Assembly (NCBI GenBank): GCA_005888335.1
Contig: VAWY01000123.1
Span: forward strand, 13,029 to 77,028
Source of the DNA: Actinomycetota bacterium
GTDB lineage: Bacteria > Actinomycetota > Thermoleophilia > Solirubrobacterales > Solirubrobacteraceae
Direction of reading: 5' to 3'
DNA: 64,000 nucleotides
A program made the translations under genes and the position numbers. The notes under the pieces were generated by a model, which worked only from the letters and a program-made list of their open reading frames with translations, did no database searches and was not told the origin of the DNA. Positions within the stretch are counted from its first letter, which is position 1; every line of letters starts with the position of its first letter. Shown here piece by piece: positions 1 through 64,000 of this stretch.

Positions 1-2835
1 CAGCCCCAGCTCGCAGGTCCGGTTGCTGGACACATACCCATCCACGCGGCGTTCGCGCAGCTCGGCCGCCTCGTCGCGCGTGGCGGCGGCGGTCAACTCG
101 GGGTGCAGGAGCCCCCGGTCGCCGGCGAACCCGCAGCAGGTCGCCGCGGCGGGGACGAAGACCTCGTCGGCCAGCGCGCCGGCGAGCTGCGCCAGCTCCT
201 CGTGCAGGCGCAGGTGCCTGGACGCGCAGGTCGGATGGACGGCGAGCGAGCCGACGCGCCGGCGGACGCTGAGTCGCGGCAGCAGCCGGTCGTGCGCCCA
301 GGCCACCGCGTCGAGGACCTCGAGGCGGCCGTGGCGCTCGCGGTTGGCCTCGGTGAGCGCGCCGGCCATGTCGTCGACGATCCCCTGCGTGCACGAGGTG
401 GCGTCGACGACGATCGGCAGGGCGCCCTCGTCGCTCCAGCGCCACATCGCCTCGAGCGTGGCGTTGGCCATGTGCGCCGCGCCGTCGCGGTAGCCCTTGG
501 ACTGCCAGGGCGTCGCGCAGCAGTGGCCGCGCACGTCATCGGGGATCCAGACCGGCGCCCCGGCGCGCGCCGAGAGCGCGACGAGCGCCTCGGGCGCCGA
601 GAGCGCGCGGTCGTAGCCGAAGATGCGGTTGATGCAGGCCGGGAAGTAGACGGCGGCGGCGCCCTCGCGGCGCGTCGCGGGAAGCCGCGCGGGCCCCGGC
701 GGGGGCATGCCCTCGGGCCAGCGCGGCAGCAGCTCGTCGCTGACGAGGCGGCGCAGCGCGCCGGTCACGCCCCCCATCGCGCGGTCGCCGGCGACGTGGC
801 CGGCGCGCAGGCCCGCGCGGGCGCCGCGCTCGACGGCGTCGAAGCGGCGCGCGAGGCGCAGCGCGACGCGCTCGGAGCGTGCGGTGCGCTCGCGATGGCG
901 GTAGTCCTTGACCGCCTTGCCGGTGTCGATCCCCAGCGGGCAGGCGAGCCCGCAGCTGCCGTCCGCCGCGCAGGTCTGCAGGCCGTCGTACTCGTACTCG
1001 TCGAGCAGCGCGGCGAGGACGGGCGAGCCGGCGCCCTGGCGCGCCATCTCGCGCCGCAGGACGATCCGCTGGCGCGGCGTGGTGGTCAGCCAGCGGCTCG
1101 GGCACACCGGCTCGCAGAAGCCGCACTCCACGCAGGTGGTGATCACGTCCTCGATCGCCGGCGTGCTCTTGAGGTCGCGCACGTGGACGCCGGGGTCGCG
1201 GTTGAGCACGACGCCCGGGCCGAGGACGCCGTCGGGGTCGGCGAGCGCCTTGACGCGCCACATGAGCTCGGTCGCCTTGGCCCCCCACTCGCGCTCGACG
1301 AAGGGCGCCATGTTGCGCCCCGTGCCGTGCTCGGCCTTCAGCGAGCCGTCGTACTTGCCCACGATGAGCTCGACGAGGTCGCCGATGAACGCCTCGTAGC
1401 GCTCGAGCTCGCCCTCGGTGCCGAAGGCGGGCGTGAGCATGAAGTGCAGGTTGCCCGCCGACGCGTGGCCGGCGACGCCCGGCAGGAAGCCGTGCTTGGC
1501 GAGCAGCGCCTGGACGTCCTTGACCGACTCGGCGACGCGCTCGGGCGGCACGCAGACGTCCTCGGTGATCAGCGAGGTGCCCGCGGGGCGCAGCTTGCCG
1601 ACCAGGCCGAACATCCCCTCGCGCACGCGCCACGCGAGCTCGACCTCCTCCGGGTCGCGGGTGAACGCCGGCGCACGGAGGAGCTCGCAGCGCTCGAGCA
1701 CGGCGTCGGCGCGCTCGCGCAGCGCGTCGAGCCCGGCGTCGTCGTCGGCGGCCAGCTCGACGAGCAGGGCGGCCGACTCGGGCGCGAGCTCGCGCCAGTG
1801 CTCGGGCGTGCCCGGGATCGAATGGCTGGCCACCATGAGCGCCGGCGCGCCCATGAGCTCGACCGCCGTCGCGCCCGCCGCGACCAGATCGGGGACGACC
1901 TCCGACGCGGCGTCGACGTCGCGGAAATGCAGCCACGAGACCGTCGTGCGGCGCGGCAGCGCGATCGTCTCGAAGACGGCCTCGGCGACGAACGCGAGCG
2001 TCCCCTCGGAGCCGACCAGCAGCCGCCGGAAGATCTCCACCGGCGTGTCGGCGTCGAGGAAGGCGACGAGCCGGTAGCCCATGGTGTTCTTGATGCGGAA
2101 CTTGCGGCGGACGCGCTCGGCGAGCTCCGCGTCGGCGCGCAGCTCGTCGCGGATCTGCTCGAGCCCGCGGGCGAGCGCGAGCTCGGCCGCGGCGAAGCGC
2201 TCCTCGGCGTCGGGCGCGGCGGTGTCGATCACGGTGCCCGACGGCAGGACGAAGGTCAGCGAGCGCACGGTCTGGTAGCTGTCGTGCACGACGCCGCAGC
2301 GCATGCCGCCCGAGTTGTTGGCGATGACGCCGCCGACGGTCGCGGCGTCGGTGCTCGCCGGATCGGGGCCGAGCTTGCGCCCGTACGGCGCGAGCGCGGC
2401 GTTGGCCTGACCGAGGATCGTCCCCGGGCGCACGCCGGCGCGCGCGCCGCCGTCCTCGACGGTCACGCCCGTCCAGTGGCGGCGCACGTCGACGAGCAGC
2501 CCGTCGCCCTGCGCCTGCCCGTTGAGGCTCGTGCCCGCGGCGCGCAGGGTCACCCCGATGCCGCGCTCGCGGCCGAAGCGCAGGACTGCCGCGACGTCGG
2601 CGACGTCGCGCGCCATGACGATCGCCTGGGGGAGCAGCCGGTACGGGCTGCCGTCGGACGCGTAGCGGACGAGGTCGCTGACCCGCGTCAGCACGCGGTC
2701 AGCCCCCAGCGCGGCGATCAGCTGCGAGCGCAGCGGCTCGGGCGTGCCGGCGGCGAAGCGGTCCGGCACGCGGTCGGGCGCGGGCGCGGCGGCGGACGGC
2801 GCGATCCGCCGGACGTCGGGGGCGAGCAGCGCCAT
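1..2835 (-). CDS. FAD-linked oxidase with C-terminal Fe-S/CCG domains (D-lactate/2-hydroxyacid dehydrogenase type), 3' end cut by window
   Basis: The reading frame is open from an ATG at 2835 to the window edge (about 945 codons), so the last few residues are missing. The N-terminal half is a PCMH-type FAD-binding domain with the usual GTSLNGQAQG and ATVGGVIANNSGGMRCG stretches. The C-terminal half carries an Fe-S motif, CVECGFCEPVCP (from about residue 568), a second cysteine group, CAADGSCGLACP (from about 622), and CCG-type motifs HCCATPW (about 771) and ATCCGF (about 899). This is the one-chain layout of YdiJ-like D-lactate or D-2-hydroxyglutarate dehydrogenases, which oxidise a 2-hydroxyacid with FAD and pass electrons through Fe-S clusters. 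The exact substrate cannot be read from sequence. Its ATG overlaps the stop of the upstream mdlC-like gene by one base (TGATG), so the two are probably co-translated. Confidence 0.88.
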   Translation of the reverse strand, partial: MALLAPDVRRIAPSAAAPAPDRVPDRFAAGTPEPLRSQLIAALGADRVLTRVSDLVRYASDGSPYRLLPQAIVMARDVADVAAVLRFGRERGIGVTLRAAGTSLNGQAQGDGLLVDVRRHWTGVTVEDGGARAGVRPGTILGQANAALAPYGRKLGPDPASTDAATVGGVIANNSGGMRCGVVHDSYQTVRSLTFVLPSGTVIDTAAPDAEERFAAAELALARGLEQIRDELRADAELAERVRRKFRIKNTMGYRLVAFLDADTPVEIFRRLLVGSEGTLAFVAEAVFETIALPRRTTVSWLHFRDVDAASEVVPDLVAAGATAVELMGAPALMVASHSIPGTPEHWRELAPESAALLVELAADDDAGLDALRERADAVLERCELLRAPAFTRDPEEVELAWRVREGMFGLVGKLRPAGTSLITEDVCVPPERVAESVKDVQALLAKHGFLPGVAGHASAGNLHFMLTPAFGTEGELERYEAFIGDLVELIVGKYDGSLKAEHGTGRNMAPFVEREWGAKATELMWRVKALADPDGVLGPGVVLNRDPGVHVRDLKSTPAIEDVITTCVECGFCEPVCPSRWLTTTPRQRIVLRREMARQGAGSPVLAALLDEYEYDGLQTCAADGSCGLACPLGIDTGKAVKDYRHRERTARSERVALRLARRFDAVERGARAGLRAGHVAGDRAMGGVTGALRRLVSDELLPRWPEGMPPPGPARLPATRREGAAAVYFPACINRIFGYDRALSAPEALVALSARAGAPVWIPDDVRGHCCATPWQSKGYRDGAAHMANATLEAMWRWSDEGALPIVVDATSCTQGIVDDMAGALTEANRERHGRLEVLDAVAWAHDRLLPRLSVRRRVGSLAVHPTCASRHLRLHEELAQLAGALADEVFVPAAATCCGFAGDRGLLHPELTAAATRDEAAELRERRVDGYVSSNRTCELGL

Positions 2836-4433
2836 CAGCCCACGGACATCCCGGGCGCGATCGGCGCCTCGACGAGCTCAGGCGCCGACGAGGCGAGCGC
2901 CTCGGCCAGCGCGTCGCGCAGCTCGGCGGGCGTGCCGGCGCGCCGCGTGCGCATCCCGTAGCCCTCGGCGACGCCCGCGACGTCGAGACGCGGCAGGTCC
3001 AGGCCGGGCGCGCCGCTGACCGACTCCAGCCCGGCGAACCACTTGAGGATCGAGTACTCGGCGTTGTTGACGACCAGCACGGTGAGCGGGATGTCGTAGG
3101 CGACGGCGGTCCACAGCGCCTGGATCGCGTACTGCGCCGAGCCCTCACCGAGCACGCAGACGACCGGGCGGTCGCGCTGGGCGAGCTGCACGCCGATCGC
3201 CGCGGGCAGGCCGAAGCCGAGGCCGCCGCCCGACGAGAAGTAGTAGCTCCCGGGCCGCGACAGGCGCAGGCGGTTGCGCAGCGCGATCGTGCTCGACGGC
3301 GACTCGAGCACGACGATGCCGTCGGCGGGGAAGGCCTCGGCCAGCGCGCTCATGGCCGCCGACGCGCTCATCGGGTCGCCGTCCTCGGCGGGCTCGGCGG
3401 GCGGGCGCGGCTCGGGCGCATTGCGATCGGCCTGGGGGAGCTCCTCGAGCAGGCGCTCGAGGGTGAGGCGCACGTCGGCGACGATCGCGTCGCCCATCGG
3501 CGCGCGCGCCGCCTCGTCGGGGTCGCTGGTGATCGCCACCAGCGCCGCGCCGTCGGGCAGCAGCGGCCCGGGGATGTTCGGGTAGTAGGGAAACACCGAC
3601 GAGCCGACCACGACGATCAGGTCGTGGCCCTTGAGTGTCTCGCTCAGCGGCCCGATGGCGGGCGGCAGGACGCCGCGGAACTGCGCGTGGTCCTCGGGGA
3701 AGCCGAGCCGCCCGCCGCCCGGCGCGGGGGTCGCCCACACCGGCGCCCGCGTGCGCTCGGCCACCGCGACGGCGACGTCCCACGCTCCGCTCGCATCGAT
3801 GTCCGGGCCGGCGACCAGGACGGGGTTGGCGGCGCCCGCGAGCTGCTGCGCGAGCGCGCGCACGAGCGCCGGGTCGGCCGCCGCCCGCCCGCTCACGGTG
3901 CGCGAGATCGCACGGCGCGCGGCATCCTCGTCGACCTCGACCTCCCAGTCGTCCATCGGGATCGAGACGAACACGGGCCCCGCCGGCGGGAGCGACGCGA
4001 GGTACGTCGCGCGGGCGATCGCGTGCGGCACGTCCTGCGCGCGCGGGGGCTCGTAGCTCCACTTGACGAGCGGGTGCGGCGTGCGGATGGCGTCGCGGTT
4101 GGTCAGGTTGGCCTGCAGCGTCATCAGCGCGCGCACCTGCTGGCCCGCCGTGACGACGACGGGCGCCTTGTTGGCCTGCGCGTTGAAGATCGCGCCCATC
4201 CCGTTGCCGACACCGGGCGCGGTGTGCAGGTTCACCATCGCCGGGCGCCCGCTCGCCTGGGCGAAGCCGTCCGCCATGCCCACGGCAACGATCTCCTGCA
4301 GCCCGAGCACGTAGGTGAAGTCGCTGGGGAAGTCGGCCAGGAACGGCAGCTCGGTGGAGCCGGGGTTGCCGAACATCGTCGTCATGCCGCGGCTCCTGAG
4401 CAGCTCGTAGACCGACTCGCGCACCGTGCCCAT
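2835..4433 (-). CDS. mdlC: Thiamine-diphosphate-dependent benzoylformate decarboxylase-like enzyme
   Basis: This 532-residue protein matches the length of benzoylformate decarboxylase (about 528). Ser26 in FGNPGSTELPFL, Glu47 in LQEIVAVGMADG and His70 in NLHTAPGVGNGMG fall at the same residue numbers as the catalytic residues of the Pseudomonas putida enzyme. A later His in FPEDHAQFRG sits where His281 is expected. The family decarboxylates 2-oxo acids such as benzoylformate using ThDP and Mg. The ThDP motif reads GEGSAQ instead of the usual GDGS. The start is set by the conserved N-terminus MGTVRESVYELL; the AAGGGCGAG stretch about 14 nt upstream is a weak ribosome site. It is transcribed with the downstream FAD oxidase, so a hydroxyacid-to-oxoacid-to-aldehyde route is plausible but inferred. 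Confidence 0.85.
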   Translation of the reverse strand: MGTVRESVYELLRSRGMTTMFGNPGSTELPFLADFPSDFTYVLGLQEIVAVGMADGFAQASGRPAMVNLHTAPGVGNGMGAIFNAQANKAPVVVTAGQQVRALMTLQANLTNRDAIRTPHPLVKWSYEPPRAQDVPHAIARATYLASLPPAGPVFVSIPMDDWEVEVDEDAARRAISRTVSGRAAADPALVRALAQQLAGAANPVLVAGPDIDASGAWDVAVAVAERTRAPVWATPAPGGGRLGFPEDHAQFRGVLPPAIGPLSETLKGHDLIVVVGSSVFPYYPNIPGPLLPDGAALVAITSDPDEAARAPMGDAIVADVRLTLERLLEELPQADRNAPEPRPPAEPAEDGDPMSASAAMSALAEAFPADGIVVLESPSSTIALRNRLRLSRPGSYYFSSGGGLGFGLPAAIGVQLAQRDRPVVCVLGEGSAQYAIQALWTAVAYDIPLTVLVVNNAEYSILKWFAGLESVSGAPGLDLPRLDVAGVAEGYGMRTRRAGTPAELRDALAEALASSAPELVEAPIAPGMSVG

Positions 4434-4583
4434 CTGGGTGTTCTCGCCCTTTCGCTCGTGGCGCCGAAATGCGCCGGCGGCCTCATTCTCACGTCCTCGG
4501 CGAGTCGGTGCGTCGCGGCACACCCCGCGGCCCAGCCGCGTGCGGCATGCTTCAGCTGAGCGAGAGAGCGAAGGGGACCGGCC

Positions 4584-6071
4584 ATGCGACAGCTGACGAG
4601 CCTGGACGCGCAGTTCCTGGCGATTGAGACCCCGCGGACGTGGGGCCACGTCTCCGGGTTGGCGATCTACGACCCGTCGACCACGCCCACGGGCCAGCTG
4701 ACGATCGAGGACGTCTCCCGGCTCGTCAGCGAGCGCCTGCACATGCTTCCGCCGTTCCGCTGGCGCCTCGTCTGGGTGCCCTTCGGGCTCGACCACCCGT
4801 ACTGGATCGAGGACCCGTACTTCGACCTGGACTTCCACATCCGCGAGAGCGCGGTGCCGCCGCCGGGCGACGACCGGCAGGTCGCCGAGACCGTCTCGCG
4901 GATCGTGTCGCGGCCACTGGATCGTCGCCACCCGCTGTGGGAGCTCTACCTGATCCACGGGCTCAGGGATGGCAACGTCGGGATCCTCACCAAGGTCCAC
5001 CACGCGGCAATCGACGGCGTCTCGGGGGCGGAGATCACCAGCACGCTGCTCGACCTGGACCCCGAGGGCCGCGAGATCGCGCCGCCGAAGAAAAAGCAGG
5101 TCGGCGAGCGCAAGCCCGGCCAGTTCGAGATGCTCGCCCGCGGCGTGCTCGGCGTGCCCCGCCAGCCGCTGCGCGCGGCGCGCACGCTGCCCTCGACGAT
5201 CCCCAACCTGGGCGGCCTCCCCGGGCTCAACTCGCTGCCGGTCGTTCCGACGGTCGGACGCGCCGCGTCGCGCGTTCGCCGCCTCGTGCAGGGCAGCCGC
5301 GACGGCGAGGTGCTGGAGCGCCCGAACACGCCGGTCCCGCGCACGCGCTTCAACGGGCGCGTCTCCCCGCACCGGCGCTTCAGCTTCGCCTCCGTCTCGC
5401 TCGACCGCATCAAGGCCGTCAAGAACGAGGTCGGCGTGACCGTCAACGACGTCGTCGTGGCGATGTGCGCGAGCGCGCTGCGCGCCTGGCTGCTCGAGCG
5501 CAACGAGCTTCCCGAGGAGCCGCTGGTCGCCATGGTCCCGGTGTCGGTGCGCACGCAGGAGCAGATGGGGACCTACGGCAACCGCGTCTCGGCGATGTTC
5601 GTCCCGATCCCGACCGACGAGCCCGACCCGCGCGAGCGGCTGCTGCGCGCGCACGAGATCCTCCGGGCGGCCAAGGAGCGCCACCGCGCACTGCCCGCGT
5701 CGCTGCTGCAGGACGTCACGCAGTTCATCCCGGCCGCCGTCTTCGCCCGCGCCACGCGCGTCGTCACCCAGCTGAGCTCGCTGCCCCGGGTGCGCCCGGC
5801 GCTCAACCTCGTCATCTCCAACGTCCCCGGGCCGCGCGTCCCGCTGTACATGGCCGGCGCCGAGCTCGTGGCGAACTACCCGGTGTCGGTCGTCACCGAC
5901 GGCGTCGGGCTCAACATCACCTGCATGAGCTATCGCGACCACGTCGACTTCGGCATCGTGGTCGACCGCGACATGGTCGACGACGCCTGGCCGCTCATGG
6001 ACGCCGTGCGCGAGGCGCTCGACGAGTTCGAGGAGATCGTGGGCGGCCGCCGCACCGCCGACGTGACGTAA
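4584..6071 (+). CDS. Wax ester synthase / diacylglycerol acyltransferase (WS/DGAT)
   Basis: A 495-residue protein with the WS/DGAT start MRQLTSLDAQFLAIET and the active-site motif HHAAIDG (His139-His140 to Asp144-Gly145), which the family uses to move acyl groups from acyl-CoA to diacylglycerol or fatty alcohol. The C-terminal domain has the usual NLVISNVPGP stretch. Length is typical (about 460-500). It would act at the membrane/lipid-droplet surface to make triacylglycerol or wax esters as carbon reserve. It is monocistronic, divergent from the mdlC-like gene across a 150-bp gap, and preceded by a purine-rich GAGCGAAGGGG ribosome site. Substrate preference (wax ester or triacylglycerol) cannot be told. 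Confidence 0.93.
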   Translation: MRQLTSLDAQFLAIETPRTWGHVSGLAIYDPSTTPTGQLTIEDVSRLVSERLHMLPPFRWRLVWVPFGLDHPYWIEDPYFDLDFHIRESAVPPPGDDRQVAETVSRIVSRPLDRRHPLWELYLIHGLRDGNVGILTKVHHAAIDGVSGAEITSTLLDLDPEGREIAPPKKKQVGERKPGQFEMLARGVLGVPRQPLRAARTLPSTIPNLGGLPGLNSLPVVPTVGRAASRVRRLVQGSRDGEVLERPNTPVPRTRFNGRVSPHRRFSFASVSLDRIKAVKNEVGVTVNDVVVAMCASALRAWLLERNELPEEPLVAMVPVSVRTQEQMGTYGNRVSAMFVPIPTDEPDPRERLLRAHEILRAAKERHRALPASLLQDVTQFIPAAVFARATRVVTQLSSLPRVRPALNLVISNVPGPRVPLYMAGAELVANYPVSVVTDGVGLNITCMSYRDHVDFGIVVDRDMVDDAWPLMDAVREALDEFEEIVGGRRTADVT

Positions 6072-6099
6072 CCGCCGCACGGGGCTACGATCGCCGTGC

Positions 6100-7107
6100 A
6101 TGGAGGCCACGGCAGGCGCCGCGACGGACCTCACGGACGCGACGCGGGCCGTGCTCGACGCGCTGCCGGTGGCGATCTCCGTCGGCTGCGCGATCCGCGA
6201 CGACGCCGGCCGCATCGTCGACCTGCAGACGATCTTCGTCAACGCCGCCGCCGAGCGGGTGACCGGGGTCGGGCGCGAGCGGCTGGTCGGCGTGCGGCTG
6301 GGCGAGGCGGTCGGGGGCTTCACCGACTCCGAGCTGTTCGCGCTCGTCGTGAACCTCATCGAGACCGGCCAGGGCACGGGCGGCTACGAGACGCCCTGGT
6401 GGCGCGGCGAGGACGACGTCGGCGTCTTCCTTGCCGAGGGCGTGCGGTTCGGCGACGGCTTCCTGGCCGTCTTCCACGACGTGACGGAGAGCCGCCGCGC
6501 CGAGGCCGACCTGCGCGCCAGCGAGGCGCGGCTCGCCGAGGCGCAGCGCATCGCCGGCCTCGGCGTCTGGGAGTGGGACATCCGCCGCGATCGCGTGGTC
6601 TGGAGCGACGAGCTGTTCCGGATCTTCGGCGTCTCGCCGGCGGAGTACACGCCCAGCTACCAGGGCTCCATCGACCGCGTCCACGCCGAGGACCGCGACC
6701 GGGTCGCCTCCGTCCTCGAGGAGGCCGTGCGCGGCGGGCGGCCGTTCACGTTCGATCAGCGCATCGTCCGGCCCGACGGGACGGTGCGACTGCTGCACTG
6801 CGGCGGGCGGGTGACGCTCGACGAGCAGGGGCGCCCGACGCGGATGCTCGGCGTCTGCGACGACATCACGGAGCGCTCGCAGGCCGAGCGCGCGCTGACC
6901 GAGGCGCGCGCCGACATCGAGCGCCGGCGCTTCGCCGAGCGCCAGGCCGCGCAGATCAACGAGGGCATCATCGACGGGCTGGTGACCGCGATGCGCGCGC
7001 TCGACGAGGGCGACGCCCGCGCGGTCCGCCAGGCCATGACCCAGACGCTCGAGCAGGCCAGCCGGATCGTCACCGACCTCCGGGCGCTGCCCTCCCGCCG
7101 TCGCTGA
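6100..7107 (+). CDS. Two-PAS-domain sensory protein without a kinase domain
   Basis: A 335-residue soluble protein. Residues about 15-130 and 145-270 form two PAS/PAC units; the second has the typical [21 protein letters not shown] opening and ends [13 protein letters not shown]. The last 70 residues are a predicted helical region ([19 protein letters not shown] onwards) that resembles a dimerisation helix of a histidine kinase but has no phospho-accepting His and no ATPase domain follows. It may therefore sense a ligand or redox state and act through protein contacts. No output domain is recognisable. The gap to the upstream WS/DGAT is 28 bp, so co-transcription is possible. Confidence 0.75.
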
Positions 7108-7148
7108 ACCGTCATGTCGCCGGATCCCGGCGGGACTACGCTGAGACC

Positions 7149-7799
<651 letters not shown>

Positions 7800-8303
7800 G
7801 CCGGTACGGCACTCCGCCGGCCGTCGCGCCCGCGGCGACGTCGCGCGTGACGACGGCGTGCGCGAGCACGCGCGCGCCGGCGCCGACCGTCACGCCGCGC
7901 AGCACGCAGGCGCCACGGTCAAGGACGGCGTCGTCCTCGACGCGGACCGGCGCGGTGGCGATGCCCTGCCGGCGGACCGGCTCCTCGGCGTCGGCGTAGA
8001 CATGGTCGAAGTCGACGAGCACGTTGCCGCCCTCCAGCCGGCACCGCGCGCCGATCTCCACGCGCTCGTGGGCGGCGACGACGCAGTTGGGGCCGAGCCG
8101 TGTCTCCGGCCCGATGGCGACGCGGCCGGCGCGGACGTGCACGCGGCAGCCCTCGTCGAGCCGCGCGCCGGCCCCGACCTCCAGGCGCGTGCCGGGCGCC
8201 GCGTCGAGGCGGACGCGCGGACCCAGGTGCACGCCGGGCTCGAGGCGGATGCGGCCGCGCCCGCGCAGTTGGGCGGCGAGGCGGCGGGCGGCGACGAGCG
8301 GGC

Positions 8304-8429
8304 TCAGCGCACGTCGGCGGCGCCGGCGTGGAGGTCGTGGGCGGTGTCGAAGACGCTGGTGGATGCGATGGCGGCGAACAGGAGGAACGCGACGCCCAGG
8401 ACGGTCGCCGCGATGCGGAACTTCAGCAT
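8304..8429 (-). CDS. Small single-pass membrane peptide (41 aa)
   Basis: A 41-codon gene chosen from the ATG at 8429 because a good GGAGG ribosome site lies 8 nt upstream; a longer frame from 8492 lacks this. The product has a short basic start (MLKFR), one hydrophobic helix (IAATVLGVAFLLFAAIAST) and a short polar tail. The helix could be a signal anchor. I recognise no family. It precedes the acyltransferase on the same strand, with the possible upstream start of that gene touching its stop codon. Confidence 0.55.
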   Translation of the reverse strand: MLKFRIAATVLGVAFLLFAAIASTSVFDTAHDLHAGAADVR

Positions 8430-8525
8430 GTCTGTGCCTCCGTGGCGGGTGGTGGTACGCCGCGTTAACACGCGTGCGGCGGCCTCCGTCACGCGGGGGT
8501 CAGCTCGCGAGCGCGATGCGGCGCG

Positions 8526-8813
8526 CTACGCGGCGGCCGGCTCGCCGTCGGTGCCGCGCCGCGCGCTGGTCAGCACGTCGGCGCCGCGGGGGCGCAGGCG
8601 GAAGCGCCGCTCACGCAGGCGCTCGGCCCCGACCTCCTCGATGAGCCCGGCCTCGACCGCGTTGCCGAGCCACGCGGCGACGTCGCGGACGGTCGCGGTC
8701 TCGGCCCGCCGGCTTAGCTCCTCGAAGGTCAACGGCTCGCTGGAGTGCAGCAGCGCGCGCGCGAGGTCGTCGGCGCAGGAGGTACGGCGGTCGCTCGGCG
8801 GGCGGAGCTCCAT
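8526..8813 (-). CDS. Small winged-helix-like protein
   Basis: A 95-residue protein. Residues about 14-75 read as a winged helix: a first helix (DDLARALLHSSE), a second and third (FEELSRRAETATVRDVAAWLGNAVEAG), then a two-strand wing (LIEEVGAERLRERRFRLRPRG). This is the style of ArsR/MarR-like DNA-binding domains, but I cannot name the family. The ATG at 8813 has only a weak ribosome site. It stands alone between the small membrane peptide and the SGNH hydrolase, all on the minus strand. Confidence 0.55.
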   Translation of the reverse strand: MELRPPSDRRTSCADDLARALLHSSEPLTFEELSRRAETATVRDVAAWLGNAVEAGLIEEVGAERLRERRFRLRPRGADVLTSARRGTDGEPAAA

Positions 8814-8865
8814 CTACAAGGCGCTATTCCCAGGTGCGCGGGCGGATATGCGTGCGCCGTGTCAC

Positions 8866-9555
8866 TCATGATCTGAGTGCGACGACGCCACCTTCTCTCA
8901 ATCGCCGCGCCACGTCGCGCAACCACATGCGGCCCCATGCCCACGCCCAGCGCGCCAGTGCCCGTGGGCCCTCGTCGGGCTCGGCCTGCGCGGACGGAAG
9001 CACCGGCGCCCCGAGCGCGCGGGCGGCGCGGTCGGCGATCGCCAGCTGGCCGACGGCGTGGGGGTGGACAGCGTCCGGGAGCAGCGCCCGCCACCCGCGC
9101 AGGTCGTCGAGCGCCACGACCTGCGCGCCGTGCGCGGCGGCGAGCCGGCGGATGATCGCGTTGGCCTCGCCGACCTTGGCGCCGGCGCGCGGGCGGCCGA
9201 GGTCCAGCGGGATCGTGAGCGCGAGGACGCGCGCGCAGCGCTCGGCCAGCGCTTCGACCGCGACGGCGTAGTCGCGGGCGAACGGCTCGGCGTCCCAGTC
9301 GACCGAGCGCACGTCGTTGACCCCGACGTACAGGCCGCCGACGTCGTAGGCGCCGGCCAGGCGCGGCAGCTGGCGCGCGACAACGTCGGCTGCGGTGGCG
9401 CCGTCCGTCGCCAGGCCCGTGTAGGGGAGGCCGAGCGCGAGCGCCAGCCAGTGCGCCCACGAGCGCGGGTAGACGCCCAGCGCCATGTTGCCGCCGCCGT
9501 TCGTGATCGAGTCGCCGAGCGCGACCACGCCCAGCCGACACGGTTCGCCCGCCAT
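8866..9555 (-). CDS. SGNH/GDSL hydrolase
   Basis: A 229-residue protein with the SGNH blocks in order: VALGDSITNG (block I, nucleophile Ser), a block II Gly region, GLYVGVNDVRS (block III Asn), and DAVHPHAVGQ near residue 180 (block V Asp and His). The family hydrolyses esters, including lipids, acetylated sugars and lysophospholipids. No signal peptide is evident, so it is probably cytoplasmic. A 40-residue basic, Trp-rich tail (ARWAWAWGRMWLRDVARRL) follows the catalytic domain and may bind membrane. Substrate unknown. Confidence 0.88.
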   Translation of the reverse strand: MAGEPCRLGVVALGDSITNGGGNMALGVYPRSWAHWLALALGLPYTGLATDGATAADVVARQLPRLAGAYDVGGLYVGVNDVRSVDWDAEPFARDYAVAVEALAERCARVLALTIPLDLGRPRAGAKVGEANAIIRRLAAAHGAQVVALDDLRGWRALLPDAVHPHAVGQLAIADRAARALGAPVLPSAQAEPDEGPRALARWAWAWGRMWLRDVARRLREGGVVALRS

Positions 9556-9635
9556 GGGGCGCGAGGGTAGGACGAGGTCCTAGGACGGTTGTCCCATGGT
9601 GGTCGGGCGGGGTGCGGTCTAGCGTGCCGGTCACC

Positions 9636-9953
9636 ATGCCTGGAACTTCGCTTTTCATCGCCGTTCTCGCCGCCCTGACCCTCGCCCTCGTTCCGGGAAC
9701 GTCGCTCGCCAAGGGCGGCGACGACACCAAGCTCGAGGGCCGCGTGGTCTCCGTCGACCGGGGCGCGCGGGCCTTCCGCCTGCGGGACTCCGAGCGCGGG
9801 ACGTTCCGGATCTATGTCACCCGCTCGACGCGGTTCGAGCGCGTTGCGGGGTTCGGCGCGCTGCGCGCCGGGCGCCGTGTCGAGGTCGAGTTCTGCCGGT
9901 CGGGCGGGCGCGTGGTGGCGGTGAAGATCGAGCCGGGTGGGTCGCATGGGTAG
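9636..9953 (+). CDS. Small secreted protein with an OB-like (DUF5666-type) domain
   Basis: The ATG at 9636 gives a 105-residue protein starting with a signal peptide (TSLFIAVLAALTLALVPG, cleavage near SLAKG); a GTG 24 bp upstream is the alternative. The mature part has KLEGRVVSVDRGARAFRLRD, YVTRSTRFERVAGFGAL and VEVEF...VVAVKIEPGG, the strand pattern seen in DUF5666-like domains of secreted actinobacterial proteins. Function unknown. It ends 10 bp before element A and faces the malQ gene convergently. Confidence 0.6.
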   Translation: MPGTSLFIAVLAALTLALVPGTSLAKGGDDTKLEGRVVSVDRGARAFRLRDSERGTFRIYVTRSTRFERVAGFGALRAGRRVEVEFCRSGGRVVAVKIEPGGSHG

Positions 9954-10074
9954 GGGCTCGGGGCGCTCCGCTCGTTTGCCGCGGCGGGTTGCGGCCGCGT
10001 CGGTGGCACCGAGGGAAAACGAGCCTGGTCTGCGCCCGGGCCGAGCGGCAACACGCCACGCGCGGTGACCCGGG

Positions 10075-10127
10075 GCAACGAGAGAGGGATCGACCGCCTA
10101 TATCGCGGTCGATCGCTCTCTCGTTGC
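10075..10127. repeat. Central palindrome of element A
   Basis: Arms of 23 bp beginning GCAACGAGAGAG pair with an end ...CTCTCTCGTTGC around a 7-nt AT-rich loop containing CTATAT; there is one mismatch. The same palindrome, with perfect 19-bp arms, occurs in copy B at 44312-44356. The AT-rich loop stands out in this GC-rich DNA. Confidence 0.85.
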
Positions 10128-10245
10128 GGACCGAGCGGCAACCCGCCACGCGCGCCCCAGGGAGGCGCGCGGAGCGCGCTCGACAGGTGCGGCCACAAGG
10201 ACGAACCGCTCCTTCCCCTCAGTGCAATCGGACCACGTCGCAGCC

Positions 10246-10426
10246 CGCCACACACGCCCGAGCGGAGCGCCCGCGGCGGCGACCCGCCACACACGCCCGA
10301 GCGGAGCGCCCGCGGCGGCGGCCCGCCACACACGCCCGAGCGGAGCGCCCGCGGCGGCGACCCGCCACCCACGCCCGAGCGGAGCGCCCGCGGCGGCGAC
10401 CCGCCACACACGCGCGAGCGGAGCGC
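10246..10426. repeat. Tandem 39-bp repeats, about 4.6 copies
   Basis: Units start at 10246, 10285, 10324, 10363 and 10402, each beginning CGCCACACACGCCCGAG and ending GCGGCGGCGACC, with only a few base changes between them. The last unit is cut after CGAGCGGAGCGC. The unit contains the element's terminal sequence, so the array looks like slippage or unequal exchange at the end of copy A; copy B has a single unit. A short CAACAG-type run follows at 10427-10446. Confidence 0.9.
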
Positions 10427-10451
10427 AACAGCAACAGCAACAACAACAGCA

Positions 10452-11663
10452 TCAAGCCCGCCCCGCCTCCTCCGTCACCTCCCGCAACCGCCCCGCATGC
10501 CCCGCCCCCAACTCCCCCGACCGCAGCCGCCACTTCCACGCCCCCCGCGCGCGCCCCGGCACGTTCATCCGCGCCTCGGGACCCAGCCCGAGCACGTCCT
10601 GCAGCTGGGTCATCGCCACCGCCGCCCGCGACGAGAACAGCAGCCGGATCAACGCCCAATGCACATCACGATCAGCCGGCATCGCCGCCCGGGCCGCAGC
10701 CCGCTGCTGCGCGCCCACCGACGCCCACCACCCGGCCAGCGTGTCGGTGTCGTGCGTGCTCGTGTACGCCACCGACTGCTCCTCGTGATTCGAGAGCCGG
10801 TGCGGCCCGCGCGGGTCGTCGGGCTCGAACGCCCACTGCAGCACCACCATCCCGGGCAGTTCGAGCGACCGCCGCAACGCCGTCACGGCCGGCGTGATGA
10901 CGCCCAGGTCCTCGGCGATCAGCGGCAGCTGACCGAGCTCGGAGACCATCGCCTCGAAGACCGCCCGCCCCGGCCCGCGCCGCCACCGGCCGGCGCGCGC
11001 GTCGCGCGCCGCCCGCGGCACCGCCCAGTACGCGACGAACCCGCGGAAGTGGTCCACGCGCGCCAGATCGAACAGCTCCACCGTCCGCCGCAGCCGCTCG
11101 ATCCACCAGCGATAGCCCCGCCGCCGCAGGGCAGGCCAGTCGTAGATCGGGTTGCCCCACCGCTGGCCCTTCGACGAGTACGCGTCCGGCGGCACCCCCG
11201 CAACCACGTCCTCCAGGAACAGCTCCGGGTGCGCGCGATGGTCCGCCCCACGCGGCGCCACGTAGATCGGCACGTCGCCGATCAGCCGCACCCCCGCCGA
11301 AGCGGCATACCCCCGCAAAGACGCCCACTCGCGCTCGAAGCGGACCTGGTCGGCCACGGCGCCGCGCCCGGCGAACCGCTCCCAATCGCCGATCCACGCC
11401 GCGTGGCGCTCGCGAAACGACGACTCGTCGCCCGCAGACACCCGCGCTCGCGGCTTCTCCAGCAGCCCCGCCCAGGCCGCGAAGGCCGACGGAGACTTGT
11501 ACGGGGAGCCGTAGCGGTCCGGCGGCCCGAGGGGCAGCATCTGCCACCACGACTGCCTCGCGGACGCAAGCCAGTCCACGAACCGGTATGCCTCAGGTCC
11601 CAGCCGCCCTCCGGGCAGTGACGTGGGATGCAGCTGGACGCCGGCGCTTCGCGGGAGGTTCAC
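10452..11663 (-). CDS. malQ: 4-alpha-glucanotransferase (amylomaltase, GH77)
   Basis: The GTG at 11663 gives 403 residues starting VNLPRSAGVQLHPTSLPGG, the classic MalQ opening. Family landmarks follow: WWQMLPLGP, SPYKSPSAFA, IGDVPIYVA, RVDHFRGF (nucleophile Asp), LIAEDLGVIT (acid/base Glu), STHDTDTLAGW (third Asp) and LGLGPEARMNVPG near the end. It transfers alpha-1,4-glucan segments between maltodextrins and releases glucose. At about 400 residues it is shorter than most MalQ (about 500), mainly through a shorter middle section; all catalytic residues remain. It is divergent from glgE with only 46 bp between the start codons, so the two share a regulatory region. Confidence 0.92.
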   Translation of the reverse strand: MNLPRSAGVQLHPTSLPGGRLGPEAYRFVDWLASARQSWWQMLPLGPPDRYGSPYKSPSAFAAWAGLLEKPRARVSAGDESSFRERHAAWIGDWERFAGRGAVADQVRFEREWASLRGYAASAGVRLIGDVPIYVAPRGADHRAHPELFLEDVVAGVPPDAYSSKGQRWGNPIYDWPALRRRGYRWWIERLRRTVELFDLARVDHFRGFVAYWAVPRAARDARAGRWRRGPGRAVFEAMVSELGQLPLIAEDLGVITPAVTALRRSLELPGMVVLQWAFEPDDPRGPHRLSNHEEQSVAYTSTHDTDTLAGWWASVGAQQRAAARAAMPADRDVHWALIRLLFSSRAAVAMTQLQDVLGLGPEARMNVPGRARGAWKWRLRSGELGAGHAGRLREVTEEAGRA

Positions 11664-11709
11664 GGTTTTGACGTTACGAACGGTCGAAGAGCGGACACAG
11701 ACGGGGCCA

Positions 11710-13601
11710 GTGCCCGGCCCTCGCGAATGGCAACCGCGCATCCAGATCGAGGACCCCCGGCCGCTCGTCGACGGCGGCCGGTACCGCGCCAAGGCGGTCG
11801 CGGGCGACACCTACCAGGTCGCGGCGCTCATCTTCCGCGACGGCCCCGACATCCTGCGCGCCGTCGTCAAGTCCCGCCCGCAGGGCGCCGCCGAGTGGCG
11901 CGAGGAGCCGCTGCACTGGATCGACGCCCACGAGGGTGGCGATCGGTGGGCGGGGAGCTTCCCCATCGACGTCCAGGGCATCTGGGAATGGACGGTCGAG
12001 GCGTGGACCGACGCCTTCGCCTCGTGGCGCTCCGAGCTCGAGCGCAAGGTCGACGCCCGCCAGCCCGACCTCTCCGGCGAGCTCTCGGAGGGCATGCTCC
12101 TGCTGCGCCAGGCGGCCGAGCGCGCCACCGGCGAGGACCGCGCGCACATCGAGGCCGCCATGGCCGACGGCAGCCCGGCGGCCGCGCTGGACCCCGCGCT
12201 GCTGGAGATCGTCCGCCGCCATCCGGACCGGTCGGACGCGACCACGCTGCCGCGCCCGATCGAGATCAACGTCGATCGCGGGCGCTTCGGCTCCTGGTAC
12301 GAGCTCTTCCCGCGGTCGTGGGGCGGGTTCGCCGGGGTCGAGCGCCAGCTGCCGCGCCTCGCCGAACTCGGCTTCGACGTCCTCTACCTGCCACCGATCC
12401 ACCCGATCGGCCGCACCAACCGCAAGGGCCGCAACAACTCCCTCAACGCCGGCCCCGACGACCCCGGCAGCCCGTGGGCGATCGGCCTGCACGGCGTCGG
12501 CGGCCACACCGCGATCCACCCCGACCTCGGGACCGACGAGGATTTCCGCCGCCTCGTCGTCGCCGCGCGCGAGCACGGGATCGAGATCGCGCTGGACTTC
12601 GCGATCCAGTGCTCGGCCGACCACCCGTGGCTGACCGAGCACCCTGAGTGGTTCAACCGCCGTCCGGACGGCACCCTCAAGTACGCCGAGAACCCGCCCA
12701 AGAAGTACCAGGACATCTACAACGTCAACTGGGACTGCGACGACTGGCGCGGGCTGTGGCAGGCGCTGCTCGACGTCGTCCTGCACTGGGTCGAGCGCGG
12801 CGTCACGGTGTTCCGCGTCGACAACCCGCATACCAAGCCGACACCGTTCTGGGAGTGGCTGATCGCGGAGGTCCGCCGCGAGCACCCCGACGTGATCTTC
12901 CTCGCCGAGGCGTTCACCCGCCGCGCCAAGATGGACACGCTGGCCAAGGTCGGGTTCAACCAGTCCTACACGTACTTCACGTGGAAGAACGCCCGCTGGG
13001 AGCTCATCGAGTACGTCGTCGAGCTGGCCTACTCCGACGAGCGCCACTACTTCCGGCCGAACTTCTTCGTCAACACGCCGGACATCCTCACCGAGTACCT
13101 CCAGCACGGCGGCCGCCCGGCCTTCGAGGCGCGGCTCGTCCTCGGCGCGACGCTGAGCCCGACCTACGGCATCTACTCGGGCTTCGAGAACGTCGAGAAC
13201 GTCCCCGTCCGGCCCGGGAGCGAGGAGTACCTGGACTCCGAGAAGTACGAGATCAAGCACCGCTCCCTCGACGGCCCGCTCCTGCCGCTCATCCAGCGCG
13301 TCAACGAGATCCGACGCGCACACCAGGCGCTGCACCACCTCGACACCGTCACGTTCCTCGACACCGCCAACGAGGCGCTCGTCGGCTACGCCAAGCGCGC
13401 CTGGGACGACATCGTGATCTGCGTGGTCAACATCGACCCGCGCTGGGCGCAGGAGGGCGTGGTCGTGCTCCCGGCCGAGCTCGGGCTGCCGCCGACGTTC
13501 AGCGTCGTCGACGAGCTCGGCGGCGACCGCTACACCTGGCACCTGGGCCGCAACTACGTTCGCCTCGAGCCCGGCAAGTCGCACGTGCTGACGATCGAGC
13601 G

Positions 13602-13605
<4 letters not shown>
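11710..13605 (+). CDS. glgE: Alpha-1,4-glucan:maltose-1-phosphate maltosyltransferase GlgE (GH13_3)
   Basis: From the GTG at 11710 the protein has 631 residues (family about 650-700). It has the N-terminal GlgE domain ([20 protein letters not shown]), the [13 protein letters not shown] entry to the barrel, [21 protein letters not shown], nucleophile Asp371 in [11 protein letters not shown] and acid/base Glu400 in FLAEAFTRR. It moves maltosyl units from maltose 1-phosphate onto glucan chains. In-frame starts further upstream (TTG 11668, GTG 11623) exist but overlap malQ control sequence or malQ itself. Its TGA overlaps the treS ATG (ATGA). First gene of an operon with treS, mak and glgB. Confidence 0.96.
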
Positions 13606-15258
<1,653 letters not shown>

Positions 15259-15266
<8 letters not shown>

Positions 15267-16631
15267 GCTCCCGGCGCTCGACGAGCAGGTCCTCGCCGAC
15301 TGGATCGTGCGCCAGCGCTGGTTCGGGGCGAAGGCCAGCCACGTCAGCCATCTCGGCGTGCTCGGCGCCGTGCCGCTGCGCGAGGGCGAGCCGCCGCTGC
15401 TCGCCGCCGCGCTGCTGGAGGCGCGCTTCCCGGCGGGCACGCACGAGCTCTACCAGGTGCTGCTCGGCGCGCGCCCGGCGAGCGAGCGCTGGAACCAGGG
15501 CGTGATCGGCGAGGCCGGCGAGTGGACGCTCTACGACGCGCTCGTCGATCCGAAGGCGACCGCGCTGCTGGGCAATCTGCTGGCCGACGGCGCCGAGCTG
15601 ACGGGAGGCGCAGGCGTCGTGCGCTTCCGCACCGTCGACACGCCGAGCCTGGGCGGCAGCGTGCGCGCGATGGGCGCCGAGCAGTCCAACTCGTCGGTCG
15701 TCTTCGACGAGCGCTCGGTGCTGAAGGTCTTTCGCAAGGTCGAGGCCGGCGACAACCCCGAGCTCGAGATGCTGCGCTTCCTGCAGGAGCACGGCTTCCA
15801 CAACATCGCCGAGCTGGAGGGCTGGTACGAGTTCGCCGGCGAGCTGATGGAGGCGACGCTCGGCGTGCTGCAGGCCTTCGTCGCCGACGCGCGCGACGGG
15901 TGGGAGCTCGCACTCGACGAGATCGCCGAGCCGCGGCTGATCGACCGCCTGCGCCGGCTGGGCACGGTGACGGGGCGGATGCACTCCACGCTCGCGTCCG
16001 ACGCCACCGACGCCGACTTCGCGCCCGAGGACCCGGGCGACGAGGCGCTGTCGCTGCTCGTCGCCACGATCGACGAGCAGATCGAGCAGATCTTCATGCG
16101 CCTGCCCGATGACGACGAGCGCGTCGCCCCGATCGCCGGCCGCGGCGAGGAGATCCGCGACCGGCTCCAGCAGCTCTCGCACGTCGGCGTGGGCGGCCGG
16201 CTCATCCGCCACCACGGCGACTACCACCTAGGCCAGACCCTGCTGTCGCGCGAGAACGACTGGGTCATCCTCGACTTCGAGGGCGAGCCCGCCCGGCCGC
16301 TGCTCGAGCGCCGGCGCAAGCGCTCGCCGCTGCGCGACGTCGCCGGGATGCTGCGCTCGTTCGCCTACGTCGCCAGCGCGAGCGACCTGCAGCGCGGGCG
16401 GCCGGCCCCCGACGGCTGGGAGGGCCGCGCGCGGGACGCGTTCCTGCGCGCGTACTACGACGCGATCGAACCGGCGCTCTTGCCCGCCAGCGAGGCGGGT
16501 ACGGAGAAGCTGTTGCAGATCTTCGAGCTCGAGAAGGCGGTCTACGAGCTGCGCTACGAGCTCAACAACCGGCCGGACTGGGTGCGCATCCCCGTGGCGG
16601 GCATCCTCCGGCTGCTCGAGGAGCCCATGGC

Positions 16632-16635
<4 letters not shown>
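15259..16635 (+). CDS. mak: Maltokinase (Mak/Pep2), makes maltose 1-phosphate
   Basis: A 458-residue protein related to aminoglycoside-type kinases. It starts with the cap region ([20 protein letters not shown]) found in maltokinases, has the ATP-lobe pattern [21 protein letters not shown], and the catalytic [10 protein letters not shown] and metal-binding VILDFEGEP motifs. It phosphorylates maltose with ATP to maltose 1-phosphate, the GlgE substrate. Between treS and glgB in a tight overlapping operon, this is the expected position in the TreS-Mak-GlgE route. Confidence 0.95.
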
Positions 16636-18763
<2,128 letters not shown>

Positions 18764-18767
<4 letters not shown>

Positions 18768-20248
18768 CTCCCGTACCTCGTGCCGGGGGCCGGCGTGCGT
18801 CGCGTGATCAGGTAGTCGGCGATCGCGGTGTTCGTGCGGCTGTGCGGGCCGAGCCACGACGACGTGTGGCCGTCGCCCTCGCGGGTCAGCAGGACCGCGC
18901 GGGGGATCTGGCGCGCGGCGCGGCGGGCCCAGACGTACGACGTCGACGGGTCGTGCGTCGCCGAGACGAGCAGGATCGGCGGCGCGCCGTGGATCTTCGG
19001 GCGGTGCTGCGGGTTGGCCTGCGGGACCGGCCAGCCCAGGCAGCCGAGGATGCCGAGCCAGGCCTCGCTCGCGCCCTGGGTATGCGGCGCGACGCGGCGG
19101 CCGAGCTCCTCCATGGCGGCGAAGTCGTCATAGCCCGCCACGTTGCGCGCGTAGTCGACGCAGTTGACGGCCAGGCTGGGGAACGGGTCGTCTCGCGGGC
19201 CGGTGGCCATGGGCGTCGCGAAGGCGCTCGCGTCCCCCTGCTCGGCCGCCGCCAGCGCTTCGCCGAGCCCCTGCCAGCCCGGGAGCCCGAGCGCCGCGAG
19301 CGGGTTCTTGGTCGTCAGGGCCACGAACGAGTTGAGCCTGATGTCGCCGCCGGTCACCGTCGCCGTGCGGCACGGCTCGGTCGCGCACCGCGCTGCGGGG
19401 ATCGGCTCGCGGTCGGCACGGGCGACGAGCTCGTCGAACAGCGCCGCGACGTCGCGCCCGTGCAGCGCGCAGCGCGCCTCCCGCCCGCACCACGCGGCAA
19501 AGCGGTCGAAGGTGTCCTCGTACGCCTCCGCGGCCTCGCGGAAGACGGTGGTCGTCGAGACCGAGTGGTCGAGGATCCCGTCGAGCGCCATCGCGCGGAT
19601 GCGCCTGGGGTAGAGCTCGGCGTAGAGCGTGCCGATCTCGGCGCCGTAGGAGAGCCCGAGGAAGTTCAGCTTCCCGTCCCCGAGCGCCCGGCGCAGCGCC
19701 TCCATGTCGCGCGTCACGCTGAGCGTGTCGACGTGGCCGAGCAGCGGCCCGGTTGCGCTCAGGCAGCCCGCCCCGAGCCCGGCGGCGTACTCCTGCAGCC
19801 GCGCGAACTCCTCCGGCGATCGGGGGAAGAACGACGCCGGCGCGTTGAATGTCGCGGGGTCGCACAGGACCGGCGTGCTCGTGCCGATGCCGCGCGGGTC
19901 CATGCCGATCAGGTCGAAGCGCCGGTGCAGCGCCGGGTGCCACAGGTGGCCCCCGGCGGCTTCCACCCCGATGACCTGGCTGCCGGCGCCCCCGGGTCCG
20001 CCGGGGTTGATGATCAGGCTCCCGATCCGGTGCGCGCGATCCTGCGCGGGCAGCCGGGCGAAGCCCAGCTTGATCTTCGCGCCGCGCGGGGCGGCGTAGT
20101 CCAGCGGCACGGCGAGCTCGGCACACCGGAGGGCAGCCGGCAGCTGGGAGCCGCAGCCGTGCCAGCGGATCGTGCCGGCGGCGGTGGGCGCGGTGACGGC
20201 GAGGATCGCTCCGCAGGCCGCCAGCGCCGTGGTGACGCGCGTTCTCAT
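18764..20248 (-). CDS. Secreted alpha/beta hydrolase, TAP-type C-terminus (tripeptidyl aminopeptidase family)
   Basis: A 494-residue protein with a signal peptide ([21 protein letters not shown]). It has the oxyanion motif [11 protein letters not shown], a strand/turn [13 protein letters not shown], nucleophile elbow GLSYGAEIG, and near the C-terminus the Asp in [10 protein letters not shown] and the His in REGDGHTSS. This is the SCO7095/SlpD-like family of exported proline- or tripeptidyl-aminopeptidases. It follows the response regulator gene by 94 bp on the same strand, so it might be transcribed with, or be a target of, the two-component system; that is inference. Confidence 0.88.
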
Positions 20249-20342
20249 GGCGTCGAACCTCGCATCCGCGCCCGCGCGCGACCAGCCGGAGAGCTGGTGT
20301 TCGGGGGGGCGGGTTTCTGGTCGTCTCGGGTGCGGCCAGCCC

Positions 20343-20987
20343 TCAGGACCGTAGGAACAGGAGGACCGCGAGGACGCGCCGAGACTCGCTTTTCGTCGAC
20401 GGCAGGCCGAGCTTGTCGAAGATGCTGGACACGTACTTCTCGACCGCGCGCAGCGTGATGACCAGCGCGTCGGCGATGCCCTGGTTGGAGCTGCCCGTGG
20501 CCATCAGCTCGAGGACCTCGCGCTCGCGGGGCGTCAGCGCGGCGAGCGGGTCGTCGGTGCGCCGCCGTGACAGCAGTGTGGAGACGATGATCGGATCGAG
20601 CGCGGAGCCCCCGGCTGCCACCCGCCGCACGGCGCCGACGAACTCGTCGACGTCGGTGATGCGGTCCTTGAGCAGGTACCCGACGCCATCGGCGGACTCG
20701 GAGAGCAGCTGCAGCGCGAGCCCGAGCTCGATGTACTGCGACAGCACCAGCACTCCCACCGAGGGATGGCGGGCACGGATCTCCAGCGCCGCGCGCAGGC
20801 CCTCGTCGTTGTGCGTCGGCGGCAGGCGGATGTCGACGATGGCGACGTCGGGCGGGAAGCTGCGCACCTTCAGCAGCAGCTCGTCGGCGGTGCCGCACTG
20901 GGCGACGACGTCGAACCCGGCGTCGCCGAGCAGGCGGGCGACGCCCTCGCGCAGCAGGACGCTGTCCTCGGCGATCGCTACGCGCAC
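20343..20987 (-). CDS. NarL/LuxR-family response regulator
   Basis: 214 residues: a receiver domain (Asp8 pair, phospho-acceptor Asp52 in VAIVDIRLPP, Lys in GYLLKDRI) and a C-terminal LuxR helix-turn-helix (LTPREREVLELMATG...SNQGIADALVITLRAVEKYVSSIFDKLGL). It would be phosphorylated by the kinase gene, which overlaps its start by 10 bp, and bind DNA as a dimer. Target genes are unknown; the neighbouring secreted hydrolase and secreted small protein are the nearest candidates. Confidence 0.95.
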   Translation of the reverse strand: MRVAIAEDSVLLREGVARLLGDAGFDVVAQCGTADELLLKVRSFPPDVAIVDIRLPPTHNDEGLRAALEIRARHPSVGVLVLSQYIELGLALQLLSESADGVGYLLKDRITDVDEFVGAVRRVAAGGSALDPIIVSTLLSRRRTDDPLAALTPREREVLELMATGSSNQGIADALVITLRAVEKYVSSIFDKLGLPSTKSESRRVLAVLLFLRS

Positions 20988-22747
20988 GGGATCTCCGCTC
21001 GGACGCGCGTGCCGTGCCCGTCGGGAGCCCAGATCCGCAGCCGGCCGTCGAGCGCCTCGACGCGGTCGGCGAGGCCGCGCAGGCCCAAGCCGCGCTCGAC
21101 GTCGGCGCCGCCGACCCCGTCGTCGGCGATCTCGACGACGACCCGGCCGTTGGTGCGCGCGACGTCGATCGTGGCCGACGTCGCGTGCGCGTGCTTGCCG
21201 ATGTTCGCCAGGCTCTCGGAGACGAGGTAGTACGCCGCCACCTCGAGCGGCTCGGGCAGCCGGTCGTCGAGCTCGACCGTGAGCCGCACGGGGACCGGGG
21301 CGTGGGCCGCCAGGGACTCCAGCGCGACGGTCAGGCCGTGGCCGCTGACGACGGCGGGGTGCAGCCCGTGCGCGATGTCGCGCAGCTCCTGGAGTGACAG
21401 GGCCAGCTCGTCACGCGCATGCTCGACGCGCGTGCTGGCCTCGGGGTCGTCGTCGACCCGCTTCTTGAGCAGGCTCAGCTCGAGCGAAAGCGCCACGAGG
21501 CGCTGCTGCGCGCCGTCGTGCAGGTTGCGCTCGAGCCGTTGACGCTCCTTCTGGCCGGCCTCGATGACCCGAAGGCGCGAGCCCCTCAGCTCCTCCACGC
21601 GCGCGGCCAGCTCGGCCTGCAGGCGTGCGTTCTCCAGCGCGAGGCCGGCCGCCGCGCGGACGGCGGCGAGCAGCTCGGGCTCGTCGTGCACCGACGAGTC
21701 GTGAACCAGCGCGGCGACCGGCGCGCCGTCGCGCTCGATGAGCGTGGCGACCCTGGAGCCGCCCGGCTCGGGCAGCGTCGCCGGGCGGCCTTCGAGGTCG
21801 GCCCAGCTCTCGAACTCCGGCAGCCAGTACGCGAGCTTCAGCGATGGGTCGCATACCGCGCGCGCCAGCGCGTCCCGCAAGTGGGCCGGGGCCGGGTTCG
21901 CTCGCAGGTCGACGATCAGACCGGCCACGGCCGAGCGCGCGAGGCGCGCGTCGAGCAGGCCGATCAGGAAGGCCACCGGCCCGAGCCCGAGGACGAAGAA
22001 GGTCGCCCGCCGGATCGTCTCGAACGCCGGCCCGTCGAACGCCCCGATGACGAACAGGACCGCCACCATCACCAGGCCGAGGGCGAAGGAGTCCAACAGC
22101 AGCGCGACCGAGCGGCGCCGCGGCCGGCCGGCCTCGCGGCGCCGCGCCGCCAGCACGCCGATGCCGGCCACGCAGCAAGCGCTGATGGTGACCAGCTGGA
22201 CCTGGAGCAGGACCGCAGCCGGATGCGGCGCCGCGACGACCTCGAGCAGGTTGTGAGGGCCGAAGCCGCCGAGCGCCATGCCGACGAGCTGCAGTCCGAA
22301 CGCCGCCACGTACGCCGTCGCCACGATGACCCGCGCGGGCCACCGCTCGAGCCGGCCGCTGGGGAAGGCCAGATAGACGTGCATGAAGAGCACGGCGGGC
22401 AGCAGGTCGAACGCGACGCCAAGCGTGTGGAGGACGTCGGCGTTGGTCCACTGGAAGGTCCCCAGGAAGGTCGTGAACCCGGCGCCGACCATGAGCGGCC
22501 CGATGCGGCTGGCGGGCCGGCGCCACCAGGCGATCAGCCCGCTGAAGATGAACGGGACGGTGATCCAGTCCATCAGCGCGGCCTGCAGGCCCGGCTCGTT
22601 GACGTGGTCGCTCGTCAGGGCCAGGGCGACCGAGGTGGCGGCCGCCGCACAGCCCGCGAGGGCGAGGGCCCAGAGGGTGAGTGGTCGCGGCGCGTGGATG
22701 ACCCGGCCTCCTGGCCGACCATATCCGGCGCAGGCGGCGCCGGCCAA
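20978..22747 (-). CDS. Membrane sensor histidine kinase (HisKA_3 family)
   Basis: About 589 residues. The first 280 contain about seven to eight hydrophobic helices (for example PLTLWALALAGCAAAATSV and LLLDSFALGLVMVAVLFVIG). A GAF-like soluble segment follows. Then comes the HisKA_3 dimerisation motif ERQRLERNLHDGAQQRLVAL with the phospho-accepting His. The C-terminal ATPase domain has NIGKHAHA (N-box), DDGVGGAD (G1) and GLGLRGLADRVEAL (G2). It pairs with the NarL-type regulator downstream. The only usable start is a TTG at 22747, three bases after the stop of the upstream secreted-protein gene, so translation is probably coupled to it. Confidence 0.93.
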   Translation of the reverse strand: MAGAACAGYGRPGGRVIHAPRPLTLWALALAGCAAAATSVALALTSDHVNEPGLQAALMDWITVPFIFSGLIAWWRRPASRIGPLMVGAGFTTFLGTFQWTNADVLHTLGVAFDLLPAVLFMHVYLAFPSGRLERWPARVIVATAYVAAFGLQLVGMALGGFGPHNLLEVVAAPHPAAVLLQVQLVTISACCVAGIGVLAARRREAGRPRRRSVALLLDSFALGLVMVAVLFVIGAFDGPAFETIRRATFFVLGLGPVAFLIGLLDARLARSAVAGLIVDLRANPAPAHLRDALARAVCDPSLKLAYWLPEFESWADLEGRPATLPEPGGSRVATLIERDGAPVAALVHDSSVHDEPELLAAVRAAAGLALENARLQAELAARVEELRGSRLRVIEAGQKERQRLERNLHDGAQQRLVALSLELSLLKKRVDDDPEASTRVEHARDELALSLQELRDIAHGLHPAVVSGHGLTVALESLAAHAPVPVRLTVELDDRLPEPLEVAAYYLVSESLANIGKHAHATSATIDVARTNGRVVVEIADDGVGGADVERGLGLRGLADRVEALDGRLRIWAPDGHGTRVRAEIPCA

Positions 22748-22750
22748 GCG

Positions 22751-23185
22751 TCAGATCACGGTGATCTCGGCCGTCGCCGTCGACGTGCCGTTGCCGTTGG
22801 TCGCGGCCAGCGTCAGCGTGGACAGCCCCGGCGGGATGCCGGCGAAGATCCGGTAGCTGTAGGTCACGCGGTACGTCCTGTGCGGCGCGATGCGCACCCT
22901 GGACGTCGTCGGCGACGGCGACCCGCCCGGCGCCTGCGCCGTCTCGACGATCCTGGGCATCTGCACCGCGGGGGTGTTGTTGGTCACGCGCTCGACGACC
23001 GTCACCTGATCGCCGACGGTCGCCCGGTCGGGGTCCAGCGCGCTGGAGGCGAGCGACACCTCGACGGTCAGGTCGGGGTTCTGCGTCCCGGTCCCGGAGG
23101 TCGCGAACGCGGCCGGCGCGCCCGCGAGCAGCGAGCACCCCAGCGTGCACAGCACCGTCAGCGTCCTTGCGGCCATGGCGGGCAT
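22751..23185 (-). CDS. Small secreted protein with one Ig-like (CARDB-type) domain
   Basis: The ATG at 23185 (AAGAGG 7 nt upstream) gives 144 residues: a signal peptide (TLTVLCTLGCSLLAGAPAAFA) and a beta-sandwich-like domain with alternating strands (PDLTVEVSLASSALDPD, VGDQVTVVERVTNNT, YRVTYSYRIFAGIPPGLSTLTL). It resembles CARDB/DUF11-type extracellular domains. It sits three bases ahead of the histidine kinase, so it may be a ligand or accessory partner of that sensor. No catalytic residues seen. The longer frame up to 23422 runs antisense into the fdhA region and was not used. Confidence 0.65.
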   Translation of the reverse strand: MPAMAARTLTVLCTLGCSLLAGAPAAFATSGTGTQNPDLTVEVSLASSALDPDRATVGDQVTVVERVTNNTPAVQMPRIVETAQAPGGSPSPTTSRVRIAPHRTYRVTYSYRIFAGIPPGLSTLTLAATNGNGTSTATAEITVI

Positions 23186-23285
23186 CGCTTGCCTCTTGTC
23201 CGACCGTATACCTGTGAGGCCCCGAGGTCCAGACGATGGGGCCACACTCGTCGTTAACGTGCGCAGATGGAGAAGGATGCGGCCG

Positions 23286-26200
23286 ATGAGTCGCCCCACG
23301 TCGTTCCAGCGCCTGCGCTCGCTGCCCGTGATCGGCCGGGCGGCGGACTGGGGGCTGGGGCCGCGCGCCGTCTCGCCGCGCACCCGCGAGGCGCGCGCGC
23401 GGATCGCCGGGCTGAAGGCCACCGAGTCGGTCTGCCCGTACTGCGCGGTGGGCTGCGGCCAGGTCGTCTACACGCGCGACGGTGAGCTCGTCGACATCGA
23501 GGGCAACCCGCGCTCGCCCATCAACCAAGGCACGCTGTGCCCGAAGGGCTCGGCCTCACGCCAGCTCGTCCAGCAGCCCGGGCGCCTGACGAAGGTGCTC
23601 TACCGCGCGCCGCGCGCCACCGCCTGGACCGAGCTCGACCTCGAGACGGCGATGGACATGATCGCCGAGCGCGCGATCGCCGCGCGCGAGGCGGGCTGGC
23701 AGGACGTCGACCATCGCGGCTGGCGCGTCGACCGCACGCTCGGCTTCGCGCACCTCGGCGGCGCGACGCTCGACAACGAGGAGAACTACCTGATCAAGAA
23801 GTCCTTCACCGCGATGGGCGCGGTGCAGATCGAGAACCAGGCGCGCATATGACACTCGAGCACCGTCCCCGGTCTGGGGACCTCGTTCGGGCGCGGCGGC
23901 GCCACCGACAACCAGCAGGCGATCCAGAACGCCGACTGCGTGCTCATCCAGGGCTCGAACATGGCCGAGGCCCATCCGGTCGGCTTCCGCTGGGTGATGA
24001 AGGCGCGCGAGCGCGGCGCGAAGGTCATCCACGTCGACCCTCGCTTCGGGCGCACCGGGGCCAGCGCCGACCTGCACGTGCCGATCCGCCCGGGGACCGA
24101 CATCGCCTTCCTCGGCGGCCTGATCCGCCACGTCATCGAGACCGGGTCCTACTTCCGCGACTACGTCGTGCACTACACGAACGCTGCGACGATCATCGAC
24201 GAGCGCTTCCGCGACACCGAGGACCTCGACGGGGTCTTCAGCGGCTTCGATCCCGAGACCGGGACCTACGACCGCTCGACCTGGATGTACGACGGGGGCG
24301 AGGTCGCCAGCGCGTCGGGGGTGCGCGAGCACGCGACGCAGGCCTTCGACGAGAAGACCGGCGCGGGGCTGCTCGAGGGCGCGGTCAAGCGCGACCCGAC
24401 GCTGGAGGACCCCCGCTGCGTCTTCCAGATCGTCAGGCGCCACTACAGCCGCTACACGCCCGAGATGATCGAGCGCATCTGCGGCATTCCGCCCGCGCAG
24501 TTCGACGAGGTCGCGCAGGCGCTGATCGCCAACTCCGGCCGCGAGCGCACCTCGGTCCTCGTCTACGCGGTCGGCTGGACGCAGCACTCGCTCGGCGTGC
24601 AGATGATCCGCGCCGGGGCGATCCTCCAGTTGCTGCTCGGCAACGTGGGGCGGCCCGGCGGCGGCGTCATGGCCATGCGCGGCCACGCGACGATCCAGGG
24701 CGCGAGCGACATCCCCACGCTGTACGACCTGCTGCCCGGCTACCTGCACATGCCGCGCGCGCGCGAGGCGGAGCTCACGCTCGCGGACTACATCTCGTCA
24801 GGCGGCGCGCGCCGCGGCTGGTGGTCGAACTTCGACAAGTACATCGTCTCGCTGCTGAAGGCCTGGTTCGGCGACGCCGCGACGGCGGACAACGACTACG
24901 GCTTCGCCCACCTGCCGAAGATCAGCGGCAACCACGCGCACTTCCCGACGATGATCCGCGCGCTCGACGGCGGGCTGGACGGGCTGTTCTGCATGGGCCA
25001 GAACCCGGCGATCGGCTCGCAGAACTCGGGCCTGATGCGCCGCGCGCTCGCGCACCTCAAGTGGCTGGTCGTGCGCGACCTGGCCGAGGTCGAGACCGCG
25101 ACGTTCTGGCGCGACTCGCCGGAGGTGCGCTCGGGCGAGCTGCGCACCGAGGACATCGAGACCGAGGTGTTCCTGATGCCCGCGGCCGCGCACGTCGAGA
25201 AGCCGGGCTCGTTCACCAACACGCAGCGCCTCGTGCAGTGGCGCGACAAGGCGCTCGACCCGCCCGGCGACGCGCGCAGCGAGCTGTGGTTCATGAACCA
25301 CCTGACCAAGCGCGTAAAGGCGCACTACGCGAGCTCCGAGAAGGCGCGCGACTGGCCGATCCGCAACCTCGCGTGGGACTACCCCGAGCTGGGCGAGGAG
25401 CGCGACCCGTCCGTCGAGGCGGTGCTCAAGGAGATCAGCGGCTACACGACCGCCGACGGCGAGCCCGTCCCCGGCTTCGCGCAGCTGAAGTCCGACGGCT
25501 CCACCGCATGCGGCTGCTGGATCTACAGCGGCGTCTACGCCGACGGCGTCAACCAGGCCCGCCGGCGCGAGCCCGGTGACATCCGCGCGCCGGGCGGCTG
25601 GGTGTCGCCCGAGTGGGCGTGGGCGTGGCCGGCCAACCGGCGCATGCTCTACAACCGCGCCTCTGCCGATCCCGACGGGCGCCCGTGGTCCGAGCGCAAG
25701 CGCTACGTCTGGTGGGACGAGGACGAGGGCAGGTGGACCGGCTACGACGTCCCGGACTTCCCGGTCGACAAGCGCCCCGACTACCGCGCGCCGGAGGACG
25801 GCGGCACGGGGATGGACGCGATCTCGGGCGACCAGCCGTTCATCATGATGGGCGACGGGGTGGGCTGGCTGTACACGCCGTCGGGGCTGCTCGACGGGCC
25901 GCTGCCGACCCACTACGAGCCGCTCGAGTCGCCGGTCGGGAACCTGCTCTACCCGCGTATGGGCGCCAACCCCGTGGCGCTGCGCTGGGACCGCCCGGAG
26001 AACCCGCTCAACCGCACCGGCGACCCGCGCTACCCGCTGGTGGCGACCACGTTCCGGCTCACCGAGCACCACACCGCGGGCGCCATGAGCCGCAACCTGC
26101 CGTGGCTGGCCGAGCTGCAGCCGGAGATGTTCGCCGAGATCGACCCCGAGACCGCCGCCGCGCGGGGCATCGAGGACGGCGGCTGGCTGACCGTCGTCAC

Positions 26201-26519
26201 CGAGCGCGCCGAGATCGAGGCGCGGGCGAAGGTGACCGACCGCCTGCGGCCGCTCATGATCGACGGCCGGCCCGTGCACCAGATCGCGCTGCCCTTCCAC
26301 TGGGGCTACGGCGGCGGAATACCGGGCGACGCGGCCAACGACCTCATCGCGCTCTCCGGCGACCCCAACGTGACGATCGAGGAGGCCAAGGCGTTCACCT
26401 GCGACGTGCGCGCGGGACGCCGCGCGCGTTCCTCCACCGCGCCGCTGCGCGACGCGCACGCCGACCTGCACGTCTCGCCCCGCCAGGACCACCCGGCCGA
26501 GGAGCCCAAGTTGCACTGA
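23286..26519 (+). CDS. fdhA: Formate dehydrogenase catalytic subunit, selenocysteine at an in-frame TGA (23850-23852)
   Basis: The frame runs 1077 residues if the TGA at 23850 is read as selenocysteine (residue 189). Before it are the 4Fe-4S motif CPYCAVGCGQ...CPKG and NEENYLIKKSFTAMGAVQIENQARI; after it, in the same frame, H-SSTVPGLGTSFGRGG and GSNMAEAHPVGFRWVM. This is exactly the FdnG/FdhA context where the Mo/W-bis-pterin ligand is Sec followed by His. A SECIS hairpin follows the codon. The enzyme oxidises formate to CO2 (or the reverse). There is no Tat signal, so it is likely cytoplasmic-facing. Start ATG 23286 has AGAAGG 9 nt upstream; ATG 23277 is an alternative. Its stop overlaps fdhB by one base. 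Confidence 0.95.
23850..23885 (+). promoter_or_regulatory. Bacterial SECIS element directing selenocysteine insertion
   Basis: Immediately after the TGA, CGAG (23857-60) pairs with CTCG (23882-85) and GTCCCC (23865-70) pairs with GGGGAC (23876-81), leaving apical loop GGTCT (23871-75) and a one-sided CACC bulge. The E. coli fdhF SECIS, as I recall it, also has GGUCU in the apical loop, 18 nt after the UGA; the spacing here is also 18 nt. This is the binding site expected for the elongation factor SelB. Confidence 0.9.
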
Positions 26520-27394
26520 TGACCGAGCTCGCCATCCACCGGCCGGACGCCCGGCACATGGGCTTCTTCACCGACACCACGGTGTGCATCGGGTGCAAGG
26601 CGTGCGAGGTGGCGTGCAAGCAGTGGAACGACCTGCCCGCCGACGGCTCGGAGTTCCGCAAGGGCGGCTCGTACGACCACACCGGTTCGCTCGGCGCCGG
26701 CACCTGGCGTCACGTGCGCTTCCTCGAGGCGCCCACGGCGGTGCCCGAGCTGCCCGCGATCCCGCCGGTCCAGGACGGCGGCTGGGACCTGCGCGAGCCC
26801 AGCAGCTGGGTGTTCATGTCCGACGTGTGCAAGCACTGCACCCACGCCGGCTGCCTGGACGCCTGCCCCACCGGGGCGCTGATCCGGACGGAGTTCGAGA
26901 CCGTCGTCCTGCAGCCCGACGTCTGCAACGGCTGCGGCTACTGCGTGCCCGCGTGCCCGTTCGGCGTCGTCGACCGCGACCACGACGACGGCCGCGCCGC
27001 GAAGTGCACGCTCTGCTACGACCGCCTGCAGGACGGCCTCGAGCCCGCGTGCGCGAAGGCGTGCCCGACCGACTCGATCCAGTTCGGGCCCTACGACGAG
27101 CTCGTCGAGCGCGCGCAGCGCCGGGTCGCGCGGCTGCACGAGAAGGGCACGACGTCGGCCTACCTCTATGGCGCCGGCGACCGCCCCGGCGACGAGCTCG
27201 CCGGCGGGCTCGGCGCGTTCTTCCTGCTCACCGAGGCGCCCGAGCGCTACGGGCTGCCCGCTCAGGCCGAGTCGCCGATCCAGGAGAACGTCGTGCCGGC
27301 CACGCTGGCCGCCGTCGGGGCGGGGCTGGCCGCGGCCGCGGGGGTCGCGCTGGCCTTCGTGCTCGGCGGTCGCGGGACGCGGAGGCGGTGGTGA
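26519..27394 (+). CDS. fdhB: Formate dehydrogenase Fe-S (beta) subunit
   Basis: A 291-residue ferredoxin-type subunit with four cysteine clusters: CIGCKACEVACK, CKHCTHAGCLDACP, CNGCGYCVPACP and CTLCYDRLQDGLEPACAKACP, the FdnH/FdhB arrangement for four 4Fe-4S centres. A C-terminal hydrophobic helix (ATLAAVGAGLAAAAGVALAFV) anchors it to the membrane. It carries electrons from the catalytic subunit to the membrane subunit. Its ATG overlaps the fdhA stop (TGATG) and its TGA overlaps the next gene's GTG. Confidence 0.95.
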   Translation: MTELAIHRPDARHMGFFTDTTVCIGCKACEVACKQWNDLPADGSEFRKGGSYDHTGSLGAGTWRHVRFLEAPTAVPELPAIPPVQDGGWDLREPSSWVFMSDVCKHCTHAGCLDACPTGALIRTEFETVVLQPDVCNGCGYCVPACPFGVVDRDHDDGRAAKCTLCYDRLQDGLEPACAKACPTDSIQFGPYDELVERAQRRVARLHEKGTTSAYLYGAGDRPGDELAGGLGAFFLLTEAPERYGLPAQAESPIQENVVPATLAAVGAGLAAAAGVALAFVLGGRGTRRRW

Positions 27395-28512
27395 GCGAGC
27401 GACCGCGCGACATCACGCCGGCGCTCGGCACCCCGGGCGGGCCGGCGAGCTGGCGCGAGGCGCGTCCCGGGGCGCCCGTCGAGCTGCACCAGCGCGACTG
27501 GGCCGATGCGCGGTGGTCGTTCCTCTACGGCGACGACACGGCCTATGCGACCCCGGGGCCGCCGCCGGACGGGCTCGTGGAGGCCGCCAACCGCGCCGCG
27601 CGGACCGGCGATCCGCCGCCGGGACTCCAACCCGCCCGGTCGATGATGAAGCCGCCGGTGTGGACCTGGGAGGTGCCGCTGTACTTCTGGTTCGGCGGCA
27701 TGGCGGCCGGGTCGGCGTTCGTCGCGCTCGCCTGCGACCTGTCCGGCGACCATCGCTCGGCGCGGCTCGCCCGGAAGGTCTCGCTGGCCGCGCTCGCGCC
27801 TTCGCCGCCGCTGCTCGTCATGGACCTCGGGCGGCCCGAGCGCTTCTACAACATGCTGCGGATCGTCAAGGTGCGCTCGCCGATGTCGATGGGCGCGTGG
27901 GCGCTGACGGCCTTCGGCAACCTGGCCGCGGGCGCCGTCGCGGCCGACCTGCTCGGGCGCAGGCGGCTGGCCCGGGCGCTCGGCGGCGCGAACGCCGTCG
28001 TCGGCGGCTACCTGGGCTCCTATACCGGCGTGCTCCTCGCGGCGACCGCGGTGCCGGTATGGGCGCGCAGCCGCCTGTTCCTCGGGCCGATCTTCATCGC
28101 GACGGCCACCGCGACCGGGGCCTCGGCGACGCGCCTGGCGCTCGTGGCCGCGGGCCTCCCGGTCGGGCACCCGACCCGCGTCGCGCTCGGCCGCGTCGAG
28201 ACCGGCGCGATGGCGACCGAGCTCGTGCTGTCGGAGATCAACGAGCGCCGTCTCGGGCGGCTGGCGGAGTCGCTCGAGCACGGCCGTCCGGGCCGCCTGT
28301 TCCGGACGGCCAAGTGGCTCGTGCGCATCGGGCTCGGCCTGCGCCTCGGCCGCCGGCGTTTCGGCCCGGCCACCCACCACGTGGCCAGCGGCTGCTACCT
28401 CGCCGCCGCGCTGTGCTTCCGCTTCGCCTGGGTCGGCGCCGGCCGGCACTCGGCGCGCGACGACGAGGCGGTGGCGCGGATGGCGCGGGGCCGGGCGACA
28501 ATGGGCGAATGA
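27391..28512 (+). CDS. NrfD/PsrC-like membrane subunit of the formate dehydrogenase
   Basis: A 373-residue protein starting at a GTG that overlaps the fdhB stop (GTGA). The first 90 residues are soluble; then about eight hydrophobic helices follow in NrfD style, starting WEVPLYFWFGGMAAGSAFV, with the typical LLVMDLGRPERFYNMLRIVK loop and MSMGAWALTAFG. This family anchors Fe-S subunits and exchanges electrons with quinone without heme. It replaces the cytochrome b-type gamma subunit of FDH-N. Confidence 0.88.
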   Translation: MSERPRDITPALGTPGGPASWREARPGAPVELHQRDWADARWSFLYGDDTAYATPGPPPDGLVEAANRAARTGDPPPGLQPARSMMKPPVWTWEVPLYFWFGGMAAGSAFVALACDLSGDHRSARLARKVSLAALAPSPPLLVMDLGRPERFYNMLRIVKVRSPMSMGAWALTAFGNLAAGAVAADLLGRRRLARALGGANAVVGGYLGSYTGVLLAATAVPVWARSRLFLGPIFIATATATGASATRLALVAAGLPVGHPTRVALGRVETGAMATELVLSEINERRLGRLAESLEHGRPGRLFRTAKWLVRIGLGLRLGRRRFGPATHHVASGCYLAAALCFRFAWVGAGRHSARDDEAVARMARGRATMGE

Positions 28513-29837
28513 GCACCCTGCCGCCCGGCCCGAAGCTGCCGAAGGCCGTCCAGACGATCGCCATGTGGGGCTACTGGGACCGCTACCTGGAGGCCTGCCG
28601 CCGGCGCTACGGCGACGTCTTCACGGTCCGCGCGGCGCCGATGGGGACGCTCGTGTACTTCGCCGACCCGGAGGCAATCAAGGAGGTCTTCACCGGCGAC
28701 GCGCAGACCCTGCACGCGGGGGAGGCCAACGCGATCCTCGCGCCCGTCCTCGGCGACCGCTCGGTGCTCGTCACCGACGAGGCCGACCACCTGCGCCGGC
28801 GCAAGCTCATGCTCCCGGCCTTCCACGGCGACGCGGTGCGCTCGTACGCGGGGATCGTCGAGCAGGTGACCGAGGACGAGGTCGACCGCTGGCCGCTGGG
28901 GCGCGCCTTCGAGCTGCACCCGCGCATGCGCGAGCTGACCTTCGAGGTGATCCTGCGCGCCGTCTTCGGCGTCTCCGAGCCCGCGCGGCTGGCCGCGATG
29001 CGCGCCGCGCTGCCCGCGCTCGTCGACCTCTCGGGGCTCGTCATGCTCATGTGGCTCAAGCCGGAGCTCGGGCGCGTCGGCCCGTGGAAGCGCTGGCTGG
29101 CCCTCAAGGCGCGGGCGGACGCGCTGGTCGTCGACGAGGTGCGCCGGCGGCGCGCGGACCCTCGCCTGGACGAGCGCGGCGACGTGCTCTCGCTGCTGCT
29201 GCGCGCCGGGATGGACGACGAGGACGAGCTGCGCGACCAGCTCGTCACGCTGCTGCTCGCCGGCCACGAGACGACCGCGACCGGCCTGGCGTGGGGCTTC
29301 GAGCGGCTGCTGCGCACCCCCGACGCGCTCGAGCGCACGATCGCCGCGGCGCGCGACGGCGACGACGCCTGGCTCGACGCGGTCGTGCAGGAGACGCTGC
29401 GCGTGCGGCCGGTCATCTTCGACGTCATCCGCAAGCTCAGCCGGCCGGCGCGCATCGCGGGCGTCGACCTGCCGGCCGGCGTGCTCGCCGCGCCGGCCAT
29501 CGGCCTGGTCCACCGCTCGCCGCAGCTCTACGAGGCGCCGCGCGCCTTCCGGCCCGAGCGCTTCCTCGAGGGCGCGCCCGCGCCGTACACGTGGATCCCT
29601 TTCGGCGGCGGCATCCGGCGCTGCCTGGGCGCGTCGTTCGCGCAGATGGAGATGCGCGTCGTCCTGCGCACGGTGCTGCGGCGGGCGCGGCTGCGGGCGG
29701 CGTCGGCGGCGCCCGAGCGCCCGCGGGCGCGCCACATCACGCTGGTTCCCGCCCGCGGGGCGCGGGCCGTCGTCGAGACGCGCTCGCCGCGCGCCGGCCG
29801 GATCGCGGAGCAAGATCTGGCTGCCGCCGGCGTTTGA
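28509..29837 (+). CDS. Cytochrome P450
   Basis: A 442-residue soluble P450. I-helix AGHETTATGLAWGFE, K-helix ETLRVRP (ExxR), PERF motif FRPERFLEG, and heme-binding FGGGIRRCLG with axial Cys372. No membrane anchor is visible. It resembles the CYP110/CYP135-138-type bacterial P450s that act on hydrophobic substrates, but the substrate is not readable. Its ATG overlaps the stop of the NrfD-like gene by 4 bp, so it belongs to the formate dehydrogenase operon; no ferredoxin or reductase gene is next to it. Confidence 0.95.
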   Translation: MSTLPPGPKLPKAVQTIAMWGYWDRYLEACRRRYGDVFTVRAAPMGTLVYFADPEAIKEVFTGDAQTLHAGEANAILAPVLGDRSVLVTDEADHLRRRKLMLPAFHGDAVRSYAGIVEQVTEDEVDRWPLGRAFELHPRMRELTFEVILRAVFGVSEPARLAAMRAALPALVDLSGLVMLMWLKPELGRVGPWKRWLALKARADALVVDEVRRRRADPRLDERGDVLSLLLRAGMDDEDELRDQLVTLLLAGHETTATGLAWGFERLLRTPDALERTIAAARDGDDAWLDAVVQETLRVRPVIFDVIRKLSRPARIAGVDLPAGVLAAPAIGLVHRSPQLYEAPRAFRPERFLEGAPAPYTWIPFGGGIRRCLGASFAQMEMRVVLRTVLRRARLRAASAAPERPRARHITLVPARGARAVVETRSPRAGRIAEQDLAAAGV

Positions 29838-29873
29838 GCCTCGAGACCGGACCAGCTCGAGGGAAGGAACGCC

Positions 29874-30932
29874 ATGGGTCGACCTGTGCCCAGCCGCCGC
29901 GCCGGGCTCGCCACGCTGATCGCGCTCGCCGCCGCGGCGCTCGCCTGCATGCCGGCGTGGGCCGACGCCCCCGCGCCCGGCTGCGCGGGGATGGCCTTCA
30001 CCGATCCCGCCGGGGACGCGATCGACGGCAGCGTCCCGTTCGTCGAGCGTCCGGGCGGGGCGAACCTCGACGTGACCGGCGGCTTCTTCCTCTCCGACGG
30101 CGCCGGCGGCGTGACGGCCAACATCCAGGTCGCCAACCTCACCGCCGACGTCCCGACCGGCGCCACCGGCGTGGACTGGTACATGATCTGGACCGACGCG
30201 GCCGGCGCGCTGGACTACGTGCGCGCCTCGGTGGAGCCCGGCGGCGACCCGGTCTTCTCGTACGGCCAGGTGACCGTGACGCCGGCCAACACGCTCTACC
30301 AGGACACTGCGGCGACCTCGGGCCAGTTCTTCGCCGGGCCCAACGGCGTCGTCCAGATCGCGCTGCCCGCCGACTACGCCGCCGGGACGCTGGAGTCGCC
30401 CTACGCGCAGACCTTCGAGGAGCAGAACCTGTCGACGCCGGTGGTCGGCCTGGGCAACCTGGCCGACGCCGATCGGGCCCCCGACGACGGCGGCGGCCAG
30501 AGCTACGCGGTCGGCGGCTGCGCGGCGGCGCCCGCCGCGGCGGCCGGGGCCGCCCCGCCGAGCGGTCCGCCGCCGGTCTCGTCGCCGCCCGCCGGGCAGG
30601 CGCCGGGGTCCTCGGCGCCGAGCTCCAACGCGCCCCGCCCGACGCTGAGCGTGACCACCCGCGCCGCCTCGGCGCGCGCCGCCAACCGTGGCCGCGCGCT
30701 GCGCGTCGGCGTGACCAGCAACGTCCCGCTCAGCCTCGTCAAGGGCGTCCTGCGCGATGCCCGCGGGCGCACCGTGGCCACCGGCGGCCTCCGCCGGCTC
30801 GAGGGCCGCGGCACGCTGCGCCTCCGGGTCCGCCGGGCGCTGCGCAAGGGCCGCTACACGCTGCGGGTGACCGGCCAGGACGCGCACGGGGCGACCGCCA
30901 CCACGACCGCGCGGATCGGCCTCGCGCGCTGA
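29874..30932 (+). CDS. Secreted protein with Pro/Ala/Ser linker and C-terminal Ig-like domain
   Basis: 352 residues, good ribosome site GAGGGAAGGAA before the ATG. Signal peptide (LATLIALAAAALACMPAWA), then a beta-rich domain of about 180 residues (FTDPAGDAIDGS...GVTANIQVANL...VDWYMIWTDAAG), a low-complexity AAAPAAAAGAAPPSGPPP linker (about 215-250), and a C-terminal Ig-like segment with repeated Arg (RALRVGVTSNVPLSLVKGVL...GTLRLRVRRALRKGRYTLRV). Such C-terminal domains recur in secreted proteins of this lineage. Function unknown. Confidence 0.7.
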   Translation: MGRPVPSRRAGLATLIALAAAALACMPAWADAPAPGCAGMAFTDPAGDAIDGSVPFVERPGGANLDVTGGFFLSDGAGGVTANIQVANLTADVPTGATGVDWYMIWTDAAGALDYVRASVEPGGDPVFSYGQVTVTPANTLYQDTAATSGQFFAGPNGVVQIALPADYAAGTLESPYAQTFEEQNLSTPVVGLGNLADADRAPDDGGGQSYAVGGCAAAPAAAAGAAPPSGPPPVSSPPAGQAPGSSAPSSNAPRPTLSVTTRAASARAANRGRALRVGVTSNVPLSLVKGVLRDARGRTVATGGLRRLEGRGTLRLRVRRALRKGRYTLRVTGQDAHGATATTTARIGLAR

Positions 30933-30938
30933 AGCTCG

Positions 30939-30975
30939 CCCGGGGCGCGCGCCGTGTAGCGCCGCGCGCCCCGGG
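30939..30975 (+). terminator. GC hairpin after the secreted-protein gene
   Basis: A perfect 13-bp stem (CCCGGGGCGCGCG at 30939-51 with CGCGCGCCCCGGG at 30963-75) around an 11-nt loop begins 6 bp after the stop codon. There is no T-run, so it is a likely but unproven transcription stop. It lies just before element C copy 1. Confidence 0.55.
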
Positions 30976-30984
30976 TACTCCGCG

Positions 30985-31167
30985 CGAGTGGGCGCGTCCA
31001 TGAGTCCAACGGGTTTCGGCCGCCGCTGGCAGCCGCCTGGACCCACCCGTCGGTCCTCGGACTATTCCCCACCCACCCACACCTTCGGACGCCGGGCGGC
31101 GGGTGGGTGGGCGAGTTCCGGCCAGCGACGCCCGATGACCCGCCGGACCCACGGACGCGCCCACTAG
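30985..31167. repeat. 183-bp palindromic element C, copy 1
   Basis: Same length and same orientation as 46091-46273, and nearly identical from GCTGGCAGCCGCC through GGCCAGCGACGCCCG. The ends are inverted repeats: AGTGGGCGCGTCC at 30987 and GGACGCGCCCACT ending at 31165. The right end reads CTAG (31164-67), while the left has CGAG where copy 2 has CTAG. An internal hairpin pairs CCCCACCCACCC with GGGTGGGTGGG. The length and paired ends fit a MITE-like non-autonomous element, or a fixed regulatory hairpin; no transposase is nearby. Confidence 0.85.
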
Positions 31168-32845
31168 TGCTTCCCTGGCGCCACCCCCTGGGCGCGACCC
31201 CCCGCGCCGACGGGACCGTCGAGTTCCGCGTCTGGGCGCCGCGCGCGCGCCGCGTCGCCGTGCGCGTCCGGGGGCGCGACCACGAGCTGCGCGACGCCGG
31301 CCTCGGCGTGCGCGAGGCGGTCGTCGAGGCGGCCGCGGGCGACGACTACCTGTTCGTGCTCGACGGGACCACGCTGCCCGACCCTTCCAGCCGCCACCAA
31401 CCGGACGGCCTGCGCGGCCCGTCGCGGGTCGTCGACCCGGGCGCGTTCGCGATCGCCGACCTGCCGGCGCCGCCCGCGCTGCGCGACCTCGTCGTCTACG
31501 AGCTGCACGTCGGCACGTTCAGCGCCGAAGGCACCTTCGACGGCGTCATCCCGCGCCTCGGCGCGCTCGCCGAGCTCGGCGTCACCGCGATCGAGGCCAT
31601 GCCGATCGCCGAGTTCCCCGGCCGCCACGGGTGGGGCTACGACGGCGTCTTCCTGTCGAGCGCGCACAGCGCGTACGGCGGGCCCGCCGGCTTCGCCCGC
31701 CTCGTCGACGCCGCGCACGCGGCCGGCCTCGCGGTGATCCTCGACGTCGTCTACAACCACGTCGGCGCCTCGGGCAACAAGGCGCTGCGCGCGTTCGGCC
31801 CCTACTTCACCGACCGGTACGCGACGGTCTGGGGCGACGCGATCAACTACGACGACGAGTGGGCCGACCCCGTCCGCGAGTGGGTCCTGCAGTCGGCCGA
31901 GGGCTGGGTGCGCGACTTCCGCGTCGATGGCCTGCGGCTCGACGCTATCCACGCTATCCACGACACGTCCGCCCGCCACGTGCTGCGCGAGCTGACCGAG
32001 CGCGTCGACGCCCTCGTGATCGCCGAGTCCGGCCTCAACGACCCGAAGGTCATCCGCGCCGACGGCCTGGGCTGCGACGCGGTCTGGGCCGACGACTTCC
32101 ACCACGCCCTGCGGGTGCTGCTGACCGGCGAGCGCGACGGCTACTACGAGGAGTACGGCCGCGTCGCCCAGCTCGCCCAGGCCTTCCACCGGCCGGTGCT
32201 GCACACGGGGCAGTGGTCGTCGTTTCGCAAGCGCTCGTTCGGCGCCCCGCACGACGACCGGCCGCCCGAGCAGTTCGTCGTCTTCGCGCAGAACCACGAC
32301 CAGGTCGGCAACCGCGCGCTCGGCGACCGGCTGCCGGCGCCGGTCCGGCCACTCGCCGCGTTCTGCACGCTTCTGACACCGTTTATCCCCATGCTGTTCA
32401 TGGGCGAGGAGCACGGGGAGCCCGCTCCCTTCCAGTTCTTCACCGACCACATCGACGAGGAGATCGCGATCGCGACCCGCGAGGGGCGCCGGCGCGAGTT
32501 CGCCGCGTTCGCCCAGTTCGCCGGCGAGGAGGTCCCCGACCCGCAGGATCCGGCGACCTTCGAGCGCTCGAAGCTGACGTGGGAGCAGGACCCCGCGCTG
32601 CGCGAGCTCTACGCGCGGCTGCTGCGCGCCCGCCGGGAGGTTCGCGGCGAGGCCGAGGCGGACTTCGACGAGGATGCGCGCTGGCTGCGCGTGCGCCGCG
32701 GGGACCACGAGCTCGTGTGCAACTTCGCCGAGTCGCCGCGGATCGTCGCCGTGACGCGCTCGTCCATGGTCCTCGCCACGCACGACGGCGCCGAACTGTG
32801 CGACGGATCCGTCACGCTCCCGCCGCTCGCCGGGGCGCTGCTCAG

Positions 32846-32849
<4 letters not shown>
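31167..32849 (+). CDS. treZ: Malto-oligosyltrehalose trehalohydrolase TreZ
   Basis: From the GTG at 31167 the protein has 560 residues starting VLPWRHPLGATPRADG, close to the usual TreZ start; the frame upstream to 31107 lies inside repeat C and is not counted. It has an N-terminal Ig-like module (VEFRVWAPRARRVAV) and the GH13_10 barrel with VILDVVYNHVG, nucleophile Asp259 in DGLRLDAIHAIHD, acid/base Glu287 in VIAESGLND and NHDQVGNRALGDR. It cleaves trehalose from maltooligosyl trehalose. No clear ribosome site precedes the GTG. Its stop overlaps the treX GTG. Confidence 0.95.
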
Positions 32850-34970
<2,121 letters not shown>

Positions 34971-34981
<11 letters not shown>

Positions 34982-36977
34982 GCTCCGGGCGACCTACCGG
35001 CTGCAGCTCGGGCCTGGCCTGACCTTCGCCGACGTCCGGAGCCTGGTCCCCTACCTGGACCGGCTCGGCATCAGCCACGTCTACCTGTCGCCGGCGCTGC
35101 AGGCGCGCTCAGGCTCGACGCACGGGTACGACGTCGTCGATCCCACGACGGTCTCGCGCGAGCTCGGTGGCGAGGAGGAGCTGCGCGCGCTCGGCGACAG
35201 CGTCGGGATCGTGCTCGACATCGTCCCCAACCACATGGGCACGGGCGACGAGAACCGCTGGTGGCCCGACCCCGAGATCTTCGACATCAATCCGCAGACC
35301 GGCTTCTACCGGCGCTTCTTCGACATCGACGACATGGCGGCGGTGCGCATGGAGCGCGAGGAGGTCTTCGAGCTCGTCCACGGCAAGGTGCTCGAGCTGC
35401 TTCGCGACGGCGTGCTCGACGGGCTGCGCGTCGACCACCCGGACGGCCTCGCCGATCCCGCCGGCTACCTGCGCCGGCTGCGCGCCGCCGGCGCGACGGA
35501 GGTCTGGGTCGAGAAGATCCTGCAGCCCGGCGAGCGGCTGCGCGACTGGCCGGTTGCCGGAACCGTCGGCTACGAGTTCCTCAACGACGTCGCCGCGCTG
35601 TACGTCGACACGGCCGGCGAGGAGGCGCTGACCGCGCTGTGGGTCGAGCTGACCGGCGACTCGCGGTCGTTCGCCGAGGTCGCGTACGAGGCCCAGCTCG
35701 AGCAGGCGACGACGACGTTCGCGCGGGAGCTCGAGTGGCTGCGCTCGCTGGCGGATCTCCCCGGCGTCGCCGAGACGCTGGCGGCGCTGCCCGTCTACCG
35801 CACGTACGTCGAGCCGTGGAGCGGGCTCGTCGACGAGGCCGACCGGGCGGTGGTGGACGCCGCGCGGCCGCCCGAGGAGCTGCGCCGGGCGCTGTTGCTC
35901 GAATCAGATCCGTCGACCCTGCCCACCCGCGACGAGTTCGTCACGCGCTTCCAGCAGACCTCGCCGCCCGTGACCGCCAAGGGGGTCGAGGACACCGCGT
36001 TCTACCGCTACAACCGCCTGCTCGCGCTCAACGAGGTCGGCGGCGACCCCGCGCTCTTCGGCATCTCGGTGGACGAGCTGCACGCGGGCAACGCCGAGCG
36101 CGCGCGCCGCTTCCCGCGCGGGCTGCTCGCGCTCTCGACGCACGACACCAAGCGCTCGGCCGATGTCCGCGCGCGCATCGGCGCGCTGTCCGGGATGGCG
36201 GCCGAGTGGCGCGAGCGCGTGCTGCGCTGGCGCACGCTCAACGAGCCGCTGCGTGACGAGGCGCCCGACGCGGGCGAGGAGTACCTGCTCTACCAGACGC
36301 TCGTCGGCGCCTGGCCGATCTCGCGCGACCGCCTCGAGCGCTACGTCGAGAAGGCCCTGCGCGAGGCCAAGCGCACCACGAGCTGGGTCGAGCAGAACCA
36401 CGCCTACGAGGAGCGCGTCAAGGCCTTCGCCGCCGCCCTGCTCGACCACGGCCCGTTCCTCGACGACTTCCTGCCCTTCGCCGAGCGGGTGGCGGTGGAG
36501 GGCGAGCGCCAGGCGCTCGGCCAGGTGCTGCTCCTGCTCACCGCGCCCGGCGTGCCGACGATCTACCAGGGCGACGAGCTGATCGCGCTCTCGCTCGTCG
36601 ATCCCGACAACCGCCGCCCCGTGGACTGGTCCGCGCGTCAGGAGGCCCTCGAGCGGCTGTGGGGCGGGGCGCCGCCCGACCGCGCGACGCGCAAGCTGTT
36701 CGTGATCTGGCGGGCGCTCGCGCTGCGCGCGCGCCGCCCCGATGCGTTCGCCGGCTCGTACGAGCCCGTCGAGGCAGGGCCCGGTGTCTGCGCCTACGTC
36801 CGCGGCGGCGAGGTCCTGGCGGTGGCGCCGGTGCGCGGCTGGGAGCGCGCGATGCTGCGCGGGCCGGGCGGCATGTGGCGCGACGTCCTCACCGGCGAGC
36901 AGCGCCCGCTCGAGGACGACGTCGCGGTCGCCGACCTCGTGCAGCCTCACGGCGTGGGGCTGCACGAGCGCGTCTAG
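34971..36977 (+). CDS. treY: Malto-oligosyltrehalose synthase TreY
   Basis: 668 residues from a TTG at 34971 inside the treX end. The start gives MPNELRATYRLQLGPGLTFADV, matching the conserved TreY opening. Landmarks: SHVYLSPALQARSGSTHGYDVVDP, VLDIVPNHM, nucleophile Asp in GLRVDHPDGL, Glu in VWVEKIL and TAKGVEDTAFYRYNRLL. It isomerises the reducing-end alpha-1,4 bond to the alpha,alpha-1,1 bond of maltooligosyl trehalose. TreZ, TreX and TreY form one overlapping operon. Confidence 0.96.
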
Positions 36978-36981
36978 GCCG

Positions 36982-37713
36982 ATGCTGCTGCCCTTCGGCG
37001 CCGCCACGTTCGCGCTGACGGTCGTGCAGGCGGCCTGCGTCGCCTTCCCCAAGCGCGCGCCGCCGCCCTGGCTTGCCCGCCTGCGCGGCCGCGCCTGGGC
37101 CCTGGTCGCCCCGGCGTCGATCGTCGTGGTCATCGGGGCCATCGCCGCCGCGCGCGAGGTCGCCGACGGCCTGAGCTGGCTGGCGCTGGTGGGGGTCCCG
37201 CCGCTGGCCGCGATCGCGCTGGGTCGCGCGGCGCCCCTGGCCGCGGGGCTGCTGGCCGTCGCGTGGGCCGCGAAGGGCACGCTGTCCGGCGACATCGCGG
37301 CCGTCGCCCTGACCGCGCTGTCGTGCGTGACGCTCGGCTGGCTGCTGGCCGCGGTCACCCCGCCGCCGGCGCTCAAGGCGGGCATCGTGGTGATGGCGGC
37401 GATCGACGCGTACCTCGTCTTCACCGACCTGCTCCAGGGGCCCAACGCGACGCTCATCGCCGCGGCGCCGCCCGCCGGGCTGCCGCAGCTGCAGTTCGCC
37501 GGCCTGGGCGGCGCGTCGCTTGGCTACGGCGACCTCTTCGTCGCGGGCGTCTTCGGCGCCGTGCTGGCGGCCGAGCGCCGCCGGCAGCTCCCCGCCGCGG
37601 CGCTCGTCCTCGTGCTCGCCACGCTCTTCGACCTGCTCTTCTGGGTGGTCCACGAGCTGCCCGCCACCGTCCCGGTCGCCGTGGCGTTGCTCCTTTGCGA
37701 GGTCCGCCGGTAG
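36982..37713 (+). CDS. Polytopic membrane protein with presenilin/SPP-like GxGD signature
   Basis: 243 residues with about eight to nine hydrophobic helices and almost no soluble part. Three features match A22 intramembrane aspartyl proteases (presenilin, signal peptide peptidase, archaeal PSH) in the correct order: an Asp inside a helix (Asp142 in AAIDAYLVF), LGYGDLF in the next helix (GYGD at 181-184, equivalent to GxGD), and a LPATVP (226-231) in the last helix where these enzymes have PAL. It starts 4 bp after treY stop and is followed 14 bp later by the GT4 gene, so it is part of the trehalose operon. Proteolytic activity is inferred only from these motifs. Confidence 0.6.
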   Translation: MLLPFGAATFALTVVQAACVAFPKRAPPPWLARLRGRAWALVAPASIVVVIGAIAAAREVADGLSWLALVGVPPLAAIALGRAAPLAAGLLAVAWAAKGTLSGDIAAVALTALSCVTLGWLLAAVTPPPALKAGIVVMAAIDAYLVFTDLLQGPNATLIAAAPPAGLPQLQFAGLGGASLGYGDLFVAGVFGAVLAAERRRQLPAAALVLVLATLFDLLFWVVHELPATVPVAVALLLCEVRR

Positions 37714-37727
37714 GGTCCCGCCCCGCC

Positions 37728-38924
37728 GTGCGTGTGCTGATCCTGTCCTGGGAGTACCCGCCGATCGTCGAGGGCGGGCTGGCGCGCCACGTGCGCAAGC
37801 TCTCGGAGGGGCTCGTGCGCGAGGGCGTCGAGGTGCACGTGCTCACGCGCGGCGGCGTGCGGACCGCGGCGGGGGAGGAGCGCCACGGCGTGCACGTCCA
37901 CCGCGTCGCCGAGCCGGCCTACCCGAAGGACCTCGACCGCTTCGTCGCCTGGGTGGGGGAGATGAACGAGCACATGCGGGCCGCCGGCCGCGCGCTCGTC
38001 GCCGACCTCGAGCCCGACCTGGTCCATGGTCACGACTGGCTCGTCGGGCGGGCGGCGACCGCGCTCGCCCGCCGCGCCGGCGCGCCGCTGCTCGTCACGG
38101 TCCACGCCACCGAGCACGGCCGCCACCAGGGGTGGGTCGACAAGCCGCCGCAGTCCACGATCCACGCGCTCGAGCGCGCCTTCGCGCGTCGCGCCGACCG
38201 CGTGATCGTCTGCTCGCACTACATGCGCGAGCACGTCACCGACGTCTTCGGGCTGCCCGACGCCCGGGTCACCGTCATCCCCAACGGCATCGACCCGACC
38301 GACCTGCAGCCGGTCGCGGACCTCGCCGCGCTGCGCGCCGAGTTCGCCGAACCCGCCGAGAAGCTCGTGCTGCTCTGCGGCCGGCTCGTCTACGAGAAGG
38401 GCTTCCAGCTCGCGCTCGACGCGCTGGGCGGCCGGGACGGGGTCGTCCGCCGCGTGGGCGGCGTGCGCTTCCTGGTCGCGGGCTCGGGGCCGCACGAGGC
38501 CGCGCTGCGCGAGCAGGCGCGGCGCCTCGACCTCGACGGCCGCGGCACCTTCCTGGGCTGGATCGGCGACGACGTGCTGCACTCGCTCTACCGGATCGCC
38601 GACCTGTGCGTGGTCCCCTCGCTCTACGAGCCGTTCGGGCTCGTCGCGCTCGAGGCGATGGCGAGCGGCTGCCCGTGCATCGTGGCCGACACCGGCGGGC
38701 TGCGCGAGGTCGTCCCCCGCGAGGCGGGCCTGCGCTTCCGGGCGCGCGACCCGCGCGCGCTGGCGCGCATGGTCGAGCGCGTGCTCACCGACGACGGCCT
38801 GCGCGACCGGCTCGTCACCGAGGCCTCCGAGCACGTGCTGCGCTTCGACTGGGGCGACGTCGCGCGGCGGACGATCGAGGTCTACGGCGCCCTGCGCCGG
38901 ACGAGCCGCGCCGGCGCAGCCTGA
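37728..38924 (+). CDS. GT4 glycosyltransferase, glycogen-synthase/GlgM-like
   Basis: 398 residues from GTG 37728. N-terminal Rossmann domain RVLILSWEYPPIVEGGLARH with the Gly-Gly loop, acceptor-side DLVHGHDWLVGRAATAL, NGIDP linker, then the GT-B C-terminal domain with VLLCGRLVYEKGF and the donor motif EPFGLVALEAMASGCP (two Glu seven residues apart). This pattern is shared with actinobacterial GlgA/GlgM, which makes maltose 1-phosphate or glucan from ADP-glucose. Its place behind treZXY supports a glucan role, but other sugar transfers remain possible. Confidence 0.85.
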   Translation: MRVLILSWEYPPIVEGGLARHVRKLSEGLVREGVEVHVLTRGGVRTAAGEERHGVHVHRVAEPAYPKDLDRFVAWVGEMNEHMRAAGRALVADLEPDLVHGHDWLVGRAATALARRAGAPLLVTVHATEHGRHQGWVDKPPQSTIHALERAFARRADRVIVCSHYMREHVTDVFGLPDARVTVIPNGIDPTDLQPVADLAALRAEFAEPAEKLVLLCGRLVYEKGFQLALDALGGRDGVVRRVGGVRFLVAGSGPHEAALREQARRLDLDGRGTFLGWIGDDVLHSLYRIADLCVVPSLYEPFGLVALEAMASGCPCIVADTGGLREVVPREAGLRFRARDPRALARMVERVLTDDGLRDRLVTEASEHVLRFDWGDVARRTIEVYGALRRTSRAGAA

Positions 38925-39013
38925 GGATCACGACCTCCGGCGGGCGCGCGAAGCGGACGGGGTGCGCGCTCGTCCCGACGCCGCTGGTCACGCCGCGACG
39001 GCGGCCGGCCTGA
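38915..39013 (-). pseudogene. Possible C-terminal remnant of a metallophosphoesterase
   Basis: Read on the minus strand, this short gap translates to RGVTSGVGTSAHPVRF then ARPPEVVILRL. It closely resembles the conserved last strand of YkuE-type calcineurin-like phosphoesterases (GxGTS-xPvRf-PPEvvlltL). No start, no metal-binding motifs and no upstream domain exist; the adjacent small gene (39016-39303) occupies the space. It is either a gene relic or a chance resemblance. It also overlaps the end of the GT4 gene on the other strand. Confidence 0.35.
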
Positions 39014-39015
39014 CG

Positions 39016-39303
39016 TCAGCCGGCGGCGGGCTGATCGCTCGGCGCGCGGTGCTCCCAGTGGCGGGCGATGTGGGGGTGCTCGAGGATGACCAGGTGGTCG
39101 TCGGCGCCGGCGGCGGCGACCGCGTCCCAGACGCGCTGGAGCGCGTCGTCCTGCCCGTTGCACTGGAGGATGACCTCGAAGGCGCCGCCCTCGTCCGGCT
39201 CCGTCGCGGCCGCGCCGCCCAGGGCGGCGAGCAGATCCTGCCGCGCGCGCAGTCCGCGCGGCGTGCGATCCAGCATTTGAAGGGCGATCCGATGCTCGCT
39301 CAT
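39016..39303 (-). CDS. Small conserved-looking hypothetical protein (95 aa)
   Basis: The ATG at 39303 gives MSEHRIALQMLDRTPRGLR, then a Gly/Ala-rich segment and strands/helices (AFEVILQCNGQDDALQRVWDAVAAAGADDHLVILEHPHIARHW). Codon use matches neighbouring genes. It reads as a small alpha/beta fold with no transmembrane segment. I do not recognise the family. It stands alone downstream of the SnoaL-like gene on the minus strand, 40 bp away. Confidence 0.55.
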   Translation of the reverse strand: MSEHRIALQMLDRTPRGLRARQDLLAALGGAAATEPDEGGAFEVILQCNGQDDALQRVWDAVAAAGADDHLVILEHPHIARHWEHRAPSDQPAAG

Positions 39304-39343
39304 GCCGGGTTTGTGCCCCGCCCGCGAGCGGAGCACGCAAGGA

Positions 39344-39739
39344 TCATGCCACGGCGACGGCCGACGCCGCGGCCCGGAGCGCCTCGGCCCGGGTGTCGTA
39401 GGCCGCGGTCGAGCGCAGGCGGCCACCCACGAAGGCATGGACCCAGGCCAGCTGGGACTCGGTCAGGTGCCCGTCGCGGACGACGCGCAGGGCGCCGCTC
39501 GCGACCACGGCGTCGCCGTGGCGCTCGAGCCGGTACAGGGTCGCCTCGCGGCGCTCGCCGCGCGCCGCGACGTCCGCCCAGAAGGCGCGCAGCTCGTCGG
39601 CGCCGCGCAGCACGCGGCCCTCGGCGTGGGGCGCCCACTCGGCGTCGTCGTCGACGTGGGCGAGCAGCGCCTCGACGCCGCCGCCGGCCCAGGCGCGCCA
39701 GAGCTCGCGCACCTGCGCGACGGGGTCGAGCGACTCCAT
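39344..39739 (-). CDS. SnoaL-like NTF2-fold protein
   Basis: From the ATG at 39739, 131 residues: a helical start (DPVAQVRELWRAWAGGGVEALLAHVDDDAEWAP), then VLRGADELRAFWADVAARG and beta strands (ATLYRLERHGDAVVASGALRV). This is the SnoaL/NTF2-like cone fold, often used for small-ligand binding or isomerisation. Catalytic residues are not conserved enough to give a function. The longer frame from 39793 has no better start. Confidence 0.7.
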   Translation of the reverse strand: MESLDPVAQVRELWRAWAGGGVEALLAHVDDDAEWAPHAEGRVLRGADELRAFWADVAARGERREATLYRLERHGDAVVASGALRVVRDGHLTESQLAWVHAFVGGRLRSTAAYDTRAEALRAAASAVAVA

Positions 39740-39823
39740 GGCGACGACCGTACAGATGCCGGCGGCGGCCATGGCACTCTTTCGGCGCGACACCGGCGGG
39801 GCGCGCCGCGTCTTCCGTGGTCG

Positions 39824-40012
39824 TCAGCCCTGACTGGGGCCCTGCCCGCGGCGCCCGCCGCGGTACTCCTGGTTGGCGCGCCGCTCGCCGAGCGCCTGGG
39901 CGACCGCGAAGATGATCAGCCCGGTGACGACCGCGGGGAAGAGCACGAAGAACACGGCGGCGAGGGCGAGCGAGTCGCCGAGGGCGCTGGCCACGAGCAT
40001 GCCCGGCAGCAT
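39824..40012 (-). CDS. Small membrane protein (62 aa)
   Basis: About 62 residues with two hydrophobic stretches (LVASALGDSLALAAVFFVLFPAV and VTGLIIFAVAQAL) and a polar, basic tail (ERRANQEYRGGRRGQG). An internal ATG a few codons in (MLVASALG) may be the real start. Unknown family; probably an inner-membrane peptide. It lies between pcm and the SnoaL-like gene on the same strand. Confidence 0.5.
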   Translation of the reverse strand: MLPGMLVASALGDSLALAAVFFVLFPAVVTGLIIFAVAQALGERRANQEYRGGRRGQGPSQG

Positions 40013-40026
40013 AAAGGCCGACCCCG

Positions 40027-40644
40027 TTACGACGGCAGCTCCCGGACCAGCGGCACGAAGCGCACGGAGCCGTGGTCGGAGCGCTCGAAGCGATCGCCCT
40101 CGCGGTGCAGGACGACGAGACGCTCGTCGCGGTCGCGCAGCGGCGCCACCAGCCGGCCGCCGTCGGCGAGCTGGTCGAGGAGCGGCTGGGGGACCGGGCC
40201 CTCGACGGCCGCCGCCACATTGATGCCGTCGTAGGGCGCTTCCGGCGGCCAGCCGAGCGAGCCGTCGCCGACGACGAGCGAGACGTTGTCGATCCCCGCG
40301 TCGCGCAGCGCGACCGCCGCCGCCTCGGTGAGCTCGGGGTGGCGCTCGATGCTCCAGACGTGCTCGGCGAGCTGGGCGAGCACGGCCGCGTGGTAGCCCG
40401 AGCCGGTCCCGACGTCGAGGACGTGCTCGCCGCCGCGCAGGTCGAGCAGCGCGACCATGTAGGCGACCAGTGACGGCTGGCTGATCGTCTGCCCGGCGCC
40501 GATCGGTAGCGCCCCGTCCTCCCAGGCGCGCCCGCGCAGCGTGGCCGGGACGAAGCGCTCGCGCGGCACGCGCGCGACCGCCTCGACGACGCGGTCGTCG
40601 AGGCCGCGCCGGCGCATTGCGGAGAGCAGCTCCTCGCGGTCCAT
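40027..40644 (-). CDS. pcm: Protein-L-isoaspartate O-methyltransferase
   Basis: 205 residues from ATG 40644. Family landmarks: RVPRERFVP, IGAGQTISQPSLVAYM, motif I VLDVGTGSGYHAAVLAQLA and SIERHPELTEAA for SAM binding. It methylates isoaspartyl residues in damaged proteins, starting their repair. The N-terminal frame upstream to 40893 lies antisense to the phosphatase gene and was excluded. Divergent from the histidine phosphatase gene across 58 bp. Confidence 0.93.
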   Translation of the reverse strand: MDREELLSAMRRRGLDDRVVEAVARVPRERFVPATLRGRAWEDGALPIGAGQTISQPSLVAYMVALLDLRGGEHVLDVGTGSGYHAAVLAQLAEHVWSIERHPELTEAAAVALRDAGIDNVSLVVGDGSLGWPPEAPYDGINVAAAVEGPVPQPLLDQLADGGRLVAPLRDRDERLVVLHREGDRFERSDHGSVRFVPLVRELPS

Positions 40645-40702
40645 GGGGGCCTCGCTACCCGTGATTCTCCGCCAGCGCACGGTCGTAAGGGAAGCTGCGG
40701 GC

Positions 40703-41266
40703 ATGCAACCTGCGCTCTGGCTGGCGCGCCATGGCGAGACCGAGTGGACGCTCGCGCGCCGGCACACCGGCCGCACCGACATCCCGCTCACGGCCGCCGG
40801 GGAGGCGGTCGCCCGCGACGCGCTCGCGCGCAAGCTCGCCGGGGTGACGTTCGACCTCGTGCTCTCCAGTCCGCTGCGCCGGGCGCGCGACACGGCGCGG
40901 CTCGCCGGGTTCGACCCCGAGATCGACGACCGGCTGCGCGAGCTCGACTACGGCGACTACGAGGGCGTGACGACCGCCGACATCCAGCGCGAGCGCCCGG
41001 GCTGGGACCTGTGGACCGACGGCTGCCCGGGTGGCGAGAGCGTCGAGGAGGTCGGCGCGCGCATGGACGCGCTGATCGCCGAGCGGCTGCGCGCGAACGG
41101 CGAGCGCGTGCTGGTCTTCGGCCACGGGCACGCGCTGCGGATCCTTGCCGCCCGCTGGGTCGGCCTGCCGGCGCGGGAGGGCCGCGTGCTGCTGCTGGCG
41201 CCGGCCGCGGTGGGAGTGATGGGCGCCGAGCACGACAGTCCCGCGGTCGAACGCTGGGGCGTGTAG
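40703..41266 (+). CDS. Histidine phosphatase (phosphoglycerate-mutase-like)
   Basis: 187 residues with the catalytic LARHGETEW near residue 10, SSPLRRARDTARLAG, DYGDYEGVTTADIQ and second catalytic His in VLVFGHGHALRILAARW. Members dephosphorylate small phosphates (for example alpha-ribazole phosphate, sugar phosphates); the exact substrate is not clear. Start ATG 40703 with GGGAAG 8 nt upstream. Confidence 0.92.
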   Translation: MQPALWLARHGETEWTLARRHTGRTDIPLTAAGEAVARDALARKLAGVTFDLVLSSPLRRARDTARLAGFDPEIDDRLRELDYGDYEGVTTADIQRERPGWDLWTDGCPGGESVEEVGARMDALIAERLRANGERVLVFGHGHALRILAARWVGLPAREGRVLLLAPAAVGVMGAEHDSPAVERWGV

Positions 41267-41315
41267 CGCCCGTCGCCCCTGGGGAGCACGACGGCAAGCA
41301 ACAGGGAGGGAAGCC

Positions 41316-41678
41316 ATGCTGGCTGTGAGTGTCGTCGGCATCGTCGTGCTGGTGGTCGTCGTGGGGGCGGTGTGCGTGCTGCTGGCCGCGCTGGTGCCGC
41401 GGATGCGCCGCGCACGGGCCGAGCGGCGCCTCGAGGGACGCCGGCGCGAGGTGGCGGGCCGTCATCGCGCGGAGGCCGAGGCACGCCAGGAGCGCGCCGA
41501 GCTCGCCGAGCGCGAGGCGCGCCGGGCCCGCGCCGAGGCGGAGCTTCACGAGCAGGAGGCGCGCCTGCACGAGCGGGGACTCGCCGACGACCGCCTGGGT
41601 GACGATCGCGGGCGCTTCACGCGCGACGGCGACGTCCCGCCGCCAGTCGAGGCCGATCGCGATCGCGAGGTTCGCTGA
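41316..41678 (+). CDS. Membrane-anchored coiled-coil protein
   Basis: 120 residues, strong ribosome site GGGAGGGAAG before ATG. One N-terminal helix (SVVGIVVLVVVVGAVCVLLAALVP), then a long charged helix rich in Arg, Glu and Ala (RRLEGRRREVAGRHRAEAEA and so on to about residue 95) with clear coiled-coil spacing, and a short acidic/Pro tail. No family recognised; a structural or anchoring role is likely. Confidence 0.7.
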   Translation: MLAVSVVGIVVLVVVVGAVCVLLAALVPRMRRARAERRLEGRRREVAGRHRAEAEARQERAELAEREARRARAEAELHEQEARLHERGLADDRLGDDRGRFTRDGDVPPPVEADRDREVR

Positions 41679-41717
41679 CCGTTGCGGCGGGCGGGGGCGG
41701 CGCTGTAGCGTCGCGCC

Positions 41718-42173
41718 GTGGTCCGCCCAGCGTTCGGCTTTCGCGTGTCCTCGCGGCTGGCGGCCGCGCCGGGCGACGTCTGGGCGCGCGTGGCCAGCGT
41801 CGAGGGCGTCAATGCCGAGCTGGCGCCCTGGGTGCGCATGACGCTCCCCGAGGGCGCCGAGCTGCGCGCCGGGCCGCTCGGGCGCTCGTGGGTGCTGCTC
41901 GCGGGCCTGCTGCCGATCGACTACGACGACCTCGTCCTCGAGTCGTTTGCGCCTGGCCGCGGCTTTCGCGAGCGCTCGGCGCTCGGCTCGGCGCCGGTGT
42001 GGTGGCACGACCGGACGCTGCTCGACCTCCCCGGCGGCGGCTGCCGGGTCGTCGACGAGATCGGCTTCACGCCGCGCGTGGACGCGTTCGCCGGGCTGCA
42101 GGCCTTCGTCTACGAGGCGCTGTTTCGCTGGCGCCACCGCCGCTTGCGACGCCACTTCGGCGTCGCCGGGTAG
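41718..42173 (+). CDS. SRPBCC (START-like) ligand-binding protein
   Basis: GTG start, 151 residues. The SRPBCC pattern is visible: FRVSSRLAAAPGDVWARVASVEGVNAELAPW at the start, GPLGRSWVLLAGLLPIDYDDLVLESF, then the long C-terminal helix AFAGLQAFVYEALFRWRHRRL. These proteins bind hydrophobic ligands in a cavity. Ligand unknown. It ends 11 bp before the M20 peptidase gene, so they may be co-transcribed. Confidence 0.78.
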   Translation: MVRPAFGFRVSSRLAAAPGDVWARVASVEGVNAELAPWVRMTLPEGAELRAGPLGRSWVLLAGLLPIDYDDLVLESFAPGRGFRERSALGSAPVWWHDRTLLDLPGGGCRVVDEIGFTPRVDAFAGLQAFVYEALFRWRHRRLRRHFGVAG

Positions 42174-42184
42174 AAGTCCGCGTC

Positions 42185-43321
42185 GTGGGCTGGATCGCCG
42201 CCAGCGCCGAGGAGATCGCCGCCCGCGCCGAGCGCGAGCTCGAGGCGCTGGTCGGCGTGTCGTCGCCGTCGGGCGACGCGCCCGGCGCCGAGGAGGTCTT
42301 CGCGATCGTCCAGGCGCTGCTGCCCGCGCGCGCGGCGGTCGAGCGCGTGCCGTGCTCGAGCCCCGAGCATGCCCCCGACCTCGTCGCCCGGCTCGCCGGC
42401 GAGGGCAGCGGGCGCGTGCTCCTGCTGGGGCACGTCGACACGGTGATCGGCCACGACGAGCACCGACCGCTCGTGCGCGAGCAGGACCGGCTGGTCGGCT
42501 CCGGGTCGGTCGACATGAAGGGCGGCGACGTGCTCGCCGTCGGCGTGCTCAACGCGCTGGCCGCGCGGGCGGGCGATTACGGGGAGGCCGCGCTGCTGCT
42601 CGTCTGCGACGAGGAGTGGCGCACCGCCCCGTTCGCGCACGTCGAGCGCTTCGCGGACGTCGACGCCTGCCTGTGCTTCGAGGCCGGGCAGCTGGCGCCG
42701 GACGGCGCGGAGGCCGTGGTCGTCAGGCGCAAGGCGGCTGGGACGCTGCACGTTCGCGCCACCGGGCTGTCGGCGCATTCGGGCTCGGCGCCCGACCGGG
42801 GCCGCAACGCGCTGCTGGCGCTCGCCGCGGCAGCCCAGGCGGTCGCCGACGCCCACGAGCCCACCGGCCCCGACCGCCTGACCGCCGTGCCGACCGTCCT
42901 CAACTCGGGCGAGGCCTTCAACGTCGTCCCCAGTGGCGGCGAGCTGTTCTGCGACCTGCGCGCCGACCGCCTCGACGCGTTCGACGGCGTCGCGGCCCGC
43001 GTGCCGGGTGAGGTCGGCGGCGCCGAGCTCCACACCGAGCTGATCCGCCTGTGGCCGTCGATGGACGCCCGCGCGGCCACGGCGCCGGTGCTCGAGCGGG
43101 CGGGCGCGCTGCTCGGGCGGCCGATCATCGGCGCCGGGCGCGGCGGGGCCAGCGACGCGGCGCACTTCGCGTCGGCGATTCCCGTGACCGTGGACGGGCT
43201 CGGCCCGCGCGGCGGCGGCGCGCACGCGCCGCACGAGTACGTGCTGCGCGCGTCGCTGCGGGCGCGGGCCGAGGTCGCGCTGGCGCTGGTGGCGGCGGTG
43301 CTGGGCCTCAGCGACGCCTGA
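42185..43321 (+). CDS. M20-family metallopeptidase (glutamate carboxypeptidase/ArgE-like)
   Basis: 378 residues from GTG 42185. Metal and catalytic motifs: LLLGHVDTV (first metal His, Asp), GSGSVDMKGG (bridging Asp), LLVCDEEW (catalytic Glu pair), RATGLSAHSGSAPDRGRNALL (dimerisation domain start) and GGGAHAPHEYV (last metal His). Likely cleaves an N-acyl amino acid or small peptide using two zinc ions. No signal peptide. Confidence 0.92.
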   Translation: MGWIAASAEEIAARAERELEALVGVSSPSGDAPGAEEVFAIVQALLPARAAVERVPCSSPEHAPDLVARLAGEGSGRVLLLGHVDTVIGHDEHRPLVREQDRLVGSGSVDMKGGDVLAVGVLNALAARAGDYGEAALLLVCDEEWRTAPFAHVERFADVDACLCFEAGQLAPDGAEAVVVRRKAAGTLHVRATGLSAHSGSAPDRGRNALLALAAAAQAVADAHEPTGPDRLTAVPTVLNSGEAFNVVPSGGELFCDLRADRLDAFDGVAARVPGEVGGAELHTELIRLWPSMDARAATAPVLERAGALLGRPIIGAGRGGASDAAHFASAIPVTVDGLGPRGGGAHAPHEYVLRASLRARAEVALALVAAVLGLSDA

Positions 43322-43378
43322 CCAGCGTCCTGCTACGGTCGTCGGGCCGCCGTTCCCGCGCCGCGCTTCGACCCCCCG

Positions 43379-44119
43379 ATGTCCGTCGACTCGCCCACGC
43401 GCCGACACCCCACGCCACCCCCGCCGCCGCCCAAGCGCGGCGGTGTCAACGTGCTCACGCTCGTCATCGCGGCGGTCAGCTCGGTCGTCGCCGCGATCCT
43501 CGTCGGCAAGATCTGGGCGTCGGGGACCCTGTGGGCGACCGCGATGACGCCGGTCATCGTCGCGCTGGTCAAGGAGGCGCTCGAGCGCCCGGCGCAGCGG
43601 GTGCGCGAGGTCAGCGTGGTCGGGCGGCGCCAGAGCGGTGAGGAGCTCGTCGTCGAGGAGGTCGAGCCGCCCACCGCGGCCGGCGCCCCGCCGGAGCCCG
43701 CCGGCTACCGGACCTACGGGATCCGGCGCAAGCACTGGAAGGTCGCGATCGTGACGGGGCTGTTGGCCTTCGTGCTTGGCGCGCTCGTGCTGACGGTCCC
43801 GGAGTTGGTTGCTGGGCGCTCGATCACCAACGGCGGCCGAGCGACGACGCTCTTCCATGGCAAGGCTCGCGTGGCGCGGCACAAGGAGAAGCAGCAGACC
43901 GAGACGACGACGACGGAGACGGTGACGACGACGACGCCCGGAGCGACTGAGACGACGCCGGGGGCGACGGAGACGACGCCGACGACTCCGACGGAGACCA
44001 CGACGACGCCGGGGGCTACCGAGACGACGCCGAGCGGCGGCCAGACGGTGCCGCCGGCGGCCACGGCGCCCGGGGGCGAGACGCCGCCGCCGGCGGGGAC
44101 GACGACGCCGGGGGGGTAG
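43379..44119 (+). CDS. Two-helix membrane protein with Thr/Pro-rich tail
   Basis: 246 residues. Proline-rich start, helix 1 about 24-46 (VLTLVIAAVSSVVAAILVGK), an amphipathic middle with charged residues, helix 2 about 120-140 (VAIVTGLLAFVLGALVLTV) and then an 80-residue tail of TTTTPGATETTP-like low-complexity repeats probably outside the cell. Such Thr/Pro tails act as wall-spanning stalks. No catalytic domain. Unknown family. Confidence 0.7.
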   Translation: MSVDSPTRRHPTPPPPPPKRGGVNVLTLVIAAVSSVVAAILVGKIWASGTLWATAMTPVIVALVKEALERPAQRVREVSVVGRRQSGEELVVEEVEPPTAAGAPPEPAGYRTYGIRRKHWKVAIVTGLLAFVLGALVLTVPELVAGRSITNGGRATTLFHGKARVARHKEKQQTETTTTETVTTTTPGATETTPGATETTPTTPTETTTTPGATETTPSGGQTVPPAATAPGGETPPPAGTTTPGG

Positions 44120-44135
44120 GGCGTTCGTTCTTCTT

Positions 44136-44472
44136 GCGCTCCGCTCGCTCGTGTGTGGCGGGCTGGGGCGTGGTCCGATTGCACTGAGGGGAAGGAGCGG
44201 TTGGTCCTTGTGGCCGCACCTGTCGAGCGCGCTCCGCGCGCCTCCCTCGGGGTTTCGGCGCGGTGGGACCGCGAGCGTGACGCGCCTGGCGCGTTGCCGC
44301 TCGGTGGCAGTCGAGAGAGCGATCGACCGCGATATAGGCGGTCGATCGCTCTCTCGTTGCCCCGGGTCACCGCGCGTGGCGTGTTGCCGCTCGGCCCGGG
44401 CGCGGACCAGGCTCGTTTCCCTCAGTGCAATCGGACCCGGCCGCGACCCGCAACCAACGCCCGAGCGGAGCG
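44136..44472. repeat. Dispersed structured element, copy B (inverted relative to copy A)
   Basis: 337 bp, mostly identical to the reverse complement of 9963-10426. Nested inverted repeats are clear here: outer GCGCTCCGCTCG (44136-47) with CGAGCGGAGCG (44462-72); inner 17-bp perfect arms TCCGATTGCACTGAGGG (44174-90) and CCCTCAGTGCAATCGGA (44419-35); and a central hairpin with 19-bp perfect arms CGAGAGAGCGATCGACCGC (44312-30) around GATATAG. Like copy A it separates two convergent genes (the Thr/Pro-tail protein and the sigma factor). No coding frame in it is credible. Confidence 0.85.
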
Positions 44473-44503
44473 ACAAAAGCGACAAAGCGAACGCCAAACC
44501 GCC

Positions 44504-45064
44504 CTAAGCCGCCACAACCTCCCCCAACGCCCCCCGCGCCCGCACCAGCAGCGACTTGGTCGCCGGCACCGACGTCCCGAGCGTCGCCGCCATCTCGGCG
44601 TGGCCGATCCCGCAGAACTCCCGCATGATGAGCGCGAGCCGCTGGCGCTCCGGCAGCCGCCCGATCTCGGCCACGACGTCGCGCACGCGCTCGCGCTCGG
44701 CCGCGCGGACCGCCGGGTCGGCGTCCTCGGCCGGGCGCAGGTGGGCGACGTCGTCGAGCTCGGCGACGGCGCGCGCCGGCCGGCGCAGCTCGTCCATCGC
44801 GCGGTTGCGGACGATCATGTACAGCCACGGCTTGAGGTTCATCGCGGCGTCGGTGGCCCGCAGGCCGGCGAGCGCGCGGATGAAGGCGTCCTGGACGACG
44901 TCCTCGGCGTCGTGGCCGGTGCCGGAGAGCAGGCGGCGGGCGAAGGCGAGCAGGCGGTCGCGGTAGCGGTTGTGGATTGCGGCGAAGGCATCGTCGCGTC
45001 CGGCGCGGACGAGGGCGACGAGGCGCTCGTCGTCGAGCTGTGAGGTCAGGGCGTAGGAGGGCAT
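44504..45064 (-). CDS. ECF-type RNA polymerase sigma factor
   Basis: 186 residues from ATG 45064. Region 2 with the LLAFARRLLSGTGHDAEDVVQDAFIRAL and WLYMIVRNRAMDELRR signatures, and region 4 with LPERQRLALIMREFCGIGHAEMAATLGTSVPATKSLLVRARGAL. It binds core polymerase and reads a specific promoter class. No anti-sigma gene is adjacent. It is divergent from the FHA regulator gene across about 97 bp. Confidence 0.93.
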   Translation of the reverse strand: MPSYALTSQLDDERLVALVRAGRDDAFAAIHNRYRDRLLAFARRLLSGTGHDAEDVVQDAFIRALAGLRATDAAMNLKPWLYMIVRNRAMDELRRPARAVAELDDVAHLRPAEDADPAVRAAERERVRDVVAEIGRLPERQRLALIMREFCGIGHAEMAATLGTSVPATKSLLVRARGALGEVVAA

Positions 45065-45161
45065 GGCCGGAGATTCGCCGCAAACCGGCCGCTTTCGGGC
45101 CTCCGGAGGTGGCGATCTTCGCGCCCTTGGTGTGCGCGTTTGCCACCATGGTGTGGACCCG

Positions 45162-45842
45162 ATGGAGTCCCCGCTCGCCCCCCACGCCGCCTCGCCCGCC
45201 GAGCTGCAGGAGCGTCTGCGCGCCGAGCGCGAGGGCGCGCCGTTCCTGGTCTTCCGCGACGACTCGGGGCTGCAACGGATCGAGCTGCTCGACGGTCGCG
45301 CCGGGCGGGTGACGATCGGCCGCTCGGCGGGCAACGACATCGCGCTGCCCTGGGACTCGGAGGTCTCGCGGCTGCACGTCGAGCTCGAGCGCCTCGGCGA
45401 CCAGTGGGTCGTCTCCGACGAGGGCCTGTCGCGCAACGGGTCGTTCGTCAACGGCGAGCGCGTCGACGGCCGCCGGCGCCTGCGCGACGGCGACGTGCTG
45501 CGCATCGGCCGCACGACGCTCGCCTTCCGCGTCCCCGACACGGCCGACTCGCGCCCCACCGCGGTCGCGGCGCCCGGCATCGGGACCCCGCCGCAGCTGA
45601 CCCCGACCCAGCGGCGCATCCTGATCGCGCTGTGCCGGCCCTACAAGCACGGCGAGTTCGCCGCGCCGGCCACCAACGGCCAGATCGCCGCCGAGGTCTT
45701 CCTGTCCGTCGATGCCGTGAAGGCCCACTTGCGTGCGCTCTTCCAGGCGTTCGGCCTCGACCAGCTCCCGCAGAACCAGAAGCGGGCGGCGCTGGCGATC
45801 CGTGCGCTACAGGAAGGGATCGTCGCCCGGCGCGAGCTCTAG
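45162..45842 (+). CDS. FHA-domain protein with C-terminal helix-turn-helix
   Basis: 226 residues. An FHA phosphothreonine-binding domain spans about 35-125 (GRVTIGRSAGNDIALPWDSEVSRLHVEL...GLSRNGSFVNGERVDG). The C-terminal part (LTPTQRRILIALCRPY... NGQIAAEVFLSVDAVKAHLRALFQAF) reads as a winged-helix or LuxR-like DNA-binding unit. It may respond to a Ser/Thr kinase; one is encoded 0.4 kb away (46270-48252). Divergent from the ECF sigma gene; overlaps the convergent DUF167 gene by 36 bp. Confidence 0.85.
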   Translation: MESPLAPHAASPAELQERLRAEREGAPFLVFRDDSGLQRIELLDGRAGRVTIGRSAGNDIALPWDSEVSRLHVELERLGDQWVVSDEGLSRNGSFVNGERVDGRRRLRDGDVLRIGRTTLAFRVPDTADSRPTAVAAPGIGTPPQLTPTQRRILIALCRPYKHGEFAAPATNGQIAAEVFLSVDAVKAHLRALFQAFGLDQLPQNQKRAALAIRALQEGIVARREL

Positions 45843-46091
45843 CGCCGAGCGCAGCGCGCCGGCGTCGACGCCCTCGACGCGCACGACCTTGTCTCGCGCC
45901 GAAGCGCCGCGCACCACCGACACGCGCGACCGCGCCACCCCGGCGCGCTCGGCCAGCAGGGCGCACACGGCGGCGTTGGCCTTGCCCTCGACGGGCGGGG
46001 CGGCGACGCGGACGACGAGCGCCCCGGCGCGCATCCCCGCCAGCTCGGAGCGCCGCGCGCGCGGCAGCACGCGCACGCGCACCTCCGCCAC
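45807..46091 (-). CDS. DUF167 (YggU-family) protein
   Basis: From the GTG at 46091, 94 residues: VAEVRVRVLPRARRSEL, ALVVRVAAPPVEGKANAAV and GASARDKVVRV, the DUF167 core. Function unknown; the family is widespread and small. Upstream frame lies in element C copy 2 and is excluded. The GTG shares its G with the CTAG terminus of element C (CTAGTG), the same arrangement as at treZ. The 3' end overlaps the FHA gene by 36 bp. Confidence 0.85.
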   Translation of the reverse strand: MAEVRVRVLPRARRSELAGMRAGALVVRVAAPPVEGKANAAVCALLAERAGVARSRVSVVRGASARDKVVRVEGVDAGALRSALELAPGDDPFL

Positions 46092-46273
46092 TAGTGGGCC
46101 CGTCCGCCGGTCGGACGGCTTTCGGACGCCGCTGGCAGCCGCCTGGACCCACCCGTCGGTCCTCGGACTGTTCCCCACCCACCCACACCTTCGGACGCCG
46201 GCCGGCGGGTGGGTGGGCGAATTCCGGCCAGCGACGCCCGACGACCCGCCCGACCGACGGACGCCCCCACTAG
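46091..46273. repeat. 183-bp palindromic element C, copy 2
   Basis: Both ends are CTAG and the outer arms pair (CTAGTGGGCCCGTCC at left, GGACGCCCCCACTAG at right); the first about 50 bp of each arm are roughly three-quarters complementary. The inside has the CCCCACCCACCC / GGGTGGGTGGG hairpin. Length equals copy 1 exactly. The left CTAG overlaps the GTG start of the DUF167 gene. The right CTAG supplies the TAG stop of the kinase gene. Confidence 0.85.
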
Positions 46274-48252
46274 AAGGTCACCTTCTGGACGACGCTCGCG
46301 CCCGTCGCGATCACCCACAGCGTGCGTCCGCTGAGCGCGAGCTTGAACGGGTTGATCGCCGTCGGCACCGGAGCGCCCACGGGCCGCTGGGTGCGCGGGT
46401 CGACGCGCGCGAGCTCGGAGTCGTCGTAGCCCGACGCCCACACCGCGAACCGGTTGACCGCGACGCTGCGCGGGTGCAGGCCGACGTCGACGGTCGTCGC
46501 GGTGTTCGTGGCCGGATCGATCCGCGAGAGCGTGGTGTTGCCCTCGTTGGCCACCCAGACGAAGCCCCCGCCGACGTCGACGCCGTTCGGGTGGCGGCCG
46601 ACCTGGATGACGCGCTGGCCGCCGGTGCGGGTGTCGACGCGCGTGACGGTCGAACGGAAGCGGTTGGTCACCCACACCGCGCCCTCGCCGAGCGCGAGGC
46701 TCTGCACGCCGTAGGCGATCGGCAGCGTGTTGAGCAGCGCCCCCGTGCGCGGGTCGAGCTTGAGCAGCAGCTGCGTGCGCGCGCGCGACTGCGCGCCGGT
46801 CCGGCTGCCGACCCACACCGCGCTGCGGGTCACCGCGATCGCCACCGGCCGCCCGGCCACGGCGAACGGCGGCCCGACCTGGCGGTGGGTGCGGATGCTG
46901 ATGCGCGCCACCGTCTGGCGCGGCTGGTTGGCGATCCACACGAAGCCACGCCCGACCGCCATCTCGGTCGTCCCGCGCGGAACGGGGATCGTGCCGCGCC
47001 GCTCACCGGTGGCCGCGTCGAGACGCATCAGCGACGTGTCCGGGAAGCCGGCGACCCAGACCTGACCGCCCGCGATCGCGAGCGCGTTCGGCCGGCTGAC
47101 GACCGGCACCGGCTTGCCGACGCGGCCGGCAGCCGGCCCGGCGGCGGGCGTCGTGACGGGGGACGCCGGGCCGGGCTCCGAGCCGCCGCCCGCGGCGACC
47201 ACGGCCACCACCACCGCGACGGCCGCGACGGCGAGCGCGGCGAGCGCGACGAGCGCCGCGCTCGGGCGCCGGCGCCCGCGCCGCCGCCGCGGCGGCGGCG
47301 GGGCGGGGGGCGGGGCGGCCGCGGTCGGCGCCGTCGGGAGGTCGGGGCTGACCGCCGTCTCCTCTTCGACGGCGGCCGCCGGCGCGGCCGGTCCCCGGGC
47401 GACCTGGCGCTCGGGCTCGTCGGGCACCGGCACACCGGCGGCCGCGAGGGCCGCGCGCCCCAGGTCGCCGGCCGACGGGTAGCGGTCAGCCGGGGCCTTG
47501 GCCAGCGCCCGCCGGACGACCGGGTCGAACGCGCCCGGCGCGCCGGGCCCGACCCGCGGCGGCTCGTCGTGCAGGTGGCTCCAGAGGATCGCCTCGTCGG
47601 TGTCGGCGGCGAAGGGCGGCGCTCCGGTCAGCGCGCTGAACAGCACCGAGCCCAGCGCGTAGACGTCGGCGCGGGCGTCCACGCGCTCGCCGCGGATCTG
47701 CTCGGGCGCGACGTAGCCGAGGGTCCCGACCCAGCCCCCGGGCCGGCTGACCTGCGTGGACCCCTCGCCCACCCGCTTGATCAGCCCGAAGTCCGTCAGG
47801 TAGGCGTGGTCGGTCGGCGTCAGCAGGATGTTGGCCGGCTTGACGTCGCGGTGGACCAGCCCGCGCGCGTGGGCGGCGTCGAGCGCGTCGGCGACCTGGG
47901 CGACGATCCGGGCCGCGCGCCGCGGCTCGAGCCGCCCCTCGCGCCGCAGCAGCGCCCGCACGTCCTCGCCGTCGACGAAGCGCATCGAGATGTACAGGAC
48001 GTCCTGCTCCTCGCCCGCCGAGAAGATCGGGATCACGTTCGGGTGCTCGATCGACGCCGCGGCGCGCGACTCGCGCACGAAGCGCGCGCGGAACTCCGGA
48101 TCGCCGGCCAGCGCGGGGGTGATCAGCTTGAGCGCGACCCGGCGGTCGAGCGCGAGCTCGGTCGCGCGGTAGACGACGCCCATCCCGCCGCGCCCCGCGA
48201 CCTCCTCGATGCGATGGCCGGCGAACACGTCGCCGGGAGCCAGATCGGCCAT
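46270..48252 (-). CDS. Membrane Ser/Thr protein kinase with extracellular beta-propeller
   Basis: 660 residues. Kinase domain about 10-270: GRGGMGVVYRA (P-loop), VALKLI (Lys), VHRDVKPANILL (catalytic loop), DFG, and VGTLGYVAPEQIRG (P+1). Then a Pro/Ala linker, an Arg stretch ([10 protein letters not shown]), one helix at about 335-355 (ALVALAALAVAAVAVVVAVV), and an outside part of about six to seven propeller blades (repeats such as GGQVWVAGFPDTSLMRLDAATG, VWVGSRT, GGGFVWVANEGNTTLSRIDPAT). PknD-like. The FHA protein nearby may be a partner. Its TAG stop lies in the CTAG end of element C. Confidence 0.93.
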   Translation of the reverse strand: MADLAPGDVFAGHRIEEVAGRGGMGVVYRATELALDRRVALKLITPALAGDPEFRARFVRESRAAASIEHPNVIPIFSAGEEQDVLYISMRFVDGEDVRALLRREGRLEPRRAARIVAQVADALDAAHARGLVHRDVKPANILLTPTDHAYLTDFGLIKRVGEGSTQVSRPGGWVGTLGYVAPEQIRGERVDARADVYALGSVLFSALTGAPPFAADTDEAILWSHLHDEPPRVGPGAPGAFDPVVRRALAKAPADRYPSAGDLGRAALAAAGVPVPDEPERQVARGPAAPAAAVEEETAVSPDLPTAPTAAAPPPAPPPPRRRRGRRRPSAALVALAALAVAAVAVVVAVVAAGGGSEPGPASPVTTPAAGPAAGRVGKPVPVVSRPNALAIAGGQVWVAGFPDTSLMRLDAATGERRGTIPVPRGTTEMAVGRGFVWIANQPRQTVARISIRTHRQVGPPFAVAGRPVAIAVTRSAVWVGSRTGAQSRARTQLLLKLDPRTGALLNTLPIAYGVQSLALGEGAVWVTNRFRSTVTRVDTRTGGQRVIQVGRHPNGVDVGGGFVWVANEGNTTLSRIDPATNTATTVDVGLHPRSVAVNRFAVWASGYDDSELARVDPRTQRPVGAPVPTAINPFKLALSGRTLWVIATGASVVQKVTF

Positions 48253-48325
48253 GGGAAGCGTTCTAGCGGCTACGTCGGTCGCCGGACCTCAAGCCCCCGC
48301 CGGCGCTGTCCGATGACCCGGAAAC

Positions 48326-49996
48326 ATGACCAGACTCCGCTTCCTGCTCGCGCTGACCGCGCTCACCCTGCTCGCGCCCGCCACGGCGCACGCCGCCCCC
48401 GAGCCCGGCATGAACCTCGCGCTGCCGTTCACCGCAGCGGACCTGCAGAACGTCAAGGACTCGGGCGCCAAGACCGCCCGGTTCTTCATGTTCACGACGA
48501 ACACGCCTGGCCAGTTCGACGGTCCGGTCGCCGAGCTGGCCGCCATCGGCGTCAAGCCGGTGTTCGTCGTCGCCGGCGATCCCGCCAACCCGCCGACGAC
48601 GCCGGCCGCGATCGCCCAGTACACCGCCTTCATCGCGCAGGCCGCCGCCCACTTCAAGGGCCAGGTCGCGGGGTGGGAGATCTGGAACGAGGAGGACGCG
48701 CCCAAGTGGTGGGCCGGGATGCCGGCCCTCGACGAGGACCATCCCAACCGCGACGCCTCGCAGTACGTGCCCCTCCTCAAGGCGGCCTACCAGGCCGTCA
48801 AGGCGGCGGACCCGAGCGCGCCGGTCGTCCTGGGCGGCCTGACGGGCAACGACTACAAGTTCGTGCAGAGCGTCTACGACAACGGCGGGTCGGGCTCCTT
48901 CGACGCCGTCGCGACGCACACCGACACCGGGTGCGCGATCAGCTCGCCGTACGGCTACTTCCGCGACGCGGCGGGCGGCCCCATCAGCCAGTGGTCGTTC
49001 CTCGGCTACCGCGCGGTCCACGACGTGATGGACGCGCACGGCGACGGCGCCAAGCAGATCTGGCTGACCGAGATGGGCTGGGCGTCCTACACCGGGACGT
49101 GCCAGGTCGGCAAGTGGGCCGGCCAGAAGGCGGCGGGCGTGACCGAAGCCGACCAGGCCAAGTTCACCACCCAGGCCTTCCACTGCATGAGCCAGGACCC
49201 CTACGTCGCCAAGGCGCTGCTCTTCACGCTCAACGACGCCAACGAGTCCGACCCGATGTTCGGGACGTACGGCGCGGTGCGCGTCAACGGCCAGCACAAG
49301 CCGCTGTTCGGCGCCTTGCAGACGTTCGCGGCTCGCGGCGACACGCTGCCGGCGAGCGAGGCGTGCGGTGACTTCCAGGCGCCGGACATCACCATCGACG
49401 CGCCGACCAACGGCGCCGTCTTCGCCGGCCCGCTGACGCTGAAGGCGAGCGCGACCGACGCCTCCGGCGTGCCGCGCATCTCGTTCTTCGCCGACGACCA
49501 GAGCAGCGAGATCCGCAACTTCACCAGCAAGGACGCCCCGGCGACGCTGCAGGGCGGCCTGGACTGGATGGGCGCCAAGCAGCTCTCGCTCGGCCAGCAC
49601 AAGATCACGGTGGTCGCGGTGGACCCGATGGGCAACCAGGCGACGAAGTCCGTCACGGTGACCAGGGTCGACCCGGCGAAGATGCCCGCGATCAAGACCC
49701 TGCTCAAGGTGAAGCTGGCGGGCAAGGGCGCCAGGCGCATCCTGCGCGTGCAGCTCGCGCTGTCGTCGAAGGGCCTGACCAACGTGCTGGGCAAGATCAA
49801 GGTCGTCTTCCAGAAGAAGGTCAAGGGCCGCTGGAAGACCGCCCACAAGTACGGCTCGATGGCCAAGGGCTTCGACCGGCGCGCGAAGGCCTTCAAGGTC
49901 AGCCTGGCGAAGGCGCAGTGGCGCGTGCTCGTGACGTACGGCGGCTCGCCGGGCTACGCCAAGGCGACGTCGTCGCTGAAGTTCAGCGTCCGGTAG
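48326..49996 (+). CDS. Secreted glycoside hydrolase (clan A, GH39/GH5-like) with Ig-like domain
   Basis: 556 residues with signal peptide (FLLALTALTLLAPATAHA). TIM-barrel with acid/base Glu122 in GWEIWNEEDAPKWW and candidate nucleophile Glu249 in WLTEMGWAS, the two-Glu pattern of clan A enzymes. After about residue 350 an Ig-like domain follows (APDITIDAPTNGAVFAGPLTL, FFADD), and a Lys/Arg-rich C-terminal beta domain. Cys residues near 225-250 may form a disulfide. Substrate not clear. Convergent overlap of 43 bp with the ABC exporter gene. Confidence 0.8.
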   Translation: MTRLRFLLALTALTLLAPATAHAAPEPGMNLALPFTAADLQNVKDSGAKTARFFMFTTNTPGQFDGPVAELAAIGVKPVFVVAGDPANPPTTPAAIAQYTAFIAQAAAHFKGQVAGWEIWNEEDAPKWWAGMPALDEDHPNRDASQYVPLLKAAYQAVKAADPSAPVVLGGLTGNDYKFVQSVYDNGGSGSFDAVATHTDTGCAISSPYGYFRDAAGGPISQWSFLGYRAVHDVMDAHGDGAKQIWLTEMGWASYTGTCQVGKWAGQKAAGVTEADQAKFTTQAFHCMSQDPYVAKALLFTLNDANESDPMFGTYGAVRVNGQHKPLFGALQTFAARGDTLPASEACGDFQAPDITIDAPTNGAVFAGPLTLKASATDASGVPRISFFADDQSSEIRNFTSKDAPATLQGGLDWMGAKQLSLGQHKITVVAVDPMGNQATKSVTVTRVDPAKMPAIKTLLKVKLAGKGARRILRVQLALSSKGLTNVLGKIKVVFQKKVKGRWKTAHKYGSMAKGFDRRAKAFKVSLAKAQWRVLVTYGGSPGYAKATSSLKFSVR

Positions 49997-51678
49997 CGGC
50001 CCCGCAGGGCGAGGAGCTCGTCGTGCGTGCCGCGCTCGACGATCTCCCCGCCGTCGAGCACGATGATCTGATCCGCGTCGCGCACCGTCGAGAGGCGGTG
50101 GGCGATCGCGATCGTCGTCCGGCCCGCCGACAGGTCGTCCAGCGCCGCCTGCACGGCGCGCTCGGTCTCCGTGTCGAGCGCGCTCGTCGCCTCGTCGAGG
50201 ACGAGCACCGGCGGGTTGCGCAGCACGGTGCGGGCGATCGCGATGCGCTGCTTCTCGCCGCCTGAGAACCGGTAGCCGCGCTCGCCGACGAGCGTCTCGT
50301 AGCCCTCCGGCAGCGACGCCACGAGGTCGTGGATGCGCGCCGCGCGCGCCGCCGCCACGAGCTCGTCGTCGGTGGCGTCCGGCTTGGCGAAGCGCAGGTT
50401 GTCGGCCACCGAGGCGTGGAACAGGTACGTATCCTGCGAGACGAGCCCGACGCCGGCGGCCAGCGACGTAAGCGTGGTGTCGCGCACATCGGTGCCGTCG
50501 ATGCTCACCGTCCCGTGCTGGGCGTCGTATAGGCGCGCGACGAGGTAGCCCAGCGTCGTCTTGCCCGAGCCGGTCTCGCCGACGATCGCCACCTTGGTGC
50601 CGGGCGCCGCCTCGAGGTCGATGCCGCGCAGGATCCACGGCCCGTCGTCCTCGTAGCGGAACCAGACGTCGTCGAAGCGCAAGCGCCCGTCGAGGACCTG
50701 CAGCTCGCGGTGGCCGTCGCGCAGCTCGACGGGCAGGTCGAGGTACTCGAAGATCCGCTCGAACAGCGCCAGCGAGCTCTGCACGTCGACGCCCACGCTG
50801 AGCAGCGACTGGATGGGGAAGACGACGCGCGTCTGGAGCGTGGTGAAGGCGACCACCGTGCCGATCGTGATCGCCCCCGAGCCCCCGGCGATCAGCAGCC
50901 CGGCCACGAGGTAGACCAGCGCCGGCATCACGGCGAAGGAGATCTGGATCGTCGCCATGACCCAGCGGCCGGCCATCCGCCCGCGGACCTCGAGGTCGGC
51001 CAGGCGGGCCGACTCGCCGTCGAAGCGGTCGGCGAGCTCGGCCGAGCGGCCCATCGTCTTGCCCAGCAGGATCCCCGAGACGCTCAGCGACTCCTCGACG
51101 AGCGTCGAGATGTCGGCCATGGTCTCCTGGCGCTGGGCGGTGATCCGCTTGCGCTGCGCGCCCACCCGGCGGCTGAGCCAGACGAACAGCGGCAGGACGG
51201 CGAGGCTGAAGACGGCGAGGCGCCAGTCGAGCAGCACCATGGCGACGACCGTCGCCACGACCGTGGTCACGTTCTGGACGATCGAGGTCGCGGTGCTGGT
51301 GACCACCGACTGCACGCCGCCGATGTCGTTGGCGATCCGCGACTGGACCTCGCCGGTCCGCGTGCGGGTGAAGAAGGCCAGCGGGAGGCGCTGCAGGTGG
51401 CGATAGACCGCCCGCCGCAGGTCGTGCATGACGCGCTGGCCGACGGCGTTCGAGAGGTACGTCTGGGCGACGCCGAGCGCGCCGGTGAGCACCGAGATCG
51501 CCACCATCCCGGCGACCAGCAGCGCGAGCAGGTGGGTGTCGCGCTGCGGGATGGCGGTGTCGAGCACCTGGCGCAGCAGGAAGGGCGAGGCCACGCCGAC
51601 CAGCGCGGAGCCCGCGATCAGCCCGCCGACGGCCGCCAGGCGGCCGCGATAGGGGCGGAAGAGTCGGGCGATGCGCAT
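49954..51678 (-). CDS. ABC transporter, fused permease and ATPase (exporter type)
   Basis: From ATG 51678 (GAGGT 8 nt upstream) 574 residues. About six transmembrane helices (residues 18-290) then the nucleotide-binding domain: Walker A GETGSGKTT, Q-loop SQDTYLF, signature FSGGEKQRIAIA, Walker B VLVLDEATSALD and H-loop IAHRLST. A half-transporter exporting lipid, peptide or drug as a homodimer or with a partner. Substrate unknown. Its ribosome site lies within a palindrome, a possible repressor site. Confidence 0.95.
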   Translation of the reverse strand: MRIARLFRPYRGRLAAVGGLIAGSALVGVASPFLLRQVLDTAIPQRDTHLLALLVAGMVAISVLTGALGVAQTYLSNAVGQRVMHDLRRAVYRHLQRLPLAFFTRTRTGEVQSRIANDIGGVQSVVTSTATSIVQNVTTVVATVVAMVLLDWRLAVFSLAVLPLFVWLSRRVGAQRKRITAQRQETMADISTLVEESLSVSGILLGKTMGRSAELADRFDGESARLADLEVRGRMAGRWVMATIQISFAVMPALVYLVAGLLIAGGSGAITIGTVVAFTTLQTRVVFPIQSLLSVGVDVQSSLALFERIFEYLDLPVELRDGHRELQVLDGRLRFDDVWFRYEDDGPWILRGIDLEAAPGTKVAIVGETGSGKTTLGYLVARLYDAQHGTVSIDGTDVRDTTLTSLAAGVGLVSQDTYLFHASVADNLRFAKPDATDDELVAAARAARIHDLVASLPEGYETLVGERGYRFSGGEKQRIAIARTVLRNPPVLVLDEATSALDTETERAVQAALDDLSAGRTTIAIAHRLSTVRDADQIIVLDGGEIVERGTHDELLALRGRYRTLNFSDDVALA

Positions 51679-51680
51679 AT

Positions 51681-51693
51681 TTGAGTACCTCAA
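51681..51693. promoter_or_regulatory. Inverted repeat overlapping the ribosome site of the ABC exporter
   Basis: TTGAG-TAC-CTCAA (plus strand) is a perfect 5+3+5 palindrome, flanked by CATAT and CATAT-like sequence (ATATTTGAG ... CTCAAGCATAT). The GAGGT of the ribosome site is inside it. This AT-rich patch stands out and resembles MarR-family operators controlling exporters; no MarR gene is in the window. Assignment is by resemblance only. Confidence 0.45.
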
Positions 51694-51769
51694 GCATATT
51701 TGGTCGGGCAAGCGGGTACCAAGCGGCGGTGCGTCAGGCGTCATAACGATGCGATAACCTGCCGCGCCG

Positions 51770-51945
51770 TCAAACAGACCAACGCCGAATCCTCACCTTT
51801 TCCGCCCGGTGAGGAGCGGGGGAACCACTTGGCCGACCTGAGCTGAAGGTCGGTCGGGGGCGAGTGGGCTCTGGATGAGCCCTAGCGCTGCTCTTTCTGC
51901 GCGAGCCCGTCAGCTAACCCCGTAGGCACCGGAAAGAGGGGGGTC
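51770..51945 (+). ncRNA. c-di-AMP (ydaO/yuaA) riboswitch
   Basis: The leader ahead of the NlpC/P60 gene has the ydaO-type landmarks in order: CGCCGAATCC, a stem CCTCACC (51791-97) with GGTGAGG (51808-14), GCGGGGGAACCA, a CCGACCT-AGGTCGG stem, and near the 3' end GAGCCCGTCAGCTAACCCCGTAGGC-like sequence. This class is known in actinomycetes in front of cell-wall hydrolases (for example rpf genes), where c-di-AMP lowers expression. Boundaries are approximate. Confidence 0.85.
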
Positions 51946-51954
51946 AGTTCCGTC

Positions 51955-52797
51955 GTGCCACATGGTGTACGCCGACGTGAGCGCGTGCTGTTCGCGCTCG
52001 CGGGGGTCGCATGCTTCATTCCGCTGTTCGGCGCTGGAAGCGCGACGGCGGCGAGCAACAAGTACAAGCCTGCCCTGACCTCGAGCTCGTCCGGGGGCGC
52101 GTCGATGGACCGCTTCCATCACCTCGGGTCGCGGGCACTGCGGCGCGACCTCAAGGGGCACGACGTGCGCGTGGCGCAGGACTACCTGCGCAAGGCCGGC
52201 TTCCGCGTGCAGATCGACGGCTTCTACGGCCCCGGCACGGTGCGCGCCGTCCGCCAGTTCGAGCGCGCCAACGGCCGCCCGGCCGATGGCACCCTGAGCA
52301 TGGCCGACATCACCTTCCTGCGCGGCTTCGTCGAGCGCGGCGGGCAGGCCGCCCGCGTCCGCGGCGTCCGCTCGATGGCGGCGACCGCCGACCACGCGGG
52401 CCTGAACGCCGACGGCACGGCCACGGCGCCCGAGGGCGCTCCGCCCGAGATCGCGGCGATCATCGCGGCCGGCAACCGGATCGCGACGCTGCCCTACCGC
52501 TACGGCGGCGGCCACGGGCGCTGGGAGGACAACGGCTACGACTGCTCGGGGTCCGTCTCCTACGCGCTGCACGGGGCCAACCTCCTCGACAGCCCCCTGG
52601 CGTCGGGCGACCTCGCCCGCTGGGGCGAGTCCGGGCCCGGCGAGTGGGTGACGATCTACGCCAACGGCGGACACGCCTTCATGGTCGTGGCGGGCCTGCG
52701 CTTCGACACCAGCGGCCGGTCGGCGACCGGCACCCGCTGGCAGGCCGACATGCGCTCGCCGAGCGGGTACACGATCCGCCACCCGCCCGGGCTGTAG
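51955..52797 (+). CDS. Secreted cell-wall hydrolase: peptidoglycan-binding domain plus NlpC/P60-like domain
   Basis: 280 residues from GTG 51955. Signal peptide (VLFALAGVACFIPLFGAGSATAA); PG_binding_1 domain about 60-110 (GHDVRVAQDYLRKAGFRVQIDGFYGPGTVRAVRQFE); C-terminal NlpC/P60-like domain with nucleophile Cys in NGYDCSGSVSYALH and a His in NGGHAFMVVAG. It would cut peptidoglycan stem peptides in the wall. It sits directly under a c-di-AMP riboswitch, which matches the wall role. No strong ribosome site; AGAGGGGGG about 12 nt upstream. Confidence 0.9.
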   Translation: MPHGVRRRERVLFALAGVACFIPLFGAGSATAASNKYKPALTSSSSGGASMDRFHHLGSRALRRDLKGHDVRVAQDYLRKAGFRVQIDGFYGPGTVRAVRQFERANGRPADGTLSMADITFLRGFVERGGQAARVRGVRSMAATADHAGLNADGTATAPEGAPPEIAAIIAAGNRIATLPYRYGGGHGRWEDNGYDCSGSVSYALHGANLLDSPLASGDLARWGESGPGEWVTIYANGGHAFMVVAGLRFDTSGRSATGTRWQADMRSPSGYTIRHPPGL

Positions 52798-52832
52798 AGA
52801 AGACCTCCGCCGCGTTTCCTAGCCTGGGGGCG

Positions 52833-53549
52833 GTGACCGAGCCCGCTCACCGCCCGCTGACCGACGACGAGGAGGTTCTCGGCGCCGAGCTGCCGAGCGT
52901 CCTCAGCCTGGTCACCGACGACCAGCGCGTTGCGCGCATGCGCTCGGAGATCGAGATGGGCTTCGAGGCGCTGCATGGCATCCAGCGCGGCGTCTCGGTC
53001 TTCGGCTCGGCGCGCACGCCGCCGGGCAGCCCGGAGTACGAGCTGGCCCGCGAGGTCGGCCGGCGCCTCGGCCGCGCCGGCTTCACCGTCATCACCGGCG
53101 GCGGGCCGGGGGCGATGGAGGCGGCCAACCGCGGCGCGCACGAGGTCGGCGCGCGGTCGGTCGGCCTCAACATCGAGCTGCCCTTCGAGCAGCACGCCAA
53201 CGGCTACGTCGACGTCGCGCTGGAGTTCCACTACTTCTTCACGCGCAAGATCATGTTCGTGCGCTACGCGAACGCCTTCGTCGTGCTGCCCGGCGGCTTC
53301 GGCACGCTCGACGAGCTCTTCGAGGCGCTGACGCTCATCCAGACCGGCAAGGTCCGCGAGTTCCCGGTCTGCCTGGTCGACTCCCGCTACTGGGGCGGGC
53401 TCGTCGGCTGGCTGCGCGACCGCGCGCTGGCCGAGGGGATGATCTCGCCCGAGGACATGGATCTGATCGCGGTCAGCGACGACCTCGACGAGGTCGTCGA
53501 GCGGGTCCGCGCCGGCGCCCGGGCGCAGGGCGCGATGGGCAACGGGTAG
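52833..53549 (+). CDS. LOG-family protein (cytokinin riboside 5'-monophosphate phosphoribohydrolase type)
   Basis: 238 residues from GTG 52833. Rossmann-like fold with the LOG motifs GGGPGAMEAANRGA and PGGFGTLDELFE, plus SVFGSARTPPGSPEY. The family cleaves the ribose-phosphate bond of nucleoside 5'-monophosphates; many bacterial members are annotated only as TIGR00730. Some act on AMP. It has the RKIMFVRYANAF segment with the conserved Arg/Lys. Follows the wall hydrolase by 35 bp. Confidence 0.92.
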   Translation: MTEPAHRPLTDDEEVLGAELPSVLSLVTDDQRVARMRSEIEMGFEALHGIQRGVSVFGSARTPPGSPEYELAREVGRRLGRAGFTVITGGGPGAMEAANRGAHEVGARSVGLNIELPFEQHANGYVDVALEFHYFFTRKIMFVRYANAFVVLPGGFGTLDELFEALTLIQTGKVREFPVCLVDSRYWGGLVGWLRDRALAEGMISPEDMDLIAVSDDLDEVVERVRAGARAQGAMGNG

Positions 53550-53615
53550 GCGGCGCGCCGCTCGCCGGCGCCGTAGTAGGGTCCGCGCGTTCAACTGGAA
53601 CTTGGAGTCTCGTCC

Positions 53616-55592
53616 ATGCGCACCCGCCTCGCCCTCGCGCCCGCCCTGGCCGCCGCGCTCGCCGCGGCGCCCGGCGCCCGCGCGCAGGAGCTGCAGCTCA
53701 CGACGGTCAAGCTCGACAAGGCGAGCGACAAGACCGAGCCGCGGATCGCGGTCGGCCCCGACGACCGCCGCTGGGTCGTGACGAACGGTCCCGACGGCGC
53801 GCAGGTCTACGGCTCGCGCGACGGCGGTCTGACCTTCCAGCGCACGAGGACCGATCCCCAGCAGCGCGAGGCGACGATCGACACCGACATCGTGGCGATG
53901 CACACGGGCCGCCTGCTGGCCTCCGAGCTCGACGAGGCGGGCCTGAACTTCCCGAGCTCGTACAGCGACGACGGCGGCGGGACGTGGACCGAGACGACGG
54001 GCTCGACCGAGCTCGCCGACCAGGACCGCCAGTGGTTCGCGGTCGGCCCCGACGACCCGACGACGCACAAGCCGACCGTCTACCTGCTCTACCACAACCT
54101 GGGGTCGGGCGAGGTCAGCCACAACATGTACGTGGCGAAGTCGACCGACGGCGGCGAGACCTTCGGCCCGCCGGTGCCCACCACGCTGCCCGGCGACACC
54201 GCCTACGCTGATCTGCAGTGCGCCGACTCGGGCGGCCCGTCGTCGATCACGGTCAACCCGCAGGGCCGCATCTACGTGGTCTTCACGACCCGGGCGAGCA
54301 ACGTGGGCGGCAACGACCTGGGCGGCTGCGCCGCGACGCCGCTCGAGTTCAACATCGTCAACGCGACGCGCGTGTGGGTCGCCACCTCGCCCGACGGCAG
54401 CCCGGGCTCCTGGCAGAAGAGCCTCGCGGTCGACGACTCGGGGACCGGCCAGGTGGTCTCGATGCAGCTCGCGTACGGGGCGCTCGACAACCAGGGCGGG
54501 TTCTACGTCGCCTATCCCGAGTCGCCGAAGCCCTACCCGGACCTCGGTGGCGCGGCGCTGAAGGTCGTCTACCAGAAGCCCGACGCGCAGGGCGCGCTGG
54601 CGGACGGCAAGTGGTCCAGGCCGGTCGTCCTCACGCCCGCCAGCCCGAGCGGCGACCTCGGCGTCACGCTCGTGCACATCCTGGCCGGGGACCCCGGCAA
54701 GATCGTCGTCGCCGACTACGAGGCCCAGCACCTCGCCCAGGCGGGCGACACGCCGGTCTGGTACCCGCACCTGGTCCAGTCGCTGGACCTGCTCTCCGCC
54801 CAGCCGCACGTGCTCGACCAGCAGGTCGCCGAGATCCCGGCGTACCGCTGGACGGCCTCGGAGATGATGGGCATCTGCGGCGCGCCGACGCCCGTGCAGG
54901 GCGTCGAGAACGGGACGCGCTGCCCGCGGTCCACCGACGTCTGGGGGATCGCGCTCGACGGCAGCTGCCGCGTGAGCGTCGCCTGGCCGACGTCGGCGGC
55001 GAAGGCGGGCAACGGGATCGTCACCGGCAAGCTGCCGCAGAACGGGTCGCCGCCCGGCTCGACCGACGGGCTGCCGGGCGCGAACCCGGGGACGTTCGTG
55101 ACGACGCAGACCGGCGGGCCCGACCTGTGCTCCTCGCCCGCGGGCGTGCCCGGCGGGTCGCCTGGAGAGCCGTTCCAGGCGGCGTCGGGATCGCAGGTCG
55201 CGGGCTGCGTAGACCGCCTGGCGCCGGTCTCCCGGTTCACGCGCCGGGTCCGCGCGACGCGCCGCGGCGTGCGGCTGTCGGGCCGGTCGTACGACCGTGC
55301 GTGCCACAGCCGGCGCTCGAAGCTCACGCTGCGGACGATCAACGTGGCGATCGCAAGGCGCCTCTCGGCGGGGCGCTGCCGGTTCCTGCGCGGTGACGGG
55401 CGCTTCGGCGCGCCGGTGAGCTGCCGGCGCACGACGTACCTGACGGCCACCGGCCGGGCGCAGTGGCGGCTGACCCTGCGCGCGCGGCTGCCGCACGGGC
55501 GCTACGTGGCGTGGGTGCGCGGCGTCGACGCGTCCGGCAACGTCGAGCGCAAGGCCCGCGGGCACAACCTGATCCGGTTCAGCGTCCGCTGA
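53616..55592 (+). CDS. Secreted BNR/sialidase-like beta-propeller protein
   Basis: 658 residues with signal peptide (ALAPALAAALAAAPGARA). The N-terminal 500 residues have BNR/Asp-box-like turns (SRDGGLTFQRT, SDDGGGTWTE, STDGGETFGPP) typical of sialidase-fold propellers. Asp and Tyr side chains of a sialidase active site are not clear, so it may bind glycan without cutting. The last 130 residues are a Cys- and Arg-rich Ig-like domain (RRVRATRRGVRLSGRSYDRAC), as in other secreted proteins of the window. Confidence 0.75.
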   Translation: MRTRLALAPALAAALAAAPGARAQELQLTTVKLDKASDKTEPRIAVGPDDRRWVVTNGPDGAQVYGSRDGGLTFQRTRTDPQQREATIDTDIVAMHTGRLLASELDEAGLNFPSSYSDDGGGTWTETTGSTELADQDRQWFAVGPDDPTTHKPTVYLLYHNLGSGEVSHNMYVAKSTDGGETFGPPVPTTLPGDTAYADLQCADSGGPSSITVNPQGRIYVVFTTRASNVGGNDLGGCAATPLEFNIVNATRVWVATSPDGSPGSWQKSLAVDDSGTGQVVSMQLAYGALDNQGGFYVAYPESPKPYPDLGGAALKVVYQKPDAQGALADGKWSRPVVLTPASPSGDLGVTLVHILAGDPGKIVVADYEAQHLAQAGDTPVWYPHLVQSLDLLSAQPHVLDQQVAEIPAYRWTASEMMGICGAPTPVQGVENGTRCPRSTDVWGIALDGSCRVSVAWPTSAAKAGNGIVTGKLPQNGSPPGSTDGLPGANPGTFVTTQTGGPDLCSSPAGVPGGSPGEPFQAASGSQVAGCVDRLAPVSRFTRRVRATRRGVRLSGRSYDRACHSRRSKLTLRTINVAIARRLSAGRCRFLRGDGRFGAPVSCRRTTYLTATGRAQWRLTLRARLPHGRYVAWVRGVDASGNVERKARGHNLIRFSVR

Positions 55593-55598
55593 GCCAGG

Positions 55599-55811
55599 CT
55601 AGGCGGGAGCGGCGGGCGGAGGCGTCGCTTCGACGCTCAGCGCCGCGCCGCGGCGGCGCTCGCCGGGCAGGAGCTTCGGGCCGCGGCCCGGCCGGCGGCG
55701 CTCGACGACCATCTCCGCGCCGCAGATCGCACACTCGTGCCGGGCCTCCAGCGCGACCGGCAGGAGGTGCCAGCGCGTCTCGCCGCAGCTGGGGCAGCGC
55801 AGGCCTTGCAT
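55599..55811 (-). CDS. Small zinc-ribbon protein
   Basis: From ATG 55811, 70 residues. Two CxxC knuckles (CPSC at residue 6 and CAIC near 31) separated by about 20 residues are typical of a zinc ribbon; the rest is a basic, disordered tail ([13 protein letters not shown]) and an acidic/Pro end. It may bind nucleic acid or a protein. Divergent from the RTX-like gene, convergent with the propeller gene. Confidence 0.65.
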   Translation of the reverse strand: MQGLRCPSCGETRWHLLPVALEARHECAICGAEMVVERRRPGRGPKLLPGERRRGAALSVEATPPPAAPA

Positions 55812-55899
55812 GCCCGGCGCACCATACCCTGCGGCCCGGGGTGCGCAACCGCGGCGTCCGCCAGGTGTCCTGACCGTGACAGCGAACCCCGTTCGAGCC

Positions 55900-58173
55900 A
55901 TGCGCCGCGCCCTGCTCATCGCCCTCGTGCTGCTGGCCGCCGTCCCCGCGGCGGCGGGCGCCCGCGTGCTCGTCGTCGGCACCGGGACGCCGATGGTCGC
56001 GCTGGTCGACGTGGCCACCGGCGCCCTCGCCGCGCAGCTCGACGCCGGCGCGCCGACCGGGGCGGTCGCGGTCGCCCCCAACGGCCGGACGGCGTGGGTG
56101 GCCGCGGGCAACCAGGTCGTCGCGCTCGATCCCAACGCGCGGGCCCTCGGCGTGCGGACCGACCTCGGCGTCCCCGTCGGCGGCCTGGGCGTCTCGCCGC
56201 GCGGCGGCCGCGTCTACGCCGTGGCCGGCGACCGGCTGGCGGTGCTCGACGCGACCACGCTGGCGCGCCTGCGCACCGTCCCCCTGCACGGAACCGCGCT
56301 CGGCCCGCTGGCCGTGTCGCGCGACGGCACGCTCGCCGCCGTCCCGCTGGCGCGCTCGCGCGTCGCGCTCGTCGCCCTCGGCGCGATGCGCACGCTGCGG
56401 CGCGTGAAGGTGCGCCGCGCGGCCGGCGCCGCCTTCGACGGCCGCGGCGTGCTGTGGGTCGCCGCCTCGGACGCGCGCCTGTACCCGGTCCACCCGTACC
56501 AGCGCCGCAAGGCGGTCGGCCGCCCGCTGCGGCTGGGCCGCGGCGTGGGCGGGGCCGTCGCCGCCTCGCCCGACGGCCGCCGGCTGCTGGTCGGCGCGGC
56601 GGCCCGCGCGCCGCGGGCCGCGCTCGTCGACCCCTTCGCCCGCCGGGTGCACGGCCTGCGCGCAGGCCCGGGGCCCGGCCGCCCGGGCTGGTCGCCCGAC
56701 GGCATCCGCGCCTACCTCGCCGACGCGGGCTCGGGAGACCTGTCGGTCGTCTCGCCCCTGCGCGGCAGCCGGCTGGGCTCGATCGACCTGCCGCCCGGGT
56801 GGCTGCCTGACGGGGTCGTCGTGCAGCCGGGGCTGGCCACCGTGCCCGGCACGACCGCCGACGACCGCCTGCTCGGCACGCGCCTGCGCGACCTCCTCGA
56901 GGGCTACGCGGGCAACGACACGCTCGAGGGCCGCCGCGACAACGACGTCCTGCACGGCGACGAGGGCGACGACACGCTGCTGGGTGGCTCCTACGACGAC
57001 CGGCTGCTCGGCGGCGCGGGCGCCGACCGCCTGTTCGGCGGCTCCGGAAACGACCGCCTCGAGGGCGGCGACGACGCCGACCTCGAGAACGGCGGCACGG
57101 GCGACGACTCCGTCCACGGCGGCCCCGGCAACGACCTGCTCGACGGCGGCGACGGCGACGACCACATCTTCGGCGACAGCGGCGACGACCGCATCGTCGA
57201 AGCCGGCTTCGGCAACGACCGCCGCGTCTTCGGCGGGCCGGGGAACGACTACATCTCGACCGGGCGCGGCTCGGACCTCGCCAACGGCGGCGACGGCGAC
57301 GACCAGCTGCTCGGCGGCAACGGCACGGACATCCTCAGCGGCTCGAACGGCAACGACGTCATCGACGGCGGCCTGGGGCGCGACCGGCTCTGGGGCAACG
57401 ACGGCAACGACCAGATCAAGGGCGAGCAGGGCAACGACGACCTGACGGGCGGCGCCGGCGCCGACACGCTGGACGGCGGCACCGGCGACGACGTCATCGA
57501 CGGCGGCGACGGCGACGACACGATCATCGCCGGCCCCGGCCGCGACTACGTCTCCGCGGGCGCCGGCGACGACACCATCCGCGCCGCCGACGACAACGCC
57601 GACCACGTCAACTGCGGCCCGGGCGAGGACGTGGTCTTCGTCGAGGACGACGCCGTGCGCGACTCGCTCTACAACTGCGAGACGGTCGAGCGCGTCCCGC
57701 CCGAGGCGTCCACCGACGACACGTCGTTCTCGCTGATCACCGGCACCCGCGGCGCCGATCAGCTCTCCGGGACGCCGGGCCCGGACACGATGCTCGGGAA
57801 GGCGGGCGCCGACGTCATGTGGGGCAACGCGGGCGACGACTACGTCGACGGCGAGTATGGCGCCGACGAGCTGCACGGCGGGCCCGGCAACGACCGCCTC
57901 GCCGGGCGCTCCGGCGACGACCGGATCTTCGGCGACGCCGGCGACGACACGATCACCGGCGACCGCGGCGCCGACCACATCGCGGGCGGGTCGGGCAACG
58001 ACCGGATCTTCGGCAACCTCGATGCGGACGTCATCTCCGGCGGGCCGGGCGACGACCGCATCAACGTCGTCCGCGGCGACGTCGACGACGTCCGCTGCGG
58101 TCCGGGCCGCGACATCGTCTACGCGGACGTGGCCGACCACGTGGCGCCCGACTGCGAGGTCGTCGAGCGCTAG
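55900..58173 (+). CDS. Secreted protein: YVTN-type propeller plus RTX-like calcium-binding repeats
   Basis: From ATG 55900, 757 residues. Signal peptide (ALLIALVLLAAVPAAAGA). Residues about 25-300 form a beta-propeller of YVTN/NHL type (GTPMVALVDVATGALAAQL, GDRLAVLDATTLARL). From about 320 to the end there are about 30 RTX-like nonapeptides (GGxGxDxLxG style: LLGGAGADRLFGGSGNDRL), which bind calcium as a parallel roll. There are two RTX blocks, split by a spacer with an acidic loop (FVEDDAVRDSLYNCETVERV). Export route not readable; no peptidase or cyclase is fused. Confidence 0.85.
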   Translation: MRRALLIALVLLAAVPAAAGARVLVVGTGTPMVALVDVATGALAAQLDAGAPTGAVAVAPNGRTAWVAAGNQVVALDPNARALGVRTDLGVPVGGLGVSPRGGRVYAVAGDRLAVLDATTLARLRTVPLHGTALGPLAVSRDGTLAAVPLARSRVALVALGAMRTLRRVKVRRAAGAAFDGRGVLWVAASDARLYPVHPYQRRKAVGRPLRLGRGVGGAVAASPDGRRLLVGAAARAPRAALVDPFARRVHGLRAGPGPGRPGWSPDGIRAYLADAGSGDLSVVSPLRGSRLGSIDLPPGWLPDGVVVQPGLATVPGTTADDRLLGTRLRDLLEGYAGNDTLEGRRDNDVLHGDEGDDTLLGGSYDDRLLGGAGADRLFGGSGNDRLEGGDDADLENGGTGDDSVHGGPGNDLLDGGDGDDHIFGDSGDDRIVEAGFGNDRRVFGGPGNDYISTGRGSDLANGGDGDDQLLGGNGTDILSGSNGNDVIDGGLGRDRLWGNDGNDQIKGEQGNDDLTGGAGADTLDGGTGDDVIDGGDGDDTIIAGPGRDYVSAGAGDDTIRAADDNADHVNCGPGEDVVFVEDDAVRDSLYNCETVERVPPEASTDDTSFSLITGTRGADQLSGTPGPDTMLGKAGADVMWGNAGDDYVDGEYGADELHGGPGNDRLAGRSGDDRIFGDAGDDTITGDRGADHIAGGSGNDRIFGNLDADVISGGPGDDRINVVRGDVDDVRCGPGRDIVYADVADHVAPDCEVVER

Positions 58174-58553
58174 TCGTCCGCCGCCGGCCGCCCCCGCTCG
58201 CGCTTGCGCCGCCCCAGCCGCCGCTTGGCCTGCAGGCGCGCCTCGCGCGCGGCGTGCGGGACCTTCGTCGGGCGGCGCGTGCGGGGCACGGCGAGCGCGC
58301 GGGCGATCCGCTCGCGGAGGCGCTCGAGCGCGAGCTCGCGGTTGCGCGACTGCGAGCGGGCGTCCTGGGCGATGGCGGTGACGCGCGGGCCGCAGCGCGC
58401 GAGCAGGCGCTCGCGCTGCGCCTCCGACAGCGAGCGCGCCGCGCGGACGTCGAAGACCGCCTCGATCCGCGAGGCCGTGACGTTGGCGTGCTGGCCGCCC
58501 GGACCCGACGATCGCGAGGCCCGCAGCTCGACCTCGCTGAGGGGGATCGTCAG
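58170..58553 (-). CDS. RF-1-domain peptidyl-tRNA hydrolase (ArfB-like)
   Basis: About 127 residues: LTIPLSEVELRASRSSGPGGQHANVTASR carries the GGQ tripeptide needed for peptidyl-tRNA hydrolysis, followed by RIEAVFDV and a long Arg/Lys-rich C-terminus (RTRRPTKVPHAAREARLQAKRRLGRRKR) that inserts in the mRNA channel of stalled ribosomes. No ATG, GTG or TTG exists in frame; the first possible start is a CTG at 58553, so the start is uncertain. Usually HVNKT follows GGQ; here it is HANVT. The 3' end overlaps the RTX gene by 4 bp. Confidence 0.8.
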   Translation of the reverse strand: MTIPLSEVELRASRSSGPGGQHANVTASRIEAVFDVRAARSLSEAQRERLLARCGPRVTAIAQDARSQSRNRELALERLRERIARALAVPRTRRPTKVPHAAREARLQAKRRLGRRKRERGRPAADD

Positions 58554-58575
58554 GTCGCGAGCAACGTGAAGGCCG

Positions 58576-58932
58576 TCAGTCGCCGTCGTCCTCGCCTTCG
58601 CCGCGCTTCGCGATCTTCTCCTTGCCCTTCTCGACGTCGGGACCGCTGGCCTCGGGGTCGGTCGGCCCGCCCGGGATGGGCTCGCCGCGGTAGTCGTCGG
58701 GGTTGTCGACCTTCTCGCCGTCGATCGAGATGCTGCCGTCCTCGTGGTAGGTCAGGCTCGAAGGCCCGAGCTTTGACTCGGGTCCCTCCTCGTAGCCGTG
58801 ATCGCCCTCGGGACCGCCGAACGTCTCGTACTTGCGCTCGTCGTCGGGCCACTGCTTGAGGTCCTTCGGCGGGTCCTCCTCGAGCTTGCGCATCGTCTCG
58901 CTTCTCTCGTGCGGATCGCCGGCATCGGGCAT
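58576..58932 (-). CDS. Small acidic hydrophilic protein (118 aa)
   Basis: From ATG 58932, with an excellent GAGGAGG ribosome site 6 nt upstream. 118 residues rich in Asp, Glu, Gly, Pro and Lys ([37 protein letters not shown]), with a possible short beta hairpin ([18 protein letters not shown]). Mostly disordered; no membrane helix. Might be a stress-related or chaperone-like protein, but this is a guess. It lies 22 nt ahead of the ArfB-like gene on the same strand and is divergent from the acyl-CoA ligase. Confidence 0.65.
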
Positions 58933-58999
58933 GGCGCCTCCTCTCGTCGTGTCCTTGTTCAGGTGCGTACCCGGCGACGGCGGGTAGGCACACGGCACG

Positions 59000-60511
59000 A
59001 TGAACCTTGTCCAGCTGCTCACCGAGGACGTCGCCGAGCACGCCGACCGCCCGGCGCTCAAGCTCGACGACGCCACCGTCACCTACGCCGACCTCGACGA
59101 GAGCAGCGCCCGCGTGGCCGCCCTGCTGCGCGAGCGCGGCGTCGAACCCGGCGATCGCGTCGGGATCATGCTCCCCAACGTCCCGTACTTCGCGATCGTC
59201 TACTACGGCGTCCTGCGCGCCGGCGCGACGGTCGTGCCGATGAACGTCCTGCTCAAGGCCCGCGAGGTGAACTTCTACCTCTCGGACCCCGAGGCGAAGG
59301 TCCTGTTCGCGTGGCACGAGTTCGCCGCGCCCGCCGAGCAGGGCGCCAACGAGGCGGGAGCGGAGCTCATCCTGGTCAAGCCCGGCGAGTTCGAGCAGCT
59401 GCTCGAGCGCTACGAGCCCGACCGCGACGTCGCCGAACGCGACGACCAGGACACCGCGGTGATCCTCTACACGTCGGGCACGACGGGCACGCCGAAGGGC
59501 GCGGAGCTCACGCACGGCAACCTGCTGAGCAACGTCAGGACGAACCTCGAGATCCACGAGTTCAGCGCCGACGACGTCACGTTCGGCGCGCTGCCGCTGT
59601 TTCACTCCTTCGGCCAGACGTGCGCGCTCAACACCACCATCGCCGCCGGCGGGACGCTGACGCTGCTGCCGCGCTTCGACCCCGGCAAGGCGCTGGAGAT
59701 CCTGCAGCGCGACCGCGTGACGCTGTTCCAGGGCGTGCCGACGATGTTCGCGGCGATCGTCCATCACCCGGGCGCGGACTCGGCCGATCTGTCCCGCCTG
59801 CGCGCCTGCATCTCGGGCGGCGCGTCGATGCCCGGCGAGGTGCTGCGCGCCTTCGAGCAGATGTTCGACTGCACGGTGCTCGAGGGCTACGGGCTGAGCG
59901 AGACGTCGCCCGTGGCCTCGACCCACACGATCGGGATGGAGCGCAAGATCGGCTCGATCGGCGTGCCGATCCCGCGCGTCGAGATGAAGGTCGTCGACGA
60001 GCAGAACGACGACCTGCCGACCGGCGAGGTGGGCGAGATCGTCATCCGCGGCCCCAACGTGATGAAGGGCTACTGGCGCCGGCCCGACGCCACGCAGGAG
60101 ACGATCGACAGCGAGGGCTGGCTGCACACCGGCGACATGGCCCGGGTCGACGAGGACGGCTACTTCTTCATCGTCGACCGCAAGAAGGACATGATCATCC
60201 GCGGCGGCTACAACGTGTACCCCCGAGAGATCGAAGAGGTCCTCTACGAGCACCCGGCGGTGCGCGAGGCGGCCGTGATCGGGATGCCGCACCCCGAGCT
60301 CGGCGAGGAGGTCGGCGCCGTCGTGGTCCTCAAGGAGGGCGAGAGCGTCGACGCCAAGGAGCTCCAGGGCTTCGTCAAGGAGCAGGTCGCCGCCTACAAG
60401 TATCCGCGGCGGATCTGGTTCACCGACGAGCTGCCCAAGGGGCCCACCGGGAAGATTCTCAAGCGCGAGATCGAAGTGCCCGGCGAGGTGCGGGCGTCAG
60501 CGTCGTCGTAG
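59000..60511 (+). CDS. Long-chain acyl-CoA ligase (AMP-forming)
   Basis: 503 residues. ANL superfamily: P-loop [38 protein letters not shown] (A5), [36 protein letters not shown] (A7-A8 hinge) and catalytic Lys in [13 protein letters not shown]. It activates a carboxylic acid with ATP to acyl-CoA. Similarity suggests fatty acids, which would suit the WS/DGAT at 4.6 kb and the acyl-CoA dehydrogenase at 63 kb. Chain-length preference unknown. Confidence 0.94.
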
Positions 60512-60651
60512 CTCGACCCCCGGTTCCTGGTAGGTTGGAGAGGTCAGGCCGGGCTCGCCCGGCAAAAAGGAGCAGTGCCCGTTGCAAGGTCGGATGGTCA
60601 AGCCTTCCTCCGCGGGCGGAGCACGCAACACCAACGGAGGATTGGCTGCAT

Positions 60652-60855
60652 ATGGCCACTGGAACCGTGAAGTGGTTCAGCGACGACAAGGGCTTCGGCT
60701 TTATCACGCCCGATGAGGGCAGCCGAGACCTGTTCGTCCACCACACGGGCATCATCGCGGAGGGGTACCGCACCCTTCCCGAAGGCTCGAAGGTCTCCTA
60801 CGAAGAAGAGATGGGCGACAAGGGCCCCAAGGCCGTCAACGTCCAGAAGCTCTAA
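60652..60855 (+). CDS. cspA: Cold-shock protein (CspA family)
   Basis: 67 residues: RNP1 KGFGFI and RNP2 DLFVHHT in a five-strand OB fold, MATGTVKWF start. It binds single-stranded RNA/DNA and melts mRNA structures. A GGAGG ribosome site lies 11 nt upstream. A leader of about 140 nt separates it from the ligase gene and may be a cold-responsive 5' UTR as in other csp genes, though no specific structure was identified. A hairpin terminator follows. Confidence 0.95.
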
Positions 60856-60882
60856 GCTCGCGTCACGGCGCTTTGCGACGGG

Positions 60883-60908
60883 GGCCCGCTCGGAGAGCGG
60901 GCCTTCGT
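60883..60908 (+). terminator. Rho-independent-type terminator after cspA
   Basis: GGCCCGCTC (60883-91), loop GGA, GAGCGGGCC (60895-903), followed by TTCGT: a perfect 9-bp stem with a short T-containing tail, 28 bp after the cspA stop. It probably also serves the convergent rhodanese gene, which stops at 60912. Confidence 0.7.
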
Positions 60909-60911
60909 CAG

Positions 60912-61259
60912 TTAATGCTCCGCCACATGGCCGCCCTTGGGCACGATCGGCAGGCCGCGCTCGTGCCAGAGCGTCAGGCCGCCGCGCAGCGACCAGGCGT
61001 CCCACCCCGCCGCGCGGAAGGCCTGAGCGGCGAGCGCCGAGCGGGCGCCCAGGCGGCACTGGAAGACGACCGGGCGATCGCGCGGGATCGTGTCGGCCTG
61101 TGAGGCCAGGCGCTCCATCTCGACGTGGCGCGCGCCCTCTATGCGCCCCGCCTCCCACTCGTAGGGCTCGCGGACGTCGATGAGCTCGATGTCGCCGGCG
61201 TGCAGCCACTCGACCAGCTGCTCGGGCTCGATCTCCAGTTCGCGCGCGGTGAAGGCCAT
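60912..61259 (-). CDS. Single-domain rhodanese
   Basis: 115 residues from ATG 61259. Rhodanese fold with IELIDVREPYEWEAGRIEGARHVEM and the active-site loop VFQCRLGARSALAAQAFRAAG with the catalytic Cys; last strand GGLTLWHERGLPIV. It transfers sulfane sulfur from a donor to an acceptor such as thiol or cyanide. Cytoplasmic. Divergent from the NYN gene across 79 bp. Confidence 0.92.
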   Translation of the reverse strand: MAFTARELEIEPEQLVEWLHAGDIELIDVREPYEWEAGRIEGARHVEMERLASQADTIPRDRPVVFQCRLGARSALAAQAFRAAGWDAWSLRGGLTLWHERGLPIVPKGGHVAEH

Positions 61260-61338
61260 CACCCGCCCTTCATGTTGCCATGCACGCCCGCGGGGTCGGG
61301 GCGCCGCTCGCCCGGCGAACGTGGTGGACTGGGGCGCC

Positions 61339-61677
61339 ATGCCGCTCGTCGTCGACGGGATGAACGTCATCGGGTCGCGCCCCGACGGCTGGTGGCGCGA
61401 TCGCCGCGGCGCGCAGCGCGCGCTCGTGCAGGCGCTCGGCGCGCTGGGCGAGCCGGTGACGGTCGTCTTCGACGGCGCGCCGCACGACGTTGACGCGCCG
61501 GACGAAGTCGAGGTCGCCTTCGCGCCGCACGCCGACGACGAGATCGCCGCGCGTGCCGCGCCCGGTGTCATCGTGGTCACCTCCGACCGCGAGCTCGCCG
61601 AGCGCGCGCGGGCGGCGGGCGCGGAGGTGCAGCCGGCCAAGGCCTTCCGGGCGCGGCTCTGGTGGGCCCGTCCGTAA
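61339..61677 (+). CDS. NYN-domain nuclease (YacP-like PIN fold)
   Basis: 112 residues. PIN/NYN core: LVVDGMNVIGS with the first Asp, VTVVFDG, HADDEIAARAA (acidic pair) and IVVTSDREL. These acidic residues coordinate metal for RNA cleavage in YacP/Rae1 and related proteins. It is a short single domain with no zinc ribbon. Start ATG 61339; upstream GGGGCGCC is only a weak site. Confidence 0.8.
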   Translation: MPLVVDGMNVIGSRPDGWWRDRRGAQRALVQALGALGEPVTVVFDGAPHDVDAPDEVEVAFAPHADDEIAARAAPGVIVVTSDRELAERARAAGAEVQPAKAFRARLWWARP

Positions 61678-61962
61678 GTCCGGCGTGGAATCCGGCGAGG
61701 CGATCGCCGTTCCTGCGAAGGACGCAGGGAGGGCACAGTGACGGAGTCACGGGCCCGACCGAGGACGTACGCAGGGGCGGCGAGCGCCCGTCGGTTCCGT
61801 GTCGGATTTGCGGACGGGTCCACTGATATGGAGGTGGGGTTTGTCAAGGCTCTTCGCTTGATCGTGTTGTCGTCGGCGTTGGCGGGGCGCTGGCGGGGCG
61901 GCACGAGCGGAAGGTCCAGTGTGGTCGACGGCGGGGTCAGACTGATATCCGAGGGCTTGACC
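61678..61962. other. Anomalous intergenic stretch, no supported gene
   Basis: 285 bp without a convincing gene. Base composition is more mixed than its neighbours (for example GATATGGAGGTGGGG, TTTGTCAAGGCTCTTCG, TTGATCGTGTTGTCG), and a short palindrome GTGAC-GGA-GTCAC occurs at 61738-50. The adjoining GNAT gene is short at its C-terminus, which ends here. It may be the scar of an insertion or deletion. A 98-codon frame at 61738 has no family look and no good ribosome site. Confidence 0.5.
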
Positions 61963-62619
61963 TCAAGACCCGGTGTTCGTCGCGGCTCGCCGTCTAGCAG
62001 CGGGCGCGGCCGGCTGGGCGCCGGTTGCCCATAGTGCGCTGCCGGCCAGGTGGCCGTCGCGCTCGAGCGCCAGGCCGGCGGCGGCGTCGAGCGGTCCCAG
62101 CGCGTCGAAGACCGGCGCGCGGTCCTCGCCGGTGGCCGCGACGTCGAGCGCGCGCACGGCGCTGCCGTCCGGGGGGGCGAGCGGGCGCACCCCCGCGGGG
62201 GTCGGCGCCCCGCCCGCGGGGGGCGCGACGTCGCGCCACGCGTGCGCCTCGCCCTCGGACGTGAAGCCGAGGCGCTGGTAGACGGGCCGCCCCGCCTCGG
62301 TCGCGTAGAGCAGGACCGTCCGGGCGCCGTGGTCGCGCAGCCACGCGACCGCGGCTTCCGTCAGAGCCGTGCCGATGCCGCGCCGGCGGTCCCGTCCGAC
62401 GACGCCCAGCGCCCCGATCCAGCCGGTCGTGCCGAAGCCGGCCATCGCCGCTCCGCCGACGACCTCGCCGTGCTCGACGGCGGCCAGCACCTCGCCGCCG
62501 GGTGAGACCGACGGGAACTCGAGCAGCCGGCCGACGTTGGCGCCCAGTCCGGCGGCGCGCAGCGCCGCGGCGACCGGGCCGAGCTCGTCGGCGCGGGCGG
62601 GGCGGATGTCGGCGGCCAT
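61963..62619 (-). CDS. GNAT-family acetyltransferase, C-terminally shortened two-domain form
   Basis: 218 residues. N-terminal GNAT domain: VLAAVEHGEVVGGAAMAGFG, GWIGALGVVGRDRRRGIGTAL (acetyl-CoA loop, R/Q-x-x-G-x-G/A as RRRGIG) and YQRLGFTSEGE. After about residue 140 begins the second half of the two-domain type (VRALDVAATGEDRAPVF), which normally runs a further 60-80 residues; here it stops after ALERDGHLAGSALWATG with an Ala/Arg tail. Full members are about 270-290 residues. Acceptor substrate unknown. Confidence 0.85.
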   Translation of the reverse strand: MAADIRPARADELGPVAAALRAAGLGANVGRLLEFPSVSPGGEVLAAVEHGEVVGGAAMAGFGTTGWIGALGVVGRDRRRGIGTALTEAAVAWLRDHGARTVLLYATEAGRPVYQRLGFTSEGEAHAWRDVAPPAGGAPTPAGVRPLAPPDGSAVRALDVAATGEDRAPVFDALGPLDAAAGLALERDGHLAGSALWATGAQPAAPAARRRAATNTGS

Positions 62620-62659
62620 GGCGCCCGCAGGCTACGCCGCGGGGCGCCGGCGGTGACGC

Positions 62660-62884
62660 CTACGCGTACGGGTCCGTGCGGCGGTCGACCACCCTGTCGC
62701 GCACGACGGTGTCACGGCGGTCGGCCTGCATCAGGAACAGCAGCGCGATGACGAGGCCCAAGATGCCCACGACCATGAGGATCACGCCGACCGTGGCCAG
62801 CTTGACCCCCGAGACGCTCGCCGTGACCGCGAACTTCAGGATGGCTCCGACCGCGATGAGAAAGATCGAGGTTCCGATGCCCAT
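62660..62884 (-). CDS. DUF6458-family small membrane protein
   Basis: 74 residues: MGIGTSIFLIAVGAILKFAVTASVSG then a second helix (LATVGVILMVVGILGLVIALLFL) and a polar tail (RDTVVRDRVVDRRTDPYA). This two-helix shape and opening are characteristic of DUF6458, frequent in actinomycetes. Function unknown. It sits between the GNAT and the acyl-CoA dehydrogenase. Confidence 0.82.
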   Translation of the reverse strand: MGIGTSIFLIAVGAILKFAVTASVSGVKLATVGVILMVVGILGLVIALLFLMQADRRDTVVRDRVVDRRTDPYA

Positions 62885-62940
62885 GGGCAGGGCCTACCCA
62901 GGCGCCCGCGCGCCGAAAACGGAGGGATAGCATCCGTCAG

Positions 62941-64000
62941 GTGGAGTTGACCTCTGACGTCTACGCGGTTCCGCGGGAGCTTTTGGATTTTCGTGATGCG
63001 ATTCGTCAGATCGTGGCGGAGCGGGTGGCGCCGCGGGCGGCGGAGATCGATGCGCGGGGGGAGTATCCGTGGGATGTCCGCGAGTTGTTTGCCGAGCACG
63101 ACATCTTGGGGTTGCCGTTTGCCGAGGAGTTCGGGGGGACGGGGACGGGGACGTTGATGTTGCAGATGGCGGTCGAGGAGATCGCGCGGGTGTGCGCGTC
63201 GAGCGCGTTGATCTTGATGGTCCAGGAGCTGGGGACGTTGCCGGTCGCGTTGTTTGGCTCCGAGGAGCTCAGGGCGCGGTTGTTGCCGCGGTGCGCGTCG
63301 GGGGAGTGGTCGCCGGCGTTTTGTTTGTCTGAGCCCGAGGCGGGCAGCGATCCGGCGGCGATGCGCACGCACGCCGAGCGCGACGGCGATGAGTGGGTGA
63401 TAAATGGGACCAAGAACTGGATCACCAACGCGGGGGTCGCCGATTTCTACGTCGTCTTTGCGATCACCGACCGCGCCGAGCGGCGGCTGAGCGCGTTCGT
63501 CGTCGAGAAGGACCGCCCGGGGCTGTCGATCGGCAAGCTCGAGCACAAGCTCGGGATCAGGGGCTCGCCGACGGGCTCGCCGGTCTTCGAGGACGTCCGC
63601 GTCCCGCCCGAGAACCTGATCGGCGCCGAGGGCAAGGGGCTGGCGGTGGCGCTGGGGACGCTGGAGCGCACGCGGCTGGGGGCGGCCGCGCAGGCGGTCG
63701 GGATCGCCCAGGGCGCGACCGACTACGCGCTGGCCTACGCGCGCGAGCGCGTCGCCTTCGGCGCGCCGATCCTCGACTTGCAGGCGATCCAGTTCAAGCT
63801 CGCCGACATGGAGACCGGCACCGCCGCGGCGCGCGAGCTGCTCTACAAGGCGTGCGCGCTGGCCGACCGCGGCGATCGGCTGCTGGCCAAGTACTCCTCG
63901 ATGGCCAAGCTGTTTGCCTCCGACAACGCGATGCGCGTGACCGTCGAGGCCGTCCAGGTCCTCGGCGGCTACGGCTACGTCACCGAGTACCCCGTCGAGC
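62941..64000 (+). CDS. Acyl-CoA dehydrogenase, 3' end cut by window
   Basis: From GTG 62941 the frame stays open to the window end (353 codons of about 380). Landmarks: FCLSEPEAGSDPAAM and WVINGTKNWITNAG (FAD/substrate site), ERTRLGAAAQAVGIAQGATDYALAYARERVAFG, and VQVLGGYGYVTEYPVE, whose Glu is the position of the catalytic base in short-chain forms. It introduces the 2,3 double bond of acyl-CoA, passing electrons to ETF. The first about 400 bp use codons (TTG, GGG, TTT) less common in the second half. Confidence 0.95.
   Translation, partial: MELTSDVYAVPRELLDFRDAIRQIVAERVAPRAAEIDARGEYPWDVRELFAEHDILGLPFAEEFGGTGTGTLMLQMAVEEIARVCASSALILMVQELGTLPVALFGSEELRARLLPRCASGEWSPAFCLSEPEAGSDPAAMRTHAERDGDEWVINGTKNWITNAGVADFYVVFAITDRAERRLSAFVVEKDRPGLSIGKLEHKLGIRGSPTGSPVFEDVRVPPENLIGAEGKGLAVALGTLERTRLGAAAQAVGIAQGATDYALAYARERVAFGAPILDLQAIQFKLADMETGTAAARELLYKACALADRGDRLLAKYSSMAKLFASDNAMRVTVEAVQVLGGYGYVTEYPVE

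Follow-up and report, generated by a model that had tools for sequence, protein, structure and literature searches.

A family of long-armed palindromic repeats between convergent genes in Solirubrobacterales

Known palindromic repeats and the two copies in the window

ERIC/IRU and other large palindromic interspersed repeats are large imperfect palindromes in intergenic regions; the repeat described here resembles them as a large intergenic palindrome and, as far as their general descriptions go, is set apart from them by sequence and taxon. According to excerpts of PMC3733652, REPs are 20-40 bp long, contain G-T pairs and are found chiefly in gaps between unidirectional and convergent genes; in two genomes, most of them are no more than 20 bp away from both 3' ends, and those of E. 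coli are targets of gyrase. Their frequent occurrence between convergent genes is also described in an excerpt of PMC1525189. A preference of IS630 for TA in CTAG is stated in the title of a reference cited in PMC2170065. Like REP/BIME sequences, as the same excerpts portray them (PMC3733652, PMC1525189), the present repeat comprises dispersed palindromes of mosaic build, with G-U pairs in their stems, located in convergent gaps near both 3' ends. Unlike them, it has inverted arms of 65-100 nt with a conserved sequence of their own and a total length of about 300-450 bp, and it also occurs where no RAYT was detected in the genome. We regard it as a genuine family of mobile-type repeats, a general kind that is known and whose niche is already known from REPs; what seems new is the mosaic build with long arms in this order. 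No earlier description of the family was found in the open-access literature searched, a scope outside which most subscription journals lie.

The window, a stretch of 64,000 nucleotides, contains two copies of the repeat, A and B (Table 1). They are inverted copies with 83% identity over 341 columns of a joint BLAST alignment (E ~1e-100), their inverted relation comprises arms of 141 nt (92% complementary) and 116 nt (95%), and their longest exact blocks measure 55, 44, 36 and 34 nt, confirming the original prediction of inverted copies with long identical blocks. Also as the prediction had described, the two copies have in common their outer ends (GCGCTCCGCTCG / CGAGCGGAGCG) and a palindrome at the centre, GATCGACCGC-(AT loop)-GCGGTCGATC. 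The element is composed of two inverted arms, each with an outer end like GGCGCTCAGCGCG followed by a GTGGTCYGATTGCACYGAGGGGA-like block, around a central hairpin; along B, the outer end GCGCTCCGCTCG is followed by a conserved stretch ending in GTGGTCCGATTGCACTGAGGGGAAGGAG, a middle with the AT-loop hairpin and the inverted arm. Compared with B, copy A has a 39-nt tandem array at one end, and the middle of B is longer than that of A by 29 nt. The arms were modelled by R1, a 70-position profile of one arm built from 24 arm sequences (window and genomes G004, G011 and G171). Tandem arm units in 86-nt steps, comparable to the 39-nt tandem units of A, were also observed in genome G054 (L327:164-375).

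Table 1. Coordinates of copies A and B, their parts and the neighbouring genes in the window
Feature	Position	Strand	Evidence and remarks
Left neighbour of A, DUF5666 gene	9624..9953	+	PF18914, 32 bits, cut-off 27 (tested from 9636)
Copy A, total	9963..10426		Core 9963..10270 plus tandem part
Copy A, core	9963..10270	- (strand with better-conserved arm first)	R1 arm match 10205-10270, - strand, 52.8 bits
Central palindrome of A	10075..10127	.	GATCGACCGC-CTATATC-GCGGTCGATC core, AT loop; self-inverse BLAST match
Tandem amplification at outer end of A	10271..10426	-	39-nt unit, repeat family D2, four extra copies; R1 matches at 10272, 10311, 10350 and 10389, 16.6-19.2 bits (span 10272-10426)
Right neighbour of A, 4-alpha-glucanotransferase gene (malQ)	10452..11810	- (stop at 10452)	PF02446, 379 bits
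Left neighbour of B	43451..44119	+	Gene call; no Pfam match
Copy B, complete, both arms well kept	44136..44472	+	R1 matches 44136-44201 (+, 49.7 bits) and 44406-44472 (-, 55.4 bits)
Central palindrome of B	44312..44356	.	Self-inverse BLAST match; predicted fold
Right neighbour of B, sigma-70-family (ECF-like) gene	44504..45064	- (stop at 44504)	PF04542, PF08281

The gene calls agree with the predicted position of both copies between convergent genes in otherwise featureless gaps, A facing the DUF5666 gene and malQ, and B the Pfam-less gene and the sigma-70-family gene. Neither gap contains a tRNA, an Rfam family or a gene called by the codon-model gene caller, and the elements were therefore taken as non-coding. 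At the Rfam gathering score, A and B remained unmatched, and the sole match in the window was a c-di-AMP riboswitch (RF00379, 51773-51943, 76.2 bits) located before a called gene at 51985. The window also harbors RTX-type calcium-binding nonapeptide repeats (56845-58173; PF00353, 282 bits) with a 27-nt periodicity in the DNA, and its MalQ has a best-scoring match of 66% identity among 232 genomes of the order and of up to 72% over parts in other genomes.

Copy B is predicted to fold into one long hairpin (z -11.3), and the predicted fold of A reaches z -6.1, with none of 100 shuffles as good in either case. A scan for stems followed by a T-run found no site in A (0.3 in shuffles) and one in B, at its edge (0.4 in shuffles), indicating that U-tract terminators are not above chance; a promoter scan of both copies also found nothing above chance.

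Copies in related genomes

Relatives were searched in 232 genomes from the order of G001, the genome of locus L027 and taxonomic centre of the search. The central palindrome, used as a pattern on genome contigs, returned 103 stretches, 80 of which were listed and from which L027 was taken. The pattern was rejected as mostly yielding chance palindromes: when A and B were compared by BLAST with the loci obtained from it, the matches were all short (best E 5e-4). With B as a DNA query within the family, 22 places in 18 of 146 genomes were matched, mostly short and chance-like, and the places in G004 and G011 held up. The G004 place is a related element with both arms, which as a DNA query found itself and short matches only.

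A pattern of the arm motif matched 52 of the 232 order genomes, and G171, a single contig of 3.42 Mb, gave 11 matches, compared with 0 for the reversed control. One G171 copy used as a BLAST query produced 17 matches at 12 places in that genome, up to 94% identical and at unrelated sites, and by inspection the copies form two subfamilies of 12 and 4. At E<=0.01, R1 matched 56 of the 232 genomes, most of them with single weak matches that were not counted as family members. Repeated R1 matches, which arise partly by construction in the building genomes and are independent in G010 and G054, were found in G171 (18), G011 (21 at 17 places), G010 (8 at 7 places), G054 (5) and G004 (4 at 3 places), with weaker ones in G006 (4) and G029 (3). 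In samples drawn from the class and the phylum, run with stricter filters than the order search, R1 matched 4 of 399 and 1 of 396 genomes, respectively, at E<=1e-4. Multi-copy families are thus present in the order, and A and B are not two copies without relatives, part of the outcome that the original prediction had named as speaking against it.

Inverted R1 arm pairs were detected at L301, L302, L303, L308, L309, L314, L317 and L322, and weakly at L320 and L312; in G011, G010 and G004 they measure about 290-390 bp from end to end. Thirty arm stretches from 15 elements give a consensus that begins near GGCGCTCAGCTCGGGCGTTGGTCG and continues with GCGTGGTCCGTCGGCACCGAGGGGAG. The element family of Solirubrobacterales can be described as roughly 300-450 bp long, with arms of about 65-100 nt and one or more central hairpins. 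The elements resemble MITEs in being short and non-coding, in their terminal inverted arms (inverted R1 pairs in B and about nine copies of relatives), in occurring, as seen in relatives, in multiple copies at unrelated sites without a gene of their own, and in their near-empty orthologous sites. Unlike MITEs, their arms hold further hairpins, and the centre is often replaced by other repeats in relatives.

Placement and orthologous sites

Placement was scored with the codon-model gene caller, whose calls were checked against families within the window. In G171, 10 of 18 copies lie between convergent genes (7 tandem, 1 divergent), as do 24 of the 28 scorable copies in other genomes, the exceptions being e301, e305, e313 and L335, whereas the background comprises 54 convergent gaps among 376 (twenty 20-kb stretches, G171 only). 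These counts answer the question, raised with the original prediction, of whether gaps between convergent genes are preferred: they are. A first count took 16 copies in G171 and 26 elsewhere (20 convergent, 2 tandem and 4 unscorable: e314, e304, e322 and e317). Site e313, first scored as convergent, was recounted because its orthologues place it between tandem genes, and convergent (L321, L318, L348, L369, L371), tandem (L335 and, in G171, the weak matches L319 and L334) and unscorable rows (L327, L328, L329, L370) were added. Other weak single R1 matches were left out, as were L331 and L332, which lie inside genes and are probable chance matches. The outer end begins within about 40 nt of a stop codon in many copies, although not in all, a placement at 3' ends of convergent or unidirectional genes that corresponds to that of REP/BIME sequences.

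This strong preference and the very stable hairpins predicted on both strands would suit a bidirectional terminator or insulator kept by selection at facing gene ends, with the shared sequence reflecting function and dispersal being secondary, and a two-way transcription end, one of the roles first proposed, would be compatible with the data. However, orthologous gene pairs manage without the element, some of them overlapping at CTAG, and it occurs in no more than a few per cent of the convergent pairs of G171 (10 copies, set against 54 gaps in 0.4 of 3.42 Mb). In addition, A and B contain no excess of U-tract terminators, and unrelated sites have the arm sequence, not just the shape, in common, making selection for termination an unlikely origin of the family.

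For 14 sites in G011, the flanking sequences were sought in five relatives; e305, e308 and e309 were unmatched at the cut-off, e302, e314 and e333 were matched by one flank only, and a few right flanks of orthologous sites rest on a DNA match. Near-empty sites were found for e311 (gap of 316 nt in G011 vs 5 in G006), e303 (329 vs -4 in G012), e310 (246 vs -4 in G012 and about 20 in G006), e315 (180 vs -4 in G010), e306 (171 vs about 43 in G012 and about 90 in G006) and the tandem site e313 (about 225 vs about 40 in G010, about 18 in G006 and about 10 in G012). At the three sites with a gap of -4 (e303, e310 and e315), the stop codons overlap in the relative with a common CTAG. Long orthologous gaps without an arm match were found for e311 in G012 (~710 nt), e315 in G006 (~440), e300 in G010 (~445) and e307 in G010 (~270 vs 547), and at the e303 site in G006 a gap of ~410 nt contains a weak arm match (14.4 bits). 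The near-empty sites could be deletions rather than sites that were never filled. Elements e312 (G011) and e324 (G010) abut the same gene, but G011 has an extra gene on the opposite side; they were rejected as a shared filled site, and inheritance was not argued from this neighbourhood.

No arm was found at the malQ locus in 30 cases examined among relatives (best R1 8.9 bits, E 0.26), and in 10 of these 30 loci no more than 30 nt separate malQ from a lipase-gene homologue. In the window, the lipase gene is followed by the DUF5666 gene and copy A and then by malQ, and the DUF5666 gene and copy A may have arrived together or in turn.

The family is multi-copy, its arms are shared between genera, its placement is mostly convergent, near-empty orthologous sites exist and its centre is exchangeable in relatives. 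Judged from these sequence comparisons, A and B are probably copies of a mobile palindromic element, non-coding and non-autonomous: a MITE/BIME-like mosaic that either inserts at the ends of convergent genes or persists there. Among the roles offered by the original prediction, that of a non-autonomous mobile element is the one favored by the multi-copy families in relatives, the unrelated sites and the near-empty orthologous sites.

Exchangeable centres and CTAG as a possible target

The centre of the element varies from copy to copy in relatives, and the central hairpins of G171 and the window differ from the G011/G010 type. For the latter, a loose hairpin regular expression matched everywhere and a strict one was used instead; 13 hairpins, 11 from G011 and 2 from G010, are each exactly 49 nt long, with a nearly constant outer stem (GRTCCGGGTC) and a variable inner stem. 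In their alignment, 89.0% of cells are paired, compared with 42-54% after a one-column slide, and 33 cells are changed on both sides vs 14.7 in shuffles (0 of 500). Copy-specific covariation of the arms was not detected in G011, where same-copy arms scored 0.685 vs 0.666 for different-copy arms and 13% of permutations were as high. Compensatory changes, which the original prediction had sought in the arms, are therefore strong in the 49-nt hairpins at the centre of elements in relatives but not seen for the arms in the G011 permutation test.

The 49-nt hairpins also stand alone, outside arm elements. Their model, R2, matched 28 places in G011 (11 in arm elements), 9 in G010, 10 in G006 and 10 in G012, with strands merged, and none in 8 other genomes. 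At G006:C1:3470808-3471019 (L348:3509-3720), a 49-nt hairpin lies ~100 nt from a weak arm match in a convergent gap, suggesting that G006, too, probably harbors an arm element in diverged form.

The stable predicted fold of A and B and the covariation in the central hairpins of relatives would also be in keeping with a structured non-coding RNA gene. However, the copies have no Rfam match and no promoter-like site, the centre is exchanged between copies and the G011 arms lack copy-specific covariation, rendering an RNA gene highly improbable.

Alternatively, the family could be a REP/BIME system that owes its movement to a RAYT (Y1) transposase, with the arms as large REP dimers. The niche at 3' ends is as published for REPs (excerpts of PMC3733652), REP-like 49-nt hairpins are nested in the centres of G011 and G010, and PF01797, the Y1 transposase family, was matched in G011, G006 and G012. 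However, PF01797 was not found in G171 (16 clear copies), G010, G004 and G054, all of which carry arm copies, leaving RAYT unsupported as the driver of the arm element, and R2 had no match in four RAYT loci. In addition, the arms greatly exceed the unit size of 20-40 bp stated for REPs (excerpts of PMC3733652), and so does the whole arm element (300-450 bp); the nested hairpin (49 nt) is also longer than such a unit. On balance, movement of the arms by RAYT is very unlikely. Of the genomes without the 49-nt hairpin, the 6 that were tested for both lacked PF01797. The repeat AAGGGGTCAGACCCCTT occurs in the G011 RAYT locus L336 and, with one extra base, inside element e308, and CAAGGGG(G)TCAGACCCCTTGA repeats were found at L308:1683-1799 (element centre) and L336:1904-1988 (Y1-transposase locus), both in G011, possibly reflecting a RAYT-REP pair nesting in the arm element. 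The hairpin, R2 and RAYT-locus data thus indicate that the centre in G011 and G010 consists of nested REP-type hairpins, with the arms as a separate family.

For the mobile palindromic element favored here, CTAG or TA may serve as the target. In 400 kb of G171, CTAG was observed 199 times vs 1054 expected from composition; 78 of these sites are at stop codons, including 10 at overlapping convergent stops, and 86 are elsewhere intergenic. Each of the 9 convergent subfamily-1 sites of G171 has TAG on either side, and the convergent subfamily-2 site has TAG/TGA; in the G171 sample, TAG/TAG occurs in 17 of 54 convergent pairs. Copy B carries TAGGGCG at both ends. At element sites of G011, the stops are mostly TGA and the junctions have no TA on both sides, so that the CTAG idea is supported in G171 and B but not in G011. 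A clean target duplication was not seen at the element junctions examined. The TA/CTAG at the ends of B and of many G171 copies and at empty sites recalls IS630/Tc1-mariner elements, a likeness from which the G011 junctions without TA on both sides depart.

The window contains a second, unrelated palindromic repeat of 181 nt, in two direct copies (30987-31167 and 46093-46273) that are 91% identical and fold well beyond shuffles (z -8.3). CTAG is present at both ends of the 46093 copy and at one end of the 30987 copy, in agreement with the CTAG idea. BLAST of this repeat against the loci fetched gave no match.

The element would be copied into junctions of convergent genes, presumably by an enzyme acting in trans. 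Such junctions may be tolerated or targeted as insertion places because CTAG is rare in these high-GC genomes and concentrated at stops and between genes, and because both reading frames stay intact. Once in place, the long hairpin would separate the two genes and probably hinder read-through into the opposite gene. A more specific two-part mosaic, in which a constant outer element seeks the CTAG of overlapping stops, separates the genes undamaged and then becomes a landing pad for exchanged REP-type central hairpins, is conceivable but doubtful.

Collectively, these repeats would represent a family of interspersed repeats in an actinobacterial order that has received little study. In related genomes, the same pairs of convergent genes occur both with the large hairpin and without it, so that its effects on termination, antisense transcription and supercoiling can be tested. 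Should the CTAG link prove true, one simple rule would describe the build-up of repeats at facing gene ends in high-GC genomes.
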